A DNA stretch of 64,000 nt from Cyanidium caldarium (Eukaryota > Rhodophyta > Bangiophyceae > Cyanidiales > Cyanidiaceae), in contig JANCYW010000001.1 of assembly GCA_026184775.1 (NCBI GenBank), positions 186,001 through 250,000 of the forward strand, read 5' to 3'. The notes beneath the pieces were generated by a model. It was not told the origin of the DNA. It was given only the letters and a program-made list of their open reading frames with translations, and did not search any database. Positions 1 through 64,000 of the stretch are shown here, piece by piece; position 1 is the first letter of the stretch, and each line of letters starts with the position of its first letter. Position numbers and translations under genes: made by a program.

Positions 1-43
1 GGCTGAATAAGGCCAGCGCGCCGGCTTCTTGCGGCGGTGCTGC

Positions 44-619
44 TCACTTATCGTCTAACATCTTCGGGTCCTCCACGGTCACGTCGACGCATTCGGGTAT
101 GCGGTCCTGGATAAACTTTTGCAGACGCGCCAGCACGTCGGCGCGTCGGTGCCAAAAGCGTCCTTCCAAGCGCAGCACCACCGTGGGACCTTCCAGGCCG
201 GCCAGCGCCGCCTTGCCGGTGATGCCGACGGCGCGATTCTCCTCAGAGCCGAAGATGGTAGACAGCGTACCGCGCGCCTCCTCCAGCACCCGCTCCACGT
301 TCTCCTCCGACAGCGTCAACGGTTCCGTGCTGCTCAGGCGCCAGGATGCGAAGAAGCCGCGGCGGAGACGCCGGGCGGGGAGAGAGGACGAGAAAGTCGA
401 CCTGACGAGTTTGCAAGAGTGGCGTCTGGATGAACGTGCAGGACTTGATATGGAAGATGAATGTCGGCGCAAGCCGTGCGCGTGCTGCGCCCTCGCCGTG
501 ACACTCCCCACAAACGCCATGACAACGCGAGTCACACCGACAACCGCAAGCGTTACCGTCAGCGCAACGCGGCGGCGTCTCTCACCAGTCAACACCTCCT
601 CCCGCGTTCTCATCCGCAC
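44..619 (-). CDS. NifU-like C-terminal domain protein, cysteine-less
   Basis: The last ~90 residues (from LTLSEENVERVLEEARGTL to the end) follow the NifU/NFU C-terminal fold: an ENVExVLEEaR helix, a strand with a VxLxLEG core, and a closing helix ending in IPECVDVTVEDP. Classical NFU domains carry a CxxC here that holds an Fe-S cluster; this protein has GRFWHRRADV instead, so cluster scaffolding by the usual residues is not expected. The N-terminal half is basic with a hydrophobic stretch (about residues 18-37) and could be an organelle-targeting or membrane segment. The first ATG lies only 3 nt after the DAD1 stop on the same strand; the Met at residue 34 (position 520) would leave a more normal gap. 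Function is unknown. Confidence 0.72.
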   Translation of the reverse strand: MRMRTREEVLTGERRRRVALTVTLAVVGVTRVVMAFVGSVTARAQHAHGLRRHSSSISSPARSSRRHSCKLVRSTFSSSLPARRLRRGFFASWRLSSTEPLTLSEENVERVLEEARGTLSTIFGSEENRAVGITGKAALAGLEGPTVVLRLEGRFWHRRADVLARLQKFIQDRIPECVDVTVEDPKMLDDK

Positions 620-622
620 TGA

Positions 623-979
623 TCAGCCGATAAAATTTACAACCGTGAGGAAGAGCACCAAGTGACACAGCGTCCAGCCGATGTAGGCTAGCTCCGGGGT
701 CAGCTGTTGCCATCGGTGCTTGTCCTCCGCCTGATTCACCGGGTTGAGCTGCATACGCAGCGACACTGTGATGACGAAACTGCCCAGGCAACAAAACATG
801 GCCGACAGGAACGCGTTGAAAGGAAAGGTGCCCGCTAGCATCCCATACGTCGCCAGACACCCGGCTGTGGCCACCAGACACACCAGGTAGAGATCGATCA
901 GCCGCAGCTCCCGTGGCACCACGGAACGGTACCCACTCGCCAGCTCATGCAGCACTCGCCGCGCTTGGGTGCTGGACAT
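623..979 (-). CDS. DAD1: DAD1/OST2, oligosaccharyltransferase subunit
   Basis: A 118-residue protein close to the family's usual ~113. DAD1 is a small membrane subunit of the ER oligosaccharyltransferase that moves the lipid-linked glycan onto nascent proteins. Visible signs are three hydrophobic segments, the FPFNAFLSAMFCCLGSFV block (family: yPFNsFLSG...vGsFVL), the LRMQLNP loop and the terminal VVNFIG, matching the conserved C-terminal NFxG. The reading frame stays open further upstream, but the start at 979 (MSSTQARRVLHEL) gives the family length and removes a non-conserved leader. It is divergent from the methyltransferase gene to its right. Confidence 0.9.
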   Translation of the reverse strand: MSSTQARRVLHELASGYRSVVPRELRLIDLYLVCLVATAGCLATYGMLAGTFPFNAFLSAMFCCLGSFVITVSLRMQLNPVNQAEDKHRWQQLTPELAYIGWTLCHLVLFLTVVNFIG

Positions 980-1119
980 GTCTATGATAAGGAAGGGTCG
1001 TAGCGGAGAGAGGGTCCAAACGGTCTCCCAAACGTTCGAGCGTGCGTCCCGCCACGAGCAGCTGCCGAAACGCGGCGCCAGCGCTCCGGCGCGTTCCTCT
1101 TTGGTGACACGCACTCCGG

Positions 1120-2313
1120 TTGCGTTGCACCTCGGCGGCGTGCTCACCGGAACCTCGACACTGGAGAGGGATGGCTTGCTTGGGTTCATCAACCGCACTT
1201 CCATTCTTTGTGTTGTCCCCAACGGGACGGAAGCGGGATGCTCACCGTGCACCTCGAGAACGCCCTCACTACCCGCAGCCGGTCCGCCGTTCTTTCACTC
1301 CCCGAGTGCTCACCTTGCGCGCGACGGCTGCAAGCACTTCTCAGCGCTCGCTCTCCAGCGATTGGGCGTACGCAGCTACGCAGCTGGCGCTGGCGTTCCC
1401 GCCGACTGCGTGGGCTCTGAAACGCTTGGGCCGCTCCATGGTCATCCGGCGCGCAGAGCAGCTCGGTATACCATGGCGCCGCAACTACTGGCTGATGCAA
1501 ATGCAGCGGTACGAACTGGAGCAACGTCGGGCACGGCTGGTCAACCGTGACCTGGTCTATCCGCGCTACTACCTGGATGCGCAGTTTCACACCTACACCG
1601 ACGGAAACCTGGGGTGGATGCCGGCGCTGGAGGTGGAGTCGTCGGCGCTGTCGGTGCATGCGCGGCTCTTCCCGGATGCACCGCCGCTGGAGGGCGACCG
1701 GCGATTGCGGGACACGTTCCTGGATCGGCTGTTGCCATACTTGCGTTCAGTGCTGGCGGACGGGCCGGAGCCGTATCGGGTGCTGGATATGGGTTGTTCC
1801 ACAGGTCGCAGCACTTTCCACCTCATCGACCGCCTGCTGCAATCCGAGCTGGTGCGCCCGCTGGAGGTCACCGGGTTGGATTTGTCTCCGTTCATGCTGG
1901 CGGTGGCCGAGTGGTACGCCACCCACCGCGGATACGACGAGGGCGTGCGGATGCTGTGGAAGCACGGCGCCGCCGAGGACGTGCCCGAGCCGTCCAACGC
2001 CTTCAATCTGGTCACGTGCAGCCTGGTCACTCACGAGCTGCCGCAGACGGCCACCGGCAAGCTGATCCGCGAGGCGCATCGAGTGTTGCGGCCGGGAGGC
2101 ATGCTGGGCATGATGGACTCCGACCCGCACAGCGACGGTTTCCGCTCCTTACCAGCGCCGGCACTGGCCATCTTCCGCAGCACCGAGCCGTATTTTGCGG
2201 AGTACGAGAAGGTGGACGTGGCGCGCGAGTTGCAGGATACAGGTTTCGAGCTGTGTCTGACGGAGAACAACACGACGCGGCACCGCACCTGGATCGCGAG
2301 AAAGACCCAGTGA
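1120..2313 (+). CDS. SAM-dependent class I methyltransferase, probably plastid
   Basis: A 397-residue protein whose C-terminal half is a class I (Rossmann) methyltransferase. Motif I is VLDMGCSTGRSTFHL, the next strand is VTGLDLSPFM (acidic residue for the SAM ribose), and VLRPGGMLGMMD is the usual post-III strand. The first ~100 residues are rich in Arg, Ser and Ala with few acidic residues, like a transit peptide. The YYLDAQFHTYTDGNLGW segment before the catalytic domain recalls a chloroplast/cyanobacterial methyltransferase group whose substrate I cannot name. The exact start is uncertain: ATGs at 1120 and 1171 are both possible. Confidence 0.75.
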   Translation: MRCTSAACSPEPRHWRGMACLGSSTALPFFVLSPTGRKRDAHRAPRERPHYPQPVRRSFTPRVLTLRATAASTSQRSLSSDWAYAATQLALAFPPTAWALKRLGRSMVIRRAEQLGIPWRRNYWLMQMQRYELEQRRARLVNRDLVYPRYYLDAQFHTYTDGNLGWMPALEVESSALSVHARLFPDAPPLEGDRRLRDTFLDRLLPYLRSVLADGPEPYRVLDMGCSTGRSTFHLIDRLLQSELVRPLEVTGLDLSPFMLAVAEWYATHRGYDEGVRMLWKHGAAEDVPEPSNAFNLVTCSLVTHELPQTATGKLIREAHRVLRPGGMLGMMDSDPHSDGFRSLPAPALAIFRSTEPYFAEYEKVDVARELQDTGFELCLTENNTTRHRTWIARKTQ

Positions 2314-2621
2314 CGGAGAATAGAACGGATGCGCACTAGAAAGGAGTACATCACGGGCGGGAAGCGGACGTTTTCGACAGGTGGCCAGGTGGCGGACGGC
2401 GATGGTCAGCGCATGTCCTAAACGACGCCCCCTCGCCCAAACCGAACGCGCATCTTCCGCTGAAATTCGGCGCCAGATTCAGCCGCGCGCACTTTTTTGG
2501 CGCTTTTCGTTGCGCGCTTGCGGTCGGTGTTGGCGCGTTGGGCGCATCATCCGCTCCGAGTGTGAGCGGCCAATTGGAGACGAATTCGAAGTGCCTTGGC
2601 AGTGAATGCTTTATCGTTATA
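2314..2621 (+). other. Intergenic, no gene seen
   Basis: About 300 bases between the methyltransferase stop and the hydrolase start. Only short overlapping ORFs without recognisable content occur. It should hold the 3' end of one gene and the promoter of the next. Confidence 0.5.
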
Positions 2622-4286
2622 ATGTTGTCGTGGATTACCTACGGTTTCATGGCGCTGGAGGCGCAAAAGTGTCTGTGGCGGCTGCTGCGGATCCGACACC
2701 CGGGCGATGAGGCGCGCTTGGACGCCTTGGAGCGCGCGGTGTTGCTGGAGGCGGGCGTGCGGCTGGTGCACGATCGACCGCTCGACAAGTACGAGAAGTT
2801 ACGGCAGTTGCGAGAACGCTTGGGGCGTCGGCAGAAGGGTGAGTGGGTGCGGGCGGAGGCGCGCCAAGTGCAGCTGGTCGGCTGGTGGCAACGACGGCGA
2901 CAGCAGCAGCAGCAGCAGATGGAGTGTGAGGAAGAGCAGGCGTTGGCGTGGGAACAAGCGCCGGCAGATGCCGATGAGGAGCACAGCGCAAGTGTCACTC
3001 CCGCGGCGCTATCTCGTTGTTCATCGAGTTTGTCGCTGAGCGGGGCGGCGTCCACACCGGCCTCCATCGCCTTGGACGGGCTGGTGATGCGCAGCGAGGC
3101 CGGCGACTGGGACCTGCTGTCCGCGGTGTCGCCGCTGACCAGCTGTGACGGGTCGTTGGATGAGCGCTCTGAGGGCGGCATGAGCAGCGAACGTCGCCGC
3201 AAGGAGACGTCCGCCGCGCGCGTCGCCATGCTGGATCCGGTGCGCTTGCAACTCAGTTTCAACGACGCCGCCGATCCGCACCCGGCCGACCCACATATGC
3301 ACACCCTGGTGCTGGGCGACGAGCGGGCTATGTTAGAGGACCCCCACACGCACCTTCGGCCGCTGCTGTTCCTGCACGGCCACTCGATGTCGTCGGTGTT
3401 TTTCCGCCACCTGTTTCGCGACCTCGTGCACAGCAACCGATACGTCGTCTACGCGGTGGATCTATTGGGATGGGGGCGCTCATCGCGTCCACCATTCGAC
3501 GAGCTCGGCGAACGTAGCGGTCGTTGTTATCGTCGACTGGATCGCGAACGCCAAGTGGAGCTGGCCATTTCGTTCATGGTCGATGCACTGGATGCCTTTC
3601 TGCAGCACTCCGGTATTGCGCCGTGGTGCCGCCGCAACGCCTCCGACTTCGATATCGTGGCGCACTCGTTGGGCGCTTACACCGCCGCCCAGTACGTGGC
3701 TGCGCGGCCGCAGGCGCAGGTGCGCAACCTCATTCTGGTGACGCCGGCCGGTGTCACCGCTCGCCAGAGCTACATCCGTGCGCTCTATTTCAAAACCACC
3801 CCGCAGCTGGTGGCACGCCGCGCCGGCCTCCTCGGCTATCTACTGTTCTTGATCAAGTGGCCGCGGCGGGATCGCGGCTTCCAGTCGCGCCTCTTGCAGC
3901 AGTACACCTACGGCATGGCCACACGCGCGGGCAACCGCAGCGGCGACGCCGCCTTTTCCACACTCGTGCGGGTGTCGCATCGACAGCGACAGGCGACCTG
4001 CCTACGCCCGCTGGCTGGCGTGGACGGCTTGCTGCGCCGGCTGCCGCGCTGCGTGCGCGGCGAGATCCGCATTATCGCCGGCGAGCGCGACCCGCTCATC
4101 CCGGTGCAGGAAATGCACCTGGCGCTGCAGGAGATGCAAATGAGCGGGCACGCCAAAGCACGCGCGAGCCTGCGTGTCCTGCCGCAGTGCGGCCATGTGC
4201 CCTTTGTGGAAGATCCCGCCGCCTTTCTCACGGCCAGCGGGCTGTTGGGGATGGAGGGCACAGAGGGTGAGGCGCTGGCAAATTGA
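2622..4286 (+). CDS. Alpha/beta hydrolase, CGI-58/ABHD4-5-like
   Basis: A 554-residue protein from the ATG at 2622; the frame is open to an ATG at 2538. The hydrolase fold starts near the middle: oxyanion region FLHGHSMSSVFF, then AVDLLGWGRSSRPPF, nucleophile elbow VAHSLGAYTAAQY, LILVTPAGV, acid residue in AGERDPLIP, and catalytic His in QCGHVPFVEDP. LDLLGWGRSSRP and LILVTPAGV are typical of the CGI-58/ABHD4/5 group of lipid esterases or acyltransferases. That group's HX4D signature appears here as H-VPFV-E, so acyltransferase activity is doubtful. An unconserved ~190-residue insert with a polyQ run (CAG repeat near 2908) and low-complexity Ser/Glu precedes the fold. Substrate is unknown. Confidence 0.78.
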   Translation: MLSWITYGFMALEAQKCLWRLLRIRHPGDEARLDALERAVLLEAGVRLVHDRPLDKYEKLRQLRERLGRRQKGEWVRAEARQVQLVGWWQRRRQQQQQQMECEEEQALAWEQAPADADEEHSASVTPAALSRCSSSLSLSGAASTPASIALDGLVMRSEAGDWDLLSAVSPLTSCDGSLDERSEGGMSSERRRKETSAARVAMLDPVRLQLSFNDAADPHPADPHMHTLVLGDERAMLEDPHTHLRPLLFLHGHSMSSVFFRHLFRDLVHSNRYVVYAVDLLGWGRSSRPPFDELGERSGRCYRRLDRERQVELAISFMVDALDAFLQHSGIAPWCRRNASDFDIVAHSLGAYTAAQYVAARPQAQVRNLILVTPAGVTARQSYIRALYFKTTPQLVARRAGLLGYLLFLIKWPRRDRGFQSRLLQQYTYGMATRAGNRSGDAAFSTLVRVSHRQRQATCLRPLAGVDGLLRRLPRCVRGEIRIIAGERDPLIPVQEMHLALQEMQMSGHAKARASLRVLPQCGHVPFVEDPAAFLTASGLLGMEGTEGEALAN

Positions 4287-4792
4287 ACGCAGCCGGTCGC
4301 GCCATGCACGCTGCCCTCTGTATAACGTCGCTGTCATGCTTTCTCTCCTATCGGTGGAGTGCGCTCGCGACGCACCCCTCATGTTCTGTGTAGATAACGC
4401 TCGCGTTGAAAACGGCCTCTGCAAGAGGCCAACGTATGGACGAGCCGCGTCGTTCACTGTACGTGTGAGAGGTCGAGCCGACTCGGCGCTTCTCGTCCTC
4501 GACTCTGTCCCTCTCCGTGGCCCTGGTCGAGGTCGCTGCGTCTCGTGTTCGTCCTCCGTCCGGCGCCCGCATTTCATGCAACGCGCGTCGATCGACGGCT
4601 TTCGCGCGTCGGCAACGACCCGTCTGCACTTTCGAGCGCCCGCGGGTACCTCGGCGTGAACCACAACGTTCTACAACTCGTAGCGCCCCCAGCTGATGCT
4701 CTGGTTGCATTCCGAAGCGCGCTTATGCCTCAACCCCAGACGCCCATTTCCTCGTCTCTCCATCGGGCCGGACGCCTCCCCGTCTGCCCCTC
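4287..4792 (+). other. Intergenic, no gene seen
   Basis: About 500 bases between the hydrolase stop and the PELOTA start. ORFs on both strands look like shadows (Arg/Thr-rich, no hydrophobic core, no family resemblance). It presumably contains the PELOTA promoter. Confidence 0.5.
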
Positions 4793-5983
4793 ATGAAGTT
4801 GCACTCCCGTTCCGTCGATCTCACCGCGCAGCGGTTCGAGGTGTCGCTCACGCCGGAGACGCCGGAGGATCTGTGGCAAGCGTACAATCTCATCGAGCAC
4901 GGTGATGCGGTGCGGGCGTCGACCTACCGCAAAGTCAGTCGGGGTAACGCTGGCGGTGCCGATGGCATTGCGGCGGGCTCCGGCGGTGCCGAGCGCATTC
5001 GCCTCTCGCTGACCGTCCGTGTGCAGTCCGTTGATTTCGACCCGCGCGCTCCATCACTGCGGCTGCAAGGCGTCAACTTGTCTGAAAACGAGCACGTGAA
5101 ACTGCACCAACACCACACGCTGGAGCTGGTGCCCGGCGTACGGTTCTGGCTGCGCAAGTCGCATCCCGACGCCGTGCACCTGGACGTGCTGCGCAACGCC
5201 ACCGACCCGACGGCCTCAGCGGAGGTGGTCGCGGTGATCATGGAGGAGGGCCTGGCGCACGTGTGTCTGGTGACCGGCACTGCCACGTTTGTGCGGGCGC
5301 GCATCCAGTTGCCGATCCCCAGCAAACTGGGACGACTGGCCAGCACCGCGTTCGGCCAACGCCAACAGGCGCTGCACAAGTTTTTCGAACGCATCCTCCA
5401 GGCACTGCTGCAGAACACCGATTTTGCGGTGATCAAGTGCGTGCTGGTGGCATCGCCCGGTTTTCTCAAGGACGACTTCATGGCGTACGCCATAGCGGAG
5501 GCCAACCGACGACCGTTGCGGACGCTGCTGGAGAATCGATCGCGTTTTCTAGTGCTGCCTGCCTCCAGCGGACACCTGCACGCGTTGCATGAGCTGCTGG
5601 CGTCGCCGCCGGCGGCCGCGCGCCTGGCCGACACCCGTTTCGCGGAGCAGGCGCGCGCTCTGGAGTCCTTCTACGAGCGCCTGAACGGGGATGCGGAGCG
5701 GGCCGCGTACGGACCGCCGCAAGTTGAGCATGCCGCCGGACTGGGCGCCATCGACACGCTGCTGCTGACGGATGCGCTGTTTCGCAGTATGGACGTGCCG
5801 ACGCGGGCACGATATGTACAGTTGGCGGGGCGAGTACAGGCGACGGGCGGGCGCGTGCTGCACTTGTCCACTGCTCATGCTAGCGGGCAGCAGTTGATGG
5901 ATTTGGGCGGCGTCGCCGCGCTGCTGCGCTTCCCGGTGCCCGACTGGGAGGAATTGGAAGAACACGGAGAGGATAAAGGATGA
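4793..5983 (+). CDS. PELO: PELOTA/Dom34 ribosome rescue factor
   Basis: A 396-residue protein of normal Pelota length. Pelota/Dom34 resembles eRF1 but lacks the GGQ peptide-release motif; with Hbs1 it enters the A site of stalled ribosomes and splits them for no-go and non-stop decay. All three domains are readable: the Sm-like N-terminus (TPETPEDLWQAYNLIEHGD, then VDFDP...LRLQGVN), the central domain (LVASPGFLKDDFMAYAIAEA) and the C-terminal domain (TLLLTDALFR and a closing GGVAALLRFPVPD). No GGQ is present, as expected. The predicted start MKLHSRSVDL fits the family N-terminus. Confidence 0.95.
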   Translation: MKLHSRSVDLTAQRFEVSLTPETPEDLWQAYNLIEHGDAVRASTYRKVSRGNAGGADGIAAGSGGAERIRLSLTVRVQSVDFDPRAPSLRLQGVNLSENEHVKLHQHHTLELVPGVRFWLRKSHPDAVHLDVLRNATDPTASAEVVAVIMEEGLAHVCLVTGTATFVRARIQLPIPSKLGRLASTAFGQRQQALHKFFERILQALLQNTDFAVIKCVLVASPGFLKDDFMAYAIAEANRRPLRTLLENRSRFLVLPASSGHLHALHELLASPPAAARLADTRFAEQARALESFYERLNGDAERAAYGPPQVEHAAGLGAIDTLLLTDALFRSMDVPTRARYVQLAGRVQATGGRVLHLSTAHASGQQLMDLGGVAALLRFPVPDWEELEEHGEDKG

Positions 5984-6114
5984 ATCAGGGAATCGCAACG
6001 TTTACCTCGGATAGAAAACTAGACCACGCACCCGCGCCCGCGCCCACCACGATGACCCACCGCCTGCACGCACTCCGCACCGCCCAACACCGGCCATCCA
6101 CCACCGCTTTGTCT

Positions 6115-6273
6115 CTACTTGCCTTGTGGCTTGCCGCCCTTGGCCATGCCCGGTTTTTCACCGGCCTTGTCGCCCGGCTTGGCGGCAGCCGGTGCCGCGC
6201 CACCCTTGGGCGCACCACCGCTGGCCTCATGCGGCCCGCCCTTGCCCTTGCCTTTGTCCTCACGACGTGCCAT
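6115..6273 (-). CDS. Hypothetical 52-residue Gly/Lys-rich basic protein
   Basis: A complete short ORF with ATG at 6273 and TAG at 6115. The product is almost only Gly, Lys, Ala and Pro, begins MARREDKGKGKGGPHE and ends KGGKPQGK, with no hydrophobic segment. Composition and charge suggest an RNA- or ribosome-binding micro-protein, but no family is recognised and low-complexity ORFs also arise by chance in GC-rich DNA. It converges with PELOTA. Seven bases upstream of the ATG is a perfect 6-bp inverted repeat (TCCTAT-GTG-ATAGGA, 6280-6294). Real-gene status is uncertain. Confidence 0.4.
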   Translation of the reverse strand: MARREDKGKGKGGPHEASGGAPKGGAAPAAAKPGDKAGEKPGMAKGGKPQGK

Positions 6274-6757
6274 AGATGATCCTATGTGATAGGAATAGTC
6301 ACTGGTACGCTACGAGGTGCTACGCTGTGCGTTCCGAAAAGATTCGCCCGCAGAATGGGAGTGCTGCGCCCCGTGGACAACGCCAATGTCCGTCGACACG
6401 CCCAGACATGCGCGCATGTCGCTGTCATCGCGGTGCGCGCAGCGGGCGCGGCGGAACGCGTCCGATTCCCGGGTTCCGCTGTGTATCACAACACACGCTG
6501 CCCCCGGCACGCGAAGATGCGCGCGGAAGCGTGTGGCGCGCGCACATTCCAGCGCGCAATCTCGCGTGAAACCGATCGCGAACGGTGAATCCGCGCATAC
6601 GTGGACGCACCGCATTTCAGCATGTGGCGCGGCGTTCGCGCCCCCCCCGAATCGCTCTTCTGCTTCGGCCTATACACTTGCCGCAGGAATGGCGGGGCGC
6701 ACTCGCCTCGCGACGAACGCTATCTTGCTGTTATTCGGTACGACTAGTGCCTTCTGT
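6274..6757 (-). other. Intergenic, no gene seen
   Basis: About 480 bases between the small basic ORF and the 3' end of the large kinase gene. Overlapping ORFs here are Arg/Ala/Cys-rich shadows. Apart from the small inverted repeat near 6280 I see nothing. Confidence 0.45.
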
Positions 6758-9700
6758 TCAACTTCGCGTCGGCGCTGGGAAGGGGATGGGTGGCAAGCGC
6801 TCCACCAACGCGGCAAACGTCGGTCGGCGCGCGGCATCCGGATGCCAGCATTCGCGCAACAGCGCCTGCAGCTCCGGGCTCCAGCTCGGATCGAGCTCCG
6901 GGCGCACATGCTGTTGCATCACCGCCACCACCACTTGTGCCGGCTGCAATCCGGCGTACGGTAACTGCTCTTCCAACAGCTCCCACAGCAGCACCCCGAA
7001 CGAGTACACATCGGCGCTCTTGTTGTACGGCGCGCAGGCCAGCACCTCCGGCGCCATATACTGAAAGGTGCCGCACTGTCCGGTCAGTGGCACGGCCACG
7101 GTCAACGTCCCGACACGGCGCGTCAGTCCAAAGTCGCCCACCTTCACGCGGAAGGCATCGTCCACCAACAGATTGGCCGACTTGAGGTCGCGGTGCAGCA
7201 AGCCTTTGGCATGCAGATACGCCATGCCGCGACACACATCCAAAGCTACGGCCTTTTTGCGCAGTGGCGATAGCGACTCGCGCCGCCGATGCACCACATC
7301 AAAAAGGGTGCCGCGCGCCATGTACTCGGTCACGATGAACAGCCGGCGGTGATCAGGCGTGCGTCCGGCGCCGTGAAAACTCAGCACGTTCTCGTGGTGT
7401 AACCGGCACAAAATACTGACCTCGGAGTAGAATTCGCGCACCGCATGCGCATCTTCACCACCACGGCCGACATCCATCAGCTTCACCGCCACCACCGCAC
7501 CAGTGCTACGCAGTCGCGCCTTGTGCACCGCGCCGAACGAGCCGCGCCCGATCTCCTCCTGCAACTCTAGATCGGCCGCCGCCATCTCGTGATACGGCAG
7601 CGCCAGGCGCGACGGCAATGGCCGCGGTTTGGCACCGGGCGACGGCGGTCGCCCCAACATGTCCGCCGCATTGCCGATGCTGTGACTGCGTCGCCGCGCC
7701 GCCACCACGTCTTCTGCCCGTGGCGACCGATGGACGGTGGGCGTCGTCACCGCTTCCGGATGAAATCGATACAGAAGCGTTCGCGGCAGCTCCTCCACCG
7801 TCTCCACCGACCGCAACCCGCAGCCGACCACCCGCTCGTTGCCAAAGCGCTGCGCCACCAGCTGCATCCAGTCGGTGGCGTCGTCAGCGCGCTGCACGTC
7901 GACGGGTCCGCTGACCGCCGTCAGACTGCAAGCGGCAAGCGTGCGCAGCGCTGCACCCACCGGCGTGTCCATACGCTCCGCATCGTACCGCGTGATCCAC
8001 TGCCACAGCGCGCGCGCATCCGCCAGGGCGTGTCGAAACAGCGGCGCCAGTTCGCGACGTTCCGCGCTGCTCAGCGCCGGCGCCAACGTGCTGGCCATCA
8101 CCACCACTGACACCACCAGCTCGGCGTACAACTCGTCCATCACGGTGTGCATCAAGCTGGCCAGCGGCGGGTGCATCCGATCTACATGGCACTGCTGCAC
8201 CACCCGCAGAGAGCGCCCGACCGATTCCGCCAACGATACCGCAAAAGTCAGTCGGCGGCTACGACCGAGCGGCAACGCGACGGCGCCCGCATCGCGCTCG
8301 AAGTCCTGAAAGCGCCTCACTTTGCGGATCACGATCGACGCGTAGCCCGACAGATGACCGTCCAGTAGCGCTGCGGGCGCATCGGGCGCCGTCAGCCGCC
8401 CGGCTTCGGGTACTGCGGCGCCGCCGACAATGCGCGTCAGCGCTTGACGCACCTGCTGCGGGAACGAGGCGCTGCGACCGCGAGCATCTAGGGAGGGAAT
8501 GCCGCCGCCGTGGCCCTCGCCCAGCAGTGAATGTCGCAGCAGCGTCAACATATCCAGATATCGCACCGCGGTGGAATACACCGCTCGCGGACCGCGCAAC
8601 AGCAGGCCGTGCACCAGTAGGAACGCCTTGAGGCTCGCCACCGGATGCAAGTACAGCTGGAGGGTCTTGCGGCGAATGGTCTTGAAGATGGTATCGGCCA
8701 CCTCGGCCGCCGACGAATCATACAGTGCGCCCAGCAGAAACTCCAGATACCGGGGCGCCGGCGGCTGTGGTTGCTCGTCGCCGATGGCCGCCCGCGTAGC
8801 CTGCTCCACGTCGCCGCTGCTGGCGGCGCGACCACCCGCGCTCCGTCGAGGTGCCGCCACGGGCGGTGTTTTCGGCACGGCATCCTCTGGGGCAAGCGGC
8901 CCGCTGCGCGATCCGCGGCGTTGGTGGGTCGGCAATCGCATCGGCGTCGGTGTTGGCGGGGACGGCATCAGCAGCGCGTCCGCCTCGCGGTCCGCTGAGC
9001 GCCCCGCCGCCACCCCGTCCAGCAACTCGGCCGAGTCAATCACCTCCTCCAGGCGTTCGGCGTCGGTTGTGGCCGCTGCCGTGGTCGTTTCGGCTGTCGC
9101 CGCCACCTCCTGCACATTGCTGAGTTCCGGTGACGGCGGCGCGTCCCTCTCAGCGCCGTCCTCGGCCGCGGCGTCGGTTTTGGAGCGGCTCCGGTGGATC
9201 AGCCGACACAGCTTGCGCTCTATGGTGATCAGGTCGGGCCGCAACGCCTTATCGTCGCGTAGACAGCTCTCCTCCAGGCGGCGCAGCCGCTTCGAGTATT
9301 GCTCGCGGCGGTGCCCCATCAGGTCGCGTAGTAGACAACCCAGATCGTACACGTCGTCCGCCTCGGTCTGGCCGGGCACCTCGCTGCTGCGCCTCCGGTC
9401 CTCATCACCTGACGCCTGTCCGTCCGCAGCGACCGCGGTGCCGTCGGTCGCGCGCTGCACCACCGCGGGTCCGAACCCGCGCAACTTGCCGTGGGCGAAC
9501 AACTCGCTCATCCGCAGGCGGCCGCCAGTGGGGATGCCCAGTCGGCGCAGCGCTCGCACCGCACACAGCGCAAACGCCAGCAGCCGCACCACTTTCGGTT
9601 CCGGCAACTCCGCAGCGGCCTTTCCGGCGGCGCAGTACTCACGAATATAAATAAAGCTGGTCTCGCTCAACGGCACAAACTCCACCAGTCGCAGAAACAA

Positions 9701-10015
9701 CCGCGGATCCGACTCTTGCGCACAACTCCACAACCGCGCCTCTGCGGCCGCCACTTCCACATCACTCTCATTCACTCGCTTGGCGACGTATAGCGGTCGC
9801 GGAGCTGCGTCCACCTCGGGCACATCCTCCACCTCCAACAGCTTCTCGACCGTTCCCGCCGATGGCGCCCGCGCGCGCTCCGACAGCGGCTGCACCACCG
9901 CCACCACTTTGGTGGCCGTCACTCGCAGCACGCGCACTGTCCGGTACTGCCATCGCGACAGCTGTAACCCTTGCAGCAGCCGCTCCTCACCCTCCCGCGA
10001 TAACACCAGCTCCAT
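6758..10015 (-). CDS. Pseudokinase-ANTH-TKL kinase fusion protein
   Basis: A 1085-residue protein with three parts. Residues ~70-270 follow a protein-kinase fold without catalytic residues: a VAK beta-3 lysine, an IREYC hinge and an alpha-F-like DDVYDLGCLLRDL, but no HRD or DFG (GGRLRMSELF...GKLRGFGP occupies that place). Residues ~420-690 look like an ANTH clathrin-adaptor domain (TIRRKTLQLYLHPVASLKAF, LLVHGLLLRG, RRFQDFERD). Residues ~815-1075 are an active TKL/Raf-like kinase: GRGSFGAVHKA loop, VAVK lysine (~845), HRDLKSANLLVDD, DFG (961-963), TFQYMAPEV and ADVYSFGVLLWEL. The ANTH part suggests binding to phosphoinositides on endocytic membranes. Linkers are low-complexity. That this is one polypeptide is read directly from a single open frame. 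Confidence 0.85.
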   Translation of the reverse strand: MELVLSREGEERLLQGLQLSRWQYRTVRVLRVTATKVVAVVQPLSERARAPSAGTVEKLLEVEDVPEVDAAPRPLYVAKRVNESDVEVAAAEARLWSCAQESDPRLFLRLVEFVPLSETSFIYIREYCAAGKAAAELPEPKVVRLLAFALCAVRALRRLGIPTGGRLRMSELFAHGKLRGFGPAVVQRATDGTAVAADGQASGDEDRRRSSEVPGQTEADDVYDLGCLLRDLMGHRREQYSKRLRRLEESCLRDDKALRPDLITIERKLCRLIHRSRSKTDAAAEDGAERDAPPSPELSNVQEVAATAETTTAAATTDAERLEEVIDSAELLDGVAAGRSADREADALLMPSPPTPTPMRLPTHQRRGSRSGPLAPEDAVPKTPPVAAPRRSAGGRAASSGDVEQATRAAIGDEQPQPPAPRYLEFLLGALYDSSAAEVADTIFKTIRRKTLQLYLHPVASLKAFLLVHGLLLRGPRAVYSTAVRYLDMLTLLRHSLLGEGHGGGIPSLDARGRSASFPQQVRQALTRIVGGAAVPEAGRLTAPDAPAALLDGHLSGYASIVIRKVRRFQDFERDAGAVALPLGRSRRLTFAVSLAESVGRSLRVVQQCHVDRMHPPLASLMHTVMDELYAELVVSVVVMASTLAPALSSAERRELAPLFRHALADARALWQWITRYDAERMDTPVGAALRTLAACSLTAVSGPVDVQRADDATDWMQLVAQRFGNERVVGCGLRSVETVEELPRTLLYRFHPEAVTTPTVHRSPRAEDVVAARRRSHSIGNAADMLGRPPSPGAKPRPLPSRLALPYHEMAAADLELQEEIGRGSFGAVHKARLRSTGAVVAVKLMDVGRGGEDAHAVREFYSEVSILCRLHHENVLSFHGAGRTPDHRRLFIVTEYMARGTLFDVVHRRRESLSPLRKKAVALDVCRGMAYLHAKGLLHRDLKSANLLVDDAFRVKVGDFGLTRRVGTLTVAVPLTGQCGTFQYMAPEVLACAPYNKSADVYSFGVLLWELLEEQLPYAGLQPAQVVVAVMQQHVRPELDPSWSPELQALLRECWHPDAARRPTFAALVERLPPIPFPAPTRS

Positions 10016-10422
10016 AGCGCCTGCTGTCGGTCACAGCGCTCGCCAGCGGCGTCCCAGTGCCCGAAGCGATCTCGGTGACGAGGATAAGCGCGAAAAGTGC
10101 AATACAGTTCGTGGCAGAGTGACTACAAACGACTCGACAACCGCGATATCAATCTCGACGGCTATACCGTGTCCATGTCCGAGATTAACGCCTGCACACA
10201 CACACACACACACCTGAAGAGTGCCCACACGTTGCGCACACGAATTGCGGCGCGCGTGTGGATGGCTCGCGGTGTGTGTGTCGATCGGTGCGGCATGTCG
10301 GTGGGGCCGTCGACCAGAACGACAGCGCGATGTGGAGGAGGGAGGAAAAGACAGGAAGGGGAATGGACGCTGAGAAGAGGGTATGTCGTGAATGGATGAA
10401 GTGGGAGAGTGCATAGTTTGTG
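10016..10422 (-). other. Intergenic with CA microsatellite
   Basis: About 400 bases between the TAF9 stop and the kinase start, both on the minus strand. It contains a (CA)n tract at 10195-10213. No gene is seen; it is probably the kinase promoter and 5' leader. Confidence 0.5.
10195..10213. repeat. (CA)n microsatellite
   Basis: Nineteen bases of alternating C and A, about 180 bp upstream of the minus-strand kinase start. Similar tracts lie upstream of other genes in the window (16063, 31361, 49984). Confidence 0.9.
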
Positions 10423-11205
10423 TTAATGGCGTTGGCGAGTTCTTCGCGAGGGGTGATGCGGTTTGGCGTCGTCTGCGGAATCGCCATCATCGCCGGCCTC
10501 GTGCTCTGTGCTTCGTTCCTCCACCTCCTCCACCACCGCCATACGCTCGGCAGCGCTCTCGTTTGCTGCAGTCACTCGCCTCGTCTTGTGCGGTCCGCCT
10601 GCTGCCTCTTCTTGATCCTCATCCTCCTCTCCCGCGGCCGCTCCTCGTTCCGCCACGGTATCGGCGACGGCCAGCATCGCCGAGTACTCCGCGCTGCCGC
10701 TGCCGCTGCCGAGGCCTTTGGTCACATTCTGCGGCAGTGCTTCGGGCGCTCGCGCTACCACCCGATACGGCCGCGCCGTCAACTGATGGTGTGGCGGCGG
10801 CAACTGGACAGTGCCGCGGTCGCCAGCGATCACCGGCAGCGGCACCGCGTTCAGCGCCCGCGCCTGCTGCATCGCCAACTCTCGCGGTGGTGCCTGGGTA
10901 AACTCGTGTTGCAACCGTGTCTCGATGGCCAGCCGCAGATCGGCCACCTCGATGTCTGCCGCGTCTCCGCCGGCCGCCGCCGCCAACGACCCGCCACCTC
11001 CCCGCGCCGTCGACGCCCCCGCACCGCGCGCCGCGTGTTCCGCCATATCCCGCGCATCCACCAGCACCTGCGCCATATACCGGTGCAGCAGCTCCAACAA
11101 CACGTGCACCACCCGCTCATCGTACTGCTCCACCTGCATCGCCTTGAGGATCGCCGCCACCGATCGGGCATCTTGCGGCGCCGACGCCGTCTCGTACTTG
11201 GTCAT
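10423..11205 (-). CDS. TAF9: TAF9, TFIID/SAGA histone-fold subunit
   Basis: A 260-residue protein from the ATG at 11205 (the frame is open to 11214). TAF9 pairs with TAF6 through a histone fold in TFIID and SAGA. The histone fold is clear at the N-terminus: DARSVAAILKAMQVEQYDERVV, then LLELLHRYMAQVLVDARDMAEHA. The family's second block also matches: ADLRLAIETRLQHEF, then PPRELAMQQARALNAVPLPVI. The C-terminal ~110 residues are acidic and low-complexity. Most TAF9 proteins are 190-270 residues, so length fits. Confidence 0.92.
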   Translation of the reverse strand: MTKYETASAPQDARSVAAILKAMQVEQYDERVVHVLLELLHRYMAQVLVDARDMAEHAARGAGASTARGGGGSLAAAAGGDAADIEVADLRLAIETRLQHEFTQAPPRELAMQQARALNAVPLPVIAGDRGTVQLPPPHHQLTARPYRVVARAPEALPQNVTKGLGSGSGSAEYSAMLAVADTVAERGAAAGEEDEDQEEAAGGPHKTRRVTAANESAAERMAVVEEVEERSTEHEAGDDGDSADDAKPHHPSRRTRQRH

Positions 11206-11539
11206 GAGAAGCAAACGGGTGCGTCAGTGCGTTGGAATCAGGGTTGTCGACGGCAGCAACGGGTGTGGTAGGCCTGGTGACGCTCCGACCGGAACGAGAT
11301 GGAACAAGTGACAAATCGTCGGCGCTTGTCTGACGAATGCGGATGACGGACAGATTGCGCGTGGACACGAAAATTACCGGTCAAGTTGATAGAGCTAGAG
11401 ACTAGATGGGTTCAGCGCGACCGTGTCGACATCGCAGAGTGTCTCGTCTCCCTCCGCCTCTAGGACGGTCTCAGCGGAGCGAGTCGTGCCTCATCCGGGT
11501 CGCTCGTCACGGACCCCGCTTCCCGCCTCTCACCGCGGA
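11206..11539 (-). other. Intergenic, no gene seen
   Basis: About 330 bases between the AMMECR1 stop and the TAF9 start on the minus strand. No coding or structured feature is recognised. Confidence 0.45.
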
Positions 11540-12715
11540 CTAGTTCAACGACTGCACCAGCATGGCGCGATACTCCTCGTACTTCAACCCGGCTTTGGTG
11601 CTGGTGTAGGTGGTGAGCGACACACACGATGCCCACCACTCGTCGCGGTCGTCGGCGGGAATGTGGCCACCGTAACCCGACTTGCGCACCAGCGAGCGGA
11701 TGGTCTCGCTGCGCGACCAGCCGAGCTCGATGGCCACCTCGGGAAGATAGGTGGCGCTATAATTGCTGTGCGGGTTGAACGCCGTGGGGACAATGCGGCC
11801 GGGGGGGCGCACACTGTGGCGGTCATCGCCCACTTCCAGGATAAGGCCGTGCACGCCCGGCTCCCAATCCCACACCGACTCGCGCCGCACAAAGTCGTGC
11901 AGCAGGCTCACCCCGCAACTCAGCTGCGGCAATTCGTCCAGGGCAATGGGCGCGAAGCGACGGTCATGCAGTGCCGATGTGAGCGCGTAGGAGCGCAGCG
12001 CCTCGTGCAGGCCGGTGGGCGTGAGCGTGCCGATGCATCCGCGCAAGTGATACACATCGGTGCCGCTGAGCAGGCTCTCGCGTGCATGACGCTTGCGCCA
12101 CGTCACAAACACGCCGTACTCGTTGCTATCGGGCACCAGTCGCGACTCGATCGACTTGGGCAACAACTCGCCGGGTTTGCCGCGCAAGTGTCGCTCCAGC
12201 GTCGCAAAGGCCACCGCGCACATGACCGTATCCGCCACCGCGTCCCTGCCAGGGGCGACAGTGGCCGTTGGTGCTGCCGCCAGCGCCCGGTCTCGGTCTG
12301 TCACCTCCACGCCTTGCTCGTCCCGCCGCTGGCTTCCTCGGCGACGCTGGCGTCGTCGCTCTCGTGACGACTGCGGTTGACTGCGCTGTTCCGCCTTGCA
12401 CCGATCACGCTGTTCGTCTTCGATCGACCCGTCTTCCACGTCATCCTCCACGACAGACTCGTTCTCGTCCAGCTCCCACTGCTCCTCGCCGCCAAGCGAT
12501 CCGTCGTAGGCGCCGGTCTCCGCGCGTCCACCCTCCGACACCGCTGTGGCGGTCTGCACTACCGACTCCGCATCGGCGTCGGCCCGCCGCCGCATCCACT
12601 TGCGCCACATCAGGCACCCACTGGACTTGACCGCGCCGCAGCCCAATTCATGCCCCCGTCGAGTAGCTCGCGTGTGCCATGACCGATGAGACAGGAGATC
12701 GCCCTCTGTCGCCAA
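11540..12715 (-). CDS. AMMECR1: AMMECR1 domain protein
   Basis: A 391-residue protein with an AMMECR1 domain in its C-terminal ~220 residues. The invariant signature LRGCIGT is present, preceded by YGVFVTWRKRH and followed by ALTSALHDRRFAPIALDELP, and the domain ends with TTYTSTKAGLKYEEYRAMLV. The biochemical role of AMMECR1 is unsettled; the conserved LRGCIG pocket suggests an enzyme or a nucleotide/RNA-binding role. The N-terminal ~165 residues are poorly conserved, with acidic and then basic low-complexity stretches. The domain itself is certain; the start is not. Confidence 0.9.
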   Translation of the reverse strand: MATEGDLLSHRSWHTRATRRGHELGCGAVKSSGCLMWRKWMRRRADADAESVVQTATAVSEGGRAETGAYDGSLGGEEQWELDENESVVEDDVEDGSIEDEQRDRCKAEQRSQPQSSRERRRQRRRGSQRRDEQGVEVTDRDRALAAAPTATVAPGRDAVADTVMCAVAFATLERHLRGKPGELLPKSIESRLVPDSNEYGVFVTWRKRHARESLLSGTDVYHLRGCIGTLTPTGLHEALRSYALTSALHDRRFAPIALDELPQLSCGVSLLHDFVRRESVWDWEPGVHGLILEVGDDRHSVRPPGRIVPTAFNPHSNYSATYLPEVAIELGWSRSETIRSLVRKSGYGGHIPADDRDEWWASCVSLTTYTSTKAGLKYEEYRAMLVQSLN

Positions 12716-12977
12716 TCGACGCTGCGATGAACGCGCTGTTCACCTGTCGGCCAACGTCGACTCTCCGGACAGCAGTCACGTGCCAATCACCTCGAGGCGT
12801 GCGCCGACGGCAGTGCGCATCGAGCGCGGACGACCGGTGAAACCATCGATGGGAAGACAAGAGGGACGCGTAAGGAAGGCGCGGGACTCTAGGTGCAGCC
12901 GATGAAATGCTCCACCTGCCCGACCGTTCCGTCCCACGTGCTCGCACACTTGACGACGCTTTACGAGCTGCACCCAC

Positions 12978-13982
12978 CTATCCCGGTCGCTGGCGTTTGG
13001 ACGGCTGCGCGCGTGGTGCCGGTTCGTCCTCCCCCTCGTCCTCCCCCTCTTCATCGTCGTCGTCGTCGTCGTCGTCGTCATACTCTCCCTCCTCGTCTTC
13101 CTCATCGTCAAACTCCTCATCCTCCTCATCGAATGTAAAGTCACCGCCATCGTCGTCATCATCTTCATCGTCGAGGTCGCCGGTGAGCGCGCCGATGCCG
13201 CGACTATCTTCGCCCTCGTCGTCTTCCTCATCATCGTCCAGTTCGGCCTTGCCTGAGCGCGGACGCGCCCGTTTCCGCTGTGGTGCCGCGGCGCCGTTGT
13301 ACTCCTCGCCTTCCTCCTCGTCTTCCGCCTCCTCTTCCTCCTCGTCTTCCTCGTCTTCCTCGTCTTCCTCGTCCTCCTCGTCCTCCTCTTCCTCCTCATC
13401 AGCATCGCCCGGCTTGCCGTACGCCTGTTTCAGCACTGCGTCCTCCTCGCGAATGTCCTCCTCGTCCTCCTCGTCCTCCTCGTTCTCATCTTCCTCGTCC
13501 TCCTCTTCCTCCTCATCTTCGTCGACGTCGTTGCCGGCCTCGTCTCTTCCGTCCAGCACCGTGAGGCCGCGAATCTCCCGAAACATAAACTCGCGATAGT
13601 CGGGTAGCTCGCTCACTGGGCAGCGATAACAGTCCACGACGCGCAGGTGCAAGCAGCCGCCGAGGGGGCGCAACGCGTCCAGCGTGCGAATCGCGTTACC
13701 CGACAGGTTGAGCACTTCCAACCGCGGCGCGTGCGTCGGCAGTTTCTCCAACCCGGCGCCAGTGAGCCGGTTATCGCTCACCTCCAGCCGCCGCAACGCC
13801 GGCAGCACCGGCAGCCCGGGCGCCAACGAAGTGAGGCCGCACCCGTTCATCGAAAGCACCTCCAGCGAGTCAAAGTTCTCCAAACCGCTCGGGTGCGCCT
13901 GCTTGCACAGATTGTCCAGTACGAGCTCCTTGACCTCGCGTGCCGCCTGGTTGTCGATGGCCTTGTGTATCGCCGCCTCCAT
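12978..13982 (-). CDS. ANP32-like leucine-rich acidic nuclear protein
   Basis: A 334-residue protein with four to five leucine-rich repeats in the first ~150 residues (ELVLDNLCKQ, LEVLSMNGCGLTSL, LRRLEVSDNRLTGAGL, LEVLNLSGNAIRTLDAL) closed by an LRR cap (YREFMFREIRGLTVLDGRDEAGND). A very long Asp/Glu tail of ~170 residues follows, ending in a short basic PSKRQRP, possibly a nuclear signal. This is the ANP32/LANP layout: histone chaperoning, mRNA export and phosphatase inhibition are known roles in animals and plants. The acidic tail is encoded by imperfect GAG/GAC-type trinucleotide arrays and is likely length-variable. Confidence 0.9.
   Translation of the reverse strand: MEAAIHKAIDNQAAREVKELVLDNLCKQAHPSGLENFDSLEVLSMNGCGLTSLAPGLPVLPALRRLEVSDNRLTGAGLEKLPTHAPRLEVLNLSGNAIRTLDALRPLGGCLHLRVVDCYRCPVSELPDYREFMFREIRGLTVLDGRDEAGNDVDEDEEEEEDEEDENEEDEEDEEDIREEDAVLKQAYGKPGDADEEEEEDEEDEEDEEDEEDEEEEEAEDEEEGEEYNGAAAPQRKRARPRSGKAELDDDEEDDEGEDSRGIGALTGDLDDEDDDDDGGDFTFDEEDEEFDDEEDEEGEYDDDDDDDDDEEGEDEGEDEPAPRAQPSKRQRPG
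13025..13545. repeat. Imperfect trinucleotide array coding the acidic tail
   Basis: Plus-strand runs such as TCGTCGTCGTCGTCG and CCTCGTCTTCCTCGTCTT, repeated with interruptions. On the minus strand they read as Asp/Glu codons of the ANP32-like gene. Such arrays expand and contract easily. Confidence 0.8.
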
Positions 13983-14444
13983 CCTGAAGAAGCGTCGGTT
14001 GAGAGGCGGTTGTACGGTCCAGTGTAACCCGAGGAAACCGGGGATGGCGGCGCAATACAGCGGCGGTGCTCGAAGCGATGAAACGATCCGTGCTGCCGCT
14101 TCAGTGACTAGGACTTGCGTGCACGTGCTCTCCGACGAACACTACCCACACCGTTGATGAAAACTCGAGTCGCGCAGAGCCGCCGCGGCGAGCGCCGTGC
14201 AACGCCGGGCCACGCACGAGCGGGAAGCCGGAGCAGCGTCCGAATTGTCGGCGACCACGAAAAATAGAAACTGTACGAACAGTAGCATTCCTGACCACTC
14301 CCATTTGGGAAGCATTCCGAACAAGTGCCGGTCGTTGATTCTTCGCATCCGACGCCCTGCGTCACCGCACGCATCCCCCGAAAGCGCATCCGATGCAAGC
14401 ACCCACTCTCCCTTGCCGAGCTCGAACACTCTCGCACACACCTT
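13983..14444 (-). other. Intergenic, no gene seen
   Basis: About 460 bases between two minus-strand genes. Short ORFs on both strands overlap one another and show no family features. Confidence 0.45.
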
Positions 14445-15623
14445 TTATGCCTTCGTCTCCGATACTATCTCCACCCACCTGCTCACTTGCTTGATCGCCT
14501 TGCGCAGCACCTGCAACATATACACCACCTCCTGCACGTTTCGCGCCTGCGGCACCAAGTCGTGCGCAACGGCATCGAGCCAGGAGGTCTCGGGTGCACT
14601 AGGCATCTCACTGCGCGCATCTCGCAGTACGGCGCGCACCTGTTGCACGGCGTGGGCCAACCAAGCGTCCTCCATCGGCACCGTATCCGCCCGGTAGGTG
14701 CGCGGCGGTAGGTGTCGGTTCTTCAATTGCAACTCCTTATTGCGACGATGTCGCTGCTTGCGCTCCATATCGCGCTGCAGCTCCGCCTGCATCGCCTGCG
14801 CCCGTTCCGTGACCGCGCGCACCGCTGCGGGCCCGCGCTGCGTCAGCAGCACATTCGCCTGTGACACTTGCTCCGCACGAAACGCCTCATCGCGTAGCAG
14901 TCGCCAAATGCGCCGCGAGGGCGGCGTCAGTTGCCGCAGTATTTCCAGGTCGTTGCCGGCGGTGGCACCGGCGGTCTCCATGCGCGCCAGCAGATCTTCT
15001 CGCAGTCGTCGCCGCATCGGCCGTTGCACTTGCAGTCGCCGCCACGACTCCTGACCCGCCTCGTCGTCAAACTCACCGCTGCGCACCATCGATTTGCCTC
15101 GCGGCACGCCCGATATGGCTTCTCGCCGGCGGCGGCCGTCGCGGTCGCGCTCCGGCTCATCGGCAGCCCGACGGCGAAATCGTCGCTGTCGCCGATCCGT
15201 GCGCTCCGCCCGATCCACTTGCTCCAAATCCGCCATATCCGTCTCGTCCAGGTCGGCATTGAACATATTCAGCGCTCGGAACCTCCTGGCCGAGACGCCT
15301 CCATTCTCTGCGGTCTCATCCGTCCAGGCGGCGGGCGACACCGGCGCGGGCGCCTGCTCGGTGGCCTCTTGCCGACGCCGCAGCTCCTCCGCTTCGTTTG
15401 CTATCCGCCGCAAACGCGTCGACTCATCAATCTGCCGCAACAGACTGCTGCGCACAACGGTCGTGCCACCGTCGGCGCTGGTCGTTACGCGCGGCGCCGC
15501 TGGTTCCGTGGCCGTGCGGCCCCTGCCCTCCGACGCCCTCCCACTGCCCGTGCTGCGGTTGCTGTACCGCCGAATCGAAAGCCATGCATTGAGAAGCACG
15601 CGAGCGTGTCGCTGGTATGCCAT
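14445..15623 (-). CDS. Unknown protein with mitochondrial-like presequence
   Basis: A 392-residue protein not assigned to a family. The first ~25 residues (MAYQRHARVLLNAWLSIRRY) have Arg, Ser and hydrophobics without acid residues, as in a mitochondrial presequence. The middle is charged and Arg-rich, with helix-forming stretches (ERAQAMQAELQRDMERKQ). The C-terminal ~110 residues look folded (YRADTVPMEDAWLAHAVQQV, then NVQEVVYMLQVLRKAIKQVS). The length of the open frame in a region of ordinary genes supports a real gene. A mitoribosome-associated or assembly protein is possible but is only a guess. Confidence 0.7.
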   Translation of the reverse strand: MAYQRHARVLLNAWLSIRRYSNRSTGSGRASEGRGRTATEPAAPRVTTSADGGTTVVRSSLLRQIDESTRLRRIANEAEELRRRQEATEQAPAPVSPAAWTDETAENGGVSARRFRALNMFNADLDETDMADLEQVDRAERTDRRQRRFRRRAADEPERDRDGRRRREAISGVPRGKSMVRSGEFDDEAGQESWRRLQVQRPMRRRLREDLLARMETAGATAGNDLEILRQLTPPSRRIWRLLRDEAFRAEQVSQANVLLTQRGPAAVRAVTERAQAMQAELQRDMERKQRHRRNKELQLKNRHLPPRTYRADTVPMEDAWLAHAVQQVRAVLRDARSEMPSAPETSWLDAVAHDLVPQARNVQEVVYMLQVLRKAIKQVSRWVEIVSETKA

Positions 15624-16085
15624 GCAGTGGGATGAAACGAAAAACAGCGGATGTCCCTGGACGAGTCACCGAGGGCTGACAAAGTCACGTCGTCGGGAGA
15701 GCCAAATCGCTTCCTCTCCTAAATAACGAGCGATCCGAGTTTGTCACCGTCTACTCGTCCTGTGCAAAACGCGTCTGCCCTCATTTATTCTCTTTCCAAA
15801 CGTTCCATGCATTCCCGAACAACCCCGGGGGCGCAGGTGCCGGCGTGGTTACGCGTCGGCGCCGTGCGCTCAGACCTTCCACCAATCGATCGATCGGTCG
15901 GTCGGTCGATCGCCTCCATCGGCGCCGTGCGCCTCGCCGGCCGCCGACGTCGCGCCACCCACGTTGCGCGAAGGTATCACCTCGGTCGCGTCCTGGAGTA
16001 GTGTGTGCGAGCCAGTGACCTGCGAGATTTCTACGCATTGACCACGACAGGGACTGCGTAATTGTGTGTGTGTGTGTCTGAAATC
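15624..16085. other. Divergent intergenic region with short repeats
   Basis: About 460 bases between two divergent starts (minus gene at 15623, S1 gene at 16086), so it should hold both promoters. It contains a CGAT/CGGT tetranucleotide stretch (about 15885-15911), a 12-bp direct repeat GGCGCCGTGCGC (near 15860 and 15921) and a (TG)n tract ending 8 bases before the S1 ATG. Confidence 0.55.
16063..16077. repeat. (TG)n microsatellite in 5' leader
   Basis: Fifteen bases of alternating T and G directly upstream of the chosen S1-protein start. A longer in-frame ATG at 16062 reads through it as Cys-Val repeats, which argues for the downstream start. Confidence 0.85.
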
Positions 16086-17246
16086 ATGTTTGTGCAAGTG
16101 TTGGCGGCGAGCGGCAAGGTGCGGGGGAACGCGGCCCGGCGGCTGGGTAGCGTGTGCGGCGGATTCACGGCGGCCGGGGCGGCACTGCGGGGCGCAACGC
16201 GCGCGCGGCTGCTGGACGGTGGCCTCGCATGGCGCCGCGCGGTATCGGGACGGACAGCAGCGAGTGCGGGGCTGCCGGCTGTGCGCATGACCGAGACGCC
16301 GGTGGATGCGAGCGGCGGCGAGCAGGAAGTGACCTCATCTGGGGCCGAGGCGGGCGCTTATGGGACCCCGGCGTCGAACGCGACCTCGCCATCGACGCCT
16401 TTTGCTGGAGGGGACATGGGCGATAGCGCCCCTGGGCGCTTCGGCGAGCGCCGCGACGGACTGCGGTCGCGCCGCCCCCCGATGAAACTTCGCCGCCGCC
16501 CGCTCCAGTATAACTTGACGGATCTGCGCGAGGGGCAAAAGCTTGAGGGCACCGTGGTGAGCGTGGTGCCGTACGGAGCGTTTGTGGACTGCGGCGCGTT
16601 TTACACCGATCAGATGGACGAGGCGGACGCACCGCCGGCGTCGCCCGCAGCGGCCGCGGCCAACGGCGCCTCGGACGACGCGGTGGCCGCCGAGAGGGGC
16701 GGAAGTGAGAGCGCCCAGGCACCGACTCCATTCGACGGCCTGGTGCACATTCGCGACTTTTCATACGATTTCGTGCTGTCACCCCACAACATGGTATCAC
16801 TGGGCGACAACGTGACCGTGTATGTCAAGTACGCCGACATCGCCAACCACAAACTGGCGCTGTCGTTCCTGCCACCGATCGATGCGCCGCCCTCCGAAAA
16901 GGGCCTCACGCCCAGCTCGCGCGATCTGTACGCCGTGTCCGAAACGCCCGACGGCCGCCGCAACTACGAATACGCCGATGCGGACAAGCGGCGCGCGGTG
17001 GGCTCGTTCAACCTGGACGACGAAGTGCGCGGCGTCGTGCGTCGCGTCACCAACTTTGGCGCGTTCCTGGATGTCGGCGCCGAGGTGGACGCTTTTCTGC
17101 ACGTCTCCGACATGTGGGGCCGACAGCCGCGACGCACGCTGGAGTTTCTCAAAATCGGTCAAGTGGTGCGTGCACGCGTGTGCGAGGTGAACCAGACCAT
17201 GCGGCGCCTGCGTCTGCGTGCCCTCACCTCGACGGATGAGCAGTGA
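16086..17246 (+). CDS. Two-S1-domain RNA-binding protein, probably plastid
   Basis: A 386-residue protein from the ATG at 16086; a start at 16062 would translate the TG repeat. The first ~70 residues are Arg/Ala-rich without acids, like a transit peptide. Two S1 RNA-binding domains follow: LREGQKLEGTVVSVVPYGAFVD ... FDGLVHIRDFS ... LGDNVTVYVKYAD, interrupted by a ~40-residue Ala/Asp insert, and LDDEVRGVVRRVTNFGAFLDVG ... VDAFLHVSDMW ... IGQVVRARVCEVN. Paired S1 domains of this type occur in plastid ribosomal protein S1, PSRP-7 and the N-terminus of plastid EF-Ts; no EF-Ts part is present. A role in plastid translation is inferred. Confidence 0.85.
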   Translation: MFVQVLAASGKVRGNAARRLGSVCGGFTAAGAALRGATRARLLDGGLAWRRAVSGRTAASAGLPAVRMTETPVDASGGEQEVTSSGAEAGAYGTPASNATSPSTPFAGGDMGDSAPGRFGERRDGLRSRRPPMKLRRRPLQYNLTDLREGQKLEGTVVSVVPYGAFVDCGAFYTDQMDEADAPPASPAAAAANGASDDAVAAERGGSESAQAPTPFDGLVHIRDFSYDFVLSPHNMVSLGDNVTVYVKYADIANHKLALSFLPPIDAPPSEKGLTPSSRDLYAVSETPDGRRNYEYADADKRRAVGSFNLDDEVRGVVRRVTNFGAFLDVGAEVDAFLHVSDMWGRQPRRTLEFLKIGQVVRARVCEVNQTMRRLRLRALTSTDEQ

Positions 17247-17661
17247 GCTATTGGACAAGTAAAATGAAGTGGAGTATGGAGGGACGGGAAACAGAACGCA
17301 AAGGCGACGAAGAGGGACGGATACGAGTTGCCGTTCAGAGAGTGGCGTGCCTCACCGGGCTGCCAGGACGTTGGTGTCGGAGAGCTGCTCGGGGCGAACC
17401 CACTGCTGTTCACACGTTGGCAGGCATTCTTTCGCGTCGAGCAGTGGGCGGCGCGCGTCATCGTGTTCCGTCCTGAGGGAAGAGCACCAGGAGTGGTCGC
17501 TGCAGAGGAGCGCGCGCGCGCGCGGTGCTGACGGTTTTGCGTCGCTTGGCGATAGGGTTTCAGGGCACATGAAACACGGACAATCGGCGCCTCCGCGGCG
17601 GTAACACCTCCCATCCGGCAGCACGCGCTCTTCTTCGCTTCCGAAGGCTCCTCAAGGCGCC
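17247..17661 (+). other. Intergenic, no gene seen
   Basis: About 415 bases between the S1 gene and GOT1, both plus strand. It includes a short GC dinucleotide run (about 17509-17523). No gene is recognised. Confidence 0.45.
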
Positions 17662-18135
17662 ATGAACGATTTTCAAAAGATAGGCGTCACGCTGACGGCC
17701 ATCTCCGTCCTCTTCTACACGCTGGGCGTGGTGTTGCTGTTTGACAAGGGCCTGATAGCGCTCGCCAGTGTGCTCTTCACCTCGTCGCTGTTTCTCATCC
17801 TCGGGCTGAACCGGGCGGTGCGCTTCTTCTTTGTGCGCCGCAAGTGGCGCGCCAGCGGGTGCTTCTTCGGCGGTTTCGCGCTGGTGCTGCTGGGGTGGCC
17901 GGCGCTGGGCACGCTGGTGCAGGCGGTGGGGGCGTTGCAGCTGTTTTTCAGTTTCCTGCCGATAGCGCTCACATTTCTGCGGCAAGTGCCGGGGCTGGGC
18001 CCGCTGCTGGAGACCGGGTGGATGCGGCGAGCGCTGCAGCGACTGTCGGCGGCCGCTTCCGAGGGGTATGCGGGCAGCGGCTCGTCAGCGGATTTGAATG
18101 GTTTCGGAGGTGCTGGGCCCAAGTTGCCGGTTTAA
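17662..18135 (+). CDS. GOT1: GOT1-like Golgi transport membrane protein
   Basis: A 157-residue membrane protein of the GOT1/SFT2 family, which helps ER-Golgi vesicle docking and fusion. It starts with the conserved QKIG (MNDFQKIGVTLTAISVLFYT), continues LGVVLLFDKGLIALASVLFTS and LFLILGLNRAVRFFFVRRK, then FFGGFALVLLGWPALGTLVQ, giving four hydrophobic segments in the family spacing. The usual length is ~140. It converges on ALG11 with only 16 bases between stop codons. Confidence 0.95.
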   Translation: MNDFQKIGVTLTAISVLFYTLGVVLLFDKGLIALASVLFTSSLFLILGLNRAVRFFFVRRKWRASGCFFGGFALVLLGWPALGTLVQAVGALQLFFSFLPIALTFLRQVPGLGPLLETGWMRRALQRLSAAASEGYAGSGSSADLNGFGGAGPKLPV

Positions 18136-18151
18136 GGGCCGGCTGTGCGTT

Positions 18152-19858
18152 TCAGGTGGCGGCGGCCGCAAGCAACAGCGGCGCGATGCCGTGCCAAAAA
18201 GCGCGGCAGAAGGCGGCGTCGCTGAAGCGCGCCCGGCATCGTCGTTGTGCGCGTTGTTGCATAGCTTGCAAAACAGACGGCGGCAGGCGAAAGGCGGCAT
18301 CGGCGATGCGCTCCACCAACTCGGCATCGGTGTGGAACAGGAGGCCCAGCGGCTCCGGCGAGTCGCCCCCGTCATGCGCGTTCAAAATGTCGGCGCGCGC
18401 CCCGCCCGAGGCATGGGCCACCACCAGCAGCCCGGCAGCCGCCGCCTCCACGATGCTGATGCCGAAATGCTCATCGCGCATGGTGTGCACGTACACGCCG
18501 TACTCGCCGCTGCGCAGCGCTCGCTCGATGGTCGCGCGCGGCGCATTCACCACGAAATGCACCCGCTCGGCGGTGGGACATTCGGCACGACTGCAGCTCG
18601 CCACGCGGTGTTGGAGCTGCGTGACGCGTGCGCGGTCCACGCCGTTGCGCACCCCGCCAAACATGGTCAGCTGCAAATGCGGCACTTGCTGGCGATATCG
18701 CTCCAGAGCAGTCGCAAACGCATCTGCTTGCAGGGCGTGCCGCTTCTCCGGCCGAAACTGGCCGATGGACATCCACCGCTGGCGCACCGTGTCGCAACTC
18801 AGGTCCGGTAGTGGCGCCGGTGCGGCCGCCTCTTCAAACGGACCGCACGGCGGATACACCACCGACATCGGTCGCTCGCCGGCATCGGCACCGGCCTTGG
18901 GGTCCGCCGACGCCAACCATGCATTTCTCAGCCGAGACGACCAACGACGCCATCGATGGCGCATGTGCGCTTGCGTCCACGACGAGTTCACCATCACCAC
19001 GTCGGTAAACTGGCCACAGCGCTCATACAGTGGCAACAACAGCCACCGATAATACAGCAGGCGCCATCGCTTGCCGAAACGCTGGCGCGACGCTGCCGCC
19101 GCCACTTCCATCTCGCCCGACACCAGCGGATAATGCACATACGCGGCCGTGTAGAGGCGGCCAGCGGTGAATGCCTTGAGGCAGGGCAGCGCGAACGGGA
19201 CGCCCACCGAGTCGATCAACACAGCGGGCATGCCGCCGCCGGAGAGATGCCATCGACGTGAGAGGTTCGCCGACAGTCGGTTCCCGATGGCATACCAGGC
19301 GAGGTTGCGGAGGTGTCGCAAGGCGATCTCAAGCGCCACCACGCCGCCCGCCAGGGTCTGTAGCAACAGCGTCAGCACCGGATATCGTCGCGGCTCCAGC
19401 AGCGGCGTCGTCCACAGTGGGATCAGCTCCACTGCCGACACTGCCGCGGCGAAAGTCTCTTCGCCAAACTGCTGAACGACACACTCCCGAATGTAGGAGG
19501 AGAGATCGGAAGCCGATACCGACTTGCCGTGAGGGCGGTATCGCTGGGTGTACACCACAATTCGTCGCGGAGGCGGCAGGTCAGAGCTGGCGTCGCTCGC
19601 CGCACTCCGCGCACCCTCAAGCGCCTCGTTAGAGGCGCCTACTCCCCGACGCTGTAACAGCGCGTGTACTGCACACCACAAGACCCGCTCGCCGCCACCG
19701 CCGCCGGCGCAAGACGGGTGCAAGAACGCCACCGCGTTCCCATCGCCAGTGTTGGCTAGGATGGCGATCGCCAGCGCCCAGAAAAGAGCGGTGGCCAGTA
19801 CAACCGTAACCGCCCAGAGCATACTGAATACACTAGACGAGTAGATCGACGCTACCAC
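18152..19858 (-). CDS. ALG11: ALG11 alpha-1,2-mannosyltransferase
   Basis: A 568-residue GT4 glycosyltransferase that adds the fourth and fifth mannoses to Man3GlcNAc2-PP-dolichol on the cytosolic face of the ER. It has an N-terminal membrane anchor (SSSVFSMLWAVTVVLATALFW), then FLHPSCAGGGGGERVLWCAV (family: HPyCnAGGGGERVLW), YVHYPLVSGEM (family: YtHYPtIS), VMVNSSWTQAHM, GQFRPEKRHALQ and an EX7E motif in RDEHFGISIVEAAAAG. Length and all blocks fit ALG11. The open frame runs from 19858; Met12 could also start it. Confidence 0.96.
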   Translation of the reverse strand: MVASIYSSSVFSMLWAVTVVLATALFWALAIAILANTGDGNAVAFLHPSCAGGGGGERVLWCAVHALLQRRGVGASNEALEGARSAASDASSDLPPPRRIVVYTQRYRPHGKSVSASDLSSYIRECVVQQFGEETFAAAVSAVELIPLWTTPLLEPRRYPVLTLLLQTLAGGVVALEIALRHLRNLAWYAIGNRLSANLSRRWHLSGGGMPAVLIDSVGVPFALPCLKAFTAGRLYTAAYVHYPLVSGEMEVAAAASRQRFGKRWRLLYYRWLLLPLYERCGQFTDVVMVNSSWTQAHMRHRWRRWSSRLRNAWLASADPKAGADAGERPMSVVYPPCGPFEEAAAPAPLPDLSCDTVRQRWMSIGQFRPEKRHALQADAFATALERYRQQVPHLQLTMFGGVRNGVDRARVTQLQHRVASCSRAECPTAERVHFVVNAPRATIERALRSGEYGVYVHTMRDEHFGISIVEAAAAGLLVVAHASGGARADILNAHDGGDSPEPLGLLFHTDAELVERIADAAFRLPPSVLQAMQQRAQRRCRARFSDAAFCRAFWHGIAPLLLAAAAT

Positions 19859-20093
19859 GAAGAGTCGCTACAGACGCACAAGTCATTGTATGCCCCAGTG
19901 GCGATGAGCACGCCATCCGCCACCCCGACGCTTCCGTCCGGTCGCTCGCGCGAGGTCCTCGCCAGCGATTTGGCGCGCTGCCGAAAGCGCGCGCGCGCGC
20001 GCCAACGGGACATCGTGCTTGCGACGTCTGTCGCCGCCCGCCTCATCGCGCACAGCCTCGACTGTTCCTCTGTTTTCTCTATCACTACAGTGC

Positions 20094-21188
20094 ATGGAGG
20101 TGCAGCCGCTTCCCAGTCGCAAGCGCAAGTTGTCCGATGCGAGTCATGAATCGCTCAACGCGAGCTGCGCGCAGGCCAGCGCTGCGCCCGCCGCGGTGAG
20201 CGATGACGCGCTGGCGGCGTTGCTGGACGGAGACGGATCGGCGCCGCAACGCCGGCAGGCGCGAGTGCCATCGCCGCCGCCGCCTTCGGTGCGGGAGGCG
20301 GCTTTTGTGAATAATACTGCGCGGCGGACGTTGCACGACTTTTTCCGCAAGCCGGCGGTGCAGCGGCGGGCGGGATCGCTGCTCAGCGCCAACGCGGCAA
20401 CCGGCACGGCGTACCGCATGGAGGAGATGTTGCCGAGCGCTTGGCGGAAGGAGCTGTCCCAGCACTTTTCCACGCCCTCATGGCGTTCGCTGTGCGCGTT
20501 TGTGCGCGCCGAGCGCGCCAGCAGCAAACGCATCTACCCGCCCGAGCGGCTCACGTTTCACGCCTTTCAGCGCTGCCACTTCGATGACGTGAAAGTGGTC
20601 ATTATCGGACAGGACCCGTATCACAACGAGGGTCAGGCGCACGGCCTGTGTTTCAGCGTGCCGCGCGGGGTACCACCACCGCCGTCGTTGGTGAACATCT
20701 TCACCGAGCTGGCGGCCGAGTATCCTGCCGACGGCGGCAGCGACAACAGCAGCGTCCCGGAGGCTTTCCGTGTACCACCGCATGGTTGTCTGGAGGCGTG
20801 GGCCGACCAGGGCGTGTTGCTGCTCAACGCGGTGCTCACCGTGGAGGCGCACAAAGCCGGCAGCCACGCCAAACAGGGTGGATGGCAAAAGTTCACCGAC
20901 GAGGTGATTCGGGTGCTCGACGAGCGAAAGCGCGCCGAGCACGGCGGCATCGTGTTCATGCTGTGGGGCAACTATGCCAAGGAGAAGGGCGCCAAAGTGA
21001 ACAGTCAGCGGCATTTGGTGTTGCGCGCGGCGCATCCGAGCCCGATGTCGGCCACGCGCGGCGGTTGGTTCGGTTGCAACCACTTCCGCATGGCCAACGA
21101 CTACCTGAAAGCGCACGGTCGCCAGCCCATCCGGTGGAACGCGCTCACCGAGCCGGCAGCCGCACCGCACGCAGACGCCCACTTTTGA
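20094..21188 (+). CDS. UNG: Uracil-DNA glycosylase, family 1
   Basis: A 364-residue protein from the ATG at 20094 (open to 20019). It excises uracil from DNA to start base-excision repair. Family 1 motifs are complete: GQDPYH with the catalytic Asp (about residues 172-177), the Phe-bearing HGLCFSVPRGVPPPPSL, LLLNAVLTVEAHKAGSH, and the HPSPMSATRGGW leucine-loop region (Met-Ser in place of the usual Leu-Ser). The long N-terminal region is nuclear-type: basic SRKRKL at the start and TLHDFF at about residues 79-84, resembling the PCNA-binding motif of UNG2 (QKTLYSFF). Its 3' coding end is partly duplicated downstream. Confidence 0.95.
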   Translation: MEVQPLPSRKRKLSDASHESLNASCAQASAAPAAVSDDALAALLDGDGSAPQRRQARVPSPPPPSVREAAFVNNTARRTLHDFFRKPAVQRRAGSLLSANAATGTAYRMEEMLPSAWRKELSQHFSTPSWRSLCAFVRAERASSKRIYPPERLTFHAFQRCHFDDVKVVIIGQDPYHNEGQAHGLCFSVPRGVPPPPSLVNIFTELAAEYPADGGSDNSSVPEAFRVPPHGCLEAWADQGVLLLNAVLTVEAHKAGSHAKQGGWQKFTDEVIRVLDERKRAEHGGIVFMLWGNYAKEKGAKVNSQRHLVLRAAHPSPMSATRGGWFGCNHFRMANDYLKAHGRQPIRWNALTEPAAAPHADAHF

Positions 21189-21345
21189 ACCAGTAAAACG
21201 GGAATTTATACACACACTGGCTACGTACCTCAGCACCTGCGGCTCGTGGGGTGGAGTACGCTCACCGATCTGGCAGCCGCACCGCCGGTAGACGCCCACG
21301 TCGGAGCGGGTCACAGACTGGCTGCATACATCACCACAGGCAGCT
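21144..21345 (+). repeat. Diverged tandem duplication of the UNG 3' end
   Basis: The segment beginning CTCACCGAGCCGGCAGCCGC at 21144 (last codons of UNG) recurs at 21261 as CTCACCGATCTGGCAGCCGC, and AGACGCCCA recurs at 21173 and 21290, both 117 bases apart. A further match ACTGGCT (21216 and 21317) shows the unit continues past the stop with a gap. The second copy is untranslated. Confidence 0.8.
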
Positions 21346-21374
21346 CGTCGCTCCCATTCGGAACGCGGCGCCGC

Positions 21375-22763
21375 CTACGATGCTGAGGAGGATGGCGCCG
21401 ATCCATTCCGTCCTCCCGCCACCTCCTGCTCTCTGTTCTGCTCGACCGATCGTCGCTGCATGCAATGCGTCGGATTCTGGTCCATCTCGGTGGCCGGCGT
21501 GGCCACCCGCGGCACGCCGATCACGCGTCCGGGCACACCCACCGCACTGGAATGCGGTGGCAAGTCAGTCGTGAGCAGGGTGCACGCACCGACCATGGCA
21601 CCGCGTCCGATGGTCACGTTGCCCAGAATGGTGGCCCCCGCGCCGATCAGCACTCCATCCTCCACTTTGGGGTGTCGGTCGCCCAGTTTGGTGCCGGTGC
21701 CACCGAGCGTCACGTGATGCAACATACTGACGTTGTTGCCGATACGAGCGGTCTCGCCGATCACCACCCCGGTACCGTGATCCACAAACAGTCCGAAACC
21801 GATCCAGGCCGCCGGATGGATGTCAATCTGCAGCTCCTTGCTGACCTGGCTCTGCAGCGCCAGCGCCAGCGGGTATCGTCGTTGCTGCCACAGCCAATGC
21901 GCCACGCGGTGGGCTTGCAGCGCGTGGAAACCCTTGAAGAACAACAGCGCGTCGATGATGCGGGTGCAGGCGGGATCGCGGTCCGCCACCGCCAGCAGGT
22001 CGAAGCGCATGATGTGGCCGTAGTCGGGCGTCTCGCGCATGGCCTTGCGGAAGATCTCATTGAGGATGGTGCTCGGCAACGTGGGCGACGCAAGTTTGTT
22101 GGCTAGGTGGAACGCCAGCGCCGACTCCAGCGCGGCGTGATTCACCACCGTAGAATACAGAAACGAGGCCAGCAGTTGCTCCTCGGCGGCGGCCATCTGC
22201 GCCTCTTGCCGCACCCGCTCCCATACCAAATCGCGACCGCCACGCCGCCCTCGCTGCTTGTCCTGGCGGCACTCTTCCACAGCGCGCTGCAGAAAGGCCA
22301 CAAAGTCGTCGCCCTCCACCTCTTTGAGTCGGTTCCGCGTCGAGCGGCTGGGCAGCAGCACGCTTTCACTGGTGAACGAGGCGACGGAGGACGCCTCCGT
22401 GGAACCCGCTTGCGCCGATACTCGTAAATTCTGTCGCATCGGCGTTGCGGCTGTCCTCCTCTCGATTCCTTTCCAGCGGCGCGCTGGTGATGCGACCAGG
22501 GGCGTGCGTTCCCGCAGCGGCTGCGCTGCGCGGAACGGGAGGCGAGGCCACCAACAACGGGTGCCGCTGCTGCCGATGGGCACAAAACCCAGTTCGAAAC
22601 GTGTACACTCTCCCACATCGCGCCATTCGGCGCGCCTCGTTCGCGTCATCACTGCCAACGGATTGGCGTCGCGACACAGCACGGGCTTCCGCACGCGAAA
22701 GATGGGTGCTGAAGACGAACCGTTCGAATCGCGAACACCCGACGACGATCGTCGCCGTGACAA
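21375..22763 (-). CDS. Serine O-acetyltransferase
   Basis: Makes O-acetylserine from serine and acetyl-CoA, the entry step of cysteine synthesis. The last ~330 residues match CysE/SERAT: a helical SATase domain (LASFLYSTVVNHAALESALAF, then IFRKAMRETPDYGHIMRFDL), DPACTRIIDALLFFKGFHAL, and the left-handed beta-helix with DIHPAAWIGFGLFVDHGTGV, VIGETARIGNNVSMLHHVTL and GVLIGAGATILGNVTIGRG. The catalytic His/Asp region (VDHGTG) is intact. There is a C-terminal extension of ~40 residues beyond GVPGRVIGVP. The N-terminal leader is long and uncertain; Mets at residues 38 (22652) and 108 (22442) are alternative starts. A plastid or mitochondrial form is likely. Confidence 0.93.
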   Translation of the reverse strand: MSRRRSSSGVRDSNGSSSAPIFRVRKPVLCRDANPLAVMTRTRRAEWRDVGECTRFELGFVPIGSSGTRCWWPRLPFRAAQPLRERTPLVASPARRWKGIERRTAATPMRQNLRVSAQAGSTEASSVASFTSESVLLPSRSTRNRLKEVEGDDFVAFLQRAVEECRQDKQRGRRGGRDLVWERVRQEAQMAAAEEQLLASFLYSTVVNHAALESALAFHLANKLASPTLPSTILNEIFRKAMRETPDYGHIMRFDLLAVADRDPACTRIIDALLFFKGFHALQAHRVAHWLWQQRRYPLALALQSQVSKELQIDIHPAAWIGFGLFVDHGTGVVIGETARIGNNVSMLHHVTLGGTGTKLGDRHPKVEDGVLIGAGATILGNVTIGRGAMVGACTLLTTDLPPHSSAVGVPGRVIGVPRVATPATEMDQNPTHCMQRRSVEQNREQEVAGGRNGSAPSSSAS

Positions 22764-22925
22764 CGTGTGGGCGCCGACGACCGAACATGGAGATGCATCG
22801 CCTTTTGGCGGGCATGGGCGTTCTCCTGAGGAGAGAGAGAGAGAGTCTGCGCCAGACTCTCACCACGTATCCAGAAGCCCTTGCTTTACATGTTACCCAA
22901 TCTCCTCCCCCAATTCTCTCTCCTC

Positions 22926-23682
22926 TCACACCATCACCTCGGCCTCGATTACCGGCTGTAGGGCGAGACGCTCGTTTTCGATGCCCACGTGCACCACCTG
23001 TCCCTCGCGGATCTGACCGCTCAGAATGCCCTTGGCCATGGGCGTCTCCAGCTCGCGCTGCACTGCCCGACGCAGCGGCCGCGCGCCGTACACCGGATCG
23101 TAGCCGACCTCGGCCAGAAAGTCCATCGCCGCCTCGCTCACCTCCAACCGGATACGACGGTCGGCCAGGCGCCCGTTCACCTCCTCCACCTGCATGCGAA
23201 CGATCTCGCGCAAGTGCTGGCGGGTGAGCGCGTGGAAGATGATAAACTCGTCGACACGGTTGAGAAACTCGGGCCGAAACTGCTGCCGCACCGCCTCCAT
23301 CACCGTGCTCCGCATCGCTTCGTACGCCAGCGAGGTGTCGCTTGCGGTCATCGACGACAGGATCAACTGCGAGCCGATGTTGCTGGTCATGATGATCACG
23401 CAGTTGCTGAAATTCACCGTGCGGCCTTGCGAGTCGGTCAGTCGGCCGTCGTCCAACACTTGTAGCAGCACGTTGAACACGTCGGCGTGCGCTTTCTCGA
23501 TCTCGTCGAACAGCAGCACCGAGTACGGCCGGCGGCGCACTTGCTCGGTCAGCTGGCCGGCCTCCTCGTAGCCGACGTAGCCGGGCGGCGCGCCCATCAG
23601 CCGCGACACCGAAAACTTCTCCATGTACTCGCTCATGTCGATGCGGATGAGCGCCTCCTCGCTGTCGAACAGGCGCTCGGCG

Positions 23683-23723
<41 letters not shown>

Positions 23724-24910
23724 GAGGAACATGAACGAGGCGATGGGGCGGCGCGGGTCCGACAGGCCGGCTCGCGAACGCTGTACCGCCTCGGCCACAG
23801 CGCGCACCGCATCGCGCTGTCCGACCACCCGCTTGGAGATGTCCGCGTCGAGGTTCATCAGCTTGGCGCTCTCCGACTCGGTCAGCTTGCTCACCGGGAT
23901 CTTGGTCCAGATCGACACCGTCTGCGCGATGTCGTACTCGGTCACCTGGTCGCGCAGCAGCGGCGGATGCCCCACGCCGTTGTTCGCGTTGTGCTCCAGA
24001 CTCTGCTCGGCGGCGCGCAGCTCTTTCTGGAGTTTGGGCAGCTTGGCGAACTTGAGCTCCGCGGCGCGGTTCAGGTCGTACACCTGCTCGGCGCGCTCGA
24101 TCTCAAACTCGGTCTGCTCGATGTCGGTCTTGAGCGCGCGGATGCTCTCCAGCACCGCCTTCTCTGCGTTCCACTGCTTGTTCAGCTCGCGCTGCCGCTG
24201 GTTCAGTGCCTCCAGCTGCTGATCGAGCTGCTGCTTGCGTTGCTGCGTCTTGGGGTCGGCGTCGCTTTGCAGCGACACCTTCTCCATCTCCAGCTGCAGG
24301 ATCTTGTGATCGAGCTCGTCCAGCTCCTGCGGCTTGCTGGTGATCTCCATTTTCAGGCGCGCCGCCGACTCGTCCACCAAGTCGATGGCCTTGTCCGGCA
24401 GGAAGCGGTCGGTAATGTAACGGTTGGAGAGCGCCGCTGCCGACACCAGCGCCGAGTCGCTGATGCGCACCCCGTGGTGCACTTCGTAGCGCTCTTTGAG
24501 GCCGCGTAAGATGCTAATGGTGTCGACCACCGACGGCTGATCCACCAGCACCAGCTGGAAACGCCGCTCCAGCGCCGCGTCCTTCTCGATGTACTTGCGG
24601 TACTCGTCCAGGGTCGTGGCGCCGATGCAGCGCAGCTCGCCGCGCGCCAACATCGGCTTGAGCAGATTGCCGGCGTCCATGGAGCCCTCGGTGCGGCCGG
24701 CGCCGACCACCGTGTGAATCTCGTCGATGAACATGATGATCTGACCCTTGGCGTCGCTCACCTCCTTCAGCACCGCCTTGAGGCGCTCCTCGAATTCGCC
24801 GCGGTACTTGGCGCCGGCGATGAGCGCACCCATATCCAGCGCGATGATGGTGCGGTCGCGCAACGACTCGGGCACGTCGCCGTTCACAATGCGCTGCGCC
24901 AGGCCCTCGG

Positions 24911-24947
<37 letters not shown>

Positions 24948-25823
24948 CACCGGATTGTTTTTGGTGCGGCGCGACAAGATCTGCATGGTGCGCCGAATCT
25001 CCTCATCGCGACCTATCACCGGGTCCAGCTTGCCCTCGCGAGCCGCTTTGGTCAGGTCGCGCCCGTATTTTTCCAGCACCTCGTAGGTATTCTCCGGCGA
25101 CTTGGAGGTCACGCGCTGCCCACCGCGAACCGTCTGGATGGCCGCCTCCAGCGCCGAGTCCGTCAGCGACAACTCTCGCAGAGGACCGCGACGCAAGCTA
25201 TCCTCGCGCCAGCACGCCAGCAGCAAATGCTCCACCGACACAAAGTCGTCTCCGTACTGCCGTTGCACTCGCGCCGCCATCTCCAGCACCTCCCGCAGCG
25301 AGCGTCCCATCACTTGCGAGGACGTCCCGCCCACAATTTTCGGCCTGGAGTCACAGTGCGAGCGCAGCCGGGACTTGAGCTGTGACGGAGACGCGCCGGC
25401 CTTTTCCAGAACACGCCGCACCAGATCGTCTTCTAGCAGTGACAAGAGCAAAAACTCCGACTCGATGACCTGTTGCTGGTACTCTTTCGCCACGGTGGCC
25501 ACGCGCGCCAGCGCCGCAAAGGCGTTCTCGGTGTAGCGCTCCGGATTCAGCAGCGACGCGTCGCCGCCACTCCCGCCACCGTCCGAGGAAATCATGCGCA
25601 AACGTGCCGAGGGCGTAGTACGCAAAGTTGTCGCCAGCGCTGTCCCCAGAAAGGCGCTGGAGCGCGCCGCCACCGGCTTGCGTGCCCAGCCGTTGCCCGG
25701 CGCTCGCCACGCCGGTCGCCGCGAGGACAAACCCGAGCGACCGCTCGACTGTCGCGCCCCCGCTAGTGCCGGTCGTACCGGCGCCAGCACCCATCCTACC
25801 AAGAATTTTTCGGTCGCAGTCAT
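22926..25823 (-). CDS. CLPB: ClpB/Hsp104-type disaggregase, organellar
   Basis: A 965-residue AAA+ disaggregase that pulls proteins out of aggregates together with Hsp70. It has an N-terminal targeting-like extension (~80 residues, Arg/Ala/Ser-rich), Clp_N repeats (~90-230), AAA-1 with Walker A GEPGVGKT (295-302) and [12 protein letters not shown], the long coiled-coil middle domain that separates ClpB from ClpA/C, and AAA-2 with [14 protein letters not shown] and a C-terminal [17 protein letters not shown]. No ClpP-binding loop is needed for ClpB. Targeting to plastid or mitochondrion is inferred. A perfect four-unit heat-shock element lies ~170 bp upstream of the start. Confidence 0.96.
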
Positions 25824-26517
25824 GTTCCGTCAGCGTTAACCCGATCGACACTGAGAGTGCCACTCTGCTAGAACGCTAGAGCACTGCGAAGAACGAGACG
25901 ATTGCCGACACCGATTCACCCTTCAGCGGTGCAATCACCGCGCGGCGTCGTGCGGGATGATCTCGAGCGATCGGTGGCCATCCCGGTGGATTCCAGAATC
26001 TTCCCGAAGGTCGGCGAGTACCGAGGAGTGCTCAAGCGGGTGACATGCGAACGAGTGCCGAAAGAATGTCCCGGTCGATGAGAATGTTATTGTGGTACCT
26101 AGACGCCAGCCGATGCAGGCAATGCTGCGCAGCGCGGCGAGCAAAACCCAGATTTTCGCGAAAGAAGCAGAGAGATCCGAAAAGAATTCTCGAGTTCTGG
26201 CCACGGATACGTTCGAAAGTTTGGTATAAAGAGGAAAGGCGTGCGCTCGTCAGAAGGTGCTTTTCATCTCCTATCCCAAGTCCCGGCTGCCTCGAAAACC
26301 GCCTTTTCGCCGGAGCACCCGATGCCGCCGAAACGAGCCCAGCGCGCCGACACATCCGCGCCTCAATCGGGCGCCGCACTGAGCGGCCGAACCACGGGTC
26401 GGTAGCGCTCGCTCGACGCCACCGTTTTCGGCGCCCGTCAGGCGTTGCCGAGCAGCCGTCTCCGGCCCTCAACCAGTAGCTTGTGTTATCCTCAGTAGTG
26501 CCACTCTGCGCCGGGCC
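25824..26517. other. Divergent intergenic region, ClpB/topoisomerase
   Basis: About 690 bases between two divergent starts, the largest gap between recognised genes apart from the Fanzor neighbourhood. It holds the heat-shock element of ClpB and a TATA-like GGTATAAAG at about 26221-26229 on the plus strand. No gene is seen. Confidence 0.6.
25991..26008 (-). promoter_or_regulatory. Heat-shock element upstream of ClpB
   Basis: The sequence TTCCAGAATCTTCCCGAA contains four alternating TTC/GAA units with exact 2-base spacers (TTCnnGAAnnTTCnnGAA), the consensus for trimeric heat-shock factor. It sits ~170 bp upstream of the ClpB ATG, a known heat-shock gene, and reads the same in both orientations. 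It could also act on the topoisomerase gene ~510 bp to the right. Confidence 0.85.
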
Positions 26518-29500
26518 ATGAACGGCCCCGTGGCGTTCTGTCTTGGCTCGACAGAGGGCTCGGTGTTGCGCAGAGAGACTGGACGGCGACGGAACGCTCG
26601 CCGGACCATGTCGGGCAGCGCGGTGTCGTTTCTGCAACGAGTGTTTCCGCGGCACTCGGCGGCGTCGCTGGCGCGTAGCGTCTGGAGCGGTGAGCGCCTC
26701 AAAGACCTGCGTAGTGTGGCGCGGGGGTCAGCGCGCACGGCGGACGGCGGCGGCGGCTGGGGGGTGGTGTCCGCGGCTCGAACGCGTGCGTCGCTGGCGG
26801 AGCGCGAGACGCCCGGTGGGAGTGACGGCATACCAGATCTTGGTGGAGCATCTGGCGACGTGGGGCATGAAACGCCGGCTGCCTCTCCTCAATCGCCGGC
26901 AGGTGCCACCGTCGCGCACACCAACGGCAGCGACGGAGCCAGTAAGAAGACGCTGGTGGTGGTGGAGTCGCCGGCCAAGGCGCGCACCATTCAAAAGTTC
27001 CTTCCCCCGCAGTACGCCGTCGACGCCTGCATGGGTCATGTTCGCGATTTGCCGGGGGCCGCCGAGCAGATACCACCGCAGTACAAGTCGCAGCCGTGGG
27101 CGCGCCTCGGCATCCACATCGAGGACGACTTTCGACCGTTGTACGTGGTGCCCACCGCCAAGAAGGCCGTGGTGGATCGACTGCGCCAGCGGCTGGCGGA
27201 ATGCAGTGGCCTCATTTTGGCCACCGATGAGGATCGCGAAGGCGAGGCCATCTCCTGGCACCTGGTGGAACTGCTGCAACCGCAAATGCCGGTGCGACGT
27301 GCGGTATTCCACGAGATCACCGAGGACGCCGTGCGCGAGGCGTTTGCCAACTGCCGCGACATCGACGTGAATCTGGTGAAGGCTCAAGAGGCGCGGCGCA
27401 TTCTGGACCGTCTGGCCGGGTTCACCATGTCGCCGCTGCTGTGGAAGAAGATCAGCCGCGGTCTGTCGGCCGGCCGTGTGCAGTCGGTGGCGCTGGCGAT
27501 GATTGTGGAACGTGAGCTGGCGCGCCTGCGCTTCAAGCCGGCCACATTCTGGGGCGTGCAAGCGGTGTTGGCGCTACCGTCTGCCGCTGGCGCGCCGCCA
27601 ATGCAGTTGAACACCGTTTTGCACAGCGTGCGCGGCGCCCGCATCGCCACCGGGCGCGATTTCGACGACCTCACCGGCCAGCTGAAGCGCCAAAACACCG
27701 ACAAAGTGTTGTGGCTGGACGAGGACAAGGCCCAGTCGCTGGTGTCCCTGGTGCAGTCGCTACCGCCGAATGCCTTTCAGGTCGTTTCGGTGGAGCGGCG
27801 TACCAGCACGCGCGCTGCCCCGCCGCCGTTCATCACATCCACGTTGCAGCAGGAGGCGAGCCGTCGACTGCGCCTCTCCGCCGCCGAGGTGATGCGGGTA
27901 GCACAACGCCTCTACGAAAACGGCCATATCACCTACATGCGCACCGACTCGCCGGTGCTGTCTGCGCAAGCAGTGCAGGCAACGCGCCAGGCGGTTACCG
28001 ACGCTTTCGGCGGCGACCACTTGGCGCCAGAGGGCGGTCGCGCCTGGAAAAAGCCCAAGCGGTCGCAGGAGGCGCACGAAGCCATCCGCCCCACCGGCAA
28101 GTCGTTTGTGCCGCCCGAACGGAGCGGCCTGACCGCCATAGAGCGGCGCCTGTACGAGATGGTGTACTATCGCACGCTGGCCAGCGAGATGGCACCGGCC
28201 AAGGTGAACGTCACCAATTTGGTGGTGGAGGGCCCCGGCGAACTGCAGCTGCGGGCGCGCGGTCGGGAGACGGTGTTCGCCGGCTGGCTGCGGGCGCTCG
28301 GCGTCGACACCGCCGCCGGCGGAACGGAGGGCGGCAAGGGCACCCGGGCGACGGGCGCGGGCACTGCCGATGCGGACGCCGAGAACGGCGACGGCGGCGC
28401 CACCGGCATCTTGCCGCTGGGGGTGGTCGTGCGCGAAGGCGACCGGTTGTCGGCGGTGTCGGCCGCGGCCGAGTCGCACCAGACGCAACCGCCATCGCGC
28501 TTCACCGAGGCGGCGCTGGTGAAAGAGATGGAATCGAACGGCGTCGGCCGACCGAGCACTTACGCGCCCACCATTGAGATGCTGGTGGAGCGCGCGTACG
28601 TCCGCCGAGCCGCCGGCTCGTCCAGCTCGGGCGCCACCCTGGTGCCCACGCTCACGGCGTTTGCGGTTGTGCAGCTGTTGCAGCGACACTTTCCGGATTT
28701 CGTGAACGTCTCCTTCACCTCCGCCATGGAGGAGGCGCTGGACCGCATTGCGCGCGGCGAAGGCGATCGTACCACCTACCTCAGCGAGTACTACAGCGGC
28801 GAACACGGCTTGGCGGCCACGGTGGCGGCCAAGGACAGCAGCATCGATCCGCAGGAGGTGCGTCAAGTGCATCTGCCGGCGTTGGAGGCGAGCGGCACGA
28901 GCGAGCCGGTCAAAGTGTTCGTGGGGCCGTACGGTCCGTACGTCTCCAACGGCAAGCTGGCGTCGCTGCCGAAGCTGATATCCCCCGACGAGGTGACGCC
29001 GGAGCGGGTGCAACGGCTGTTGGCGTTGCAGGCGGCCGACGGCGTTCTGGGGCACGATCCGCAGAGCGGTCGCCCGGTGCTGCTCAAGTTTGGTCGTTAC
29101 GGGCCGTACGTGGAACTGGGCGGCGAGGCATCAGTGGGAGCTGCTAACGGCGGCGATGTGCCCGCCGAGGCGGATATGGCGGAAGAGGCGGACGGTAACG
29201 CCCGCGCGGACATCCAGACGCGCACCCGCGTGTCGGTGCCGAAAGGGATGGACGTCACCCGCGTCGACCTGGCGCTGGCGCTGCGTCTGCTGTCGTTGCC
29301 GCGCGTGGTCGGCACGCATCCGGAGACTGAAGAGCCGATCGTGGCCGGTTATAGTCGCTGGGGTTCGTACTTGCAGTACCGCGGCGCGTACACTCGGCTG
29401 CGGGACGCGCCCGGCGGCACTCTGCGCGCGCTGGATATTGGACTGGACGAGGCGGTGCAGCTGCTGGCGGAGCGCAAAGTGGGCGAGGCCACGGGCGACG

Positions 29501-29745
29501 GCGTCAAGTCGACGCAATCCACCTCCAGCAGTCGCCGCTCCGCGGTGATGCGCTCGCTGGGCGCGTACCGCGGCGTGACGATGGAGGTGTGTCGCGGTCG
29601 TTACGGACCGTTCATTCGATACGGCACCACCAATGTGCGCATTCCGCGCGCGCTGGACCCGCAGGCGCTCACCTACGACGAGGCGGCGCGACTGGTGGCG
29701 GAAAAGGTGGACGCGGCGGTGCTGACCGCCGACGAACCGGATTGA
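26518..29745 (+). CDS. DNA topoisomerase I, bacterial type IA (TopA)
   Basis: A 1075-residue type IA topoisomerase that relaxes negative supercoils, here most likely in an organelle. The TOPRIM domain (~145-260) has KTLVVVESPAKARTIQKFL and LATDEDREGEAISWHL; the active-site Tyr (~473) is in HITYMRTDSPVLS; SAGRVQSVAL is the usual DNA-gate block. The C-terminus has no zinc fingers but repeated RYGPY-type modules (FVGPYGPYVSNGK, LKFGRYGPYVELG, GYSRWGSYLQYRG, CRGRYGPFIRYG), as in cyanobacterial-like TopA. The N-terminal ~140 residues are a leader with low complexity; Met31 (26608) gives a more typical targeting sequence. Confidence 0.95.
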   Translation: MNGPVAFCLGSTEGSVLRRETGRRRNARRTMSGSAVSFLQRVFPRHSAASLARSVWSGERLKDLRSVARGSARTADGGGGWGVVSAARTRASLAERETPGGSDGIPDLGGASGDVGHETPAASPQSPAGATVAHTNGSDGASKKTLVVVESPAKARTIQKFLPPQYAVDACMGHVRDLPGAAEQIPPQYKSQPWARLGIHIEDDFRPLYVVPTAKKAVVDRLRQRLAECSGLILATDEDREGEAISWHLVELLQPQMPVRRAVFHEITEDAVREAFANCRDIDVNLVKAQEARRILDRLAGFTMSPLLWKKISRGLSAGRVQSVALAMIVERELARLRFKPATFWGVQAVLALPSAAGAPPMQLNTVLHSVRGARIATGRDFDDLTGQLKRQNTDKVLWLDEDKAQSLVSLVQSLPPNAFQVVSVERRTSTRAAPPPFITSTLQQEASRRLRLSAAEVMRVAQRLYENGHITYMRTDSPVLSAQAVQATRQAVTDAFGGDHLAPEGGRAWKKPKRSQEAHEAIRPTGKSFVPPERSGLTAIERRLYEMVYYRTLASEMAPAKVNVTNLVVEGPGELQLRARGRETVFAGWLRALGVDTAAGGTEGGKGTRATGAGTADADAENGDGGATGILPLGVVVREGDRLSAVSAAAESHQTQPPSRFTEAALVKEMESNGVGRPSTYAPTIEMLVERAYVRRAAGSSSSGATLVPTLTAFAVVQLLQRHFPDFVNVSFTSAMEEALDRIARGEGDRTTYLSEYYSGEHGLAATVAAKDSSIDPQEVRQVHLPALEASGTSEPVKVFVGPYGPYVSNGKLASLPKLISPDEVTPERVQRLLALQAADGVLGHDPQSGRPVLLKFGRYGPYVELGGEASVGAANGGDVPAEADMAEEADGNARADIQTRTRVSVPKGMDVTRVDLALALRLLSLPRVVGTHPETEEPIVAGYSRWGSYLQYRGAYTRLRDAPGGTLRALDIGLDEAVQLLAERKVGEATGDGVKSTQSTSSSRRSAVMRSLGAYRGVTMEVCRGRYGPFIRYGTTNVRIPRALDPQALTYDEAARLVAEKVDAAVLTADEPD

Positions 29746-29814
29746 CGGTGGTATTCCCGCACCGCCCGTGCATTCCACCCGTAAAGATTGCCGGTCAGTC
29801 GGTTTATGCGGCTC

Positions 29815-31287
29815 CTACTGGTGCGCTTTGGCGGCGGCGGCGGCGGCGCGAGTCATTGGGCGCGGCGTGGTGCGGGCGGCATAGGCACTGGCATTGCGGA
29901 ACATATCTTGCAGACGCTCGTCGGTGTGGTACTCGAGGATCAAAAAGCCGTCCTGATGCCACGGCACCACACACCCGGTCACCCACTCGTAGGCGCCTGA
30001 GTGGGCGTTCTTGCGACGATACGCGATCGGCTGGGTGATGTCCGGCGCCGCTGCCGCCGGCCGCTCGTTCCAGACGGAGAGCGATGGCGCCGCCAGGCTG
30101 CCGCCGCTGCGCATGCCACGCTCGTGAAAAGGGTCGCTTTGGTAGATGCGCGCCTCCATCAGCACCTGGTGTGCGTGTGCCAGCAGGCGGCCGACGTCCA
30201 CCGGATGCACGGTGGCGAACACGTTCTCCCCGCGGCATCGCCGAAAGACGGCCATTTCAGCCGCTTTCGACATGCCGCCGCCCGTCTGGTCCTCCCTGGC
30301 AGCGCCCGCTGTCTGCCTCGCAGCGTATCGCTGCAGCTCGCGCTCCCAACCGCTGCCGCCGCTGAGCAGCAGAATCGTGCCAGTCGCGTCACAACCCATC
30401 ACGCACACGCCCGCATCGTTCACCGCCTCGTCGTCGCCCTGTGTGAACAGCTCCACCGACCCGAACAGCCAGTCGTTCAGGATGAGGCCAATCCACAGCA
30501 CCCAACGCACGCGCTGGTCGCCGCACACCCGCCGCAGCCGCATCACCTGACAGCACGGCCGGTGCCGGTCGGTGCGCTCCGGCCACGCCCGCATCATCCG
30601 CGACAGCGTGTCCTGCACGCGCGGCACGTCATCGTCGTGCACGTTGAACCACACCGACAACCCTAACAGGTCGGAGCGTTTGCGTCCGTACAGTTTCTCC
30701 ACGTCGCCGAACACCTCCAGCAGTCGGCCGCTGGCCGACGAGAGACGCACCACCGCCAGACGGCTGGCCAGCAGCGCGTGCAGCGCGATGGGACCGATAC
30801 ACGCCTCCGCGTGCGGCACCTGCGGCGCGTACTGGAACACGCTGCGGAACCAGTGCGCGAAAGCCGGATGCCGAAAGATGGCCTCGGCACCGAGCGGCAT
30901 CGACGAGGGCGGCGACAAGCCGGGAGCATCGGTCGGCGCCACTGCAGACACCTCCGAACCGTCCACCTTGGCCTGATTGGGAGTAGGGGCGGTGGCGTCG
31001 TCGTTCGACACTTCCGCGAAACGCACTCGCTTGGGTATGCCCGCAGGCGAGTGGTTGTTGAACACCGCCACGGCCTCGTCGTACGCCTTCACCAACCAGG
31101 TTATGGCGTCGGCCGCCTCATCGACCAACTCGTCGGAGGAGTGCGTGGCCCATTCGCGCCGCGACAAGCTGAATCGCTCCCGAAACGAAGTGAGCGCGTG
31201 CACCAGGCGACGGCGTGCCTCGGCCGACAGTCGGTCAGGAGAGAATGGGGTCGTCGTCATCGTCGTCGACTTTTTCCGCCGCACCAT
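29815..31287 (-). CDS. PAS-domain-like protein
   Basis: A 490-residue protein from the ATG at 31287; the frame stays open to 31383 but that part translates a CA repeat into Cys-Val. A PAS-like stretch is visible in the middle (LEVFGDVEKLYGRKRSDLLG, then FNVHDDDVPRVQDTLSRMM), matching the PAS pattern of a fold strand, a ligand pocket and an HPDD-like turn. A second related unit may follow (AVNDAGVCVMGCDATGTILL, then ENVFATVHPVDVGRLLAHAH). No kinase, bHLH or cyclase domain is attached. A signalling or transcription-related scaffold is possible; the ligand is unknown. Confidence 0.72.
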   Translation of the reverse strand: MVRRKKSTTMTTTPFSPDRLSAEARRRLVHALTSFRERFSLSRREWATHSSDELVDEAADAITWLVKAYDEAVAVFNNHSPAGIPKRVRFAEVSNDDATAPTPNQAKVDGSEVSAVAPTDAPGLSPPSSMPLGAEAIFRHPAFAHWFRSVFQYAPQVPHAEACIGPIALHALLASRLAVVRLSSASGRLLEVFGDVEKLYGRKRSDLLGLSVWFNVHDDDVPRVQDTLSRMMRAWPERTDRHRPCCQVMRLRRVCGDQRVRWVLWIGLILNDWLFGSVELFTQGDDEAVNDAGVCVMGCDATGTILLLSGGSGWERELQRYAARQTAGAAREDQTGGGMSKAAEMAVFRRCRGENVFATVHPVDVGRLLAHAHQVLMEARIYQSDPFHERGMRSGGSLAAPSLSVWNERPAAAAPDITQPIAYRRKNAHSGAYEWVTGCVVPWHQDGFLILEYHTDERLQDMFRNASAYAARTTPRPMTRAAAAAAKAHQ

Positions 31288-31602
31288 ACCCTCCGCTGCG
31301 CTGAGACAAACGCCAAACCGCAAAACTCGCAATACAGTCCCGTTGCGCGCCACCAAGGCGCACACACACACACACACACACACACCTCGCCACCCGCGTC
31401 AACCCCTAGCACCGGTGCACGATGCCCGGTCGCTCATCGCCCGTCGACCTCGCGCCTCACTCCGCACACGCGGACGCGCGCGCGAGACACGACATCCATC
31501 AGCGCGCGCGGACGCGATGCGCATCCAGACCGGGAAGCAGCAGCAGCAGCAGCAGCAGTTCGCGGCAGACCACTCGGGCATCACGTTGCGCGAAACAGAG
31601 GT
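31288..31602. other. Divergent intergenic region with CA microsatellite
   Basis: About 315 bases between the PAS-like protein start and the next plus-strand gene. It contains (CA)n at 31361-31385 and a CAG-type repeat at about 31538-31558. Presumed shared promoter region. Confidence 0.5.
31361..31385. repeat. (CA)n microsatellite
   Basis: Twenty-five bases of alternating C and A between divergent genes, about 75 bases upstream of the PAS-like protein start. Confidence 0.9.
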
Positions 31603-32148
31603 ATGGAGACAGAGATGGCGGTCCATTCAGATGGCAACGATACAGAATCTCTACCGCCGCCCGACGACTTGCACCTCCTTCGACAACACGCTCACGGCTA
31701 TGCTGGCCTCGCGGACGCCTCCGCCCCGTCCGACGACCTCGATGGCGACGACGAGCGCCGTGTGCCGTCTCGAGAACACGACGGCGTGCTGTTGCCGATG
31801 GGTGTGGACGCCATGCATGTCGGTTCGCTGCGCGGCACCTTGGAGGGTGGTGTGCTCGAGCGCCTCGATGAGCTGGAACGCCGCGAGCACCATCTGACCG
31901 TCGAGGAGCAACGTCGGGTGGCTGTTCGGCGCGCTCGGGGTGCGCGCACCGGTTGGAAGCGCGGATTCCTCGTCCGCCGTTCCCCGCCGGCATCGGCAGC
32001 GACACCTTCTATCGCGCGTCTGGGTGAGAGTGGTGAGAGCCGGCACATCACCGCCCAGCTGCATCCGGTAGAGGTGGACGATCCGCCGCGACCGGTGTCC
32101 CGGTTCCGTCGACGGCGACAGGTGGCCGCTGCGGACACACCCCGCTAG
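31603..32148 (+). CDS. Hypothetical protein, 181 residues
   Basis: Chosen start METEMAVHSDG at 31603; the frame is open further upstream, where it is the antisense of the PAS-like gene. The N-terminal half is acidic (SDDLDGDDERRV) and the C-terminal half basic (GARTGWKRGFLVRRS, then VSRFRRRRQ), with a helix-forming LERLDELERREHHLTVEEQRRV between. No family is recognised. A helical core flanked by charged tails would suit a nucleic-acid- or chromatin-associated protein, but this is weak. Placement between two divergent/convergent neighbours without other candidates supports it. Confidence 0.5.
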   Translation: METEMAVHSDGNDTESLPPPDDLHLLRQHAHGYAGLADASAPSDDLDGDDERRVPSREHDGVLLPMGVDAMHVGSLRGTLEGGVLERLDELERREHHLTVEEQRRVAVRRARGARTGWKRGFLVRRSPPASAATPSIARLGESGESRHITAQLHPVEVDDPPRPVSRFRRRRQVAAADTPR

Positions 32149-32203
32149 CAGCATGCACGCTCACTCCCTGACCGGCACGATGTTTACCACTCCCGCTTAT
32201 CGA

Positions 32204-35200
32204 CTAGGCATGCCCGGCTTGCAGGAAGCGCTGCAGCGCCTCATACTCGTCGACACCACCGGTGTTGCGCATCTCCATCGCGATGCGCTGCATGAGGCGC
32301 GGGTCTGCCTGCGCGAACGCTTCCCGTGCGGCGCGGGCCGGCTCGGCCTCCAGGTACTCGTCTATGGCGGTCACCTGGCGCGCCAACGCCAGCGTCACCT
32401 CCTCCGACGACACCTGCTTCAGCAGAGCATGATGGTTGCGCAGCGCCCCCACCAGCAGCTCCACCACCGCGTTGGCCTCTTCGGTGTCCACTTGCAGCGG
32501 CAGGTACGCCAGCACGGCCGGCAGCGTCTCGCGTGGTCGCAAACACTGCGGTTGGTGCAGAGCAACGCGCAACAGTGCCGAGGCGGCGTTGTCAGCGGCC
32601 TCCTCGCTGGCGTCATCCTCGCGCGCCGCCTGGTGCCGCACCATGTGCTCCAGCGCGGCGATCACCGGGTGCGCGCCGCACAGCGTGCTGAACAGCCCCG
32701 CCTCGCACCGCTGCGCACTCATACCGATGCCGTACGCGGCCGCCTGGCGCACTTCCGCCTCGGCGTCGTTCAAGTACAGCGCGAACGCCGGGAACACCTG
32801 TTGAATGTACGCCTGGCCGCGCTCGCCGCCGTGCGCGATCCAGTACGCCCACGCGCACAGGCCGGCGCGTCGCTCCGCCGCCGGGCGCTCCTGCGCCAGC
32901 ATCGACGCGAACAGCTGCGCCAGCGAGGTGGCCGTCGCGGCCGCCGCCGGCGTCGCCACTGCCGCGCCGCTCCCAGCAGCCGTTGTCGTCGCCTCCCCGG
33001 CCGCCGCATGTTCCTCGGACGCGGCGGTCGGCTCCAGCATCGCCTCAAAGGCGACAACGAATCCGGTGGCCCCGGCGTTGACCAGTGCACTGCGCACCAC
33101 ATCGGCGCACTCGGACAGCACCGCGTCATCCCACTCGTCGGCCTCCTCCAAATTCTGCAGCTCGTCCTCGTCAATCTCGCTGTCTTCCACGCGCGTCAAC
33201 AGCCGCTCGCGCACCCGCTCCTCGCGCTCTTTCAGCATGTCGATCAGAAATCGCGCCACGTCCAGGCACGTATCCGCTTGGAGTACGGCCGGCCCGGCGC
33301 GCTCCAGGATGGAACCGACCGCCTCGATCATGTGCGACTGCACCTCCACCTCGGGCTCGTCGCGCGCCGCCGCACACACCTTGGGCAGCAGGTACGCCAT
33401 CAGCTCGCGCACCGCGGCCACCGCCTGCTGCGGCTGTCCGGCGCGCTCAAAGTGGTCTTTGGCGCAGGTCACCAGCTCCGGCATGGTGTTGGCGGCGTAC
33501 TGTCGACACATGTCCTGGTACCAAAACGTCAGATTGTCCACGGTGATCTGCGTCAACTGTTCCAGGTAGGGGAACAGCGCCCCCTTCAGGTCCGACATGA
33601 ACGACGACAGGATCGACATGGCGGTGGATCGGTCCTCCAGCGCCGACGTGCGAATGCCGATCTTTTTGTCGCCAAACTCCACCGTCGCGAAGCCGTCTTC
33701 AGACGGCGCGTTGGCGTCGGTGGTGTTGCCGCTGCCGCCGGCCGCTGTTGCTGCCGCGGCCGCACTCCCCACCAGGCCGTCGCCGTTCTCGTCGGCGTCG
33801 CCGCCGGGGAACACCTGAATGTCGGGCTTGTGGCTGGCGGTCTCGCACAGCGCCGGCATCACATACGGCAAATAGGGCACGAAGCGCTCGCCGAGGCTCT
33901 TGCAGATGCGCGCATACGCCTGCATCATGTAACCGATCTGCGGGTCGTCCGGTTCGAACTGCATGCTACGCTGATTCTCCACCAGAATCTGCATCACTTC
34001 GTCGGCGTCGGCGCCGAAACGATCACCACCGACCGCCACCCCGATCAGGGTGATGCACTCCATGGTCTTGCCACGCATCAGGCGCATGCGCTTGTCGCCG
34101 CCGGTGCTCTGCCGCAGCAGACCTTTGAGCGGCGGCATGAACGACTCGTAGTACTTTTCAAACGCCGTATCGACACAGCCGGCCACCGCCGCTACCGCGG
34201 TCATCGCCTGCTCCTGCGCCAGGCGCGAGTTGCTGTTCAGCAATGTCATCAGCTTGGCGACCAACGTGTCCAGATACGGCGTCACTGCGGACGCGCTGGC
34301 CTCGTCGCAAAAGTTGATGAGCGCGGCGGCGGCATGGCTCCGCACCCGGTGACAGCTGTCATCCATGGCGGATACCAGCGCAGGCACCACCATTGCGTGA
34401 TACTTGCGCTGCAGCACCCCGCCGAAATCGGTGCTCATCTGTCCCATACAATTGATGGCCGCCCAGCGCACCCGCGGGTGCGGATCGGAGAAGCGCCCTA
34501 GCACCAGATTGAGCACCTCGCCCAGCTGCGACTCCATCTGCTTGCGACAGCCCTCGCCGATCTGATTGATGGTCATCACCGCCGCATGTCGGTAGCGCCA
34601 GTCGTCGCGTTGTTGCAGAAACTGCTGCACCAGCTGCGACGCCGCCGGCAGCACCGTCTTGCCGCCCAGCGCCAGCGCGATGCGGTCGATGGCGCCCTGC
34701 CCGGCGTCCGCGTTGCTGTAGTCGTCGTTCTCCTCCTCGCCGCCGCCCTCGGTGCTCACCACCGAGTCGGTGGTGTACCACTCCTGCTTGTCCTCGATCT
34801 CGGTCATCATCTTCATGCAGATGGAGATCACCTGATTGCGGAACTGCGGCAGGCGGCGGCACGGGCCGCGCAACTGCTCTGCACACACCGTGAGAAACTC
34901 TAGTGCCACTTGCCGCGTCTCGTCCTCCAGCGCGTCGCTGCTGGCGATTTGCACCATGGCGTCGACCACGGCGCCGAGCTGGGCGCGGAAGAACGCTGGC
35001 TCACCCTGCGCCACCTCGATCAGTTCCTCGATCATTTTGCGGGTATCATCCTCATCAAATGCACTCAGCGAGAAACTGACGGCACCCAGGACACCGGGTA
35101 TCAGGTCGGTGAACTTGAGGCACACCTTGTTCTCCGCCACCAGCAGCAGCGCCCGCAGGGCGGCCACGGCGTTGGTGCGCACCTCCGGATCAGCATCACT

Positions 35201-35839
35201 CAGCGCGGCCGACAGCACCTCGTGCAGCGGCAGCAGGTGCGGTTCCAGCGCATCCTCATCCAAGTAGTCGATCAGGCTGGAGAGCAAGTACAGGCCGGCA
35301 GCGCGCTGCCGCGCCGCCTCGCTCTTGGCGAGCGCATACACCGCCGGCAACAGCTCCGGCCAGGGCGCCACCCGCCGGTCAGCCTCGTCGCCCTCGGCCG
35401 GTGTGCTGGGCACCGCGCACACCAGCGCCATGCCGCCCAGTGCGGCCACCACCGCGCACAGTTTGCGCAGCTCGGACGACAGGTACTCTTCCTGCACACT
35501 CTGTAGCGCCGTCAGCGCGCGATCACGGCAGCGCGCCAACAACTCCAACGCACCACGCTCCAGCGCCGCCGAGTCCAGCGCCACCACGCGCTGGCGCAGA
35601 ATCACCGCCGCCGACGAACGCACCGGCGACGCCGCCACCGCGTCGGCCACGCCCAGCGCCGCCGCCGGCGCCGTGCTCAGGTACGACAACGCGTCGTACA
35701 GTTCCAACGGGTTGCCCGAGGCCAACGCGTCCAGCTCAGACTCGCCCGCCCGGATCGTGGTCGTGTCCGAGGTTTGCAGCTGGCGCAGCAGCTGCGCCAC
35801 CTGCGAAGTCAGGGGCGGGACGGCGTCTTGACGATTCAT
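32204..35839 (-). CDS. Importin-5 / Kap121-type karyopherin beta
   Basis: A 1211-residue all-helical HEAT-repeat protein (family ~1100). Importin-5/RanBP5/Kap121 imports ribosomal proteins and histones into the nucleus. The HEAT units near HPRVRWAAINCMGQMSTDFG, then VVPALVSAMDDSCHRVRSHA, and KYYESFMPPLKGLL followed by LRGKTMECITLIGVAVGGDRF are hallmark IPO5 segments, and an acidic stretch (DSEIDEDELQNLEEADEW) corresponds to the Ran/cargo-binding acidic loop. The start at 35839 (MNRQDAVPPL) is chosen because upstream residues are Pro/Ser-rich leader. A minus-strand TATAAA lies ~135 bp upstream. Confidence 0.95.
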   Translation of the reverse strand: MNRQDAVPPLTSQVAQLLRQLQTSDTTTIRAGESELDALASGNPLELYDALSYLSTAPAAALGVADAVAASPVRSSAAVILRQRVVALDSAALERGALELLARCRDRALTALQSVQEEYLSSELRKLCAVVAALGGMALVCAVPSTPAEGDEADRRVAPWPELLPAVYALAKSEAARQRAAGLYLLSSLIDYLDEDALEPHLLPLHEVLSAALSDADPEVRTNAVAALRALLLVAENKVCLKFTDLIPGVLGAVSFSLSAFDEDDTRKMIEELIEVAQGEPAFFRAQLGAVVDAMVQIASSDALEDETRQVALEFLTVCAEQLRGPCRRLPQFRNQVISICMKMMTEIEDKQEWYTTDSVVSTEGGGEEENDDYSNADAGQGAIDRIALALGGKTVLPAASQLVQQFLQQRDDWRYRHAAVMTINQIGEGCRKQMESQLGEVLNLVLGRFSDPHPRVRWAAINCMGQMSTDFGGVLQRKYHAMVVPALVSAMDDSCHRVRSHAAAALINFCDEASASAVTPYLDTLVAKLMTLLNSNSRLAQEQAMTAVAAVAGCVDTAFEKYYESFMPPLKGLLRQSTGGDKRMRLMRGKTMECITLIGVAVGGDRFGADADEVMQILVENQRSMQFEPDDPQIGYMMQAYARICKSLGERFVPYLPYVMPALCETASHKPDIQVFPGGDADENGDGLVGSAAAAATAAGGSGNTTDANAPSEDGFATVEFGDKKIGIRTSALEDRSTAMSILSSFMSDLKGALFPYLEQLTQITVDNLTFWYQDMCRQYAANTMPELVTCAKDHFERAGQPQQAVAAVRELMAYLLPKVCAAARDEPEVEVQSHMIEAVGSILERAGPAVLQADTCLDVARFLIDMLKEREERVRERLLTRVEDSEIDEDELQNLEEADEWDDAVLSECADVVRSALVNAGATGFVVAFEAMLEPTAASEEHAAAGEATTTAAGSGAAVATPAAAATATSLAQLFASMLAQERPAAERRAGLCAWAYWIAHGGERGQAYIQQVFPAFALYLNDAEAEVRQAAAYGIGMSAQRCEAGLFSTLCGAHPVIAALEHMVRHQAAREDDASEEAADNAASALLRVALHQPQCLRPRETLPAVLAYLPLQVDTEEANAVVELLVGALRNHHALLKQVSSEEVTLALARQVTAIDEYLEAEPARAAREAFAQADPRLMQRIAMEMRNTGGVDEYEALQRFLQAGHA

Positions 35840-35973
35840 GGAGGGAGGCGGGTCAGGCCTTCCAAAGTGGGGAAACGAGGGGAAGGGGGGAGTGGGCGAC
35901 GATGACAGCAGGCCGCAGAGCGGAGGCGGCAGGCGACGCTGCTGCAAGAGACTTGCGGGTGGAGACGTGCCTC

Positions 35974-35979
35974 GTTTAT
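35974..35979 (-). promoter_or_regulatory. TATA-like box of the importin gene
   Basis: TATAAA on the minus strand in the context CCTTATAAACG, ~135 bp upstream of the chosen importin start. Position and orientation fit a core promoter, but the motif is short. Confidence 0.45.
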
Positions 35980-36137
35980 AAGGAGGCCGAAGCGTTACGA
36001 CTGTGCAGTTGGCGCCGAGCAAGCCGCGGCCGTGCCGCGCGGAGTTCGGGAAAGATTCCACCGAGATGAGTCAAACTTTCACGGAAGGAAGGGCAGGGAA
36101 CTTGGGCAGTCTCGCCATCGCCTCGATGCCCTCGCAT

Positions 36138-36650
36138 TCACGCCGGCTCCGACCACTCCAAACGTATCACTTGCGACCTGCCATCCTCATCGGCCACTGG
36201 CACCAGCGAGCGGTGCACGCGGCTGCCACCGCAAACCTCGGTGTTCCACACCAGATCCTCACAGGATGTCATCCCCTCCGATTCCTGGCGACTTACTCGT
36301 CGTCGAAACAGTTCCCGCCAATTAGCACACCGCTTCGCAAACGTCCACACCTCGTACAGCGTGGTGAAGATGGCGTGCGCCCCGCGCAACGCGGACTCGC
36401 CGAACAGACTCGCTTCGTGCGCAAACGCGGTGATCCGATAGTACGCCCGGCCCGACAGCGCCAGCACCTCGTTGACTGCCACCAAACTCGGGCCCGTCAC
36501 CGCCGCCGCGCCCAATAGCACGCTCTCCGTGCGCACGCTCACCTCGCACAGCAGCCGCACCAAGTGGAGCGACGTCATCAGGAGGGCCATGAACCGTGGA
36601 ACGTACAAAACCGTGCGCACCGAGTACCTAACCGTGTCCGTCACTGCCAT
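36138..36650 (-). CDS. Hypothetical helical/membrane-associated protein
   Basis: A 170-residue protein from the ATG at 36650 (open to 36749). Hydrophobic helices dominate the first ~100 residues (VRTVLYVPRFMALLMTSLHL, then ESVLLGAAAVTGPSLVAVNE), then an aromatic stretch (HAIFTTLYEVWTFAKRC) and a polar tail. No family is recognised. It could be a small membrane or organelle protein. The amphipathic layout is unlike a random shadow frame, and no better ORF occupies the interval. Confidence 0.5.
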   Translation of the reverse strand: MAVTDTVRYSVRTVLYVPRFMALLMTSLHLVRLLCEVSVRTESVLLGAAAVTGPSLVAVNEVLALSGRAYYRITAFAHEASLFGESALRGAHAIFTTLYEVWTFAKRCANWRELFRRRVSRQESEGMTSCEDLVWNTEVCGGSRVHRSLVPVADEDGRSQVIRLEWSEPA

Positions 36651-36867
36651 GAATGTTAAAGTGGCTTGAGCAGGGAATCCTGTGGGCGGTGGGAGGTTTG
36701 AGAGATCATCGGCGCCCCGCGACCCTGCCGCTCTTTTTCCGCCGTCCAACCCGATTCGCTCTCCGGCAAATCTCTGGCCGTTTGGCCTCCGAAGTGTCCA
36801 TCATCCTCCCGTGCACTGGGCACATCCCACGCCTCTGTCCTCTCACCTCAGAGAGGCAGCCACCCCA

Positions 36868-39800
36868 TAATTGTGGCGGAACGTATTCCTCAACCGGACG
36901 GGCGCCCGGAGATGAGCGAATGGGCGCGTCTCCGCAAGGAGCGCAAGCACGAGAACATGCTCAGGCGTCTGCTCCGATTGTGGAAGGACCGTTCCAGGGC
37001 GCCCGGCGCAAGTTGACCGACGTCCAGCTGTTGACGGCGTACCGCAGGTGGAAAACCCAGTTTCAGGGCCTGAGAGGGGCGTTTGGCATGTTGTGGGCGA
37101 AGTTGCGCGGCCCGTTCTACGTGCTGGGGTGTCGGTCGAGACGGTGGTGATGGACTTGTCGGCGGCCGCCGAGGGCACCATCTTCACCAACGCGGAGTGG
37201 GTGCAGCGGTTCGATGAACATGAGGTGCCGCACGGTAACAAGCCGAACGCCTATACCCTGCTTATGCAGGCTCTGGGTGCGCGGCTCATCAAGCCGGCGG
37301 ACGTGGTGGCCACCCTAGAGGCGCGTGCCCGGGAGTTGGGGTAGAGCGCACCCAACGTGGTGGTGAGCGAACTCAAGTGACAACCGCCGTTGTCGTTGGA
37401 GTTGCCGGGAATACGCCACTACGCCGAATGCCAACTGTGGCACATGTTGCCGCTGGAGGGCCACTACAACTCTCTGGTGTGGGGTCACGACAGACTGTTG
37501 CTGCGGGCGCTGCGTCAGCAGCTCATCAGCGTGGCGGAATTTTCGGTGAACTTTTTGGGGTCCGATGCCGGACAAGTCTTCTGAGGATGGTGAAACTACC
37601 TCGACCACCGAGCCACAGTTATCGCCATCGTCTTCAGAAGGCACCTGCCACACCACCACCCAGCTGCGGGAGATGTTGGCACAGAGGGGTGGGCACTGCG
37701 GTCCCAAACGCCGACCACGACACGGTGTTGCTGAAGGCGTTCCGGGGCGGTCTGGTGGCCGTGGAGGATCTGCTGGTGGAACCGTTGCAACAGTTGCCAT
37801 CGGTGCGGGCGCTGCAAGAGGGCGACCCGCTCACCACCGCGTCGCTGCAACAGCTGTTGCGCGATCACCACATCGAGTCTGAGAATGGCATGGATTACGA
37901 CCGCCTGGCCAAGCTGGCGGTGCGCGAGGGCATCGCGATGCGGCGCCAGCTGCAGAACCGCAAACCGCAGCCGGAGCGTCGGCGCGACCCGACGCACCTG
38001 GAGCGGCTGTTGGACGAGGTGGCGCAGCAATTGGCCGCGCGGGGCATACGGGAAGCGGGTGAGCGAGAGAAGATGGAGGAGGGACCGCCGCAGCAACAAC
38101 AACAGTGAGAACAGCGGAGACGGCAGCGTGGACTGGGGTACATACGCCAGTACCGTCGCGGCGTCTACTACATCGATCGGCAGCTGTATCGGATGCTGCA
38201 GCAGGGGGGCGCGGCGGAGGGGATGAATGTGCACGACCCGCGCCCGCTGTGGATGCAGAGTTGTCTGCAGGCGCACCTGCTCATCCTGGCGGAAGCGGTC
38301 GCCGAGATGACCCCCGCGCAGCGCAACGCCACGACGGAGACACAGCGCGAGGCGCCCGTGCCCCAGGGCGTGTACTACCCGTCGCGGGAGTTGGTGGGGG
38401 CGTTGCTGGCCATCGGGGTCAGGTTGCGGCCGCGGATGCGTCGCGCTGATTTGTCAGCGCTGGCGCCGCGGTATCACCTGATCAGCGAGGCGGATGAGGC
38501 GACACGTTTTGGTGGATATTACCACGGAGCGCCGCTGTCGGATGTGGTGGCGCAGCCGCAACCCACAATGGCCAACGGGCGGGTGCTGGCGGTGGCCAAG
38601 GCGCACAAGCTGGCGCTGGCGACGGTGCTGCCCGACACCGACACGCCGGGGATCATCGAGGACGCGGTGCAGCGCATGAATCTGCTGTGGGGGCATGGGA
38701 TGCCTCGGCGTACTATTACGCGGTGCACTGTCTGGAGAAGGGGCGGGAGTTGCCGTCGTTGACCCGCAACTTTTACGTGGCGGCACTGTATGCGGTGTCG
38801 CGGGAGGGTCCGCCGTATGATCCGCCGACTGGGAAGTGCCATCCGTCGGATCTGCAGCTGGCGGCGAAGGCGCTCTTCGACGCCGAGTACAAGGAGACGA
38901 TGCAGGAGGATGCCGAGTCGGATGCGAAGCCGGAGCTGATGTCGCGAGGGAGACTCAACTCAATCATTCAGTTTGAGGCCGAGCAACTGGCGGTGAACGC
39001 GGAGAACAACTTTCGGGAGCACTTGGTGGAGCACCCGTGCCTCCTGGTGGAGGTGCACTTCCAGGTGTCGGAGCTGGTGAAGCAGGTGTAGAGCAACCCG
39101 CATCTGTCGCAGACGCAGAAGAAGCAGCGGGTGGCGGCGACTCGGGCCAAGTTCTGCGACGTCAAAATCGACGTGTTGCAGGTGCCCAGCGGCAATTGGA
39201 GGCGAAGACCCAGCCGCCCGAGGCGCCAACGACGACCACTCCCACCGCCACCTCTTCAACTTTTCCAGGCGATATCCGGGCTGGCGCAGCGGCGTCTGGC
39301 GGCGCTACAGACTTGCGGCGATGACGACGACACCGCGATGACCGTGGAGGCGACAGCGCGCCCGGCCCGACCCACTCGGGCATACCGCAACGCCGCGTAT
39401 TTCGCCGACCGGATGGTGGACGAGCTGGTGCGCCGCCGGCAGGAACGCCCAGGCGCCCTCCCCCCGAGGGCGTGACTGTTGAGCGCCTGCGCGACGACCT
39501 GGCTGCACTGCTACACCACCTGATGGTGGGTGCACTGCAGGACGCTCTTTGGGAGTTGAAGTTGCGGGCGGCCTATCAGGGACCCCTCATTCAGGAGATC
39601 AAGGACATCATGTGTTGGGGTCGCGGCTTCGACCTGGACCACCGGGACTTTCGGGCCGGTCCGGCAGCTGACCCGCGCTACCTGTTCCGCCACATGGTCC
39701 GCACCAACGGGGTGTCGGTGTCGATCAGGCTGGTGCGTCGCGACATGCGGGAGGCGACGCGGGTGCGACAGCGCCGGCGTGGCCCCAAACCGGTGCCGCC

Positions 39801-40725
39801 GTGTGGCCGCTCCCCGAAGGACTGCTCGGAACAAGAGCTGCAGCGTTTTCACCGCAGGCGCTTGGTGGTGATCGACTCGGGCATGGGCAACCTGCTGCAC
39901 GCAGTGGATGGGGTGGTGCAGATGCAGTACTCGCGCTCGCAGCTGTATATGGAGGGCGAGCACGATCCGTATCAGCGCCGGCGGCGGCAGTTGGCGCCGT
40001 CGGTGTTGCAACACCGTGGTGATGCCCAGGCAGTGCAGGAGTGGGACACCAACAAATCGGACCAGCGGCAGCGGCTGCAGGTGGCCAAGTCGCTGGATCA
40101 CGCAATGTGCGCGCACCACGCGCAGCGCCCGTATCGCAAGTTGCGCCACCAGCACCGCTGCAACGAGCAGCGCGCGGACGACTGGACGCGGAATCGTTTC
40201 CAGACACTGTACGGCAAGCCGAGCGAGGTGCTGGTGCTGTTCGGAGACCGGGACACGCGCAACCACCACCGAAAGGGCAGCCCGCCGACCAAGGTCAAGC
40301 GTAGGTGGGAGTTGTTTGAGAAATGCGGTTAGGACACACGCCGCTTTGATGGGGTGTACGCCAGCAAGCGGTGTTCGGTGCGCCGTTGTGCCGAGACGAA
40401 GACGTTGATGCAGCGCACCGATACGCGCAAGGGGAGGGAGAGGAAGGAGCGCATGATGTGGCGCCTGGTGCAGTGTCAGGATACGCAGTGCGAGTGGATA
40501 CACAACCGCAACAGGATTGCTCTACTCAACCCGCTGTGGGTCGCGCTGCCCATTTTGCACGGCCTTCCACCCCCGGCCCATCTGTGTCGCCCTCGTCGTG
40601 GTGGTTCTGGGAAGAAGACGCATTCTCCATCATCCAGCGGTTCATCGCGCGAGTGCCGATCGGGTCGAGCGATTGGCGCTGTCGGGAAGCGGGAGCGCGG
40701 GACCACGTCGGACACTTTGTTGTAG
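36868..40725 (+). pseudogene. Decayed Fanzor-like (TnpB-type) nuclease gene
   Basis: A ~3.9-kb stretch coding in pieces across all three plus frames, with at least five frame changes and several stops. The best part (39472-40725, one frame apart from one stop) has the Fanzor1 order: NLLHAVDG after a DSG motif (RuvC-I, family DPGxxNLL), at ~39874; a helical linker with YSRSQLYMEG and RPYRKLRHQHRCNEQR; VLVLFGD ~350 bases later; KGSPPTKVKRR; a SKRCSVRRC zinc-finger half; and LVQCQDTQCEWIHNRNRIALLN, aligning with the CxxxxCxxxWNRDxNAAxNI end. The 38193-39091 part resembles the helical N-terminal half. RuvC-II and III acids look lost (YASKRC; NRNR), so it is inactive. Whether 36868-38108 belongs to the same gene is uncertain. 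Confidence 0.8.
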
Positions 40726-40960
40726 TTGTCATCATCATCATCGGGTGGTGCAGAGCCCGCAAGGCGAGTCGTGCCGCGATAGGGGAATCATCGTGGTCAA
40801 GCCTAGTTAGAACACTACTTGGAGACCCGGTCCTCCGGGCAGTCCGGGCAAGTTTGTGGGCTGACGGAAGGCAGAACTGGGTCGCGCCGGGCGGCGCTGC
40901 TCGGTGGGAGGAGCGGAGCGAACGGAGTTTATCCTTTCCAAAACTCACTCTCCTCTGACG
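40726..40960 (+). other. Hairpin-rich flank of the Fanzor relic
   Basis: Directly after the relic. It contains CCCGG-TCCT-CCGGG (5-bp perfect stem at about 40827-40840), a second GTCCGGGC, and GCTC-n8-GAGC. In Fanzor and TnpB systems the guide (omega) RNA is encoded at the 3' end of the nuclease gene, so this could be its remnant. No open frame or terminal repeat is recognised. The call is speculative. Confidence 0.25.
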
Positions 40961-41254
40961 CACTCGCAAAGAGCAGGCTCCACGCTGATTCGACTGGCTC
41001 CCGGTTCTAGCGCAAGCACTGTTGTTCTGGGCGCCTTAACAAACGGCCAAAAGCGTGTTGGGCGCAGCCAATCTTCGTCTGCATGCGAGTGTGGCACCGC
41101 GCTACTCTCTGAATTTGCGGACCGAGTTTCACGCACCTGTGCGAGTAAGCAAGAGAGTGGCCAGGCACGACGTCCTCTGTGGCCATCGTCATCGAACGAG
41201 TCGGGACACTGTCTGACAATCCATTCAGTGCAATTTCGTACAAATCACTATTTT
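40961..41254 (+). other. Intergenic, no gene seen
   Basis: About 290 bases between the structured flank and the start of the zinc-finger/Tudor-like gene; the sequence is less GC-rich than its surroundings near the 41255 ATG. Presumed promoter. Confidence 0.45.
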
Positions 41255-42031
41255 ATGGAAACGACGACGGCGTCGCCGGTTGATGCCGCCAGCGCCACCA
41301 GCGTGAGCAAAGCGCAGGAGCCGTCCAGCGTGTCTGCATCGCTAGCATCCGCGCCATCTGCGGCACCGTCCGCGAAGCATCCCAAACGGGTGCGAGCGCT
41401 CAGAGCACGACTGGACACGGCATTTCACGTGAACAATCACGGCCGCCGGAAAGAGTGGCGCGACAAGTACTTGTGTGAAATGTTCCAGGCGAATCCGGCC
41501 ATACCGCACAAGGAGTGGATCGGGGAGCGTGGCTCGCACTGGGCGCACTCGGCGCACAACGACGAGGAGCGCGGCGTATACCACGACATCCACTGCGACT
41601 GGGCCACTTGCGGTGCAAGCGTGGCGGACATGGCTGAATACTGCCGTCACGCCGCGGAGCATGTGGACCCCAAACTGCAGCCGTCCCGAGCCGCCCGACG
41701 ATCCTGGCCGCCGGGCCACCCGGTGGACCTGCTGGATGGCGAAATGATCTGGTATCCCGCGCGGATACTGGAGGAGCGCGGTGAGCGCTTTCTTATGCGA
41801 TACGACGAGCCGGAATGGTCCCGGCCGGATTTCGATGAGTGGGTGTGGAAGGACAGTCCGCGCATTGCCCCACGCGGATACTACACGCAGGGACGGCGCA
41901 TCCTGCCGCGGGGGACGTTTCTGCCAGCCGGGCGGGAGTATCCGGCGTGGGAGCGACAGACGCCTGACGGGCAACAGGAGCACTCGACGGCCGGCGGCTC
42001 ATCGGAGTATTCGGAGAACAAGGTGGGGTGA
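41255..42031 (+). CDS. C2H2 zinc finger plus Tudor/chromo-like protein
   Basis: A 258-residue protein from the ATG at 41255 (open to 40904, without conserved content). After a Ser/Ala-rich tail, a perfect C2H2 spacing is visible: C-DWAT-C-12 residues-H-AAE-H (HCDWATCGASVADMAEYCRH). It is followed by a Tudor/MBT-type module: DLLDGEMIWYPARILEERGE, then FLMRYDEPEWSRPDFDEWVW and DSPRIAPRGYY, matching the W-A-x-I/V...VhY-gw-...-DEWv-...-S-RiaP pattern of methyl-lysine readers. A chromatin-associated role is inferred. It sits right after the Fanzor relic. Confidence 0.75.
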   Translation: METTTASPVDAASATSVSKAQEPSSVSASLASAPSAAPSAKHPKRVRALRARLDTAFHVNNHGRRKEWRDKYLCEMFQANPAIPHKEWIGERGSHWAHSAHNDEERGVYHDIHCDWATCGASVADMAEYCRHAAEHVDPKLQPSRAARRSWPPGHPVDLLDGEMIWYPARILEERGERFLMRYDEPEWSRPDFDEWVWKDSPRIAPRGYYTQGRRILPRGTFLPAGREYPAWERQTPDGQQEHSTAGGSSEYSENKVG

Positions 42032-42222
42032 CTATCGGTGGATGAGGGGCACTGGTTGGAGTGGTAACGTAGCGCGACGTGATCCAGAGACACGCCCGCT
42101 CACTAACTGTACATGTCTTTACGGATGTCGCGGCAGCCAGTGCGCGGCCGCGGGAATTTTTCATCCATGTCCATCTCCCTCTGCATCCCTCCGGCGGGTG
42201 CGCCCTCTAAATCTTCTCCGGG

Positions 42223-43983
42223 TCAAGACGGTAACGCCTGAAAGCCGTCGACCTCTGGTGTCAGCTCGTTGGCCTCGATGCGTGTCCGCACTAGGCGCAC
42301 CTCGTCGTGCCACCTCACGCACAGCCCAATGTAGCTGATGTAAAACGTGGCCAGCAGCAATTCGCCCAACACAAAGCCCATCCAAATGCCAGCGACGCCC
42401 TTCTGAAAGACAAATGCGCACAAGGTGCCGATGGGAATGGCTCCAAGCCAAAATCCACCCAGGCCGGCCAGCGCGCCGACGGTTTGCTTGCCGATGCCTT
42501 TCACGATGCCCACTCCCGTGTACTGGAGGCAGTCTTGCAACTCAAACAGGGCCACGTAGCCAGCGGTGGCCGACACCCGTTGCGCGATATCAGCGTTGTT
42601 GGTGAAAAAGAGCGGCCACCAGCCGCGTCCGCCGTACAGCAACAACGCCAGGGCGATGCCGGTGACCGCTGCGAACGCCAGCGCGGTGTGCGCCGCATGA
42701 CGTGCCGCTACCGCCTGCCCGGCGCCGACCAAGTTGCCCACGCGGATCGAGGCGCCGATGTGTATGGATAGGGGTAACATGAAACAGAAATACACCGCAT
42801 TCATCAACACCGACTGGGCGGCGATAGCGTCCGCGGGCGTGGCACCCTGGGAGGCCGGCAATCGCGCTGCCATGAACAGCGTCACCTCAAAGGCGCCCCA
42901 CTCCAATAACACCAACGCCACGCCAGGTACGGCCAGCTCCAGGAACGGGAGCCACTCGGTGAACAGCGCACGGATCCAGAAGCGGTATCGAGTGTCTGAG
43001 GTTGACGTCGTCGTCTCGTGCCGCCCCAACCAAGTCTGCTCTCCGAGGCGCCACCGACGCGTGACCATCGCAAGCATGAACAGAAGCACCCAATTGCTGA
43101 GTGCTAACGATACGGATGCGCCCACAATTCCCAACTGCAGTCGATGCACGAGAAGGTGCTGAAGTAGCGCATTCGCCACTGCGGCCGTCAGGGTGACGTA
43201 AATAATCGGCACCACGATGCCTTGCGCTTGCAGGTACCGTTTCATCACCTCGTAGCCTATCATAGGCACCAAACCGATCGTGCTCCAGCGGGCAAACGAC
43301 GCTGCCAATACCACCACGGCTTCGTTACTGGCGTGTGCCGTGGCCTCGCCGCCACCACCGCCGGAACGTCGCAACACCAGCCAGCTCAATGCCGGTCGCG
43401 CTCCCCAGCCCCAGGCATACGCAATGGCCGGCACCAGGAGGAGCGCCATGATGACTGCGCCGCGCATCGTCACGACGGTCACGGTGGCATAGTGTCCCGA
43501 ACCGAAAGCGTTCGCACACAATGTGTCCAGCGCCGAGCAGAAGCCGGCCACGATAGCGTTGCCCGTGATGTTCACAAAAGACACACCGAGTCCGGCAGCC
43601 GCCAAGACAGCAGCGTCGTTGAGATGCCCGAGATACGCCGTGCACACCACGCTGAGCGACGCCTGCCCTACATACGAGAGCAGCACCGGCAGCGAGAGCG
43701 ACATCATGGCGCGCACCTCCGCCCACCACGAGTCGGCCTCTCCAGACAGACGGTGTGACGAACAGCGGAGCAACGCGGCGGAGGCGGATGATCGCCGCGA
43801 GTGCCGCGTTTCCCGCTCGGTACAGCCTCCGCCCGCTGCACGCTCTGACGGTGTGGTCAGCGCACTGCTTTCCCTCGGCGCAACGCCGTCGCGACCGTCA
43901 GACGCCTTCACGAGTTCCTCGGGCTTCTCTCCCTGGAATTTGGCTCCCACTTCGACATCACCATCAATTCCACCGCCCAGCAT
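42223..43983 (-). CDS. MATE family efflux transporter
   Basis: A 586-residue protein with 12 predicted membrane spans in its last ~490 residues. MATE carriers export cationic drugs, organic acids or pigments in exchange for H+ or Na+. Family signs are SLPVLLSYVGQASLSVVCTA and YLGHLNDAAVLAAAGLGVSF at the first spans, ALDTLCANAFGSGHY (family: aLdTLcgQAyGA), EVMKRYLQAQGIVVPIIYV, GIVGASVSLALSNWVLLFML, FLELAVPGVALVLLEWGAFE and ASIRVGNLVGAGQAVAARHA (family: s.RVsNelGAG). The first ~90 residues are a polar cytosolic leader. The start lies 18 bases from the preceding gene's stop on the same strand. Confidence 0.95.
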   Translation of the reverse strand: MLGGGIDGDVEVGAKFQGEKPEELVKASDGRDGVAPRESSALTTPSERAAGGGCTERETRHSRRSSASAALLRCSSHRLSGEADSWWAEVRAMMSLSLPVLLSYVGQASLSVVCTAYLGHLNDAAVLAAAGLGVSFVNITGNAIVAGFCSALDTLCANAFGSGHYATVTVVTMRGAVIMALLLVPAIAYAWGWGARPALSWLVLRRSGGGGGEATAHASNEAVVVLAASFARWSTIGLVPMIGYEVMKRYLQAQGIVVPIIYVTLTAAVANALLQHLLVHRLQLGIVGASVSLALSNWVLLFMLAMVTRRWRLGEQTWLGRHETTTSTSDTRYRFWIRALFTEWLPFLELAVPGVALVLLEWGAFEVTLFMAARLPASQGATPADAIAAQSVLMNAVYFCFMLPLSIHIGASIRVGNLVGAGQAVAARHAAHTALAFAAVTGIALALLLYGGRGWWPLFFTNNADIAQRVSATAGYVALFELQDCLQYTGVGIVKGIGKQTVGALAGLGGFWLGAIPIGTLCAFVFQKGVAGIWMGFVLGELLLATFYISYIGLCVRWHDEVRLVRTRIEANELTPEVDGFQALPS

Positions 43984-44001
43984 TTCTGCCCCTGGTAAAA
44001 T

Positions 44002-44790
44002 TCACACCTGACCTCCACCTTCCTGCCGTCGTCCCTCGGCCTTCTCCGCAGCGCGTTGCCCCTCGAACGACTCCGACCGCGTTTTACGCCCAGAAGCATT
44101 CGCACCCTCCTCGGCGTCACCTTCCCGATGGCGCTCAGGAGCATCAGACGGCATGTCACCATGCTGTAGCTGCTGCTCGTCGATGTAGTCCCGCTGGCCT
44201 TGTGAAAAGCCCTGGGAAAATGCCCGCAGGCTCTCGCGAAAGGCGCGGATGCGCGACTCGGCCAGCGCTTGCAAACCGCCAGGTGCCTCACGCTCCGTCG
44301 ACTGTCCGCCAGGGCGTTGTGCAGTGGGCGGCGAGCGCTCCACCTGCTCCCATTGTCGCTGCAGTTCGGATATGCCCTGCGAGGCGGTGCGAGAGAGTCG
44401 CTGCCGCAGCTCTGGCCACACAGCATTCCCCGCGCCGTCCTTAGCAGGCGGTGGCGTCGTGTCCGTCGACGTAAACGAATGAGCAGCATCCCTCGAACGT
44501 CTCGGCGCTTGGTCATCCACGCCGTACCTCCACGTCTCCCGATAATCTGCCCACGTCTCGCGCCACAACACCCGCCAGCGTCGCCAGCGCTTTCGCCAGC
44601 CATGGCGCCAGGCGCCGCGCGGCTCGGACAGGGTCTTGGGCCACGTGCGCTTATCGTACAGCAAAAACTCATCGTCCAGGCAGCGAAACTGTGCGTTCCA
44701 CTCCAGCCGGTGCAGCCGCCAACGCGCCCGCAGCCGCCGCAGACCCCGACGCGCCCACCGCCACCCTTCTCGCACGCGCTTCCATCGCAT
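44002..44790 (-). CDS. Unknown Trp/Arg-rich, probably mitochondrial protein
   Basis: A 262-residue protein with an unusual basic, Trp-rich N-terminus (MRWKRVREGWRWARRGLRRL and RHGWRKRWRRWRVLWRETWA), followed by a charged Gln/Arg/Glu-rich helical region and an acidic-basic tail. No family is recognised. The N-terminus could form an amphipathic membrane-binding helix or an import signal. Divergent from Pcc1 to the right, and immediately upstream of the MATE gene. Confidence 0.6.
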   Translation of the reverse strand: MRWKRVREGWRWARRGLRRLRARWRLHRLEWNAQFRCLDDEFLLYDKRTWPKTLSEPRGAWRHGWRKRWRRWRVLWRETWADYRETWRYGVDDQAPRRSRDAAHSFTSTDTTPPPAKDGAGNAVWPELRQRLSRTASQGISELQRQWEQVERSPPTAQRPGGQSTEREAPGGLQALAESRIRAFRESLRAFSQGFSQGQRDYIDEQQLQHGDMPSDAPERHREGDAEEGANASGRKTRSESFEGQRAAEKAEGRRQEGGGQV

Positions 44791-44992
44791 GCACTTGAGG
44801 AGGAAGCTGAGAGGAGAGCGTGATGTGCAGGAATTGAACCGCAGTCAGTCTAGGTCGTGGAGACTCGTGAGGCAGAGCGCAACGCACTTTCTCACCTCCT
44901 CTCACGACGCGAGACCGCGAACCCATCGACGACAACCGATGGGCGGTGCACAGCGCGTTGACGCACCGTAACTGCCGTCTCAGCGTAAGTTT

Positions 44993-45541
44993 ATGGCCCA
45001 TGCGAGTGCCTCGGGTGGACGGGGCGATCGTCGTGGTGTACACTTTAGCGGCAGATTTGATGTGAGTGTGGGCACTTCCTTCGACACCTCGACGACCGCG
45101 GAGGCGCGCGCGGGCCAGGCGTTTGCCTCGGCGTCTGCTTGCCCGACGACGACAGCGACGACAACGTCCACTGGACCAGGAGCGACCACCACTCCTGCGG
45201 ACGCCGAAGCGCGCACCACTGCACCCGTCAACGCATCGTCCAAATCGGATGGAACGACCGACGCCGGCCCCAACGCCTCCTACTCTGCCGAATATCTATT
45301 GGTAGTTCGGTTCGCCACCGAGCGGCACGCCCGGATAGCGCTGCGGCCGTTGGAGGTGGATCCGGAGCTGCGCCCGGACACAGTGCAGCGCACGCTGCAA
45401 GTGCACGGGCGCGAGCTGCAGTGCCGCCTGGTATCCGGCAATATGCGGGCACTGCGCACCTCCATCGCCGCGTTTTACGACTTTCTGGGCGTGACCGTGG
45501 ACGTGCTGGCGGCGTTTGCCGACCAGGCGCCTGCCGACTGA
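44993..45541 (+). CDS. PCC1: Pcc1/LAGE3-type KEOPS complex subunit
   Basis: A 182-residue protein whose last ~85 residues are a Pcc1 domain: LLVVRFATERHARIALRPLE, then DPELRPDTVQRTLQVHGREL, MRALRTSIAAFYDFLGVTVD. Pcc1 dimerises within KEOPS, which makes the t6A modification of ANN-decoding tRNAs. The first ~95 residues are Thr/Ala-rich low complexity and not conserved. It converges on the NDUFA6-like gene with 8 bases between stops. Confidence 0.85.
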   Translation: MAHASASGGRGDRRGVHFSGRFDVSVGTSFDTSTTAEARAGQAFASASACPTTTATTTSTGPGATTTPADAEARTTAPVNASSKSDGTTDAGPNASYSAEYLLVVRFATERHARIALRPLEVDPELRPDTVQRTLQVHGRELQCRLVSGNMRALRTSIAAFYDFLGVTVDVLAAFADQAPAD

Positions 45542-45549
45542 CGGCCAGC

Positions 45550-46440
45550 TCACATCACGCGGCACTGGGTGTTGCGCAGTGGGGAGCCTTTCATCGACGC
45601 GACGTACTGCCGGTTCTGTTCCAACTCCTCGGTGCTGAACAGCCCGTTGGCGACGGCGAAGGCGCGAAACTTGGCCTCCTCCTCAGCGCGCCACTTGAGA
45701 TACTGCTCCCAGGTGAGCACCCAATCGGGAGTGACTTTCTTGCGTCGCCATTCGCGCAGCTGGTGCCTGCGTCGCGCCATCACCTGCGGGTCGGTAGTGA
45801 GCGGGTCCGCGTCGGTGTCCACCGGCGCCGCTCCTGCCTCCGCGGTCACCGCATCAGCCTGTGCCTGCGCCGCCTCCCGCGCCATCTTTTCGCGATGACG
45901 CGCGCTAACCATCTGATGCACGCGCTCCTCATAGTGGGATATGTACTGCATGACATGGTGGCGAGCCTTCCACTGCGCCTTCACCTCCATCAGCTCCTGC
46001 CGGCCCTTGAACACCAGGATATCCACGACGCGCATGTCGCGCACGTCCGCGTTACGCACAAACTGATCCCGCAGGACGTCGCGCAACGTCTGCCAGTCCT
46101 CCGAAAGCGTATAGTCGTTCTTCATCTGCGGGATGGCCCGCAAACACTCGCGGTACAGCGCCAGCACCCGGCGGTGCGCCTCCTCCGGCGTGCGCGACAT
46201 GCCCTCGGTGGAGTCGCGGCCGCTGCCGCCGGTGTCGGTGTACACCCGGCGACTGGGATCGCGCGCCCCCTCCCCCTCGCCGCCCATTTCATTCCATAAA
46301 TCTTCGGGCGAATCGGCGGAGAACGGGCGCCGCGGTTGCCGCCGGAGGAGGGTCGCCCTTTTCCCGGCCACCCTGACGCCACTCCCCAACAGCGCGGCAA
46401 GTCCCACCGCCGCCGGGTGAGCGACGCACGGACTTGCCAT
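45550..46440 (-). CDS. NDUFA6/B14-like LYR protein, complex I
   Basis: A 296-residue protein, longer than NDUFA6 (~130-150). NDUFA6 is an accessory LYR subunit of mitochondrial complex I that binds the acyl carrier protein. The LYR motif and following block match: RRVLALYRECLRAIPQMKND, then RDVLRDQFVRNADVRDMRVV, DILVFKGRQELMEV and QWKARHHVMQYI. N-terminal ~45 residues resemble a mitochondrial presequence. Beyond the domain is an unusual C-terminal extension of ~140 residues with a charged helix and an aromatic block (PDWVLTWEQYLKWRAEEEAK) that I cannot assign. Confidence 0.85.
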   Translation of the reverse strand: MASPCVAHPAAVGLAALLGSGVRVAGKRATLLRRQPRRPFSADSPEDLWNEMGGEGEGARDPSRRVYTDTGGSGRDSTEGMSRTPEEAHRRVLALYRECLRAIPQMKNDYTLSEDWQTLRDVLRDQFVRNADVRDMRVVDILVFKGRQELMEVKAQWKARHHVMQYISHYEERVHQMVSARHREKMAREAAQAQADAVTAEAGAAPVDTDADPLTTDPQVMARRRHQLREWRRKKVTPDWVLTWEQYLKWRAEEEAKFRAFAVANGLFSTEELEQNRQYVASMKGSPLRNTQCRVM

Positions 46441-46657
46441 CGCTCTCGTCGGTGCTCCCGCGAAACCTCCACGCCTGTGCTTGTTGCGCCCTGTTTGCAG
46501 AACGAGGCGACTCGGGCACCAACAACCCGCTCGAGCGGGCGACGCGAACGTGTCCGACCTCGCCCATGGGCAGCTTCAGGAGACACCACCACCGCAACCG
46601 AGTCGAGAGGAAAGCACCCGAGCCAGCTGTCCCACGCTCCTCTTTTGACGAGCACCA

Positions 46658-46664
46658 TTTTATA
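46658..46664 (-). promoter_or_regulatory. TATA-like box upstream of the NDUFA6-like gene
   Basis: TATAAAA on the minus strand (context GTGTATAAAATGG), ~220 bp upstream of the NDUFA6-like start. It lies just past the 3' end of RER1 on the same strand. Confidence 0.45.
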
Positions 46665-46684
46665 CACGCTGTTCGCTCACCATC

Positions 46685-47635
46685 TCACCGCAGAGACGGT
46701 TCTTTGCCCAGTGGCGGGCGCGCTGGCAGGTGGCGGGCGTCGTTATTACTGCTGCCCGGCCGCGGCGACTTGGCCGCGGTGACCACCCGACCGCCGCTGC
46801 TCTTGCGCCCGGTGTGGCCGCGCAGCCGATTCACCGTTCGCCCGGCGGCTCGATAGGCGTTCAGCAGCACGCGCCACAGGCGACTGCTGCGACCGCCATA
46901 GCGCTGTTTGCCCCAGTTGAACGGCACGTAGCCGTACTGATACATGTGCTGCAGTTGCCGTTTCATGGTGATGCCGAACAGCACCAGAAAGTAGAGCACG
47001 AGGATCGGCCAGAACACCGGCACGTCAAAAAGGCGCGTAACCGTGCATGCCAGCGCCAGCAGCACGCTCCTCACGCTCTGCCACCAAAACTGAAACTCGG
47101 GCAGGCGGCGCACAAACGGGCGGTACTCGATGCCGTCGTCGTCGTCGTCCGCGCCCGCGTCACGGTTGCGCAACGCCGCCATATCACCCGTCGAGCCGGC
47201 ACTGCGCGCCTTTCGCCGCGTCGGTAGCCGCAATCGCTCGTCCTCCTGCAGCTCGGCCAGATCTCGCGGCTGCAAAAACCCTATCAACAGGTTCAGATTG
47301 TAGATGGCCCACGCGTACGCCACCACGTAGAATCCGCCCGCCAAGTACACCCGCAACCCGAACAACATCACCAGCCCGCACCACCCCAGCCATCGCATCG
47401 TCCGGTGCGGCGTCGCCCGGTCCAGCAGCACCCGCAGCCGCCGTCGCGAGCGGTAGGTGGCGCGGTCGTACCAATGCCGCGCCCCCGTCCACCAGCGCGA
47501 AGGCGAGTCCATGTCCGACGGTGTCGGAGACAGGAAGGCACCAGGAGGAGGCGGTTGCGCGTGGTACGGGCGGAACGTGCCCGAGGCCGCCACTCCAGTG
47601 GGCACTCTGGTGTTTGCGGTAGTGCCCGGATCCAT
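46685..47635 (-). CDS. RER1: RER1 Golgi retrieval receptor
   Basis: A 316-residue protein; RER1 is usually ~190-200. RER1 sorts membrane proteins from the cis-Golgi back to the ER in COPI vesicles. Matches are YDRATYRSRRRLRVLLDRAT, the spans GLVMLFGLRVYLAGGFYVVA and YAWAIYNLNLLIGFLQP, RPFVRRLPEFQFWWQSVRSV, FDVPVFWPILVLYFLVLFGI, then TMKRQLQHMYQYGYVPFNWG KQRYG. The extra length comes from a Pro-rich N-terminus, a ~40-residue loop insert with a DDDDD run between membrane segments, and a basic C-terminal tail. Met42 could also start it. It is divergent from the ABCF gene. Confidence 0.95.
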   Translation of the reverse strand: MDPGTTANTRVPTGVAASGTFRPYHAQPPPPGAFLSPTPSDMDSPSRWWTGARHWYDRATYRSRRRLRVLLDRATPHRTMRWLGWCGLVMLFGLRVYLAGGFYVVAYAWAIYNLNLLIGFLQPRDLAELQEDERLRLPTRRKARSAGSTGDMAALRNRDAGADDDDDGIEYRPFVRRLPEFQFWWQSVRSVLLALACTVTRLFDVPVFWPILVLYFLVLFGITMKRQLQHMYQYGYVPFNWGKQRYGGRSSRLWRVLLNAYRAAGRTVNRLRGHTGRKSSGGRVVTAAKSPRPGSSNNDARHLPARPPLGKEPSLR

Positions 47636-47802
47636 GGAGAGTTTGGCGGGCGGGATAGCCGTGAAAACGACGACAGCGCGCCAGACCGCTTACCGCGACA
47701 GGGTGACCGTCTGGGCGGCGAACGCGTCTGCGGCCCGCCGGCACATCCGTTTGCGTGGAGGCGTAGAAGCGGGACGCGGCTCATCGAGGTCAGCGCAGTT
47801 GG

Positions 47803-47819
47803 AGAGAGAGAGAGAGAGC
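47803..47819. repeat. (GA)n tract in ABCF leader
   Basis: An alternating GA run (GAGAGAGAGAGAGAG) that ends about 6 bases before the ABCF ATG. A similar run lies at about 22831-22846, between the ClpB stop and the serine acetyltransferase start. Confidence 0.8.
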
Positions 47820-47824
47820 ACGGT

Positions 47825-49783
47825 ATGCCACCGAAGAACAACTCGAAAAAGTACAGGGCCAAGATGAATCCGTCGGCCAACCATAACCTGGTCAACGGCC
47901 ACGCCACCGACCGATCGCTGGCGCCCGCGACGGCCGCGTCCAGCAGTAGCGCAGGTGCGGAGGCGGCGCTGGCCGAGTGCGAATCGGCTTTGCGGCGGTG
48001 TTCATTGCTGCCACCGCCGGCACTGCCCTCATCGGGCGCGTCCACCTCGGGGCCGGTGTGTCTGGTGGAGCGCACCGGGCCGGACGCGGCCGAGCGGCGG
48101 TCGCGCTGCATGGACGTCGCCGTGGAGCAGATCAATCTGATGGTGGGGCGACGCGAGTTGCTCTCGTCGGCCACCCTCAAACTGACTTATGGGCGCAAGT
48201 ACGGTCTGGTGGGTCGGAACGGCGAGGGAAAGACGCAGCTGTTGTGTGCGATCGCCCGGCGTGAGCTGCCGGTGCCCGAACACATCCGCATCGTGCACGT
48301 GGAGCAGGAAATCGAAGGCGACGACACGTCGGTGCTGGAGGCGGTGCTGCGCAGTGACTGGGAGCGTGAGTATTTGCTGGAGCAAGAGCGACGGCTGGAG
48401 CAAGACGAGTCGGATGCGGCCGGCGAGGCGCTGCTGGAAGTGTACGGGCGGCTGGAGGAGCTCGGCGCGGACGCTGCGGAGACGCGCGCCTCGAGCGTGC
48501 TGGCCGGCCTCGGTTTCGACGCCGACATGCAGCGCCGACCGACGCGTTCCTTCTCGGGCGGGTGGCGCATGCGCGTCAGTTTGGCCATTGCGCTGTTTCA
48601 GCAGCCGGATCTGCTGTTGTTGGACGAGGCCAACAACCACCTGGACTCGGTGTCGTTGCTGTGGCTGGCGCAGTTTCTGCAGGCGTGGCCACGCACGGTG
48701 CTGATGGTGTCGCACGATCGCTGGCTACTGAATGCGGTGGCGCAGGATATGATCCTGCTGCACCGCAAGCGCCTCATGTACTACGGCGGCAACTACGATA
48801 CTTACATCAGGACGCGCGGCGAGCAGCAGCGACACGCGCTGGCGGTGGCTGGCTCTCAGAGACGCCGCGCCGACGAGCTCAAGTCGTTTATCGCCCGGTT
48901 CGGCCGCGGCCACAAGAAGATGGCGCGGCAAGCGCAAGCGCGCATGAAGATGTTGGCGCGGCTTCAGGCCGAGATGATCGATGTCGACTACGACGACCCG
49001 TCGTTGCGGATCGAGTTTCCCGCAGCCGATAGCCTGCCGCCGCCGCCGTGTGTGTCGGTGAACGACGTGGGGTTTCGGTACGGCGACGGCGGCCCGATGC
49101 TGTACCGCAACCTGCATTTCGGGCTGGATTGCGACTCGCGCATCGCCATCGTGGGGCCGAACGGCGCCGGCAAGTCCACCCTCCTCAAACTGCTCGACGG
49201 TGAGATCGTACCCGTGGACGGGTGGATATCGCGCCACCCGAAGCTGCGCATCGCCACGTTTGCACAACACCACGTCGACTCCATGGGCGACCTCGGCCGC
49301 AGCGCCGTCGAGCACCTGCGATCGCTGTGGCCGAACATGGAGATGTCCGAGTGCCGCGCGCTGCTGGGGCGGTTCGGTCTGAGCGGTTCGCTGGCCACCA
49401 TGCCCATGCAATTGCTGTCCGGCGGTCAAAAATCGCGGGTGCAATTTGCGGTGATGGCGGCCAAGCGCCCGTCCCTGATGTTGTTCGACGAGGTGACCAA
49501 CCACCTGGATATGGCCACCATCGACAGTCTGGCTATGGCACTGAACCGCTTTCCGGGCGGCGTGGTGCTGGTCACGCACGACTCGCGCTTCCTGAGCATG
49601 GTGGCCAACGAGATATGGGTGGTGCAGCCGGGCGCGCACAAGGGCAAGCCGGGCACCGTGCAAGTGTGGAATGGCGATTACGAGGATTACAAGACGGCGG
49701 TGCAGCAGGATCTGGAGCAGCGCGGCCTGTTGCAGGCGGCGAGAAAGAATGCTGAAGCGCTCGCACTCGCCAGCGCGGCCTGA
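47825..49783 (+). CDS. ABCF ATPase (GCN20/ABCF2-3 type)
   Basis: A 652-residue soluble twin-ABC ATPase from the ATG at 47825; the frame is open to 47405 but that part is antisense to RER1. ABCF proteins act on ribosomes in translation control or biogenesis. Cassette 1 has Walker A GRNGEGKT (~130-137), signature SFSGGWRMRVSLAIAL and DEANNHLD; cassette 2 has GPNGAGKST, LLSGGQKSRVQFAV and DEVTNHLD. The ~95-residue N-terminus is shorter than in GCN20 and begins MPPKNNSKKYRAK, basic as in ABCF2. No membrane segments. ABCF2 versus ABCF3 could not be decided. Confidence 0.93.
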   Translation: MPPKNNSKKYRAKMNPSANHNLVNGHATDRSLAPATAASSSSAGAEAALAECESALRRCSLLPPPALPSSGASTSGPVCLVERTGPDAAERRSRCMDVAVEQINLMVGRRELLSSATLKLTYGRKYGLVGRNGEGKTQLLCAIARRELPVPEHIRIVHVEQEIEGDDTSVLEAVLRSDWEREYLLEQERRLEQDESDAAGEALLEVYGRLEELGADAAETRASSVLAGLGFDADMQRRPTRSFSGGWRMRVSLAIALFQQPDLLLLDEANNHLDSVSLLWLAQFLQAWPRTVLMVSHDRWLLNAVAQDMILLHRKRLMYYGGNYDTYIRTRGEQQRHALAVAGSQRRRADELKSFIARFGRGHKKMARQAQARMKMLARLQAEMIDVDYDDPSLRIEFPAADSLPPPPCVSVNDVGFRYGDGGPMLYRNLHFGLDCDSRIAIVGPNGAGKSTLLKLLDGEIVPVDGWISRHPKLRIATFAQHHVDSMGDLGRSAVEHLRSLWPNMEMSECRALLGRFGLSGSLATMPMQLLSGGQKSRVQFAVMAAKRPSLMLFDEVTNHLDMATIDSLAMALNRFPGGVVLVTHDSRFLSMVANEIWVVQPGAHKGKPGTVQVWNGDYEDYKTAVQQDLEQRGLLQAARKNAEALALASAA

Positions 49784-49901
49784 AAGAGGGAAGCGGGTGG
49801 GCGTGGAAGGTGTAAAGCAAGGTGAGGAATGGAGCGAATGGAGGGTAGATCTGTTGGTGCGGAAGTCGGCGCCGGCTCACTCGGGTGTCGGATATGTCGA
49901 T

Positions 49902-50039
49902 ACCCGTTGCTCTCGTGCACGACCACACGCCCGCTCACCACGCCTTGACTTGCACGAGACCCGAAACCCACAATACGAACCTCCACACACACACACACAC
50001 ACACCCGTTGCTCTCGTGCACGACCACACGCCCGCTCAC
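49902..50039 (+). repeat. 37-bp exact direct repeat flanking a CA tract
   Basis: The 37 bases starting ACCCGTTGCTCTCGTGCACG at 49902-49938 recur exactly at 50003-50039, 101 bases apart. The spacer ends in (CA)n at 49984-50004. An identical long repeat in non-coding DNA suggests a recent duplication. Confidence 0.92.
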
Positions 50040-50051
50040 GACGACTGCACG

Positions 50052-50091
50052 CGCGATCGAATGCGCGCCCCATTTCGCGCATTCGATCGCG
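50052..50091. repeat. Perfect 16-bp inverted repeat, 8-base loop
   Basis: Left arm CGCGATCGAATGCGCG (50052-50067), loop CCCCATTT, right arm CGCGCATTCGATCGCG (50076-50091), an exact reverse complement. It lies 270 bp upstream of the Trp-rich gene start and just after the direct repeat. Confidence 0.95.
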
Positions 50092-50363
50092 ACGGGCAGC
50101 GGCGCCGAGCATCGCGGTCCATTTCTCGGTAACGACTCCGGTCGCAGCACCGTTTCCGCTCGGCCCGTTCCACCACCGGGTTGCGTCGGTCGCGCACCCG
50201 CAGGAATCCGCTCACACTCCCTTTCTCAGGTGCGGCGGTGACGGTGGGGTGCGTGGGCGTCACCGTGCCCGGAGCGGCTGGTTGTCCCAGCCCCAGAGTG
50301 CTCGCCGTTGGAATCAAGCCGCTCTTTCCACGGCAACGCTGGCATTTCCCACCTCTCACCCTC

Positions 50364-51671
50364 ATGCAGCGTACGCGGTCGGTGCCGGCGCAGTTGACGC
50401 TGTTGTCGGTGCTGCAGCGCGATGCGAATGCCGCGGAGAGCCTGCGCATCAGCAAGTCGACATTGCAGCACGTGCAGAGCCAGCAGCAGCGACAGCGGTT
50501 GTGGTGGGAGTCGCTGGGGGAACGTTCGGGGGCTGGATCGCACCCGCCACCGCCGGCGGCGTCGTCGGCCATGCGCGCGGCGTTGGAAGCGGCGGCTGCT
50601 GCCGATGACACCACCACATCGAGCGGACGATCGGCGGGTCGGCGCGGCGGCGAAGACGCGACGCGCTCGTCGGGAAAGGACGTGTCGCGGGACGCGCCGC
50701 GGGAGCACACCAATGGAGTGGATCATCGGCGGCCGTCGCGGCGACAGCGCCAACTCGAGGACGCCCGCGCCCGCAACTCCGCCAAAGGCGGTGGCGATCG
50801 CGGCGGTGGCTCGGGCGCCTCCACTTCGTCGGCGGAGCTGAAAATGCGTCGTAGCGCTACCACCGGCGCGTTGGACGTCATTCGGGAAGCGTCCTTGGAT
50901 GAGGAGCTCGGCGAAGAGGAAGATCTATGCTGGCGTGACTACTGGCGCAAGCTGGACGCCTGGGGCATGATCAGTTCGGCGTCGAGCGCCAACTCGTCGC
51001 CGCGGTCCACTCCCGCGGTATCGCCGGCAGGGGCAACCGGCGGCGATACGGCGTCGGCGGGCACACCAGCCACAGGCGAGGCCGCGCGCGCCCGTGGTGG
51101 AAGCGGCGGTCGTCGCCACTCTTGGCGCCACGACGAGGTCGATCGGGTCCTGAACCGATTGGATGAGGAGCGGGAGCGACGAGAGCGCGAGACGGAACGC
51201 CAACGCGTCCTGGAGGCTGCCCGTCGGCATCGCGTGCAGCAGACCTCGGCGGGCGCCAGCGCTGACGCTTTGCATCCGGAGGCAGCAGCACCGCCTTCGC
51301 CGCCGCTGGAGGGTCCGCCCTGGCCGGAGAACTCCTTCCACGCCCAGGACCCCAACCACCTGATGCAACCGCCGGAGATGTGGCGCGTGCAAGCGCACGG
51401 CGTCCTGATCGGACATGAGGTGCGCAACAATGCGGACGGCGGCTGGTGGATCGAGCGCTGGGGGCAACGGCGCGTCAGCCACGACTACTGCACTGGCAAT
51501 CCATTCAACGACTATGTGCGTTTCGGGGACAAGTTCGGTATCGACGCGGACGGCAGCATGTGGTCCGAGTGGTGGTTGGAAGTGCCGGACCGCCTGGGGA
51601 TGGCTCGCGGCCGCAAGTGGGGCCGCAAAACCAACGGCTGCGACTGGAGCGATGAATGGGAACGACGATGA
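50364..51671 (+). CDS. Trp-rich protein, ESV1/LESV-like C-terminus
   Basis: A 435-residue protein from the ATG at 50364 (open to 50181). The N-terminal ~340 residues are low-complexity Ser/Arg/Gly with helical charged stretches (RDYWRKLDAWGM; LNRLDEERERRERETERQR). The last ~95 residues repeat an aromatic pattern: GGWWIERWGQRRVSHDYC, FGDKFGIDADGSMWSEWWLE, then RGRKWGRKTNGCDWSDEWER. Alternating W-x-x-x-W with KWG-type turns resembles the starch-binding Trp-rich fold of plant ESV1/LESV proteins, which order glucan chains. The resemblance is by motif only; function stays tentative. Confidence 0.6.
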   Translation: MQRTRSVPAQLTLLSVLQRDANAAESLRISKSTLQHVQSQQQRQRLWWESLGERSGAGSHPPPPAASSAMRAALEAAAAADDTTTSSGRSAGRRGGEDATRSSGKDVSRDAPREHTNGVDHRRPSRRQRQLEDARARNSAKGGGDRGGGSGASTSSAELKMRRSATTGALDVIREASLDEELGEEEDLCWRDYWRKLDAWGMISSASSANSSPRSTPAVSPAGATGGDTASAGTPATGEAARARGGSGGRRHSWRHDEVDRVLNRLDEERERRERETERQRVLEAARRHRVQQTSAGASADALHPEAAAPPSPPLEGPPWPENSFHAQDPNHLMQPPEMWRVQAHGVLIGHEVRNNADGGWWIERWGQRRVSHDYCTGNPFNDYVRFGDKFGIDADGSMWSEWWLEVPDRLGMARGRKWGRKTNGCDWSDEWERR

Positions 51672-52000
51672 TGAGCGCGAGGGGCACTGAATGGGAGTCG
51701 TAGCAGGTATGGGGTGTCACAAGGGCTGGCGGGAAGGGCGGGGCGGCGACGGATGCTATTTATCGACGATGCGTGTCGAGGTGATCGTGGCAGAGGACGC
51801 CCCCGATGCCGACCGAACTGGAGGAGATGCGAGTGTATGGTTCCCCGAACGCACCCCCGCCCTGCTGAAGCATCTTTCGAGACACCCGCAGCCTCTCGCT
51901 TCCGCAGCCAAAGGGCACGGATTCGTAAAGACCAACGGCAGTGCCGTGATGCTGGCGCGCGGGCGATCCTCTCATCGACGCACACCCTCCCCCTCCCCGC
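51672..52000 (+). other. Intergenic, no gene seen
   Basis: About 330 bases between the Trp-rich gene and the TOM5-like gene, which converge. No feature is recognised. Confidence 0.45.
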
Positions 52001-52156
52001 TCATCCCGTGGACCAAAACGCTTTGGCCGCATCGATCACCAGCGGCACCGCTCGCAGCACCGCAAAGTACGCTCCCAACCATATCGCGTTGTGCCGCATG
52101 GCCGCGTTGAGTTGCTCGCGCGACGGCGGTGCCGCGGGCATCTGCGGCAAGTCCAT
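52001..52156 (-). CDS. TOM5-like mitochondrial import subunit, 51 residues
   Basis: A complete short ORF, ATG at 52156 and TGA at 52001. It has the TOM5 layout: a short polar/acid-poor N-terminus (MDLPQMPAAP), a charged helix (SREQLNAAMRHNA) and one C-terminal membrane segment with a conserved proline (IWLGAYFAVLRAVPLVIDAA), ending KAFWSTG. Human TOM5 reads YVALLRVTPFIL and yeast TOM5 FLWVSPMIW...KKQW at the same place, and lengths are 50-51 in all three. TOM5 is a tail-anchored subunit of the outer-membrane import pore. The adjacent minus-strand frames are open and longer but look like shadows. Confidence 0.7.
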   Translation of the reverse strand: MDLPQMPAAPPSREQLNAAMRHNAIWLGAYFAVLRAVPLVIDAAKAFWSTG

Positions 52157-52484
52157 CGTGCAGTTTCGTAATTCGTGCCGAATCCGACCCCGCCCGCCTC
52201 AATCTGTCGCGATAACGAGAGGCTAGACGTGTTTGTCGTAAGAACGAGCGCGCAGTGGGGTGCCCGTCTCCGGCGCGAAAACGCGCACACGCCCGATCCG
52301 CCCGGCGCACGACGGGCACACGACCAAAACGAGCGCCGCGACCGGCCAGTCGCGGCGATTCGCGAGGCCAGATGTTCGCGGCGGCACCCGTCGGAGCGTC
52401 GTCGTGGCTTGTGCGGAGCCTGAGTGGCATATGGGGAGGATACGCTAGGGCACTGCCATCACTGCCAGCTCACACTCTCTGCGC
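52157..52484. other. Divergent intergenic region, no gene seen
   Basis: About 330 bases between the TOM5-like gene and the isoaspartyl methyltransferase start. It presumably contains both promoters; no TATA-like motif was recognised. Confidence 0.45.
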
Positions 52485-53840
52485 TTGGGACGGTTTCGTG
52501 GTGCGCAACGGTTTTGCGGTGGGTGCACGACTGGATGCATGCACCGGTGGGGCGGGCGTGAGGACGGGCGACCATCGGGCGCAGTGGCGTTTGCAGTGCA
52601 GGCGGTGAGTCGGGTGCAGACGTTGGGGCGGCGCGCTGGCGCTGCGACGTCGCTTTCCGTCAGGAACAGCACTAGCACGGGTCGGCGACGAGACGGCTTG
52701 CGGGTGGGCGGATTACGACAAGTGACCGCGCGGGCGTGTGGACCGGCGCAGGTGACGCGGCGACAACTACTGGCGCTGGGACTGGCTGTGGCAGTGGCAG
52801 GGACGGCGTGGACGGCGGGCTGGGGCAGTAGCTACCGCGGTAGTCGCCTCGGGGCGTGGACCGCACCGCTGACCGTGGTGGAGCGCGCCCGCAAAGCCGT
52901 GCGCAAAATGGCGTGGCGCTCCTCCGGACGCAGCAACGCCGAGCTGGTGCACAATCTGAAGACAGCCGGTCTGATACGCTCGCCGGCGGTGGAGCGGGCG
53001 TTTTTGGCGGTGGACCGCAAGTTTTTCGTGCCGCTGACAGACGGCACACCCTCCTGCTCGGCCAGGGGCGCTCCCGAGCGCCACGTGCCGCGCCGTGAGG
53101 AGCTCATCGGCAACGATCCCTATCAGGACAGTCCGCAGTATATCGGCTACTCGGCCACCATCTCCGCACCCCACATGCATGCCATGTGCGCCGAGTTGCT
53201 GTTGCCGTACATCGGCCGAGCCGGTGCGCACGTGTTGGATGTGGGCAGCGGCACCGGGTACTTGACGACCATCTTCGCGAAAATGTCCGAATACGCGCAC
53301 AGCCATCACGAGAGCGCACCGCCACGGACGGAGACCGAGGAGCGGACTGCGATACCGGTGGACACGTCCAGCGGCGGCGCCTCATCGGAACTGGCACGCG
53401 TTTACGGTATTGATCACATTCGCGGTCTGGTGGACGACGCCCGCCGCAACGTGGAGCTGAGCAATCCGGAACTAGTGCAACAGCAGCGCATCTTTTTCCG
53501 GACCGGCGATGGACGACTGGGCTGGCCGGAACACGCCCCCTACGACGCCATCCACGTCGGTGCCGCTGCCGACCCGGTGCCAGCGGCGCTTCTGCAACAA
53601 CTGAAACCGGGTGGGCGAATGGTGATCCCGCTCGGACCGGAGGGCGGCGAGCAGATCCTCACCGCCATCGACCGCGACGAACACGACCCCGAGCGGTACA
53701 TACAGAAGACGGTCACCGCAGTGCGATACGTGCCGCTGTGCGAACGCGAGTACCAGTGGCAGGGCGAGCAGCAGACCGAGGAGGAGGAAGAGGCGCTGAT
53801 GGGGGCGCAGCGGCGAGAAGAGGAGGACGAGAAATTGTAG
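52485..53840 (+). CDS. Protein L-isoaspartate O-methyltransferase
   Basis: A 451-residue protein; the enzyme itself is ~220-250. It methylates isoaspartyl residues that arise in ageing proteins, allowing their repair. The core is clear: GRSNAELVHNLKTAGLIRSP, VDRKFFVP, DSPQYIGYSATISAPHMHAM, SAM motif HVLDVGSGTGYLT, the VYGIDHIRGLV acidic turn, YDAIHVGAAADPVPAALLQQ and LKPGGRMVIPLG. The N-terminal ~115 residues look like a bipartite signal: an Arg/Ser/Ala-rich stretch, then TRRQLLALGLAVAVAGTAWT with twin Arg at 92-93, as in thylakoid Tat substrates. A ~30-residue polar insert follows motif I. Confidence 0.9.
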   Translation: MGRFRGAQRFCGGCTTGCMHRWGGREDGRPSGAVAFAVQAVSRVQTLGRRAGAATSLSVRNSTSTGRRRDGLRVGGLRQVTARACGPAQVTRRQLLALGLAVAVAGTAWTAGWGSSYRGSRLGAWTAPLTVVERARKAVRKMAWRSSGRSNAELVHNLKTAGLIRSPAVERAFLAVDRKFFVPLTDGTPSCSARGAPERHVPRREELIGNDPYQDSPQYIGYSATISAPHMHAMCAELLLPYIGRAGAHVLDVGSGTGYLTTIFAKMSEYAHSHHESAPPRTETEERTAIPVDTSSGGASSELARVYGIDHIRGLVDDARRNVELSNPELVQQQRIFFRTGDGRLGWPEHAPYDAIHVGAAADPVPAALLQQLKPGGRMVIPLGPEGGEQILTAIDRDEHDPERYIQKTVTAVRYVPLCEREYQWQGEQQTEEEEEALMGAQRREEEDEKL

Positions 53841-54082
53841 AGAGCGGTGACGAGGGGGTGCGTCTAGGGAGAGAGCGCGTGTGTATGGGTATGGGTGGCG
53901 TCGTGGGCACGGTTCATAAAGGGGAATCTCGTGCGGACGGTTGTCGACAGAGGACGGCGCTGAGTTTACTCGCGTGGGCCGAAGCGGGCGCCGGGAGCAC
54001 CTACAGAAACAAGACGGACGCGTGTCTGCGCAACGTGACGCTCGAGCCGCCCACCGCGCGCATTATCCCTTTTGCGTCCCTT

Positions 54083-55171
54083 TCATCCCGGCGGTGACAC
54101 CTCGGTCAGGATATCCAATGCCGCGCGCAGTTCGTTCATCGCGGTGGGCGCGTCGTGAAAGTCGAGCGCGCTCAGAGCGGCACGCACATGCCGCGTGGCG
54201 TTCTTGCGCTGCCCGACCGGGATGACAGATGATGCTGGCGATGACCGGGCTGGTGATTCGATCACCGGTGGGGTGGCGGTGCTAGGTGCTTGTCTGTTGG
54301 GCGGCGATTCCGCGGGCATCTCTGCCGCGTGATCTGCGTCTTGTCGAAAAGTTCCCCTCGCACCGTTGGATGCCGACGTCCGGTCTCTCGCCACTTCCCA
54401 TTCGACACGCCCATTACCTGAAGAGGCGGGTGCGAATGCCGCCTGTCGTGAGTTCGGCTCCACGGAGGAAGACGACGCCGGCGGCGATGCTTCCGCTGGC
54501 GCGCCACGAGAACCCACCCCCATACCGCCGAAATGCATCGCCGTCTCCTGCACTTGCCGATACGCCTCGTCCGCCTCGTGCGACGCCTCCTCTCCGAACG
54601 ATCCGCGTTCCGGCCGCTGTCCCTCGCGCAGCGCCTTGCGTATCGATGCGCACTTGTACCGACAGTACCGTATCTTGTCCTCGATGTCTTGCCAGGCGCG
54701 CGCCTCCGCCTCCACCGCATCGGCCTCGCCCGCATCGCTCACCGACTGCGGCGCCGTGTGAAACTGGCGTAGCGCCTCGAAAAACACCGACGCCGCGTAG
54801 AATGCCTCGGCAGTGCGCATATCGGCACCGGCCTCCGACTGGCGGTCCTCGGCGTCCGCGCGCTGGAATATGTCCCGCGCGAACAGCTCCACATACGCCG
54901 CCGAGGCGTTACGAAACGTCGGCGCCAGAGCCGAGTCCGCCACCAGCCGCTGCTTCAGCTGCTCGAGCGCGGCCATCTCCCGCTGCAGAAAGTCGCGCGC
55001 CGCCCGCTCCTCGGCGCGCCCCTCGAGCTGCTGCCGAATTTCCAGACCGCGCTCCACACCGTACAGCCGAGTGTAGTAGGAGGCGATGGGGGCCACGCGC
55101 TCCACCTCCTTGCCGCGCGCGAAAAACGGCGCCACAGGCTTGAGGGACGGGGGCAGCGACGTGGGCGACAT
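54083..55171 (-). CDS. VTA1: VTA1/LIP5, ESCRT cofactor of VPS4
   Basis: A 362-residue protein from the ATG at 55171 (open to 55276). VTA1 activates the VPS4 ATPase that disassembles ESCRT-III at multivesicular bodies. The N-terminal domain is clear: LKPVAPFFARGKEVERVAPI, ASYYTRLYGVERGLEI, and EIEDKIRYCRYKCASIRKAL corresponding to the second MIT-like unit (WQDIEDKIRYCRYKCASIRK). The C-terminal VTA1 dimerisation helix pair is seen as NATRHVRAALSALDFHDAPT, AMNELRAALDILTEV. The Pro/Ser-rich linker between is normal for the family. Confidence 0.9.
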   Translation of the reverse strand: MSPTSLPPSLKPVAPFFARGKEVERVAPIASYYTRLYGVERGLEIRQQLEGRAEERAARDFLQREMAALEQLKQRLVADSALAPTFRNASAAYVELFARDIFQRADAEDRQSEAGADMRTAEAFYAASVFFEALRQFHTAPQSVSDAGEADAVEAEARAWQDIEDKIRYCRYKCASIRKALREGQRPERGSFGEEASHEADEAYRQVQETAMHFGGMGVGSRGAPAEASPPASSSSVEPNSRQAAFAPASSGNGRVEWEVARDRTSASNGARGTFRQDADHAAEMPAESPPNRQAPSTATPPVIESPARSSPASSVIPVGQRKNATRHVRAALSALDFHDAPTAMNELRAALDILTEVSPPG

Positions 55172-55421
55172 AGACGGGTGGGAAGCGCAGGGGCTGAGAA
55201 CCGGGAGTGCTATCCAGGTACGGCCTCCTCCGGAACGTCTCCTTGATAGAACTGCCGAGTCGCGCGATCTAATCACCCGTCAAACTTGACACAATCTCCA
55301 GGGACAGCCACATCCTCTCGTCTTCAGCGGACAGTGCTGTGTTCAGGGGAAACCCGTTGCGAGAGGTGAACACCTGTCCGTCGCGGAACGCCCGCGCGCA
55401 GGGCATCGCCCGTGGGTCGCT

Positions 55422-57416
55422 GTGCGGCGGTTGCTGTCTCCGGAAGCGCTCCCCAGTGAGGTCACGTGGCCGACAACGGACCGAGCTGGCGCTTCCATGT
55501 ACGTGCCGGTGGTGTCCTTCCCCAGGGAGGCCTGGGCGCCGCACCCGAGATGGACGCAGTGGCTGGCAGGGCAACTGGGTGCCTGCCGCGCGCGGTATCG
55601 GCCGACGACTTCATTTCCGGAGCGGGCACCGCCACCTCCCAACCGCGGCGGTCCCTTCATTTCACGAGGCGCTGCCTCTGCTCGATCGACCGCGACCGTA
55701 TTCCTTGCCAACCTCTGGTTGGATGGCAGTCTAGGTACCACTGACGCCAGCGGCGGCAGCGGTCCGAACGGCGGGAACGGACCGCCCACGCCGTCGCTTG
55801 CTCACGGCGACGGCCCGGCGGACGAGCCGGAGCGCTTCTGGGGCGCCACGCGCGCTCGCCCGCACGAATCTCTCGCCGACGCTGTCACCGATTCCAACTC
55901 CACCGCTACCGCGCCGCGGCGATTGCGCGCCTTGTTGCTCATCTCGGACACCGGCGGCGGACATCGCGCCTCGGCCAATGCCCTCCGCGACGCCATCCAA
56001 CAGCTGTGTCCGAACGCGTTCGACGTGTTCATTGTGGACATGTGGGTGGAGTGGACGCTGTGGCCGTTCACCTCCCTCCCCGAGTCGTACCAGTTTCTGG
56101 CCAAGAATCCGCCTCTGTGGCGCGCCGCCTATTGTTACGGCGAGTTGCCGATGACCCGGCGCCTCACCGAGGAGGTGGCCAACGCGCTGGCGCACGAGCG
56201 GGTGCGGGCCGCGCTGGCGTGCGTGCGCCCGGATATTGTCGTGTCGTTGCACCCGCTGACGCAGAACCTGCCGCTGCGGGTGATGCGGCGTATGGGTCTG
56301 CGCGGCCGCGTGCCGTTCGTCACCGTGGTGACGGATCTGGGCGGTGCGCATCCCACCTGGTTCCACCCCGAAGCTGACCGGGTGTTTGTGGCCTCGGAAG
56401 CGGTGCAGCAGTTGGCGCTGAAGCGCGGGGTACCTCCGGCGTGTATTCGACAGTGCGGTCTGCCGGTGCGGAGGGAGTTTTGGAGCGACGCCAGCGGTGA
56501 TGCGGCGACGGCGGCGGGCGACGGATACCAACCCTTGCCGGATCCGCTGTTGCGACAACGCCTGCTGGAGTCACGATATGCCTGGCGGCTGCGGCTGGGC
56601 GGGCTGGACGCCGACCGCAAGACCATCCTCGTCGTCGGCGGTGGCGATGGCGTCGGCGGTCTGGGGCGCATCGCCGAGGCGGTCGTGCGCCGGCTGGATG
56701 GGGTGAGCCGCGAGCGCGCCGCCCGCGGCAATCCGGTGCGGTTTCAGGTGGTGGTGGTGTGCGGCAAGAACGAGCGATTGCGACGGCATCTGGAGGTCGG
56801 CATGCGGGAGCGTAACCCAGTCGCCGGACCAACACGTGGCGCCGTCGCCGCTAGCTCCGCCTCTCTGGTGACGCGGGTGTTGGTGCACGGCTTTGTGGGC
56901 AACATGGGCGAGTGGATGGCGGCGGCAGACGCCATCATCACCAAGGCCGGACCGGGCACCATTGCCGAGGCCTTGACGCGCGGTCTGCCGATTATGTTGA
57001 GCGGCTTCCTTCCCGGCCAGGAGGAGGGCAACGTGCCGTACGTGGTGGATAACGGCGTCGGCGAGTACCGCCGCGGGCCCGAAGCGATCGCGCAGGGCAT
57101 CGCCGAGTGGATGGCCGACGAGGAGCGCCTTTTACAGATGGCCGTGCGAGCGCGCCGCCTCGGACGCCCGCACGCCACGTACGAGATCGGTCGCGAGGTG
57201 GTGGACATGGCGCGGGAGTGGCCCGGCTATCCGGATACCGCGGAAGTGGTGGATGGAATCGAGGCGGCGCATCGACCGGCTCCCGAACAGCACCCGGTGG
57301 ATCGTGGCTTGCGACGCTGGGCCCGCACCGCGAGAGCGATCGGCAAGGCGGGCATGGGGCGCGGCCCGATGGCGATGGGTGCTTGTCGGGCGCGCAGCGT
57401 GCCGCAACCGGTCTAG
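55422..57416 (+). CDS. Monogalactosyldiacylglycerol synthase
   Basis: A 664-residue GT28 enzyme that transfers galactose from UDP-Gal to diacylglycerol, making the main thylakoid lipid. The mature part starts near residue 168: LLLISDTGGGHRASANALRD, VDMWVEWTLWPFTSLPESYQ, IVVSLHPLTQNLPLRVMRRM, VTVVTDLGGAHPTWFHPEAD, and the donor site near ITKAGPGTIAEALTRGLPIM, then LPGQEEGNVPYVVDNGVG. These match plant MGD1. The N-terminal ~165 residues are a transit-like and low-complexity leader. It is the clearest evidence for a plastid. It converges on the E2-like gene with 23 bases between. Confidence 0.95.
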   Translation: MRRLLSPEALPSEVTWPTTDRAGASMYVPVVSFPREAWAPHPRWTQWLAGQLGACRARYRPTTSFPERAPPPPNRGGPFISRGAASARSTATVFLANLWLDGSLGTTDASGGSGPNGGNGPPTPSLAHGDGPADEPERFWGATRARPHESLADAVTDSNSTATAPRRLRALLLISDTGGGHRASANALRDAIQQLCPNAFDVFIVDMWVEWTLWPFTSLPESYQFLAKNPPLWRAAYCYGELPMTRRLTEEVANALAHERVRAALACVRPDIVVSLHPLTQNLPLRVMRRMGLRGRVPFVTVVTDLGGAHPTWFHPEADRVFVASEAVQQLALKRGVPPACIRQCGLPVRREFWSDASGDAATAAGDGYQPLPDPLLRQRLLESRYAWRLRLGGLDADRKTILVVGGGDGVGGLGRIAEAVVRRLDGVSRERAARGNPVRFQVVVVCGKNERLRRHLEVGMRERNPVAGPTRGAVAASSASLVTRVLVHGFVGNMGEWMAAADAIITKAGPGTIAEALTRGLPIMLSGFLPGQEEGNVPYVVDNGVGEYRRGPEAIAQGIAEWMADEERLLQMAVRARRLGRPHATYEIGREVVDMAREWPGYPDTAEVVDGIEAAHRPAPEQHPVDRGLRRWARTARAIGKAGMGRGPMAMGACRARSVPQPV

Positions 57417-57439
57417 TTGCATTGCATTCTACCCGCCAC

Positions 57440-59146
57440 TTACAGCAGTAACATCTCCGGTTGTTCCAGTAATCGCTTCACGTCCACCAGAAACGCGCTG
57501 GAGATGCTCGCGCTCACTCGACGGGCGTCATAGCTGAGCGTCAAGGTGGTCTCTTGACGCATCCGCACCCGGTCGCTCCCATGACCGCCGCCTCGTTCAT
57601 CGGCAGCCGCCACCACCACGCGCTGCTGCGGTGCCCCGATGGCCAGAATGCCGGCCTGCGGCGGGTTCATAATGGCGGTGAAGCGCGTGATCGCCTTCAC
57701 CATGCCCAAATTGCTCACGCTGAACGTGCCGCCCTGGAACTCGTGCAGCTTGAGTTTGTTGTCGCGAGCACGCCGCACCAGATCCTGCATCTCCATCGCC
57801 ATGCTCATGATGTTCTTCGAGTCGGCGCTGCGCACGATGGGCGTGATGAGGCCGAGCGGGGTGGCCACGGCGAACGCCAGATCCACCTGCGCCTCGCCCG
57901 AGTTGAGGCGGCGGTGTTCGCGCAGTGCCATGGCCACCGCACGCATGATAAAGTCGTTGACGGTGAGTTTGGGGATCTTGGCGTGCGGTCGCTCCGCGGC
58001 CATCGCGTTCATCGACTGCCGCAACGCCGTCAGTCGGTCGACCGTGGCCGAAATGGACTGGTACGCGTGCGGCTGGTTGCGTTTCGATTCCAACAGACGT
58101 TCAGCGATCACTCGGCGCACTTGCGAGAGCGGGATGTCGGTGTAACCGGTGTCGGTGTCGGGAGCGGGTGTTGGCGCAGCAGTGGCGGATGCGGCGGTGG
58201 CCGTTTCGCGCCGGGTTTCGGCGCGGGCGCCGGCAGATGCTTTGGCAGCGAGCGCCCGCAACACATCCTCTTTGAGGATGCGTCCCTTGGGGCCGGTCGG
58301 TTGGATGTCGCGCTCCAGGTCCAACTCTGGATGGCGCGCCAGCAACGTCGCCACCGCCGGGCCGTACACGGCGGGCGTCTTGCGCGCAGGCTCCGGCGCG
58401 GTCGCCGCGCCGGCACTCGTCTCCGCAGATGTCGCCGACGGCGATGATGCGGCCTTCGAGCCGCTCTCCTCCGCCCATTCCCGTGCCTGCAACGCCTTCC
58501 AATCTCCCTCGTCTTCGGCCAGCACCGCGATGAGTCGGCCCACCGGCACGTCCTGCGCGCCGGCCGCCACCACGATTTTCGCCAGCACGCCCTCGTCCTG
58601 GCTTTCCAGATCCACCACCGCCTTGTCGGTCTCGATTTCCGCCAAGACGTCGCCCGCATCGACCCGATCACCCTCGGCCTTTTTCCACGTCACCAAATTG
58701 CCCTGCTTCATCGTCGGCGACAGCGCCGGCATCCCAACGCGGATGTGCGGCGGCGACTCTTCCGCCGACGAGGACAAGGCGCGCCGGGAAGAAGACACAG
58801 AGAAGAGGGCACCCAGCGATGGCAAGACAGGAGCAGGTTGAGGATGATGTGCGCGAGTGGTGCACAGTATCCTCCGGTGCAGTAGCGCGTTCAGAGCGGT
58901 AGCGGCTGACCAGGTCGATGCGGATGGTCGCAGCTGCCCGTCGATTCGTGGACGACGCCACTTGCTCTCCTCGGCGGCCAGATCCTTGACTTTCCAGGCT
59001 ATGCCGTTCCCGTCTCTTCGGATCGCCCGATACATTGAATGCGACACCCCATATACCCCGCGCGGCGCCATTCGGCACGCCATGAGGTGCTCTGCAGCGA
59101 GGCCGAACAAAGTCAACGCGCCAAACCGAACGGTGCGCACATTCAT
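57440..59146 (-). CDS. E2-like/E3-binding dehydrogenase component, no catalytic His
   Basis: A dihydrolipoamide acyltransferase-like protein (568 residues from 59146). In order: a mitochondrial-like leader, one lipoyl domain with the lipoylated Lys in IETDKAVVDLES, a peripheral-subunit-binding domain (YGPAVATLLARHPELDLERD, then TGPKGRILKEDVLRAL), and a 2-oxoacid acyltransferase core (LSQVRRVIAERLLESKRNQP; MNPPQAGILAIGAP). The terminal catalytic motif DHRxxDG is replaced by DARRVSA, so the acyl-transfer His is missing, as in the E3-binding protein PDHX. The start is uncertain: the frame is open to 59848, a TATA box lies at 59376, and 59146 is the first in-frame ATG below it; 59083 and 59035 are alternatives. 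Confidence 0.88.
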   Translation of the reverse strand: MNVRTVRFGALTLFGLAAEHLMACRMAPRGVYGVSHSMYRAIRRDGNGIAWKVKDLAAEESKWRRPRIDGQLRPSASTWSAATALNALLHRRILCTTRAHHPQPAPVLPSLGALFSVSSSRRALSSSAEESPPHIRVGMPALSPTMKQGNLVTWKKAEGDRVDAGDVLAEIETDKAVVDLESQDEGVLAKIVVAAGAQDVPVGRLIAVLAEDEGDWKALQAREWAEESGSKAASSPSATSAETSAGAATAPEPARKTPAVYGPAVATLLARHPELDLERDIQPTGPKGRILKEDVLRALAAKASAGARAETRRETATAASATAAPTPAPDTDTGYTDIPLSQVRRVIAERLLESKRNQPHAYQSISATVDRLTALRQSMNAMAAERPHAKIPKLTVNDFIMRAVAMALREHRRLNSGEAQVDLAFAVATPLGLITPIVRSADSKNIMSMAMEMQDLVRRARDNKLKLHEFQGGTFSVSNLGMVKAITRFTAIMNPPQAGILAIGAPQQRVVVAAADERGGGHGSDRVRMRQETTLTLSYDARRVSASISSAFLVDVKRLLEQPEMLLL

Positions 59147-59368
59147 CGCTGCTGGGCGTTGGCGGCGGGACACGGTGGATATCCCGAGGACAGCGTTGTG
59201 GCTGCATCTCAGATCCCAACGAGGGAGGCGTAGACATAGCAAATGGGACGAATGAACAGCACGGCAGTTCCTCTCAACCGTCAATGGTTCACTGCACGTC
59301 CTACGGCAAAGGAGAAGGGAATCAGTCGTTCCTCTCCTGCTGCTCTCGCATACCACACCGGATATCCG

Positions 59369-59376
59369 ACTTTTAT
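59369..59376 (-). promoter_or_regulatory. TATA box of the E2-like gene
   Basis: TATAAAAG on the minus strand (context GAATATAAAAGTCGG). It lies inside the last bases of the coiled-coil gene's 3' end and ~230 bp upstream of the chosen E2 start, and it limits how far upstream the E2 start can be. Confidence 0.55.
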
Positions 59377-61622
59377 ATTCGGCTCGTTTGCCTGTTGTAG
59401 AGCGCAGCCGTAGTGATGCAGGCGTCCGTTGTGGAGTCCGCCCCACTGCCGCTGCCCTCTCTTTCCGGAGTGTCGCCGCCGCTCCTCCGTTCTCCGGGTT
59501 GCCGCACCTCCTGCACCAGGTGCAACAACCGCCGGGCGGCGTTCCGCAGGCCGTCTTCGGCGCACGACTCGGCGTTGAGGTAGCCGCGCACTTCAGCCAG
59601 CGCCAGACCGACTCCGCGACTGTTCTCGTCTTCCACGGCACGCGCCACGGTGCGATCCTGCAGCGCGTTCCGCCAACGCTGCAGAAAGTCGTCGATGCTG
59701 CGCAGGATGGTGTCGGGATCTTCGGTCTCCAGCGCTTCGGTCTCGGTGAGCAGTAGCGAGCGTTCCAGATCGTGGCACTGCTTGGAGGCGCTGCAGGCGA
59801 ATTGGGCATCGCGGTGATATCGGGCGGCCGCGGCCGATGCGGACGCATCTAGCAGCGACGCCGCCTCTTCGCGGCCGCGCGTGGGGGTGTGCGGAGAAGG
59901 CGGTTCCGGGGTGTGGATGGCAGGATCGGCAGCAGCAGCAGCAGCAGCGGTCTCGGCAGTCGCCTCTTGAGCAGCAGCGGCACCTTCGTCGGGTTCGCGG
60001 CCGTTGACGACGGTGTGCCGTCGACGTTGTTGGCGCATTTCGCGAATGAGGGTGAGAAAGTCGGTGGCCACATCGACCAAATCCGCTTTCTCGCCGTACA
60101 ACGCTTCCACCAGGGTGAGGTCGGCCTTGGTGGCCAGCTCGCGTTGCAGCCGCGCCTCTGCGGAACGCAGGGCGTGTTGCCACGACTCCTCGACAGTCGA
60201 TGCCGGCGGCGCTGCGAGGCCAGGCGGTGCTGCACCCTCCGCCAGCCGCCGCTCCAGAGCCGCCAGACGTGCCTGCAACGCCTCCATCTGGGCGAGACGT
60301 TCCATGTCGGTGGCATGTGGCGGCGGGTGGGTCGGCGATCCCTGCAACGGCAACAGGAACGAGGACATGTCACTCATGCCACTGCCGACACGATCTTCCA
60401 CCTGAGTGAGGCGCTGCTGCACCTCTTCCAGACGCTGCACCAGGCGGGCGTTCTGCTGCTCGACGGTCTCGCGCATATCCTGCAACTGTTGTTGCAAATG
60501 CCGGTCGACCTCGCCCTCGGCCGGCGCCATCGGCTTGGCGACGGCGGCGGCGGCGGTCGCCTCTTTGATCTCCTGTCGCATCGAATCGCGCAACCGCTGC
60601 AACACCTGCATGACGTTGGCCTTGCTGGGACGGTTGGCCAGTCGCGCCTCCACCTGTTCGCGATCGGCCTTGCGTTCCAGCGCTTGCAGCAACTCTTGTC
60701 GCAGCCCTTGCAACGCACCCGAGAGCTCGGCCATCGTCGTGGACGCCGCCGCCGGCTCTCGTAGGGTGCCCAGTTCGCGCGACACCTGTTCGCGCACCCA
60801 CGGCAGCATGCGATCCTCCAGCGCAAGCATGCTGTGCGTCTGCAGGTCGTGCTGCTCGCGTGTCAACCGCGACACCTCGGATTGCAACGAGGCGACGGTC
60901 TGATCGATGCGCAGCAGCGACGACGTCGAGACGGGTTGCGCCGCGTGCTCGGCGGTGATATCCCCAGATGCGAGAAGCTGGCGCTCCACCGCCTGCAAGC
61001 GCGCCTCCCATTGTCGCCACTGGTCCGCATCGACCGGCGCCACATTCCCCGGCTCCCGCGATGCCTCCAGGGTCTTCAGACGGGTGTGCACGCCGCGCAT
61101 ACTGGCGGCACTCTTCCGCGCCAAATGGGTCAGCGCCTCCTGCAGCGCCTCCACCCGTTCCTGACTGTTCTGGCTTTGCAGTGCCATACGCGAGCGCACT
61201 TCGCTCTCGGTCACGCGCCGCTCCACATCCTCTAATCGCTTCTCGCAGGCGCGCAGGCGGTCGCGCGTGGGCAACAGCGCCAGCCCGACCGCCGTGTCCG
61301 ACACGCCAACATCCTCCTCCAGCCGGCCTACGCGCTGCGCCAAGTGCCGCACCGTGCGCCGAACCGCCGGCGGAATGTACTGCCACTCGCCACGTCCCAG
61401 CGAGATGGCCCGCAGCAGCTCGGTGTCGTGCTTTCGCGATGAGAGAGACAAGGAGGCCGTGAAGCGCTGCTCACTCACCAGACCATCGTCGCCCTTGTTG
61501 GGATCCAGGTGAAAACTTTCACGTCTGGCGCGGTTCTCCACGGTGTTCTCCTTGTCGGCGATGAACGGACTCCCGCCGGCGTCCGCGTTCCGTTCGCGCA
61601 GCAAGCCACCCCACTCGCGCAT
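59373..61622 (-). CDS. Large coiled-coil protein of unknown function
   Basis: A 749-residue protein, mostly helical and heptad-rich from ~95 to ~540 (RLRACEKRLEDVERRVTESE; MQVLQRLRDSMRQEIKEATA; MEALQARLAALERRLAEG). A short motif recurs: KADREQVEARLANRPSKANV and KADLTLVEALYGEKADLVDV. After a Pro/Ala/Thr linker, a C-terminal helical part follows (LERSLLLTETEALETEDPDT). The N-terminus has a SADKENTV-like polar stretch. This layout suits structural or cytoskeleton-associated proteins; no specific family is recognised. Confidence 0.75.
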   Translation of the reverse strand: MREWGGLLRERNADAGGSPFIADKENTVENRARRESFHLDPNKGDDGLVSEQRFTASLSLSSRKHDTELLRAISLGRGEWQYIPPAVRRTVRHLAQRVGRLEEDVGVSDTAVGLALLPTRDRLRACEKRLEDVERRVTESEVRSRMALQSQNSQERVEALQEALTHLARKSAASMRGVHTRLKTLEASREPGNVAPVDADQWRQWEARLQAVERQLLASGDITAEHAAQPVSTSSLLRIDQTVASLQSEVSRLTREQHDLQTHSMLALEDRMLPWVREQVSRELGTLREPAAASTTMAELSGALQGLRQELLQALERKADREQVEARLANRPSKANVMQVLQRLRDSMRQEIKEATAAAAVAKPMAPAEGEVDRHLQQQLQDMRETVEQQNARLVQRLEEVQQRLTQVEDRVGSGMSDMSSFLLPLQGSPTHPPPHATDMERLAQMEALQARLAALERRLAEGAAPPGLAAPPASTVEESWQHALRSAEARLQRELATKADLTLVEALYGEKADLVDVATDFLTLIREMRQQRRRHTVVNGREPDEGAAAAQEATAETAAAAAAADPAIHTPEPPSPHTPTRGREEAASLLDASASAAAARYHRDAQFACSASKQCHDLERSLLLTETEALETEDPDTILRSIDDFLQRWRNALQDRTVARAVEDENSRGVGLALAEVRGYLNAESCAEDGLRNAARRLLHLVQEVRQPGERRSGGDTPEREGSGSGADSTTDACITTAALYNRQTSRI

Positions 61623-61943
61623 CGTGCCTGTCTTCGTGGAGAGGTGGGGGAGGTTCTTCGTATTTGAACCAGCACAACTGACTCGGACGGTTATACCTGT
61701 CGCCCTGCGCTGACTGATCTTGTTACGACTCCGACTCGTACTCGACGACGCGTTCCTCTCAGGTCGCGTTCAAGTAGCAGTCAAAATTCAAATCACCGAA
61801 AGGGGCTGCGCAAAGCCAACGCGTGACCGATGAACTGCCGATCGCCTGGCGCGTGACATTTGCTGCTCGGCAGAGCGGTTCCGGCTTCTGCGGTCTCGCC
61901 GCAGGTGTCGCGCGGAACGTGCACCGCAACATCCTCACAGGGA
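61623..61943. other. Divergent intergenic region, no gene seen
   Basis: About 320 bases between the divergent coiled-coil and LanC-like starts. No clear TATA or repeat. Confidence 0.45.
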
Positions 61944-63431
61944 ATGGAGGCAGTGTATCGCAAGTTTTTTCGACACTATGAGAACAACTTAGACGCAGAT
62001 GCTTTTGACGACTTGGCGCGGGTGCTTGATGGGGAGCAGTGGGCGGCGCCTGAGTTTGGTCAGTTTGCCGCGCACACGCTGGACGCGATCGCCGAGGTGG
62101 CGCGGCTGGTGGTGAGCAAATCGCCACCGGCACTGGCGATGCACGAACCGACACTGTACGCGGGCGGCGCTGGCATCGCCCTCTTCCTCTACCATGCGTG
62201 GAGTCGACTGAAGGCGTTGGCGGTCAGAGACGGCGTGCCGACGTCGCTGCGGCCACGGCTGTTGGCGGACGCCGACGCCTACCTAGCGCACGCGCACGCC
62301 TACGCCACCCAAAGCGTCGAGGCGTTGCGACGATCGCACGATCGCGGTACATTCCACTGGGAGCAGGTGGAGGCGGAACGCGGTCCGAGCGTGTTCTGCG
62401 GGCAGGCGGGCATCTACCTGGTGGCCGCGCTGGTGGCGCACGCCCGGCAGGATCACACCGGCGCCACAACGCTGTTGAAGGAGTTTGTGCGCCTGGGATC
62501 GTATTTGTTGTGCGACGACGGCGATGAGCCGGCGAGCGGCATCTGCGAAGATGAGGTGCTGTATGGTCAGGCGGGATATCTGCTGGGCGCGGTGTATTTG
62601 TACCGGGAACTGGGCGATGACGCCGCACACCCCACCATCACCGCCATCTTGCGTTACGATTTTTTGAAGGCCCTGATTGACCAACTGATACGTCGCGGCG
62701 TGGCGCTGGCCGAACAACTCACCGGCCGCCGTCGCATCCTGCTGTATCAGTGGCACGATCATCTGTATCTGGGTTATGCGCACGGCCTGATGGGCATTTT
62801 GTCGGCGCTATTGGAGACGTTGGCGCTGCCGGGCATGCCCGCGCCGACCGAAGAACAGGCACAGCTGCTGCGGCGGACGCTGGAATGGGTGTACACGCAA
62901 CACGACGGTCGCGGCTACTACAACAGCCGCGTGCGCTTGCGGCCCGCTGTCACCTCGTCATCCGCCGCGGAATCCAACGGCCGCGACACCAAGCGCTTAG
63001 TGCAATGGTGTCACGGCTCCCCGGGCGCCGTCTTCCTCTGTTCCAGTGCGCTGTGCCTCGATCCCGACGACGCGCGCCCGCGCCAAGAGGCGGTGCTGGC
63101 AGCGGAGGTGGTGTGGCGCGAGGGCCTGCTGCGCAAAGGCCCCGGACTGTGTCACGGCATCGGCGGCAATGCGTATGCGCTGTTGCGGTGTTATGTGGTG
63201 GCCGCCGGCAGCGATGCCGAGCGGCGGCTGTGGCTGCAGCGCGCCCTTGCCTATGCGGCCTTTCTCACCCGATATCGCGGCGTCGATGTCGCGACACCGC
63301 ATTGGCTGTTCGGCCCGCCGGGCACCCACATTCCCGACCGGCCGTACAGTTTGTATGAAGGCGCGGCCGGGTTCGGTTGTCTGTTGGTCGACCTACTGTG
63401 TCCCCGACACGCTCACCTCCCACCGTGTTGA
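61944..63431 (+). CDS. LanC-like protein (LANCL)
   Basis: A 495-residue protein from the ATG at 61944 (open to 61860). LANCL proteins are eukaryotic relatives of bacterial lantibiotic cyclases and add glutathione to dehydroamino acids. The alpha-toroid repeats end in the family GxxG blocks: LYAGGAGIALFLYHA, FCGQAGIYLVAALVA, YAHGLMGILSALLET, WCHGSPGAVFLCSS, GLCHGIGGNAYALLRCY, LYEGAAGFGCLLVDLL. The zinc ligands are all present: Cys in WCHGSPG and the Cys-His pair in LCHG. Length is slightly above LANCL1 (~400). Confidence 0.93.
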   Translation: MEAVYRKFFRHYENNLDADAFDDLARVLDGEQWAAPEFGQFAAHTLDAIAEVARLVVSKSPPALAMHEPTLYAGGAGIALFLYHAWSRLKALAVRDGVPTSLRPRLLADADAYLAHAHAYATQSVEALRRSHDRGTFHWEQVEAERGPSVFCGQAGIYLVAALVAHARQDHTGATTLLKEFVRLGSYLLCDDGDEPASGICEDEVLYGQAGYLLGAVYLYRELGDDAAHPTITAILRYDFLKALIDQLIRRGVALAEQLTGRRRILLYQWHDHLYLGYAHGLMGILSALLETLALPGMPAPTEEQAQLLRRTLEWVYTQHDGRGYYNSRVRLRPAVTSSSAAESNGRDTKRLVQWCHGSPGAVFLCSSALCLDPDDARPRQEAVLAAEVVWREGLLRKGPGLCHGIGGNAYALLRCYVVAAGSDAERRLWLQRALAYAAFLTRYRGVDVATPHWLFGPPGTHIPDRPYSLYEGAAGFGCLLVDLLCPRHAHLPPC

Positions 63432-63506
63432 GGGAGGACCGGTGCGTCGCGGCTAACACCTGATGCACCCGCCGGCCTCTTATTTTTATGTACACCCACT
63501 ATCGCC

Positions 63507-64000
63507 CTAGAAGCGGATCAAGTCGTTGCTGGTGGCAGGCGCTTTGGCTCGCGACGTCGTCCTCCCCTCCGCGTCCGTTTCGTCCGTCTCGCCCGCCAGT
63601 CGCACCCGCGGCGCCGCCGGCGAGTCATCGAACGTGGCCCAGCCGGTCTCCACGGCACCATCCGCAGCACTCGACGCAGTGACCTCGTCCTCCTCGTTGG
63701 TCGGCACTGCTTCGGGTCCGAATGCCGTTCCCGTCTCCGCGCGCCAGGCGGCACGCTCTCGACCCCCGGCTCCCGCCTGCAAGTGCGTGTTCTGCAGCTG
63801 GTGCGTCAGACCGAGCGGCTCCTCCACCACCATCCCGCTTCGGGCACCCGCACTGCCCGCATATCCGCCGGCGCCGTACCGCGGCCCACCGAACGTGGCG
63901 GTGCTCTCACGTCGTTCACCACGCACCCAATCGGCAATACTGCCCACCAGTTTCTTCACCCGACGCTTGCCGGACCGCCGCGCGGCACTACCACTCGCAT
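63507..64000 (-). CDS. Hypothetical protein, cut by the window edge
   Basis: The frame is open from the stop at 63507 to the right edge with no ATG that is clearly a start; the nearest in-frame start-like codon is a GTG at 63959, so the 5' end lies outside the window. The visible 164 residues are polar and low in hydrophobics (KKLVGSIADWVRGERRESTA near the left, then Ala/Gly/Glu-rich, ending SNDLIRF). No family is recognised. The basic RRSGKRR stretch at the edge could be a nuclear signal. Confidence 0.5.
   Translation of the reverse strand, partial: ASGSAARRSGKRRVKKLVGSIADWVRGERRESTATFGGPRYGAGGYAGSAGARSGMVVEEPLGLTHQLQNTHLQAGAGGRERAAWRAETGTAFGPEAVPTNEEDEVTASSAADGAVETGWATFDDSPAAPRVRLAGETDETDAEGRTTSRAKAPATSNDLIRF

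Follow-up and report, generated by a model that had tools for sequence, protein, structure and literature searches.

A dead Fanzor1 gene of a repeated family in the red alga Cyanidium caldarium, and probable sequence exchange between its dispersed copies

How does a gene for an RNA-guided nuclease, interrupted by stops and frame breaks, come to stand almost unchanged on three chromosomes of a very small algal genome? Fanzors are eukaryotic cousins of the CRISPR cutting enzymes, and a sequence-only reading had proposed a fossil gene of this kind in a 64,000 nt stretch (hereafter, the window; G+C content 65.4 %) of DNA from Cyanidium caldarium, a red alga of hot springs. The genome analysed comprises 8,787,356 bases in 20 contigs, here numbered with the prefix C. 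All five peptide strings quoted in that reading were found on the plus strand and in the claimed order, with DSGMGNLL, VLVLFGD and KGSPPTKVKRR in the frame 39325–40332, and SKRCSVRRC and CQDTQCEWIHNRNRIALLN in the frame 40333–40725. The core of the proposed extent (36868..40725) also stood, but homology to near-identical copies begins at about 36735 and homology of the 3′ tail runs on to about 40908 (Table 1). As the fossil sits between an IPO5-like importin gene on the minus strand (32204–36070, assigned by Pfam) and a 258 aa frame that starts at 41255 and had no match in a Pfam scan, it is most likely intergenic.

Table 1. Features of the Fanzor1 fossil, in window positions; P0001 is the protein of the C3 copy
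Feature	Position	Strand	Basis
Fanzor1 fossil; stretch also present on C14 (left end ~36735) and on C2 (from ~36768)	36735..40667	+	DNA identity
N-terminal coding remnant, two frames, corresponding to P0001 residues 5–157	37046..37485	+	tblastn; stops at 37342 and 37378
Segment missing in the C3 and C13 copies; part to 38381 present in the C12 copy	37535..38576	+	DNA comparison
REC-region remnant, two frames, corresponding to P0001 residues 184–379; followed by ~465 bp loss relative to C3	38577..39196	+	stop at 39089
Remnant corresponding to P0001 residues 560–623; frame break at ~39463	39266..39463	+	
RuvC and TNB (zinc ribbon) remnant, corresponding to P0001 residues 623–1018, 62 %	39463..40620	+	stop at 40330
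RuvC-I: catalytic Asp retained, next Pro replaced by Ser	39874..39879	+	alignment with public relatives
Place of the rearranged catalytic Glu: Gly	40351..40353	+	
Place of the second zinc-finger Cys: Arg	40381..40383	+	
Third catalytic place: Asn	40510..40512	+	
Conserved 3′ tail, a guide-RNA scaffold candidate on grounds of position only	40738..40884	+	15-row alignment
Tail continuation, common to part of the family; right end approximate	40885..40908	+	

The link to Fanzor runs through relatives, because the window fragments themselves match no curated model: Pfam and NCBIfam scans of the fragments returned no TnpB or Fanzor model, and Pfam found no known domain in the segment 37535–38576. 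The relative that opens the way is P0001, an open frame of 1087 aa on contig C3 of the same genome that is related to the window fossil. P0001 matches Pfam PF07282 (4.2e-10) and, among solved Fanzor1 proteins, PpFz1 of Parasitella (2.9e-11) and SpuFz1 of Spizellomyces (2.6e-9); its match to GtFz1 of Guillardia (E 0.26) lay between unrelated rows at 0.063 and 0.86. The DPG motif, the rearranged Glu and the last Asp are all present in P0001, which has the D-E-D RuvC site of Fanzor1 and the zinc ribbon. Used as a query, its residues 700–1020 retrieved one public protein, P0002 (3.1e-29; one among 3326 candidates), and a profile of P0001 and P0002 matched at least 1203 proteins among the 7995 candidates scored; the best 120 of these 1203 are the public relatives referred to below.

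The proposed Fanzor identity was borne out by a profile of the 120 relatives, which matched three of the 895 window frames of at least 40 aa, all within 36.7–40.9 kb (E-values of 6.7e-24, 2.5e-6 and 5.1e-5), and none of the 1128 frames of the reversed window. P0002, a public Fanzor1 protein, matched the window by tblastn at 39610–40596 (E 6e-17) and 38717–39184 (E 1e-5), and matched nothing in the reversed window up to E 1. At E<=1e-5, a profile of 44 public relatives and the window piece matched no solved proteins other than three Fanzor1 proteins, each at 2.6e-44 or better, with GtFz1 at 2.6e-44. The predicted structure of the window piece was of low confidence (mean pLDDT 59.6), and a Foldseek search with this model placed Fanzor1 in the top two rows, with no row at E<=0.001. 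For the window fragments, Fanzor1 homology extends over the REC, RuvC and TNB regions. The sequence-only reading had also called the fossil the only clear accessory insertion in the window; for Fanzor frames, the kind covered by the profile search, no other was found. The profile search of the translated region, suggested beforehand as a check, was thus silent with curated Pfam and NCBIfam models but positive with a profile of public relatives. An advocate of chance resemblance, or of an unrelated host gene, could point to that silence and to a phmmer search of the 335 aa window piece against solved structures, which gave chance matches only; set against the matches to public Fanzor1 proteins, the clean reversed controls and the repeated family in the same genome, this reading deserves practically no credence. 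Chance resemblance in particular is ruled out by the profile of 120 relatives and its reversed-window control.

The window copy does not have the intact ORF of a working RNA-guided nuclease. Relative to P0001 it carries at least three frame breaks (near 37126, 38703–38708 and 39463), and it has four in-frame stops, two of which (37378 and 40330) are common to the copies on C2 and C14 and two of which (37342 and 39089) are found in the window copy only. About 465 bp are missing near 39196 by comparison with C3. Several residues that mark the family have also changed. Two marks of Fanzors are DPG at RuvC-I and a rearranged catalytic Glu that lies six residues N-terminal to the zinc finger (available text of PMC10711439). 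The Pro that follows the first Asp in 119 of 120 public relatives is Ser in the window, giving DSG rather than DPG, and DP is kept in the C3, C13 and C1:23 kb relatives; because the Fanzor1 homology is otherwise plain, we read DSG as a probable change within a decayed member. The rearranged Glu, likewise present in 119 of 120, is Gly in the window, C2 and C14 copies and in a remnant at C10:47 kb, and is kept in the C3, C13, C7, C6 and C8 relatives. The second zinc Cys and one Thr, each found in 120/120 public relatives, are Arg and Ala, respectively, and the last catalytic Asp (118/120, with a gap in the other two) is Asn.

These changes do not all carry the same weight. GtFz1 is functional with an Asn in the third catalytic position, and in SpuFz1 an Asp-to-Asn change there raised cleavage activity (both from excerpts of PMC11423790). 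Because Asn characterizes a clade of the present family and occurs naturally in the working GtFz1, it is a poor sign of death; strong evidence that the gene is dead comes instead from the missing Glu, the stops and the broken frames. The earlier claim of a dead copy, which had counted both the second and the third catalytic acids as unrecognizable, is upheld by the broken frame and the change of the second from Glu to Gly, but the Asn at the third place is no clear mark of death. dN/dS values of 0.56 for C3–C13, 0.72 for C3–C12 and 0.50–0.64 for C3 and the window pieces suggest that past constraint on the family was weak at most.

Related copies, which the sequence-only reading had recommended looking for in the same genome, turned out to be numerous: a protein search gave at least 42 matches (42 of 70 candidates scored, a lower bound), including the open C3 frame and two near-identical sisters of the window copy. 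Grouped by position, the matches fall into at least 30 places, of which at least 12 lie no more than 14 kb from where a contig ends. Among the matches listed, those on C3 and C13 span nearly the whole protein and, of these two, only C3 is free of stops. Even the C3 copy may not be a full working gene, because C3 and C13 lack the roughly 1 kb that corresponds to window 37535–38576 and that is partly present in C12 (to 38381). This segment of the window contains long frames, and may extend the Fanzor at its N terminus.

In a tree of 20 chosen copies (ultrafast bootstrap; several rows short, and five nodes at 40 to 62), eight copies form a clade marked by the Asn (88), within which the C7, C6 and C8 members retain the Glu and the C8 member also has the Arg. 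Four copies with Gly at the Glu place form a clade (93) that contains the trio of C1 (the window), C2 and C14 (99). The tree supports an order in which the Asn would have come first, followed by loss of the Glu and then by further copying, leaving the Glu-less form in four loci. Counting against a single origin of the Asn, two short subtelomeric rows on C16 carry it although they fall outside the Asn clade. Loss of the Glu before the last copying, and the presence of the Glu-less state in four loci, are what might be expected if the host had co-opted a nuclease-dead Fanzor as a regulator that binds DNA under RNA guidance, as with bacterial TldR. Such a role is very hard to reconcile with stops and frame breaks throughout the gene, two of the four stops being private to the window copy, with the loss of a zinc Cys, and with a dN/dS to C3 of 0.50–0.64, which indicates no strong constraint; we regard it as highly improbable.

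The genome search also brought up a second, distant Fanzor-like family at G000:C7:387538-389838 (L007), C10:41250-43181 (L047) and C7:4027-6081 (L003), of which the matches at C7:387 kb and C10:41 kb are stop-free, open frames. PF07282 was found below its cut-off in L007 and above it in L003, and a sequence search of this family against solved structures matched no Fanzor or TnpB. Inverted C-terminal Fanzor remnants lie just upstream of the C3, C12 and C14 copies (L008:2545-2663, L012:4290-4507 and G000:C14:254752-255105). At L076 (G000:C16:7800-12800), C-terminal remnants occur as direct repeats at 772-1041, 2561-2830 and 4350-4619, flanking two tandem copies of a methyltransferase gene (Pfam Methyltransf_31; 97 % over 2062 bp), which we take to be ArsM. 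Unequal crossing-over between these remnants may have duplicated the methyltransferase gene; a subtelomeric arsM duplication in Cyanidium caldarium is described in the available part of PMC9812998.

The two sister copies, on chromosomes C2 and C14, are 98.8–99.2 % identical to the window copy. Over window positions 36768–40667, the window agrees with C2 at 3854/3900 positions and with C14 at 3868/3900, and C2 agrees with C14 at 3850/3900; each of the three carries the Ser, Gly, Ala, Arg and Asn changes. The trio could have arisen without any gene conversion if a defined, non-autonomous element had recently inserted at all three sites, mobilized in trans by some unseen transposase or assisted by a Fanzor that still works (the C3 copy, for example). 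The similar bounds of the shared stretch in all three copies speak for this, as do the differing flanks and the end of close three-way identity near 40662–40667. Insertion of a defined unit would also be compatible with the C14 copy, in which the tail is missing and clear homology stops at 40667, and with C2, whose left side shows only weak homology (14/21 columns, plus 12 gapped). Many gene-less element copies are known from Spizellomyces (Saito et al., PMC10432273, in excerpt). Against simple insertion, however, the window and C2 continue past 40667 with diverged family tails (107/153 columns over 40726–40884), a search of the genome found no serine resolvase (PF00239), the IS607-type partner (the control search was positive in 10/14 genomes, all prokaryotes), and no inverted repeats were found in the full-length copies tested.

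The distribution of differences within the trio bears further on this choice. The 58 single-base differences in the shared stretch comprise 16 private to C14, 30 private to C2 and 12 private to the window. Ten of the 16 C14-private differences fall in the patch 39050–39168, all ten in the state of C3 and C13, and nine of the 30 C2-private differences fall in the patch 40454–40485, all nine in the state of the C10:47 kb remnant. Under random placement, such clustering arose in 0/20000 trials for each patch, the patches having been picked post hoc. If the relative-like states are older, the newer states join the window with C2 in the first patch and with C14 in the second, so that no single tree fits; if they are newer, C14 and C2 took them from relatives. 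On either polarity, the clustered differences support the view that stretches were exchanged between dispersed copies, and we read this as probable ectopic gene conversion between dispersed dead copies. In the second patch, three of the nine window/C14 states occur in none of the copies compared, and if the window and C14 were the takers, the donor would not be among those copies. As the clustered differences fit no single tree, recent insertion without conversion seems to us possible but rather doubtful. Separately, the dead copy on C14 ends shortly before a frame (L060, G000:C14:249900-250900) that, from its motifs, we presume to be nitrate-reductase-like.

The 15 tails aligned have in common a conserved block, about 147 nt long (40738–40884) and 3′ of the gene, with a mean column identity of 63 %. 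A DNA search with one tail gave at least 18 places among the matches listed, and at least five of these (C2:183, C8:148, C16:131 and C16:214 kb, and C10:8 kb) have no protein match listed. The guide RNA of SpuFz1 lies in the same position, 3′ of the gene, and gene-less copies exist there too (available portion of PMC10432273); by position only, the tail is a candidate guide-RNA scaffold. Covariation gives the tail fold no support: with pair changes scored on the alignment from which the fold itself was derived, 87.0 % of cells were paired, compared with 86.8 % in shuffles (221/500 as high) and 27–39 % in slid controls. No Rfam family matched the tail. The block has no clean terminus, and none of the full-length copies tested had significant terminal inverted repeats, the best end-to-end matches being E 0.094 (27/39, C3) and 0.12 (19/24, window), with C2 and C13 weaker and the element ends approximate in all cases. 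Elsewhere in the genome, tails also occur as inverted pairs, at L069:216-339 and 515-642 (90 nt arms, 89 % complementary), at L078:128-215 and 306-393 (88 nt arms, 72 %), and at L072:53-137 and 132-258 (seen by BLAST, and absent from the repeat search); these look like small fold-back elements made from two tails.

Our data are best explained, we are fairly confident, by a dead Fanzor1 of a repeated red-algal family whose lineage acquired the Asn, then lost the Glu, and whose copies exchanged sequence, probably by ectopic gene conversion. To judge from known Fanzors, the ancestor of the window copy would have been an RNA-guided DNA nuclease, with a guide RNA derived from the tail 3′ of the gene, at the element's end, and cutting would have taken place next to a short motif; cuts at element-free sites would then favour copying of the element. 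Copying would have continued in the lineage after the Glu was lost. Conversion alone could account for the near identity of the dead copies on C1, C2 and C14, or insertion in trans could have come first and conversion later. Today, the window copy most likely has no activity of its own, and acts as a repeat involved in gene conversion. An improbable variant is that a working member, guided from the tails of dead copies, cuts related sites, with repair then copying dead sequence over dead sequence, and that the Asn-type site, known from GtFz1, had an independent origin in this family and became widespread ahead of the loss of the Glu. If this were true, the nuclease would drive the concerted evolution of its own fossils.

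Fanzor1 has been known in Cyanidioschyzon since 2013, and the family described here adds another member. Literature searches, which mostly did not reach subscription papers, found, among the titles listed, none dedicated to the Fanzors of Cyanidium, and the word Fanzor is absent from the main text of the genome paper (PMC9812998). What may interest a specialist is the order of losses, together with the Asn clade and the exchange patches. The loss of the Glu in a lineage that occupies four loci is a hint that, in a very small algal genome, Fanzor genes can outlive their own activity, and broken copies on three chromosomes suggest copying or rewriting after function had stopped. Transformation has been reported for Cyanidium caldarium (PMC13353863, in excerpt), and the genome offers a small, chromosome-level system for testing what a Fanzor does to its own copies. 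Two changes that both resemble decay, Asn at the third catalytic place and Gly at the second, can here be told apart.

Among known systems, TldR, a group of nuclease-dead TnpB regulators, differs in that TldR genes are functional, whereas the window copy is broken. The two are alike in the loss of nuclease residues (available text of PMC13418256). The window copy shares Asn at the third catalytic place with GtFz1 of Guillardia theta, but GtFz1 is an active nuclease, whereas the window copy also lacks the Glu and an intact frame (excerpts of PMC11423790). SpuFz1 and PpFz1 resemble P0001 in their homology over REC, RuvC and TNB (PMC10432273 and PMC11423790, each in part); P0001 is longer, at 1087 aa, with an acidic insert. 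The elements of SpuFz1 are described, in the text available, as carrying 30 nt inverted repeats, whereas none were found in the full-length copies tested here. In Cyanidioschyzon merolae, the Fanzor1 element CMe-1A has about 150 copies, some 80 % identical to the consensus, with no inverted repeats and with target duplications that could not be determined (Bao and Jurka 2013, PMC3627910, in the portion available). Like the present family, it is a repeated Fanzor1 in a small cyanidiophycean genome, with mostly diverged copies and, among the full-length copies tested here, no significant inverted repeats; compared by description only, the two differ in genus and in the near-identical dead trio, the Asn clade and the exchange patches found here. 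Finally, the copies of MCi-2 in Mucor circinelloides are, like the trio, near-identical over the Fanzor part and different outside it; in MCi-2 it is the 5′ side that differs and target duplications exist (PMC3627910, likewise in excerpt), whereas in the trio the 3′ tail differs too.
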